Shown here: piece by piece, positions 1 through 21,212 of the stretch
How the letters are laid out: every line of letters starts with the position of its first letter
Position numbering within the stretch: position 1 is the first letter of the stretch
DNA from: Chromera velia
Taxonomy: Eukaryota; Sar; Chromeraceae
Reading direction: 5' to 3'
NCBI GenBank assembly: GCA_018398765.1
Contig: JAHBMJ010003231.1
Span: 119,235 to 140,446, forward strand
Length of the DNA stretch: 21,212 nucleotides
Notes under the pieces: generated by a model
The model's database searches: none
Told to the model about the DNA's origin: nothing
Seen by the model: the letters and a program-made list of their open reading frames with translations, nothing else
Made by a program: the position numbers and the translations under genes

Positions 1-86
1 CATTGATCTGAATGGACCAACAAATTGGGGGCTGGGGGGGTAGAAGGGTGACGGGAAGGGCGGTGGGACCGGGAGGGGAGGGGCGC

Positions 87-106
87 GGGGGGGGGGGGGG
101 GGGGGG
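87..106. repeat. Poly-G run
   Basis: Twenty consecutive G within a G-rich stretch (about 28-106); it could form quadruplex structure and its exact length is prone to sequencing error. Confidence 0.9.
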
Positions 107-1204
107 ATGAGATGATTCGCGTTCTTGCAAGCGGCAACAGACGAGAGAACCTGTGCCGCCCTTTTGCTTCATCCGGTCTGTCTGGTCGGGTTTCAAATTT
201 GCCCATCGTAAATGAAATATTCTGTCCTTTGAATCCATGAATGAGAGAGAGAGGGAGAGAACAGCATGGCAGACAAGACAGACAGACAGATCTTGTCGTT
301 GTATTAACCTCTCAGGTGTTCAGGTCTGGGTGTGCAGCTTGTTTCGTTGGTTTTTTGGTTGCATTTGCATGAGTGGATTGTTTGGGTGTGCATGGCGGTG
401 GAGCGATAGAACGAGTCGCTAAGGAAAGGATGGACCGACAGGTGGCACCAGAAGAGAAGAGAAGGAACTAATGAGGCGGGTGGATTGAATTCAGATGCAA
501 CGGGAAGGAAATGAAGGAAGGAAGTCTTTTTGAAGAAGACGGAGATCAAGGCTCAGAGAGGCGAAGAACACCTGCGACTAGTGGAGCACTCACACGAAAG
601 GAAGGGGCGACAGGACGGCAGAGACTGAGAGAGATTCAGAGAGCGCGGAAGAGGGGGAATCCCCCCCCCGCGTCCCTTCCGATCCGCTCTCTCCCTTCAG
701 TCTCAGGAAAGGAAGAGGGGGGGTAGCGAGAGAAGGATGTAGCTCGGACGGACCATCATGACAAGGGAAGAAGCCGAGGGAGCAGAGTCATCAGGACGCC
801 TTCCGGTTGGTCTTTTACTTACTGGCCTCTGGTGGCTTTTCTTGCGTAGGATGGGGGGGGCACCTTCGGTTGGGTAGGTAGAGAGGGAACTAGGGTTTGA
901 AGTGGAGTCTGGGAAGTTCGTTTGAATTCCCTCCCCTCCTTTCTTTCTTTCTTTGAAGGAGCATGGTTGCATTGATGCGTTGGTCGATGCATGGATGCAT
1001 GCAAGGCTCCAGTTGTGCTCTGTTTTTGGAGGGGACTCAACTCTGCTTGTTCCTTGTTCTCTCGCTGCCCTGCTCTTTCTGTCTCCTTCTTTCTGGAGTC
1101 GGTGTCCTTGCCTAAACGTTTGTCTTCCTATCTGTCTGCTTATCTGTTGTGATGTACCTCCATTGGGAATCCCTTTTTCAGCAAAAAGACGGGAAGGGCG
1201 GGGG

Positions 1205-1212
1205 NNNNNNNN
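1205..1212. other. Assembly gap (eight N)
   Basis: Eight N inside a G run (G before and after), typical of an unresolved homopolymer. Any frame crossing it is unreliable. Confidence 0.99.
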
Positions 1213-1785
1213 GGGGGGGAGGCCTGCAGCGGAGGGATCGATCGATTAACCGATCTCAGGAGAAGACGTCCAGGTCCCTTCGTTTCTTTCTGAGAAAGAA
1301 GGGGTGGGTTGTCCATGCAGGAACGGGGAGCAGTTCCTGGTGGTGCAACCCCCTAATAATAGTAGAACCAAGAAGCTGTCGACCATCGTGTGTCATGATT
1401 GAATCAGCCTTTGTTTAATTATCCCTCTCCTCCTCGCACGATTTCGCCGATACGGGCGGACGGCGTCTCTCGCCTGAGTTGCCTCTCCTACAGTCTGGGC
1501 TAGGAGAGTCATTGAGTGAAGCCTGTGATCCCTCTCAAGCAGATCGAGCCTAGAACACCGCCAGAAATTGATTGGATGGAGCAATGAATGCCACCCTTGA
1601 GAACTGCAGGGAGTCCTATTTTCTTGATCTGTATTTTCCGCTCTTGAAGCGACACCGCCATGCGTGCAAGGCTTCCTGTTTGCATGCATCATGAAAAACG
1701 AGCGAGTCAAGCAGCAGTCCATAAAATCTGCAAACTTTTTAAATCTTTTAAATTCATTTTTCACTGGCATGCATAGGTCGATCTA

Positions 1786-2960
1786 TGCAAGTGAGCAGCC
1801 TGAAAGTTTTTTATTATATATGATGATGATGATGTATGGGGTTAAAGCCGGTGAGCCGTATATAGGCCTGATATGCATGTTCTAGTGCATGTTATGAAAA
1901 ATGCATAAGTGATAAGTGATAAGTGATTTATCGGTGTCCTAGGATACTGTCGTCGTTTTGTCTTTTAGAGGTCGCCCCCGCAAACGGCAAGGTATGCTCA
2001 GACTGCCCTAGAGACTGCCGTTTGTCATTGCAAGGTTTACGATGGCAGCCGGTTAAGTCACCTAATCATCATCATCATATATACCTTAATTTGATATCAA
2101 CGCATATGTTCTACCATGTATATATAATATCACTATTAATGTGTACAGCCTAGACAGTATATGCCGGCAGATTAGGTCTCAAATATTGATTTTGAGTGTG
2201 TCTACTTATGTTTAATATTTTTAGCGCAACCCAGACTATATAGGCAGTAGAGAATTTGAATTGATGTGTTAAAATCATCCACTTTCTCATAAAAACAAAA
2301 AGCCTTGCCTCCAGTCTTTTAAGATATGTTCTAGGATATGTTTTAAACCTGCATACAAAAACATTTAACACATATACAAAAACTTAAATTTAAAGGAGAA
2401 ATTAATGTCAAAAGACGGTCAAACACTAAAAAAAAAATAAAGTTTTACCTATTATAGCTGCGCCTACCTCTCAAAACAAAAATCAACACAGCGCAATTAA
2501 ATTTAATCAACTTGGACCCCCAGATTTTTGTGAACTTCAGAAAGACTTATAGCTAGGTAAACAGTTAGTCATAATATCTTAAATTATTATCTTCACAACT
2601 GAAATAAATCCATGAATTATAAATGTAAAATTAAAGTATGTTTCAGCAGCCTAGTAGTATATGTATTCTCCTAAGAACTGGTTGTGTAAGTAGAGATAAT
2701 ATATACATATATCATCTTCAGTAGAGACGACCTTAATTGGCCTAAAGTCTGGCATTCTCCAAACCGGGCAGCAAGCCAATAACAAAGTCTAAAACAAAGT
2801 GAAATGAATATTTTTCTTCTTTTTATGAACTGGATGCCCCGATTTCATCCGATTTCAACAACGCTCAGCAAGGGGCTACTTTTCCATATAATTCACCTTT
2901 TCTGTTCTCATTTTCATTCTCTTTTGCAATATTGTCCGATTACTTAGTCTTCAGATCGGC
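1786..2960. other. AT-rich island 1
   Basis: Composition changes sharply from the GC-balanced surroundings to AT-rich with many stops in all frames. It includes a 7-bp tandem (TAAGTGA)x3 at 1906-1926, GAT and CAT triplet runs (1820-1833, 2066-2078), and an inverted pair CAAACGGCA (1981-1989) / TGCCGTTTG (2016-2024). No gene, tRNA or rRNA is recognised. Confidence 0.65.
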
Positions 2961-3838
2961 CTGTTGAGCGGGAAGATATCCTATCTGTACTTGATCATCC
3001 TTAGTTGCTCTGGAGTAGGTCTCCCGCAGGTGAACGCTTGACGAGCACTGACAGCGGTGTCTGGGCTTTCGTCGTCGACTCTGCATGCATCATCGAATGC
3101 AGGGAAAGCTTAATCAATATCTTAGGGACTTAGAGAGTTGACCACGAAACAAAAAACAGTAACAACGAGGAGGGAGAAGAAAAAAATAGAATGCACGGGG
3201 TCAATGACAGATCCAACTTGATAAGACATCGCGATCAAGCCCAACTCAAAAACCCCAATAGGTACACACACATATATATATATGCTCCACCCACCTGCAG
3301 ACGACATGGTAGCGTCTGTCCCCTTCTGAGGTTCTGGTGTCCAGGGGTCCACAAGAGTCTGAGATCGGGAATTCTACCTGCACCATACAGGCAGGGTGAA
3401 GAGGAGAGAAGCGAAGGAAGATTCGAGCACGGTCTACAAGATCATTGGTCTGGCAGCAGAAGCAGCGGGCCAAGGAAAAGTGCGACACAATGTAGCAAAC
3501 CAACGTGAAAAATGTGAGAAAAGGATTCACATGAAACTCATAGTGACTGGCAGACAGGCACGCAGGTAGCCTGGTCGACCAAAATCGCACTTACTTCGAT
3601 CAGCCACCTGATCTAGCTGCTCACTCCTGCATGGAGACTGACTGCCCAATATGCAGGATACAATTAATCACCGCAAGCAAGCAAGGTTTCCCCCCTCCCT
3701 CCTACCTGGAGTCCGCTCTCGGAGTCCTGGAGCGTTCTCGAAAGGAAAATTGTGCAGGCCACGGTGTTGAGAACTCGGGGCAGTCCCAGTTTCGCTTTGG
3801 GTCGGACTCTTGCAGCTGCATCAATCAATCAAGTGGGC

Positions 3839-3878
3839 ACAGGCAGGCAGGCAAGCAGGCAGGCAGGCAGGCAGGCAG
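3839..3878. repeat. (AGGC)n microsatellite
   Basis: About ten AGGC tetramers, with one AAGC variant, read as a Lys/Gln/Ala/Gly repeat in chance frames. Confidence 0.9.
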
Positions 3879-4240
3879 ATGTGCTGCAAAAACATGAGAA
3901 CGATAGAGACGTCGGCTGAAACATCCAAGCTGTATCACGAGGGCTTCTCAAGCAGTTCCTGTAGGTGGAAGGAAAAGACAAAACGACCTTCAAGCAGTGC
4001 CAATTGCAGCAAGTAGCGCTTCCTCCACTATTAGTAAAAGGCCCGCTCCTTTTTCTTGCATCAACTGACGAATCTGTCTGTTTTCTGTCTCTTTAATACA
4101 GGACAGGACTGGCACCTTCAGTCTGCAACAGTGTCTCTTTCTCTCTCTTTGGCCCGTGATCCAAGGGAAAACCAATAAACCAAAAACTCAAGCTTCAAAA
4201 GGAGGCCCTGCATTACCTGGGTCAGCTGCAAGTAGAAAAA

Positions 4241-4293
4241 GAGAAAGAAAGAAAGCAAGAAAGAAAGAAAAGAAAGAAAGAAAGAAAGAAAGA
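4241..4293. repeat. (GAAA)n microsatellite
   Basis: Thirteen or so GAAA tetramers with a few interruptions (GCAA, extra A). Confidence 0.9.
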
Positions 4294-5070
4294 CACACCG
4301 AAAGCAACCGTCAGTTTGTGCGAAGAAGCAGTATGAAATGAAAAATGACTGCAGAAATCCGAGGCATTTAGAAAAACTGCCAGACAGACAGACAAAACGT
4401 CTACTGTATTCTTTCCCCTTGCCCTGTCTGTCCTTTGAAATTCGCATTTGTTGACTTGCGCTCATCGTCATTCATCGACCTGTCTTTTGCTTTATGCATC
4501 TATCAGTCAAGATACACTTAATTCCGCTTTCTGTCTCCCATGCACCCAAAACAAAACAGCTCCAGATTTCCTTCCCATGCAGCAAGCAGTCGAATCTGCC
4601 TACGCCTACCGATGCAAAGTCCGAGGGGTTCCATTTGCCTCAGGGGATGAGGAAGGACTTCGAAGACGTTCATTGAGGGACAACTGAGATGATGATCGAG
4701 AAAGGATTCAGAGGATAATCAATTGGGGGACACAGAAGAGAGCAGAGAGGTTGGGTGAAGGACGGCACAGCTGATGCAACGAAGCAAAACCCATTTGAAT
4801 GTCTTTCTTCGTTGATCGGCACTTGCTGAGATCTCCATGCAGAGATGGGACCTTTTCTCCAACTGCTCCATGTTACTCTGCATTTTCTTTCTCCCACAAG
4901 AGTCCTGACCTATCTCTGTATTTACAAACTGCAGAATGACTTCAATCGGATTAAGCCCGTATGTGAGCTTCTTCCTCCTGCTGCACCTTCTCCCAGGTGC
5001 ACCCCTAAGTGCTGGTTAAACTTTGCCGATCTAAGAGGTGTTGTATTCTCACGGCATTCGAAAAAGCCCT

Positions 5071-5252
5071 TTATTTTTCAAGGATGAGCCTTTCTCTTTC
5101 ATCCTTGCAGTGTTTCGCATCCAAACTGACTGACTCGCAAGCGTAGCTTGGCCGCAGGGTTCTCTCGTCCATCCGCCCTGTCGGGAAGCACCTCAGGTTC
5201 GTCGCCTTCCTGCTGCATTGCGTGTCTCCAAACTCGGGCTCGCACTCCTTTC
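5071..5252 (-). other. Last exon: EB/EGF-like unit 6 and stop
   Basis: Acceptor CCCCCTGCAG, phase 1 entry, then KECEPEFGDTQCSRKATNLR followed by cysteine (Cys1, Cys2, Cys3), FPTGRMDERTLRPSYAC and DAKHCKDERERLILEK, with TAA at 5071-5073. The TAA overlaps AATAAA, a possible polyadenylation signal, though such signals are poorly conserved in alveolates. An AG|GTGCTT at 5195 sits exactly where the phase 2 intron occurs in the other units; either that intron is absent here or the true exon stops there and later exons were not recognised. Confidence 0.55.
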
Positions 5253-6865
5253 CTGCAGGGGGGGGCATTCATTTTCATACAGGGGGGAATTCAATGAACG
5301 CATGTTCTGTATGAAAATGAATGAATGTCTCCAGGCTCGGGTTCGCTGAGGGGGAATGGGCAAGACGTATTAGGAAATGGAAGAGTCTGCAGGAACAGTA
5401 AACGATCGAAAAGTTGCATGCATGAACCATGCTCTATGCTGGACATTCGACCTTTCTTCTTGTTCATCTGTTGACGATTGTGCTCTGAACGACAATTTGT
5501 GTTGGACTGACTGACCAATGTATGCCAGGCCTCTTCCGAGATCTGCATTGAGTCGGTCAGTCGGTATGAATGCAATACAGTCAGATCCCTAGACATCATG
5601 ATGCAGTCTTGGAGACACAACAAAAGCATGCGAGAATTGAGGTGAAGAGAGAGGGTTACCAAAAGAAAAAAAAAGAGAGAGAGAGAAGAGAATGCATGGA
5701 GAGAGCCAGCTAGTGGCCAAAAAGACTCTCCGAGGCACAAAACAGGCGGCAAGGGGAAGAGCGGCTTTTGCTTCAGCATATGCGTGCGACTTTCTCCTCC
5801 CACCCAGCCCTTCAAGTTTTCTTCCCGGCAAAAAGCGAAAAGAGATAGTCAGATAAATGGACAAAGACAGTAAGTCGAAAGAAAAGCGGACTCACTGAGA
5901 ACATTCTTTTTTAGATTGTGCTTGTCAGTGCGTTGGGACAACTCTGCAAGCAGACACACAAGTAAGTTGCGTACATGGAACGCAACGAGGGGCAGACGTG
6001 CTCATTCTTTCTCAGGCGTTTTCCATGGGAAAAAAAAAAAGACAAAGAACGGACCAGCTGAATAAAGCTTTTGAACGATGGCAAGTCGATGAATTCCCAA
6101 ACGGAGACCCACGGGGATAGTACAAGAGAGTGACAAAGTGATAGTGCACCAGCAGTTTTATCTGTCAGACAGCATAATTCGCGAGAAGGCTGACCTGTAA
6201 TCAGATCTGTAAGAGTCCGCAGGAAAATGGTGGAACAAACAGGACAGAGGAAGCAAAGAGTCAGTGAGAGAGTTTGACATGTATTCAAAAACAAAAACAG
6301 TACAAGTGGCCACAAACTCAAAGACGACGACAACGTCTGGAAGGAATTCAAAGTACAGACAGGTGAACAAGAAAAGATCCCTCTCAATATGCAAGAGCCA
6401 GAACAGCGCGGCATGGCCCCTTTCCTTTTCCTTTTCTTTTCATTGGCATGCCGTCAGAAATTTCTGGAAGGCATGCTCTCTCTTTTCACGTTCAGCGATG
6501 TTGCAAAGAGAGACTATCTTTTGTCAACAAGCTCTAATTGTCTCCATAACCTCCTCGAACTCCCTGTCTGGGTTTAGTCCGTCAAGTTGTGTCTTGCTCG
6601 TGTCGTTCCTGACACCAGGATGGGTGTCTGTTTCAGAAAAAAAAAAAAAAAACGTCTGCCTACGGGGCTCCCTGTTCCGCCTACCGTCTGCAACACAAAA
6701 CGCACAAGTCAGACGAAGAAACATTTGGATGAGTGCTCAAGGCAGAGGCCTCTCACTTAGTACAACGTATGATTTGGCTTTGTGCGAAGAAAAGGGAAGG
6801 AAATGAAGTGCGTAGCGGCGTCGGGCGTCAAAGAAGACAGAGGCGATGCAAAACAAAAATACACA

Positions 6866-6915
<50 letters not shown>

Positions 6916-9900
6916 GACACATCGCACACGCTCACATACATGAGAGAGAGAGAGAGTGAGAGACAGAGAGAAATATACAGACAGGCAGACAGACAGACAG
7001 ACAGAGAAGGAGGGAGTGAGGGAGAGAGAGAAAAGGAGAGAGAGAGAGAGAGAGATAAAACCGCAAAATCCGGGAGAAATGCAGTTGAGACTGACAGTCA
7101 ATGGTCACTCCTTGCTCTGCAAGCAATCGCGAAGAGAAAAAAGCATATTGCAGAAAAACAACCGATCAGCGATACCGCACTGCACACAGCCTTTCTCCAT
7201 TTCGGTTAGCTCAATTCGAAAACTTCGTCAGTAGAATTGACACTTTGTCATGCAGCCACTTGCCTAATCGAAGCGACAGGACTGCTTTGGTGATTTATTC
7301 ATTGAAGAGATAATCCTGCCTCCCTTCTGGCATGCCTCCCTTTGTGTGTCTGCATTTGTCTGCCTGTGTCTGCCCGTACCTCTGGCCATTTCTCCGTACA
7401 CCTGCTTGTTTCCTACCGAAACGCTTGTCTGTTGTTTGTCCAGTCAACTTATCTGATGGCATAGAAAAATGACGAAGAAATGGACGACAGGAGAAGGGCT
7501 TGGGAACATTGGGGGTGGAGAGTGAGGCACCCACCTTTGCAGACTTCCAGCATCGGTTGGTCTCCGTGTGAGATCGCGCCGATGGACCGGTCCATCGTCA
7601 TTCCCTTCATGCACTGGCACCGCTTTCTCTTTGGCAGAGCCAGAGGATGGCTCTCGTCAACTTCCCCGGAGGTCGACCCGTCCTCGAGACACCTACGTGG
7701 GCGTATGCATTTATTTTCATACAGAATTCTTTTTCATACAGAAAATAAATGGAGACACCTACATGGGCGCTGGGGTCAAAGACGTGTGTTGGTGAGTTGC
7801 TACATGAGCAAAGGCAGCATTAATGCGTCTATGTGCTCGTGCAGATTTGTGGGCCGACTTGCATTTGTCTGTGTCTCGTCATAATCTGAGAGGAGAATGG
7901 ACGATGCCTTGCCAGAATATAATGTATTCTGAGATGAACAAATGCATCGGTGAAGAGCGTGTTCATGGAAAAATGTTCACACTGCAGAGATAGTACGTCT
8001 CCATTCAAGTCAGTTGAAGGCTTCAATTTCGAGCTCATCTCAATACACACTTCCCCCCCCCCGATCCTTGTCTCCCAAACATATTGGTGGACGCATTTAT
8101 TAATATTTTCATACAGAAAGAATACACACTGTATGAAAAGAATTCTGTATGAAAATGAATGAGTACACACTTTCCCCCCCGATCCTTGTCTCCCAAACAT
8201 ATTAGAAAATTCACCTGAGAAAGTTCAGGCTTTCCGCACAATCAGAATCGGCTTCGCAAGTGGCGACTGCAACAATGTATAGAGAGAATACATGGTTTCA
8301 GTATTTTGGTTTGTCTCTTTTTTTTGCTTTCAGACATCTGAAACAGGCAGTGGTAAAGGAGGTGACAATCGACGCACGCAACCGCTAAGCAGACAGACGA
8401 GTAATGCCAGTTCAAATTTCGCTGTGTCCTCGAGAGCCTCATGAAAATTTGTTGTGCCATTGTCTCTTTGACTCTTCTTGGATCGCTCCCCCACGACACG
8501 ACAGGCACAGATGGACTCACAAAGATAGCCTCCATGCCTTTCTCTTCCTTCTGTGAGCCTGGATGCCATCGTCTTCTCTTTTTCTCTCGGTGGGCGATGA
8601 GTTAATTCTTTTATGGCTTGTGAGTCGAGTGAGGCCTTTGCTTCCTTACTTATTGTCGACTCATCTGACGGACTCGAAACTTCCCTTCCGCATTGCAGTT
8701 TAGCTGGTGGGAACGGAACGAGCAGTCAGCCTGCCAATGCATTAAGTGACTGACTGACGCACGTACGGACTGACTGACTGACAGTGCTTTGCGTCTGCAG
8801 CACAACAGAGGAAGATCACGCGTGATAATCGAGCAGTTGCTTGAATGTGGGAAAACCCAATAGAAGACTGTTGATGATTCTCAAGCGATGCGATTGAAAC
8901 CAAGTTTGAACAAGACGCCTCAAATCAGAACAGATTCTCGCACACATACGTATACATAGAGGAAACCAAATCCAAAAAAAAGGAGGAAAGAAAGACAGAC
9001 AGAAGAAAAATGCGAGAGGGGGGGAAAGGGGAGGCCGACGTTTCTAAATGACTCCAAATGAGTGGCTTTGAGACGTGCGTTTGTTCATTCACTCGACAAA
9101 TTGGAACTCAAATTTCAGAAATCCAACAAAAATGTTCATCGGTATTTGCGTGCTTTTTCGGCCCACCTCTGCACACCCCGATGGCTTCATCGTTTGCCTT
9201 CGGGTTCTCAGACCCTGAGGCGAGGTCTCGTAAGACAAAGTCATGGCCCTCCGCACACTGGCAGATCCCTCCTCCCAAAGAGAGACGAATGAACCTGTGA
9301 GGAAACGGAAAACATCGAGAAGCAGCACAAGAAAACAAAAGCGAAAGGGTAAGGAGGCGAGATAGACAGTGACAAGTCACTCCCATTCCCCCGCCGTCAA
9401 CCTGCTTCTCGACAATCGAGTTGTTCCGACCGCCTTTGCAGCAGTGGGTCCCCGTCTTCCCTTGCAGTTTCAGTCATCTTTATCCCCCTCAAAGTTTTTG
9501 CCATCCTTCTTCAACGAAGCAACCAACCTACCGTCCGAGACGCCTCATTTTATGACACTCTGCCCAAGCGTCGTGTCTGGTGTCGACACAGTCCGTTGGA
9601 AGGGAACACTCCTCGGGGGAAGAGGCCGGCATCCCTGCATTCACTCATGCACCGTCAGTCAAGTGAAATTGGAATTGAGCAAGAGAGATTCTATTCAGGC
9701 TTGCTACAGACTGAACAGCAAAGTTCGCTTTTTTTGCCGTGGACTCCTTTTGTGTTGCCTCTTCTTGACTCTCTCTCTCTCTCTCTCTCTTCCTTCTCTA
9801 GAACTCCATATTCAAGCGTTGCAATGGCTGACCTGGAAACGGAAGCTGCTTCATTGCGTCTGCATACACAAATTTGAAGACAGGGGGGGGACAGAGACTA

Positions 9901-9982
9901 CAGGAGAGTCTTTTGACAAGGCCCTGCCCCTGATTAAGCGACGCGCAACTCACACACAAAACACACACATACACATAGACAC

Positions 9983-10057
<75 letters not shown>

Positions 10058-13000
10058 AAGAGATAGAGAAGCTTGCAGACCCAACTGTGTCATGTTCGAT
10101 ACGTGATTGGACTCAGATGCCCACGGACACAGAGAGAAATCAGGCGACCAGGAGATAATATTGCTCGTCTTGCAGTCTCATTGCGCTGCTCCTATCGTTT
10201 CTGTTTGAGACCAAAATCAAAGGAACACGTGTCTTTACTGACTCAGACGCGAAGCTAGAGGCAACATCTTCCAGAGACCGAAATTGACTGCACACATTAA
10301 TTTGAGCCACAAGAGGGTATCGGGACTTGTGAATGGCTTTCTCCTTGATCACTTAAAAAACCATTCTGCCTTCAAGCAAGAATTATGCAGGTGAGGTGCA
10401 AAAAGAAAGCAAGGGCGGTGCTCCCGACGGTACGAGTGAGAACAAAGAAAGAGACGAGGAAAAGTTCTCGGCCTCCTTTTGTCTCTTATGTACTGGAGGA
10501 CTTCCTGACAACAGACTGTCGAGATTTCACCCTCCATCAGATGTCTGTGAGAGCGGTCTGTAGTTCTCTTTGCCGCTTGAAGCCGGACTCCTTCTTGCAT
10601 GCCAGAATACAAAAAAGAAATGAGGGGTAGTGCGTATCTCCCCGTCCCATGCTGACTGTTGAACCAATCTGCAGGAACATTCACATTCGCAGACAAAGGA
10701 AACAAGGACGGCAGGTGGGAATAATTATGAGGATGGGACACGCCCTTTTGTAGAGGGTAGCGAGTGCTCTTAGAGATGAGCAGTCGTAGACGCAATTCAA
10801 AGCAGGAATCGGTGGATGAGCCCCTACAATCTCTTCTTGGTTTCTGTTCCATAATGTGGCGGTCAATTGGCTTTCTCAGTGGTCGTTCCCTGTCTGCAGA
10901 GGAAATGTACGAAACGTGAAAGATGCATGAAGTTTCCCTTGGCTTCAAAGTCTCAAGCCCCCTCCTCTTCAAGCGGCACTTGAACATGCCTCCAATTCTT
11001 CCCCCACCCGTGTAAATCTTGTTCGCAGCAGACCAACCTGTAGCGTAGTGTCCTGCAGCCATAAGGACCGCACAAAGACCAGCAGCAACACAAACAATAT
11101 CTTTCCTCCTGTCACAAAAGATGAAAATCAAATCTCAGTGCTGCATCCAGAGCCACACATACTGCTTTCGGAAGGCACCGCTTCTTTGTGTGTGTTCTTG
11201 CAGGGAGTTTCTTTTTTCTCTGCGGTTGCTTGGTTGGTGCTGCATTACAAAGACTTCTCGTACCCACTTGCTATGAAACTCGTGCGTTCGAGAAACACCA
11301 CATAACAAAAGGCCTTGGGGAAAGGTTTTCAAAGAACAAACGTTACGCAGCAACAAACTGAAGAATCAATTGTCCTGCCTGCCTGCCAGACACCGAAGGC
11401 AGCTCTAGCTTACATGCATACTGACCCTGGAGGGCTGCAGATATGTACAGAAAACCAGAAAAGAAAGAAGAACTGAATTGATATGCCAAACACCTCCGTG
11501 CTCATTATTCCTGTACACAACCCAAGTTTTGAGATATTGCTACGAATACGAATAACACAGCCCAAGAGTCTGGATCAGGGACAAATATGAAGCAGCAAAA
11601 TGTAGCGCATCGAGGAAGCAATCAGGTATGTTGCGGAGAGTATGCAGGGTGAAAATCTCCTCAAGCCGCTTAAAGAAAAAGAAGAGAAGCTGAAGTATCA
11701 GATCTCAATACAACTGCCACTTCAAATCGAAAGAAAAAGGCAATGCAATATGAAAACAAACCCACACAGTCACCCATGACGCAAACTTACAGGTGCAGAC
11801 TTCCTCATCTTCATCGAATCGCAACCCCATCGGGCATCTGCACTCGAATTCTTCAGAGAGGCCGACCACGCACCTGCATTCAACAGTTTTTTTTTGCAAA
11901 CAGAAAAGAATGAAGTTCATCTTTCCGCTTGCGAGCTTGTTTACTCAGCCCCGGGAACCATTTTCAAGCAGCCCGCCCTTTTCTAAACTCACCATCCACT
12001 CTCTCAAACGCGAACGGACATTCCACAAAGACGGTCTAACCCGTCTTCCCTTTGCTGGAATACGAGAGTTTCTTCTATGAGCGAACGGAAAGTCCTGCTT
12101 TCTGACTTGCCTTCTCTCACTTTCGCCAACTACCTTTCACTCCCACGCGCTTTCCTGCCCTCAGTCCGCTCCTCTCCCTCTCTTGAGGAACAGGAGGCAA
12201 AACCATGTCTTCAGGCAACTACGATAACAAACAGCCCTTCGTGATCATTTCTTACCCAAGACCGTAAATTCTGCTGTGAAGCAAGCCGTCTCCGTGCAGA
12301 CATGCTGCCACAATTAAGTGAAGTCACGAAGCATACAAATCCACATAAAAAATGCCGAATCAGTGTGCAGACGTACGTGAGGAGGGTTCGTCTTCTGTCA
12401 CATCCAGACAGACGCCCCGAGCCGTCAGCACCCCTGAAGGGCTCCAGCCCCCTCCCAGAAGCGTACGGGTTCTCTCCCTCGCTAAGTGCTTCATCAACAC
12501 GAGGGTCGCATACCATGCCAGGACGCGGGTTGCTCTCTGAAAATCGTTTAAGAAGGGAGGAGGCAGAAAGGACATATCATCGGGCAGGAGGAAAAGCACC
12601 GGACACACCGTCAAACGACGGATGCATTAGTTTCGGCAGAAGTGCAGGTATTTGCAATTTTGTTTGCATGGATCTCTAAAGCAATGACCAATCAACAACG
12701 TGAAGACCCGATCAAGCTCTAAATGACCTGCCTTACAGACTGCTCGTCTGACCTGAACATTTCTTCATGCCAGAGTCAAAGCTCATGTGAGCAGGGCAAG
12801 TGCAGAGGAAGACTGATTCCTCTGAGCCCCCTTCCAGGTCTCCATCGAACCCAAATGCAGACTTTTGTTCGGGTGGGAGAGGGAGGCCCCCTGGGGAAAA
12901 TCGTGTGTCCTTTTCACTTGGTCCCCTTGACTTTTCTGGGACCGGGGTGCGTGCACACCTGCAACAACGAGTCAGAGACGAGACTTTAAATTTGTCTGGT

Positions 13001-14585
13001 CCATGATTGCCTCGCAGGTGTTTCCTACGGTAAAAGGAATGATTGTCGAGCACACAGAAAGAGAGCCAGAAGGAAACTGACCGGAGAAGTGTGTCAGCCG
13101 ATTGGCAGTCGGTAGAGTCCGGAGAGCAGGGCATTCCTGCATTGAGATCAGGCAAGATCACACATATTACGTTGAGAGGTCCAGGTTGGCACTTTTTTTT
13201 GCACGGCAGTCAAGAGCCCGGAAAGCAACGTACGGAGCGTCAACAGCAGCAAGGAGACCCGACCGAGGAACGAGAAAATACAGACAGGCTCCTTAGTACT
13301 CGGAAAGAACACGCCCAATGCGAGAAAAGGCTTTAACGGGAAGTCTAGGACAGAGACTCCACAAAGATGTCGGTCTCAAAAGTATGATACAATCTGATGC
13401 AAGCCTGGAGAGAAGATTTATGACCAGGTGGAGGCAACTGATTTGAAGCCAATGCTCACCTTCATACGGTATTTGGGTTTCTGCATAGCACAAAAGTCAG
13501 AAAGGCAAGAACAAGAATAAAGGGTGAATCTTAAATTTAAGTCAGAGTGTCTTCTCGGCATGCTCCCTTTTCGGCTGCAGGATTTTTGTTGAGACCTTTC
13601 ACCTTGGACAGCGGATAGACATGCACACGGGGGTGAATTAGGCATCTTCACCACAGCTTGCGAGTCTGCCTGACCGCCGCGTCTGTCATTCATTTAGTTG
13701 TGCATCCATCCATCCATTCATCGATCCATTCGTGCATTCATTGACTTCGTATGTCAGTCAGTCAGCCAGCCAGTCAGTCAGTTGGACATTCATTCACTCA
13801 TTCATTGATTAAGCAATTAATTAATTTATTTATTCATTCATTCATTCATTCATTCATTCATTCATTCATTCATTCATTCAGTGAGTCAGTCAGTCAGTCA
13901 TTCATTCATTCATTCATTCATTCATTCATTGAGTCAGTCAGTCAGTCAGTCAGTCAGTCAGTCAGTCAGTCGGCTGGCCAGTCAGTTGGACAGTCATTAT
14001 TTCCTTCGCCCACTCTCTGAGTTGTTTGTACACTTGTTTGCCACAATAAGAGGGGCGGGTAAGGATGCATTTGAAAGAAAGATCAAGAGGTAGCAAGTCT
14101 GACAAATAGACACTTGCGACACATCGAGCTACCCATTTCTCACCTCCGAGGTGAGCTGCCTGTAAGCCTGGAGGAATCTGAGAAGGATCCCCGCTCTCAT
14201 CCAGCATTGCGCTACTGCTTGCATGCCGTCGAGATGCTTCCACCGGGATACCCGTACTCGTCGACAGGTCCCCTGTCTCTTTTTGCAAAAAATGATCTAC
14301 ATTAGAACCGACGCTGCATGGACGGATGCATTCATTGATTTTGGGAGAACGTGAAGCGAAGATGTATCATGTAATTGGGCAACGTGTCACTGAGGAGGAG
14401 CCTGACCTCAGGCTTCTCCCGGAAAGGTGCTTAGCGGCTCTCTCAGCGGACGACAGGTCAATAACACCTTTATGAGGTGTCATGCCGCCAAAAGATTGAG
14501 TGGAGAGTAAGAGAAAGGTTAAGCAGAAAGCGCGCAAGGGACTGCTGAGGATGGTCCCGTACGGCTTGCGCACCGTGTTGGGCAT
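5071..14585 (-). CDS. Secreted multi-EB/EGF-like cysteine-rich protein, multi-exon gene
   Basis: Reconstructed from splice sites and matching phases. Exons in order of transcription: 14585-14407, 14214-14144, 13665-13603, 13480-13460, 13136-13082, 12958-12753, 12536-12377, 11873-11791, 11434-11414 (probable), gap, 9859-9833, 9634-9559, 9294-9167, 8550-8521, 8266-8215, 7692-7535, one or two uncertain small exons, 5252-5071. Exon 1 gives a signal peptide; the rest gives repeated units with pattern C-x5-8-C-x6-8-C-x(n)-C-x-C-x(2)-G-x(n)-C, like the EB module or EGF-like families. Introns fall at fixed places in the units: phase 1 before Cys1, phase 2 before Cys3, phase 1 after Cys6. No membrane anchor is seen, so the product is probably secreted or wall-associated. 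The gene is divergent from the PA14 gene. The stop at 5071-5073 and the exons between 11414 and 9859 are the weakest points. The exact function is unknown. Confidence 0.72.
5222..5346. repeat. Direct repeat pair around element 1
   Basis: Copies 5222-5243 and 5325-5346 share TGTCTCC..CTCGGG.TCGC. On the minus strand each copy is preceded by a C-rich tract ending in CAG, so the duplication appears to include the 3' splice site region, with a 9-bp difference next to it. Confidence 0.75.
5266..5323. repeat. Palindromic element 1
   Basis: 58 bp with 17-bp perfect terminal inverted repeats, CATTCATTTTCATACAG and its reverse complement, around a 24-bp spacer containing GAATTC. Flanked by imperfect direct repeats at 5222-5243 and 5325-5346 (18 of 22 identical). 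It lies in the intron just before the last exon of the cysteine-rich gene. Confidence 0.85.
5896..5943 (-). other. Candidate 48-nt linker exon
   Basis: Acceptor CTGCTTGCAG and a strong donor CTCA|GTGAGT bound 48 nt. Only the phase 1 reading is open (the other two hit stops), it ends again in phase 1, and it encodes the polar segment LSQRTDKHNLKKNVL. This agrees with the 1-to-1 linker exons seen elsewhere in the gene. Confidence 0.38.
6664..6687 (-). other. Candidate 24-nt microexon
   Basis: Acceptor TGTGTTGCAG and donor CCCC|GTAGGC bound 24 nt that stay open in phase 1 to 1 and encode GRRNREP. It could link unit 5 to the last unit, but unit 5 can also join the last exon directly in phase. 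Support is limited to splice sites and phase. Confidence 0.25.
6861..7055. repeat. Compound (AC)n-(AG)n and GA/CAGA-rich tract
   Basis: (AC)11 at 6861-6882, (AG)n at 6883-6911, then GA-rich and (CAGA)n sequence to 7055. Several overlapping frames here are products of the repeat and are not genes. It lies in the long intron before the last exon of the cysteine-rich gene. Confidence 0.9.
7704..7751. repeat. Palindromic element 2
   Basis: 48 bp with inverted ends CATTTATTTTC (7708-7718) and GAAAATAAATG (7741-7751), and an internal CATACAGAATTC; TTTTCATACAG occurs twice in direct orientation. Direct repeats flank it at 7686-7703 and 7752-7769 (17 of 18 identical). The left copy spans the 3' splice site of the exon ending at 7692. 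Confidence 0.85.
8044..8203. repeat. Direct repeat pair around element 3
   Basis: Copies 8044-8085 and 8164-8203 share TACACACTT, a C run, and GATCCTTGTCTCCCAAACAT followed by ATT. This is far longer than ordinary transposase target-site duplications. Confidence 0.85.
8094..8161. repeat. Palindromic element 3
   Basis: 68 bp from CATTTATTAATATTTTCATACAG-like sequence to a right end GAATTCTGTATGAAAATGAATG-like sequence, the same family as the elements at 5266 and 7704. Flanked by near-identical direct repeats of 40-42 bp (8044-8085 and 8164-8203), differing mainly in the length of a C run. It sits close to the 5' end of the same intron that carries element 2. Confidence 0.85.
8739..8782. repeat. 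(GACT)n tract
   Basis: Two clusters of GACT tetramers separated by a short non-repeat, within an intron of the cysteine-rich gene. Same tetramer (on the opposite strand as GTCA/AGTC) as the larger block near 13.9 kb. Confidence 0.75.
9167..9859 (-). other. Microexon plus EB/EGF-like unit 4
   Basis: Three exons chain in phase. 9859-9833 (27 nt, 1 to 1, acceptor GTATGCAG, donor CCAG|GTCAGC) encodes AMKQLPFP. 9634-9559 (76 nt, 1 to 2, acceptor GAATGCAG) encodes GMPASSPEECSLPTDCVDT and more; its donor GCAGA|GTGTCA is weak. 9294-9167 (128 nt, 2 to 1, acceptor CCTCACAG, donor AGAG|GTGGGC) encodes GGGICQCAEGHDFVLRDLAS through to a final GVCR. With this weak donor the position of Cys3 lacks a cysteine, and the residue two before it would be the next candidate, so this unit may be altered or the donor misplaced. 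Confidence 0.65.
9769..9790. repeat. (CT)n microsatellite
   Basis: Eleven CT dimers, intronic on the minus-strand gene model; on that strand it is a GA run, not a polypyrimidine tract. Confidence 0.9.
9953..10053. repeat. Compound (AC)n-(AG)n microsatellite
   Basis: (AC)n with few interruptions to about 10025 followed by (AG)14. Same AC-then-AG order as the tract at 6861. It lies in the largest unresolved interval of the cysteine-rich gene (9860-11413). Confidence 0.9.
10790..10893 (-). other. Possible unit 3 first-half exon (boundaries uncertain)
   Basis: After a good acceptor CCTCTGCAG at 10894, the frame that continues phase 1 stays open and contains RRDCRGSSTDSCFELRLRLL, resembling the Cys1-Cys2 half of units 1 and 5. 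I cannot find a phase-2 donor at the expected place, and no CxC half-unit is visible between here and 9860. It may be a decayed unit, a differently spliced exon, or chance. The right coordinate is the acceptor; the left one is only nominal. Confidence 0.25.
11414..11434 (-). other. Probable 21-nt microexon after unit 2
   Basis: Acceptor ATATCTGCAG and donor GCAT|GTAAGC bound 21 nt that keep phase 1 to 1, encoding SLQGQYA plus a split codon. Its length and phase match exon 4. Only the splice sites and phase support it. Confidence 0.4.
11791..12536 (-). other. Exons 7 and 8: EB/EGF-like unit 2
   Basis: Exon 7 (12536-12377, 160 nt, phase 1 to 2, acceptor GATTTTCAG, donor CTCAC|GTACGT) encodes SNPRPGMVC then a 34-residue Gly/Ser/Glu-rich insert before Cys2. 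Exon 8 (11873-11791, 83 nt, phase 2 to 1, acceptor GAATGCAG, donor ACCT|GTAAGT) gives Cys3 and then FECRCPMGLRFDEDEEVCT with Cys4-Cys6. The insert lies between Cys1 and Cys2, whereas unit 1 has its insert between Cys3 and Cys4, so the units have diverged by insertion at different loops. Confidence 0.75.
12753..13136 (-). other. Exons 5 and 6: EB/EGF-like unit 1
   Basis: Exon 5 (13136-13082, 55 nt, phase 1 to 2, acceptor CAATGCAG, donor TCCG|GTCAGT) encodes GMPCSPDSTDCQSADTLLR with Cys1 and Cys2. Exon 6 (12958-12753, 206 nt, phase 2 to 1, acceptor TTGTTGCAG, donor TTCAG|GTCAGA) starts at Cys3, carries a polar insert of about 50 residues, then CTCPAHMSFDSGMKKCS with Cys4, Cys5 and Cys6. The CG|G split codon gives Arg just before Cys3. 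The clearest pair of exons in the gene. Confidence 0.75.
13460..13480 (-). other. Exon 4: 21-nt microexon
   Basis: Acceptor GCTATGCAG and donor GAAG|GTGAGC bound a 21-nt exon, phase 1 to 1, encoding ETQIPYE with split codons at both ends. It leads directly into the GMPC start of the first complete unit. Similar small 1-to-1 exons recur before other units at 11414-11434, 9833-9859 and 8521-8550, which supports it. Confidence 0.55.
13603..13665 (-). other. Exon 3: first CxC segment
   Basis: 63 nt, phase 1 to 1, acceptor CAGGCAG|AC and donor CCAAG|GTGAAA. It encodes SQAVVKMPNSPPCACLSAVQ, carrying a C-x-C pair like Cys4-Cys5 of the later units. The split codon with exon 2 gives Asp and with exon 4 gives Glu. 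This looks like a degenerate or partial first unit. The call rests on phase agreement and the CxC motif. Confidence 0.5.
13704..13990. repeat. (CCAT)/(TTCA)/(GTCA) tetranucleotide block
   Basis: Alternating runs of CATC, TTCA and GTCA tetramers across nearly 290 bp, in the intron between exons 3 and 2 of the minus-strand gene. The pattern switches TTCA to GTCA and back in blocks. Frames through it (Ser/His/Gln repeats) are not genes. Confidence 0.9.
14144..14214 (-). other. Exon 2: Ser/Asp/Pro-rich linker
   Basis: 71 nt, phase 2 to phase 1, ending at a strong donor GAG|GTGAGAA. It encodes a short polar stretch (SAMLDESGDPSQIPPGLQ then AAHLG) with no cysteine. The acceptor could be one of two AGs three bases apart, or an AG near 14270 which would lengthen the exon in the same frame; the exact 5' edge is therefore uncertain. 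Confidence 0.5.
14407..14585 (-). other. Exon 1: start codon and signal peptide
   Basis: The ATG at 14585 is preceded in frame by a TGA nine bases upstream, so it is the first possible start. Residues 1-33 form a signal peptide: a basic N-region (RK at 6-7), a hydrophobic core reading AFCLTFLLLSTQSFG, then a polar mature part. The donor is GAG|GTCAGG, leaving phase 2. It joins an acceptor GCAAGCAG at 14215 in the same phase, completing a serine codon. A phase-0 donor 16 bases further on (CTCA|GTGACA) is an alternative. Confidence 0.65.
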
Positions 14586-15222
14586 GTTATTTCAATGGAT
14601 GCCTTTTAGTGTCGAAATCTTCTATCCTGGCCCATCGAAAGGGACAACTGTGCTTCCATCACGTCTGCGTCTCATGTTGTTTTGTCATAACTCTGCTCAT
14701 AGGCCGTATTGCTGTCTACTTCTCGGCCATCTCACCCACCGTCTGTGCACAGAGGAGGTCCAACAAAAAGTGACTCTCCGCACATACACAGAAAGAAGGA
14801 GGACGACGCAAGGACATTTCAATTCATCGTCATGCAATTTAATTATCGTAAAGCATGCTTTCCATTGCTTTTCTGTATCGGTATTATGGTCCCTGGGACG
14901 CGCACGCGCGCACATCCTGACACAACCACCTACATAAATTTTGTCGAAGAGCGGAAATCTGTATCTGAATTTATTAATGCATGCATGTATCGATTTAAAA
15001 AAAAAAAAATCGATGTATATATATATATATATCGATCCAGCATACAGAACAATTGTTGTGTCCTTTCATGATCGCAGTCTTGATCTGCACGCATGGCCCT
15101 CGAGGTCAAAGAGGCCACCGCCTCCGTTCAAATCGCAAAAAGAAACGCCAAGGTCGACATTCGTTTTTTCGAACTGGTCGATCCGCTCGCACTCCAGTTC
15201 TTTGGACCGAAAACAAAAGACG
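14586..15222. promoter_or_regulatory. Divergent intergenic region between two secreted-protein genes
   Basis: 637 bp separate the start codons of the minus-strand EB/EGF-like gene and the plus-strand PA14 gene, so promoters of both must lie here unless there are upstream noncoding exons. It contains three ATCGAT boxes (14989-14994, 15009-15014, 15031-15036), separated by an A-tract and a TA-repeat. No TATA box or initiator can be assigned with confidence; alveolates use poorly defined core promoters. Confidence 0.5.
14989..15036. repeat. ATCGAT / A-tract / TA-repeat / ATCGAT cluster
   Basis: Three copies of the palindrome ATCGAT alternate with a run of A (14997-15009) and a (TA)n tract (about 15016-15031). 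It lies 187-234 bp upstream of the PA14 gene start. It could be a nucleosome-free or unwinding region, or simply a simple repeat. Confidence 0.7.
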
Positions 15223-17579
15223 ATGAGAGCCTTTCTGTTGACTGCTCTAACGGCCTTTGCCGCCGGGAAAGCAGCACCTGGCGACGGTGATATTGGAGGA
15301 ACCACCGACACAGAGCAGCTGAAGGCCCTGACTGCCTACCGTCAGTCGATCTCGGATCTCTTCTCGGATCTTTTAATTCGAGAAAGCAGCAATTCGCTGG
15401 CGGCTCCTTCACTGCAGGCACCCAGCACCGTCGGACCATCACTGGACAGCTGTGTGCGGCTGCGTTCGTTCAAGATGGGCAGGTAAGAGATCAATACCTA
15501 TCAATACCTTTCCACCTTTTCCCTGTGGGCAAGTTTGAAGGCGATCAAACGATGCGGCGCTGCTCTTTTCAGATCTACACGGACTGCACCACGGCTGCTG
15601 CGCCCGACGGAAGCTCTGGAAGGGAGTGGTGCTGGCTCGAGGCCCAGCTGCAGGGCAAGGGTGCGCAGGACTGGAACTACTGCACCCCTGTGATCGACTA
15701 CGATGCCGTGAGAAGAAGGACTCGTGAGGCTTTCATTGAGAAGGCTGAGGTCGTGAAGAAGCTCATCACCAAGCTGAATTTGGAGAGCGACCGACTTGAA
15801 GCTGAGAAGAAGATTTTCGAGCGCGTTTGTGGAAAGGAGCACGAAGCCGTCGGAGAGCAGATTCGAAAGGTAGGCAAGTCACCCTCTCGGCTTCATCAAG
15901 CAGGTTGGTAGGCTTGAAGCTCTCTGATGAAATGATATGCTTTGCGCACTCCGCCAGATCGAAGAGCTCGTGACCACGGCAAGCAGGAGTCTCAATCAGA
16001 TCACCAAGCTCGGCGTCAAGATTGACAAAATCAAGGACGAGACCTCCGCTGTGGAGGGTCAGATCTCCGCGGCAAAGACCACTGGCGCCGCAGATGCCGA
16101 GAATTGCTCCAACCTCAGCGGCTACAAAGACGAGGCCATTGCCACCGGTCTCCTCGCCAAGTATTACGACACCGCCTCGTTTGAAGGATCGAGGGTCGAG
16201 AAGAACGACCTGAACGTCAATCTCGATCTCAACGCACAGGATCCGGTCGAGGGGGTCAACCATGCCCAGTACTCTGTGCGTTATGATGGTTTTATCAAGG
16301 CCCCTGTGTCAGGACTCTTCCACTTCGACGTTGAGACTAGTGGAGGTGCTCGGCTCTTTGTCGGGTGGGGTAGATGCTCTAGTCGCCCTCTTTGTCCGCG
16401 GACATACGCTGAGAAGAGAATGGCGTTGCTTCCGAAATTGTGAATTGCAGCCACAAGCCCGTGCTTCACGTCAACATGCCAGCTGGCTCCGAGGCTGAGG
16501 CAGAAGGCGAGAAGCCGATCAAGATGTCCGCCCCGACCGAAACATCGGCCCCTACTGCATCTGGAAGCTCCAGCATGGTCTCAGGGAAGTTCTACCCCTT
16601 CCGCCTTGAAGCATTCCACACCAACCACCTCTCCTTCTACGACAGCGATCACGCCTACTTCCGCCTCTACTGGAGCTCTGAAGACATCGTAAGTGATTGC
16701 TTGCCGAAGACTGCAGCCCCATCACGTCAATCGGATTCTTTTCATTGGCCGCCAATTCGTTCCTTTTCATTGATCACTGCAGGAGAAGACCGTCATCCCT
16801 CCCGAATACTTTTATACGGCCATTCCCGAAGGAGGTTCTCTCGGCTTCATTCAAGAGAACAATGAAAGCCACATTCAGCGCAGCCTCCGCGAAGCCATCC
16901 GAGCGACATGTGATCCCAAGTTTGAGGACTGCACTTCTTCGTCTTTCGATACAGTCGTTTCTTTGACGCCCAAAGATGCCTTCCCCGGGCTCGAGTTCGA
17001 TAATGAGCGCTCCTTTGGATGGGAGCACCCGGTTGAGAGCTCTCTTCTTGTCACCGAGCGTCAGTGACTGAGTCTGTTCCCGTCTGTCTCAGGCGACAAA
17101 GGAAGCTTTCAAAGCGGCATCTTCCTTTGTCCATTGATTGCCTTCTGCATGCAGCCTGGAACGATCTGAACATGGCTTCCCAACAGCATGAGCTCTATGG
17201 TGTTGAAATGCCTCGAGGGAATGCCTTCCAATTGGCCGTGCCTCAGGCCGGCTCCTTCCACGTCGCCGCTGTTCTCGGATTTCCGTGCGGTGCAAAACAG
17301 GACGAAACCAGGGTCATGAACCTCCAGGTCAACGGCGCTGAGCTCATTAACAACCTCCAAGCAAGATGCGGCAGAACATACATTGTCAGTTCGGTTTCAC
17401 GGCTCCTCGACCACTCTAGTTGACGGCACATGGTCAGCTGGTGAAACATGTTCTTCCTTCTTTTTCAGGGTGCCGGCAACGCATCGGTCGATGCATCGAA
17501 GCTTCGTTTGGAATTTTCTGGAGGAAACGAATACTCAAGGACCATGCTCCAAGCAGTTGAGGTGTCTGCAATGAAGTGA
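15223..17579 (+). CDS. Secreted FN2-like, coiled-coil and PA14 domain protein, seven exons
   Basis: Exons: 15223-15482, 15573-15869, 15958-16364, 16451-16688, 16783-17059, 17155-17384, 17469-17579. About 606 residues. Residues 1-18 are a signal peptide (MRAFLLTALTAFAAGKA). Cys77, 92, 107 and 124 with GREWCWLEAQ and QDWNYC form an FN2-like four-cysteine module. Residues about 131-230 are a Lys/Glu/Leu-rich coiled coil. A PA14 domain spans about 250-415 (LLAKYYDTASFEG; GGARLFVGHKPVL; FRLYWSSED). The C-terminal part has further cysteines (CDPKFEDC, GFPCGAK, ARCGRTYI). PA14 is a beta-barrel usually tied to carbohydrate binding. The start was chosen for the signal peptide; the frame is open further upstream. 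Introns 2-6 keep frame with GT-AG sites; intron 1 is off by one base. The family assignment of the whole protein is from motifs, not a search. Confidence 0.85.
15483..15572 (+). other. Intron 1 of the PA14 gene, frame discrepancy
   Basis: The obvious sites are AG|GTAAGA and TTTTCAG|ATC. Joined canonically they leave phase 2 against a phase 0 exon, and the reading meets a TGA about 145 bases later. Removing 89 rather than 90 bases restores the frame and gives MGRIYTDC, but the intron must then be read as GT...CA or TA...AG; the two are indistinguishable because G flanks both ends. A one-base assembly error would explain it equally well. Confidence 0.7.
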
Positions 17580-17785
17580 CTCGAGTTTGGTCGTTCGAAG
17601 CAGGCGGCCCAATGTAATTCGATTGGTGACGGAGCAGCATCCCACATTCAGCAAACGGCGCGACTCGGTTACCACTTGAGAGTGTGATGCGAGTGCTTAT
17701 CGCATGTTTAGTCACATGTCTTGCCAACCAGGCGTAAACCATTTGGTTTGTTGTACTTATGAATAATTGCGAATAAATGATTAGT
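17580..17785 (+). other. 3' flank of the PA14 gene
   Basis: After the stop, sequence is GC-balanced for about 200 bp and then becomes AT-rich, with AATAAA at 17773-17778. That hexamer could serve as a polyadenylation signal, though in this lineage this is uncertain. Confidence 0.4.
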
Positions 17786-18885
17786 GAATCTGGCAACAAA
17801 ACTGAAAATGCTATTCAAATATTGCTTTGTGAAACGATTGATTGAAACAAACCTGAATTAAAGTCATCTTTTGACTTTTGTTTTGTAAGCAACTTTAAAA
17901 AATTGAAATCCATATAATGAATTGTTTTCATATTTGTTTAAACAATTTTTAAGGTGTGTTGTTTTTAAACAAATACTTGTAAATTTATAGTATGGATTTT
18001 GGATAAATAATTGAATAATACTAACTTTTAATTATGACCATGACTATCAGGTGCCATCGTTATCCATCTCCAGAGCTAACTAGAAATTTCTAATGTTAGG
18101 CAGGGAAAAGTTATTATTTTTTGGATGTCATGCTATACTGCTTAAATTAACACTTCAAATCAACAACTTTTGATTATAAAGACTTTTAACTGAAAGATGT
18201 TGAATTAATTGTTTATAATTTTCAAAGTTCAATAGGTAAAATGTTGCTTTTAATATATTAAAGAAAAAATTAAATAAAATTAGGGTATAGTCTAGGGGTA
18301 ATTTAAAAAAAAAAAAAAATGGTCATTTTCACTTTTTAAAATTTGTTTTTTATCTTTTTTTTTGTTTTCATGAAAGAAATGTGTGGTTCCCCAGTGTTTT
18401 TGTATCCCCACCATGGTTGTGATTCTTGTAAAAAAAAAAAGGTCCGGAAAGCGTTTTTTTTGTTTGTTTTTTTATTTAAAAATTACTCCTAGGGTATAGT
18501 TGATGATTGTGAACTAATTTTTTGAATTTTTATCAATCTATGCAGTGACTACTAGTACAATGCTCATATTTAATTTAAATTTATGTATAATAATATTTAG
18601 ATCAAACTTTCAAATTTATTATATTGTAACTTGAATGATGCAGTATGATTTAGCTTTAAAACTTAATTGTAGAAAACTACCTAAAAAAACTTAATTTTAG
18701 CTAAAAAAAAAAAAATGAAATGAATGCCAAATTAATACGTAATATACGTTCTTTAAATTGAGCTAGAAGTAGAAGTTTGAAGTCCAGTTTGAAGTAATTA
18801 ATTGAAAAAAGTTACTTCTGCAACGTATATTCATGTTATAAAATTGAAGAGCCGCTGCCTTATCATGAAGTAATGATATGAACTG
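17780..18885. other. AT-rich island 2
   Basis: About 1.1 kb of strongly AT-rich sequence with A- and T-tracts (for example 18304-18319, 18430-18440, 18704-18715) and no open frame of note. Its composition resembles island 1 (1786-2960). I see no rRNA, tRNA or recognisable mitochondrial coding segment. Confidence 0.7.
18286..18498. repeat. 213-bp block with imperfect inverted ends (MITE-like)
   Basis: Left end TATAGTCTAGGGGTAATTT (18286-18304) matches the reverse complement of 18480-18498 at 16 of 19 positions, and A-rich then T-rich tracts extend the pairing inward. The string TAGGGTATAG occurs in the same orientation at 18281-18290 and 18490-18499. No coding capacity. A short non-autonomous DNA element is one reading. 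Confidence 0.5.
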
Positions 18886-19646
18886 GTTCACGAATTCGAA
18901 ACAAGATCGACCGGAGGTAAAGACCGTTGTTCAACTTTGATTCCCTGTCCACGACGCTGTTCGTCCACATGCAAGAAGGGACCGTAGCTGTGTTTCAGAT
19001 CGGGGGATAGCGGACTTGGGTACCTCGCGTATTTAGATTCTTTCAATAGTCCGCATGCATGCAAGCCACCAGTCAGTGTGGAGGCATGCTGTCTACTCGT
19101 GAGGCCTCCTCCTGCGAAAGCCGTTTCTTCCCTTCGCCCTTGCATCAGCTTGCCAGTGTCTCTTGGCGTCTCCCCCCCAAAATTTGACCGGGAGAAAAAA
19201 GCGGGCACAGAGTAGTACCCACAGTTCTACACAAACTGACGATGAGTAGCTTTGGGGTGGTAACTGTCTATTGGAAAATGGGTTCGATTTTTCTGCTCCC
19301 ATTTGCAGGCATGTTCTTGATGAGCGAAAACCTACCGGAAGAAATATTGACTTTTTGCGGAGAGAAAAACCTAGAAGGAAAGAGAGAAGGTGCAGGGCAA
19401 GCATTGCAAACAAGACCCACAACCAGTCGAATAAAAGAACTACGATTCTGCACAGACAGACGGAGTCATAATAAAATTGGGTCCATTGGTGGACAACAGA
19501 GTCATTCCCAGTCCCCCCTGCCTCTTTGCACAAACACCTGTTGAATCCCCTCTTTCATCTCAGTCACCCGTTTTGCTTCCCTAAATATTACCCAACCAAA
19601 CACCCACCCCACCACTCCCTCATTTGCACGCGCAACCTGATTTCAA
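18886..19646. other. No supported gene
   Basis: GC-balanced DNA between AT-rich island 2 and the end of the partial cysteine-rich gene. Short frames only; the 146-codon minus frame at 19093-19533 has a hydrophobic patch but no chaining splice sites or recognisable domain. It may contain 3' noncoding sequence of the gene ending at 19647. Confidence 0.5.
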
Positions 19647-21212
19647 TCATAGGTCTTCTCTGTCAGTCTCCCCCCGTAAAGGTGTCCCCGCCCCTCCCAA
19701 CAATTCTGCACTCTTTTCAAGTGCCAACCGGGATAGCATCGCGGCGTCTCCGTCCATATCCAAGTCCGACTCCCCGAGTGCACCGTCGTCCTCTTCATTA
19801 TCATTCGGGTCGGCCAACCTGGACGGTCCAACGGAACGAGGCTCGGGGTCTGACGAGATTTGCCCCCCTCCACGCTCTCTTTCCTTCTCTCTCCCCCTCT
19901 CGTCCCCTTCTTTTTCTTTATGCCCTGCCGTCTCCGTCCTTTGCGACGTTGTCACTGAATTTGAATTCAATTCGGGAGACACCTGCAGGGGTGACGCCCC
20001 GATCACCCGACTGCGGGAAGACCTCCGGGAAGTTGAACCCCTATGATCCCCCCCCTTCTCTCTTGCTGGGGCGGGAAGCGCTTGAGGAGGCGTGACGTCG
20101 CCCCTCACGGAGCCCTGCAACGGTGCTGGGTCTCTACTTGACTTTTTGTGCACAGCGGCGGACGGTACTGAAGGACCGTTACCTCTCTTTTCTGTCGAAT
20201 GACGGGGATCTTTGTGGGTTTGCTTCTTCTTTGGTTTTGCCTCTGTGGCTGCCATGTGATCGAAGAGACCCGCGATCTCCAACATGGCACGACCGAGAAC
20301 GTCCTCGGCAGCAGTGGCAGCACAACCCTTGATGACTGAGCTGTGCCGGTGATTGCTGACTGCGTGAATACCACCCCCCGAGACACCGCTACGGGGTGTT
20401 GGCACGCCAGATGCCGTCATTATACAATTAGTCGGACGCTGGCTTGAGTGTTCATCGACAGTCTCTATGATCTCTGGCTGGCTCTTCTTCCGGCTTCGTC
20501 TGTCTGCCCCTAAAGACGAAGCACCCGACCCCTGCCGCTGTCTCTGCTTGTCCCCACTGCTTCTTCGACTTCTTGCTTCTCCTGCTGCAACCGTCTGGGG
20601 CTCTGTCCCACTCAACTGCTCCCCTACTGAACGGAGCAGGTCTCCTACTTCTTTCCACACCTTCCCGTTATCCTTGCCTGTGGAGGCTTCCCCCCTTGCC
20701 TGCGCACAAGGGAACACTGTTCTCATCGTTGCAGGGGAGCAGGACTCTTCCCCCGCACATCTCGGCACCTTCACTGAGTACCGACCGTTGCACTCAGGAA
20801 GGGAAAAAGCCGGCTGGCAGGGTGAACCGGGGTCTAAACAACGGGTAACACAGGGCCCAGGAACGGTCACACCCCCACAGGGGTCCCCTCCACCCTGACG
20901 GATGACAGGGACGGGCCCCGGCACACACACCGCTCCTTCAGGAAGTGGAATTCCTCTCCCATACCTCATGGCATCTTGAAGATTCGCAGCAAACGTCCCC
21001 CTGAACCCCCTTTCCTCATCTCTCTCGGCTTCTTCTGCCGCCCCCAAGACCCTGGCCTCCGTCTCCGTGATACAGAGCCCTGTCGAACAGTCGACGCACG
21101 CACACCCACACCCTGAAGGGGAACACGTCGGGCACTTCATGCAACACGGTGCAGCTGATGCTGCGTGTGTAACAGGGGGGCAGGGTTCGGGCTGTGCGGA
21201 CTGACGTTTGGA
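19647..21212 (-). CDS. Partial cysteine-rich then Ser/Arg-rich protein, 5' part beyond window
   Basis: The frame is open from the right edge for about 521 codons to TGA at 19647-19649, so the start of the gene or exon lies outside; the first internal ATG (21140) need not be the start. The N-terminal third is cysteine-rich: CCMKCPTCSPSGCGCACVDC, then CITETEARVL, then GGVTVPGPCVTRC and PGSPCQPAFSLPECNGRYSV with further cysteines spaced 5-12 residues apart. The rest is low-complexity and polar (Ser/Arg/Lys/Glu), with acidic DNEEDDGALGESDLDMDGD near the end. Long uninterrupted frame and biased composition argue for real coding. I do not recognise the family. No transmembrane segment is visible. 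Confidence 0.65.
   Translation of the reverse strand, partial: SKRQSAQPEPCPPVTHAASAAPCCMKCPTCSPSGCGCACVDCSTGLCITETEARVLGAAEEAERDEERGFRGTFAANLQDAMRYGRGIPLPEGAVCVPGPVPVIRQGGGDPCGGVTVPGPCVTRCLDPGSPCQPAFSLPECNGRYSVKVPRCAGEESCSPATMRTVFPCAQARGEASTGKDNGKVWKEVGDLLRSVGEQLSGTEPQTVAAGEARSRRSSGDKQRQRQGSGASSLGADRRSRKKSQPEIIETVDEHSSQRPTNCIMTASGVPTPRSGVSGGGIHAVSNHRHSSVIKGCAATAAEDVLGRAMLEIAGLFDHMAATEAKPKKKQTHKDPRHSTEKRGNGPSVPSAAVHKKSSRDPAPLQGSVRGDVTPPQALPAPAREKGGDHRGSTSRRSSRSRVIGASPLQVSPELNSNSVTTSQRTETAGHKEKEGDERGREKERERGGGQISSDPEPRSVGPSRLADPNDNEEDDGALGESDLDMDGDAAMLSRLALEKSAELLGGAGTPLRGETDREDL

Follow-up and report, generated by a model that had tools for sequence, protein, structure and literature searches.

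Small inserts sharing an end word between long direct repeats in the Chromera velia genome: a family that may be written at staggered breaks

MITEs and TIR DNA transposons are short, non-coding elements with inverted ends and a target duplication. The small inserts that we describe here resemble them in all these features, but have a long and variable duplication, imprecise ends and no common interior. In mammals, telomerase-inserted interstitial repeats and TERC fragments are a fixed template sequence written into breaks genome-wide, as we propose for our inserts; the target end there also shares microhomology with the inserted word, and the oppositely oriented 5′ and 3′ domains that TERC inserts can have are a further likeness (PMC2246262). 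However, duplication is rare among the loci reported in that paper (6/130 in rodents, 4/25 in primates) and is the rule here, our word is not a typical telomere repeat, and here tails are present on both sides. The P element leaves behind 3′ tails of 17 nt and a fixed 8-bp duplication. Polymerase theta, whose templated insertions at AT-rich 3′ tails are both direct and inverted, joins these tails into footprints laid out like our loci: AT-rich filler in direct and inverted orientation lies between two tails, and a copy of the duplication lies outside each tail (PMC2895639). In our family, by contrast, the duplications span 21–67 bp and the tail starts are imprecise. Polymerase theta has also been described to extend stem-loops (PMC11292364). 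Breaks with complementary 3′ protrusions yield small tandem duplications, the overhangs being filled and duplicated as we envisage here; 43 bp is the smallest size tested in that account, and the duplications it describes have no common inserted word, unlike ours (PMC8355091). Inverted-repeat introners of Amoebophrya and other algae are likewise inverted structures between direct repeats, in an alveolate, and their repeats may bear splice sites, as here; however, the repeats measure 3–5 nt in Amoebophrya and 3–9 bp in families that the survey cites, against 21–67 bp here, and introners are grouped by shared intron sequence, whereas here the ends alone are shared (PMC7789003, PMC9860276).

The window, that is the whole stretch of 21,212 nucleotides that was analysed, contains three elements, which the initial annotation had placed at 5266–5323, 7704–7751 and 8094–8161 between imperfect direct repeats. 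All three were confirmed together with their repeats, as members of a family that is spread over the genome (no strand is assigned to any of these features). Element 1 (5266–5325) carries a half-site, termed X, in its TTCA variant at both ends in inverted orientation, around a scrambled centre. Its repeat copies (5223–5243 and 5326–5346) are identical at 18/21 positions, and 22 unexplained bases (5244–5265) separate the left copy from X. Element 2 (7704–7751) reads X, GAATTC, a re-start of X and an inverted X end, between repeat copies at 7686–7703 and 7752–7769 (17/18 identical). Element 3 (8086–8163) runs from X to an inverted X end through a mosaic built of X fragments in either orientation, between copies at 8044–8085 and 8164–8203 (39/42 identical, with a gap). 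The folding z scores are −6.64, −4.29 and −4.39 for elements 1, 2 and 3, and each element surpasses all 200 of its dinucleotide shuffles. A scan of the window against Rfam at gathering thresholds returned no match. Pfam gave a single match above cut-off on eight window open reading frames, PA14.

The unit common to all family members is X, TGCATTTA(T/C)TTTCATACAGAATTCTTTTT. Its core, ATTTTCATACAG, has 9 matches in the window with up to 2 mismatches, against 2.25 expected, and 1 of 100 shuffles reaches 9. Two exact 14-mers of X occur 642 and 729 times genome-wide, against once each for the reversed controls, and ATTTTCATACAGAA occurs 321 + 321 times, against 1 + 0. For element 2, an exact 28-mer of X is placed at C3135:126941. 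Two half-sites lie close together at 93 places, and many elements have X inverted on both sides. The genome contains hundreds of tiny inserts bearing X at their ends, usually between direct repeats. The shared word is ~29 nt long and confined to the outer ends, some elements carry X prolonged by CAGGG, and GC content is 25% in the elements against 50% in the flanks.

Inside these ends each element is different. An all-against-all comparison of 87 elements revealed no common interior: the centres are unique mosaics of X and its complement. When the middles of all elements above 60 bp are taken together (748 bases), 62% of the sequence lies in 7-mers shared with X or its complement, against 12% when shuffled; theta end-joining is known for this pattern, in which neighbouring sequence is copied in direct and inverted orientation. 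The initial annotation had suggested, among other mechanisms, a small mobile palindrome centred on GAATTC. Such a unit is not supported in the family, whose centres are unique, whose perfect palindromes are very rare and whose members have only the outer ~29 nt in common. A founder palindrome of this kind was rejected: the perfect core seen in the window occurs at seven places with at most one mismatch, and only one of these is exact. Inverted ends, high copy number and AT-richness would suit a MITE-like palindrome copied whole and scrambled later by hairpin-driven mutation, but scrambling does not rise with divergence of the repeats. Centres are equally scrambled beside perfect and diverged repeats, and the quality of the ends shows no correlation with repeat identity (r 0.001 for the worse end, 0.07 for the better). 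With perfect cores so rare, ends imprecise and no interiors shared beyond X mosaics, we regard this origin as highly improbable.

Direct repeats flank 87 of 103 independent loci, against 29/611 mismatched flank pairs; in a first locus set the figures were 55/66, against 13/97 windows shifted inside the same loci. Most copies therefore do sit between repeats, contrary to the opposite outcome that the initial annotation had named as refuting. Of the 103 loci, 16 do not reach the threshold set for repeats; in five of the 16, no acceptable repeat was visible by eye. Repeat length averages 42.1 ± 10.8 bp (range 21–67) in 58 strict loci, a set cleared of those arrays among 69 ‘clean’ loci in which the repeat extended into the element. 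Over all 69 loci the value is 43.7 ± 11.7 bp (21–78), inflated by some arrays, and the conclusions are unchanged. Such repeats are, as had been proposed, too long for normal transposase duplications, and they are also too variable. The further claim that they are too diverged to be recent fails for the family, in which median identity is 95% and 7/58 strict loci have perfect repeats. Uninterrupted copies were found for three of 28 sites searched (L133, L134 and L007), each with one repeat copy, and flanks already duplicated without an element were not seen at these three informative sites. Because 87/103 loci have repeats and the uninterrupted sites of three elements are single-copy, the repeats look like target duplications produced together with the insert; in principle the uninterrupted copies could be precise deletions between repeats. 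GAGAC/GTCTC is indeed present in the flanks of all three window elements but shows no clear enrichment in the family (14/69 repeats against 14.1% of control windows; 12/58 strict repeats against 13.7%, p 0.13), a frequency compatible with chance, and it was dropped as a target motif. No target consensus was found at the nicks apart from TGCA microhomology; base composition deviates most immediately after the junction, where A reaches 41%, as follows from how the boundary is set.

The junctions are variable as well. In the strict loci, X starts at TGCATTTA in 16 of 84 readable junctions and further in in 33. Target microhomology of at least 2 nt with the inserted word, as at telomerase-healed break ends, is present at 30/66 junctions against 7.9 in shuffled data, where the maximum of 500 shuffles is 16; an earlier count gave 32/68 against 9.0. 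Native bases supply four or more missing letters of X in 6 cases, against 0.31 expected, and X is shortened without native supply at 17/84 junctions (19/87 in another count). One of the six cases, L132, adjoins a second element copy. Variable starts and the sharing of ends only argue against a TIR transposon or MITE with precise ends; a fixed short duplication is lacking in the 58 strict loci, a fixed end base at the 84 junctions and a shared interior in the 87 elements. The two ends of an element mostly carry the same variant: among the 25 of 87 elements in which both are readable by the end-variant pattern, 24/25 share the base at the variable position (p 0.0004); in another count, 18/21 share the variant (p 0.00025). 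Identical ends would be natural for the TIRs of a DNA transposon, and the loci could be its excision footprints, X being left by transposase on the flanks, theta joining the tails with templated filler and the repeats being target duplications. The layout shared with P-element footprints (PMC2895639) fits such an origin; however, a duplication of 21–67 bp rather than 8 bp and a start of X that is not at a fixed base do not, and no intact element was found, one distant inverted pair having been tested. That pair (C1386, 2.87 kb) turned out to be two independent small elements, both flanked by repeats of their own. We consider excision footprints unlikely.

Target-primed reverse transcription would also suit the long, variable duplications, the microhomology for priming and the inward truncation of X. 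In abortive twin priming, X, prolonged in some elements by CAGGG, could derive from a longer RNA of LINE or Penelope type, whose 3′ end was briefly reverse-transcribed from both nicks. Against this, the elements compared have no sequence in common beyond about 34 nt, and some centres re-start X instead of extending it. Duplications vary in length as in retroposons, but the constant 3′ end with a tail and the variable 5′ end of these are not found, because many elements have X inverted at both sides and a minority have one poor end. Among 150 scored reverse-transcriptase matches (of 1,759 candidates), none was seen by eye near the 100 + 100 X places listed. Twin priming, too, seems to us a doubtful source of the family.

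We propose instead, at about even odds, that a break with a stagger of ~42 nt has X added to each of its 3′ ends by templated synthesis, and that polymerase-theta-like end joining then connects the two. Among the mechanisms suggested in the initial annotation, staggered breaks with template switching are the best-fitting class. Each locus would be the scar left by a single insertion into broken DNA. The two strands would be cut about 20–70 nt apart (mean 42), exposing 3′ single-stranded ends, and both ends would be extended on the same short template, so that X grows on either side from the outer edge towards the centre; the first template letters (TGCA) may pair with the target end. The putative template RNA would contain the complement of X, with the sense ...AAAAAGAATTCTGTATGAAA(A/G)TAAATGCA, ending AAATGCA-3′. 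Slipping, self-priming end joining of the polymerase theta type would then unite the tails, patching together a different centre at each locus out of fragments of X and of its complement, and fill-in of the overhangs would duplicate the target. We infer the 3′ overhang geometry, the template, which is perhaps RNA, and the enzymes from these patterns. DNA polymerase matches, assigned at the level of family A, lie on three contigs. Several findings weigh against this reading. A search for a template RNA gene or enzyme found none, and no scored reverse-transcriptase match was seen near the listed X places. Independent draws from a mixed template pool would not be expected to give the same variant at both ends; either a single molecule would have to serve the two ends, or one end would have to be copied from the other. 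In addition, one end is poor in ~40% of the elements whose repeats are at least 97% identical. More tentatively, and as a conjecture that we hold to be rather less probable than its converse, a telomerase-like, template-carrying enzyme may add one and the same word as a tail to the two ends of a staggered break, so that the family would be written afresh at each site and never from another copy; its long duplications would let it land harmlessly on splice sites and could create introns and minisatellite arrays.

Interspersed repeats are normally regarded as copies of an ancestor. The members of this family have only an end word in common and seem to be scrambled from the start, which favours writing from a template at breaks over copying. 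Should this be true, the genome holds a natural large-scale record of break repair, including stagger length, microhomology use and tail joining, in which target duplications date each event, and the range of sequences that can be spread through a genome by a template is wider. Because a whole splice site fits within a repeat of ~42 bp, an alveolate would also have a tangible way for introns to grow and to be gained, with the kinase gene on C678 and the EGF-like gene on C57 as candidate cases.

Splice-site motifs are indeed enriched in the repeats: TGCAGG is found in 18/58 against 6.4% (20/69 in the clean set) and AGGT in 26/58 against 20.4% (28/69 against 22.3% in the clean set), the latter being weak in a first, smaller set (19/55 against 21%) and significant once loci were added. 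Because of this enrichment, some insertions may be spliced away. The insert might even be an introner that spreads or persists as an intron, with the duplicated target supplying the splice sites, and the published families include some that take both splice sites from the target (PMC9860276). However, AGGT is absent from 32/58 repeats, and the frame-openness of joined flanks equals background (45/69 against 61.5%). Near-identical copies at many intron positions, as expected of introners, were not found among the 87 elements, whose centres are unique. With frame-openness uninformative and AGGT in only part of the repeats, we rejected the introner as the main explanation and consider it improbable. 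Two individual loci speak in its favour: L134 interrupts a kinase exon and has AAG|GT inside its repeat, and at L133 a 3′ splice site is duplicated.

The three elements that the initial annotation had described in the window, on the 171-kb contig C3135, were all found; they are placed here at 5266-5325, 7704-7751 and 8086-8163, between direct repeats identical at 18/21, 17/18 and 39/42 positions. The assembly as a whole (177.8 Mb, 4,040 contigs) is that of a eukaryote, in which the light-harvesting family PF00504 has 58 matches at exon level. Counts in it for the 14-mer ATTTTCATACAGAA are 321 forward and 321 reverse, and for the sister 14-mer ACTTTCATACAGAA 368 and 361; the reversed control gives 1 and 0 for each. 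The unit of the family is not the GAATTC-centred palindrome that had been put forward. With one mismatch allowed, seven places carry the perfect core of the window type, a single one of them without any mismatch; among the matches listed a perfect core of the sister type is present on C818. The palindrome thus arises seldom and is not the founder of the family. Searches of the open-access literature listed no description of these inserts.

The expectation that most copies genome-wide lie between direct repeats was borne out in the loci sampled. A flanking repeat with a local alignment score of at least 30 is present at 87 of 103 independent loci, a non-random sample gathered via the exact 12-mer ATTTTCATACAG with arrays collapsed, drawn mainly from the first-listed genome places and without the sister type, versus 29/611 mismatched left/right flank pairs. 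An earlier set gave repeats at 55/66 loci, against 14/324 mismatched pairs and 13/97 windows shifted within the same loci, a non-zero control some of whose hits may be other family members or minisatellites. The 16 loci under the threshold include element 1 of the window and further loci whose repeats are short or imperfect; no acceptable repeat was found among them at L048, L060, L066, L079 and L080. At locus L005 a long repeat, judged by eye, lies beyond the scanned span. Of the 103 loci, 34 were set aside because their score was low, their gap very short or very long, or the half-site core lay inside the repeat; the 69 clean loci left have repeats of 43.7 ± 11.7 bp (range 21-78), and removal of 11 arrays or repeats running into the element leaves 58 strict loci with repeats of 42.1 ± 10.8 bp (range 21-67), a median repeat identity of 95% (perfect in 7/58) and a median element length of 60.5 bp. 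GC content is 25% in the elements versus 50% in the flanks. The published Chromera velia assembly (short-read, 193.66 Mb, 5,953 scaffolds, much low-complexity DNA) is reported to have used k-mers of 71 (PMC4501334), so perfect repeats longer than 71 may have collapsed and the distribution of lengths may be truncated at its upper end.

An insert-free site was predicted for 62 loci, and 28 of these were searched in the assembly. For three of them there is a paralogous or allelic copy that no insert interrupts, with the repeat present once: L133 and L134, both on C678, are missing from C320, where the gene has a protein kinase match (PF07714, E 1.2e-8), and L007 is missing from C3313. Any one of these sites could be a precise deletion between the repeats, which is expected to leave the same picture. 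For L024, partial matches on C1825 and C3172 do not cover the left side, and the 24 remaining predicted sites of the 28 searched gave self-matches only.

What the elements share is X, a half-site word of about 29 nt at their ends, inverted at the opposite end. The consensus of outer half-sites reads TGCATTTA(T/C)TTTCATACAGAATTCTTTTT, its inner core set by the search seed and its C variant taken from other genome searches; conservation drops off outward and inward, a fading independent of the seed. Among 87 elements compared, no pair has more in common than mosaics of X. In the middles of elements longer than 60 bp (748 bases in total), 7-mers taken from X or from its complement cover 62%, versus 12% when shuffled, and X re-starts directly within 20 bases at 37 places, arrays counted. 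This scrambling seems to date from the insertion itself, because end quality is independent of repeat identity (r 0.07 for the better and 0.001 for the worse end at 58 loci; 0.03 and -0.0005 at 69) and every centre is different in the seven non-array loci with perfect repeats. In the 25 of 87 elements with both ends readable by the search pattern, the ends agree at the first variable position in 24 (p 0.0004) and at all three compared positions in 22. A genome-wide pattern search found two close inverted half-sites at 93 places; 21 loci, collapsed by hand from those with letters among the matches listed, carry the same variant at both ends in 18 cases, against 11.6 when shuffled (p 0.00025). 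The matching variants suggest that one template molecule served both ends or that one end was copied from the other.

How might such inserts arise? We give an even chance to a model in which staggered cuts would leave 3' tails, X would be added to both 3' ends in a template-directed manner, a self-priming, polymerase-theta-like polymerase would join the X tails, and fill-in would complete the event. Together these steps would explain the duplication, the inverted word, the variable starts and the unique centres. Precedents are reported for tandem duplications at breaks with 3' protrusions (PMC8355091), fillers made by polymerase theta at the tails of P elements (PMC2895639), stem-loop extension (PMC11292364) and telomerase writing at breaks (PMC2246262); neither a template nor an enzyme for writing X was found. 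The chief rival, that the inserts are transposon excision scars, accounts for the centres and for the agreement between the two ends, but we consider it unlikely, as it leaves unexplained both the long variable duplications and the imprecise starts of X, which a cutting transposase would begin at one letter. Of the junctions in the strict loci 84 could be read; X starts at TGCATTTA in 16 of them and further in in 33. Of these inward starts 17 are plainly truncated, and in 16 the native target furnishes the missing letters, a number at the expected level for one letter or more (16.3); four or more are supplied in six cases versus 0.31 expected (five without L132, which adjoins a second element copy). 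Microhomology of at least two letters is present at 30/66 junctions versus 7.9 with shuffled target ends (maximum 16 in 500 shuffles), and since the way in which boundaries are set already leads to some microhomology, the evidence is the excess, not the raw count. Native TGCA adjoins 8/84 junctions versus 1.7% of repeat-interior positions (38/2,188); the cut sites have no clear consensus.

The repeats are also enriched in splice motifs: TGCAGG in 18/58 versus 6.4% (p 3e-8; 20/69 in the clean loci), AGGT in 26/58 versus 20.4% (p 5e-5; 28/69) and a crude 3' splice-site pattern in 15/69 versus 8.9%. The TGCAGG excess may be owed in part to TGCA microhomology at the junction; in 14/58 repeats the motif lies clear of the two bases at either end, and its occurrences are spread along the repeats. 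The enrichment could mean either that harmless insertions survived or that such sites are preferred. The L133 repeat starts at the CAG of a splice site of the 3' type, so that the second copy can take over this role, which would leave the exon intact. The L134 repeat holds AAG/GT inside the kinase exon, and this insert could be spliced out. In the longest copies (C775:83399, C850:22228, C933:19449, C502:7757 and L067) X is lengthened to GAATTCTTTTTCAGGG or nearly so; it extends to CAGGG in these, except for C502:7757 with CAGG only. The GAATTCTTTTTCAGGG extension resembles a 3' splice site preceded by its pyrimidine tract (TTCTTTTTCAG/GG), which may hint at an intron end as template.

Tandem arrays of repeat plus element are found at no fewer than 13 of the 103 loci. 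Regular arrays of 5-8 units at a spacing of 68-113 bp lie at C90:37491-38062, C306:30386-30769, C343:61201-61690 and C709:6017-6519, apparent births of minisatellites. Microsatellites, (CA)n/(GA)n, (ATGT)n and (GTAT)n, fill the interior between the half-sites in L005 (1220-1550), L144 and L153; slippage may begin at the joining step. By eye, L032 (C126) and L034 (C146) appear to be one insertion on two contigs in opposite orientation, and the assembly may thus hold duplicated or allelic contigs. In the window, 22 bases with a G-run at the end (5244-5265) separate the left repeat copy of element 1 from X and have no counterpart on its right side; they may be native, an indel having arisen there, or have been added without a template. 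An open reading frame with a PA14 domain match (15937-16443, E 7.3e-7) is probably part of a multi-exon gene.
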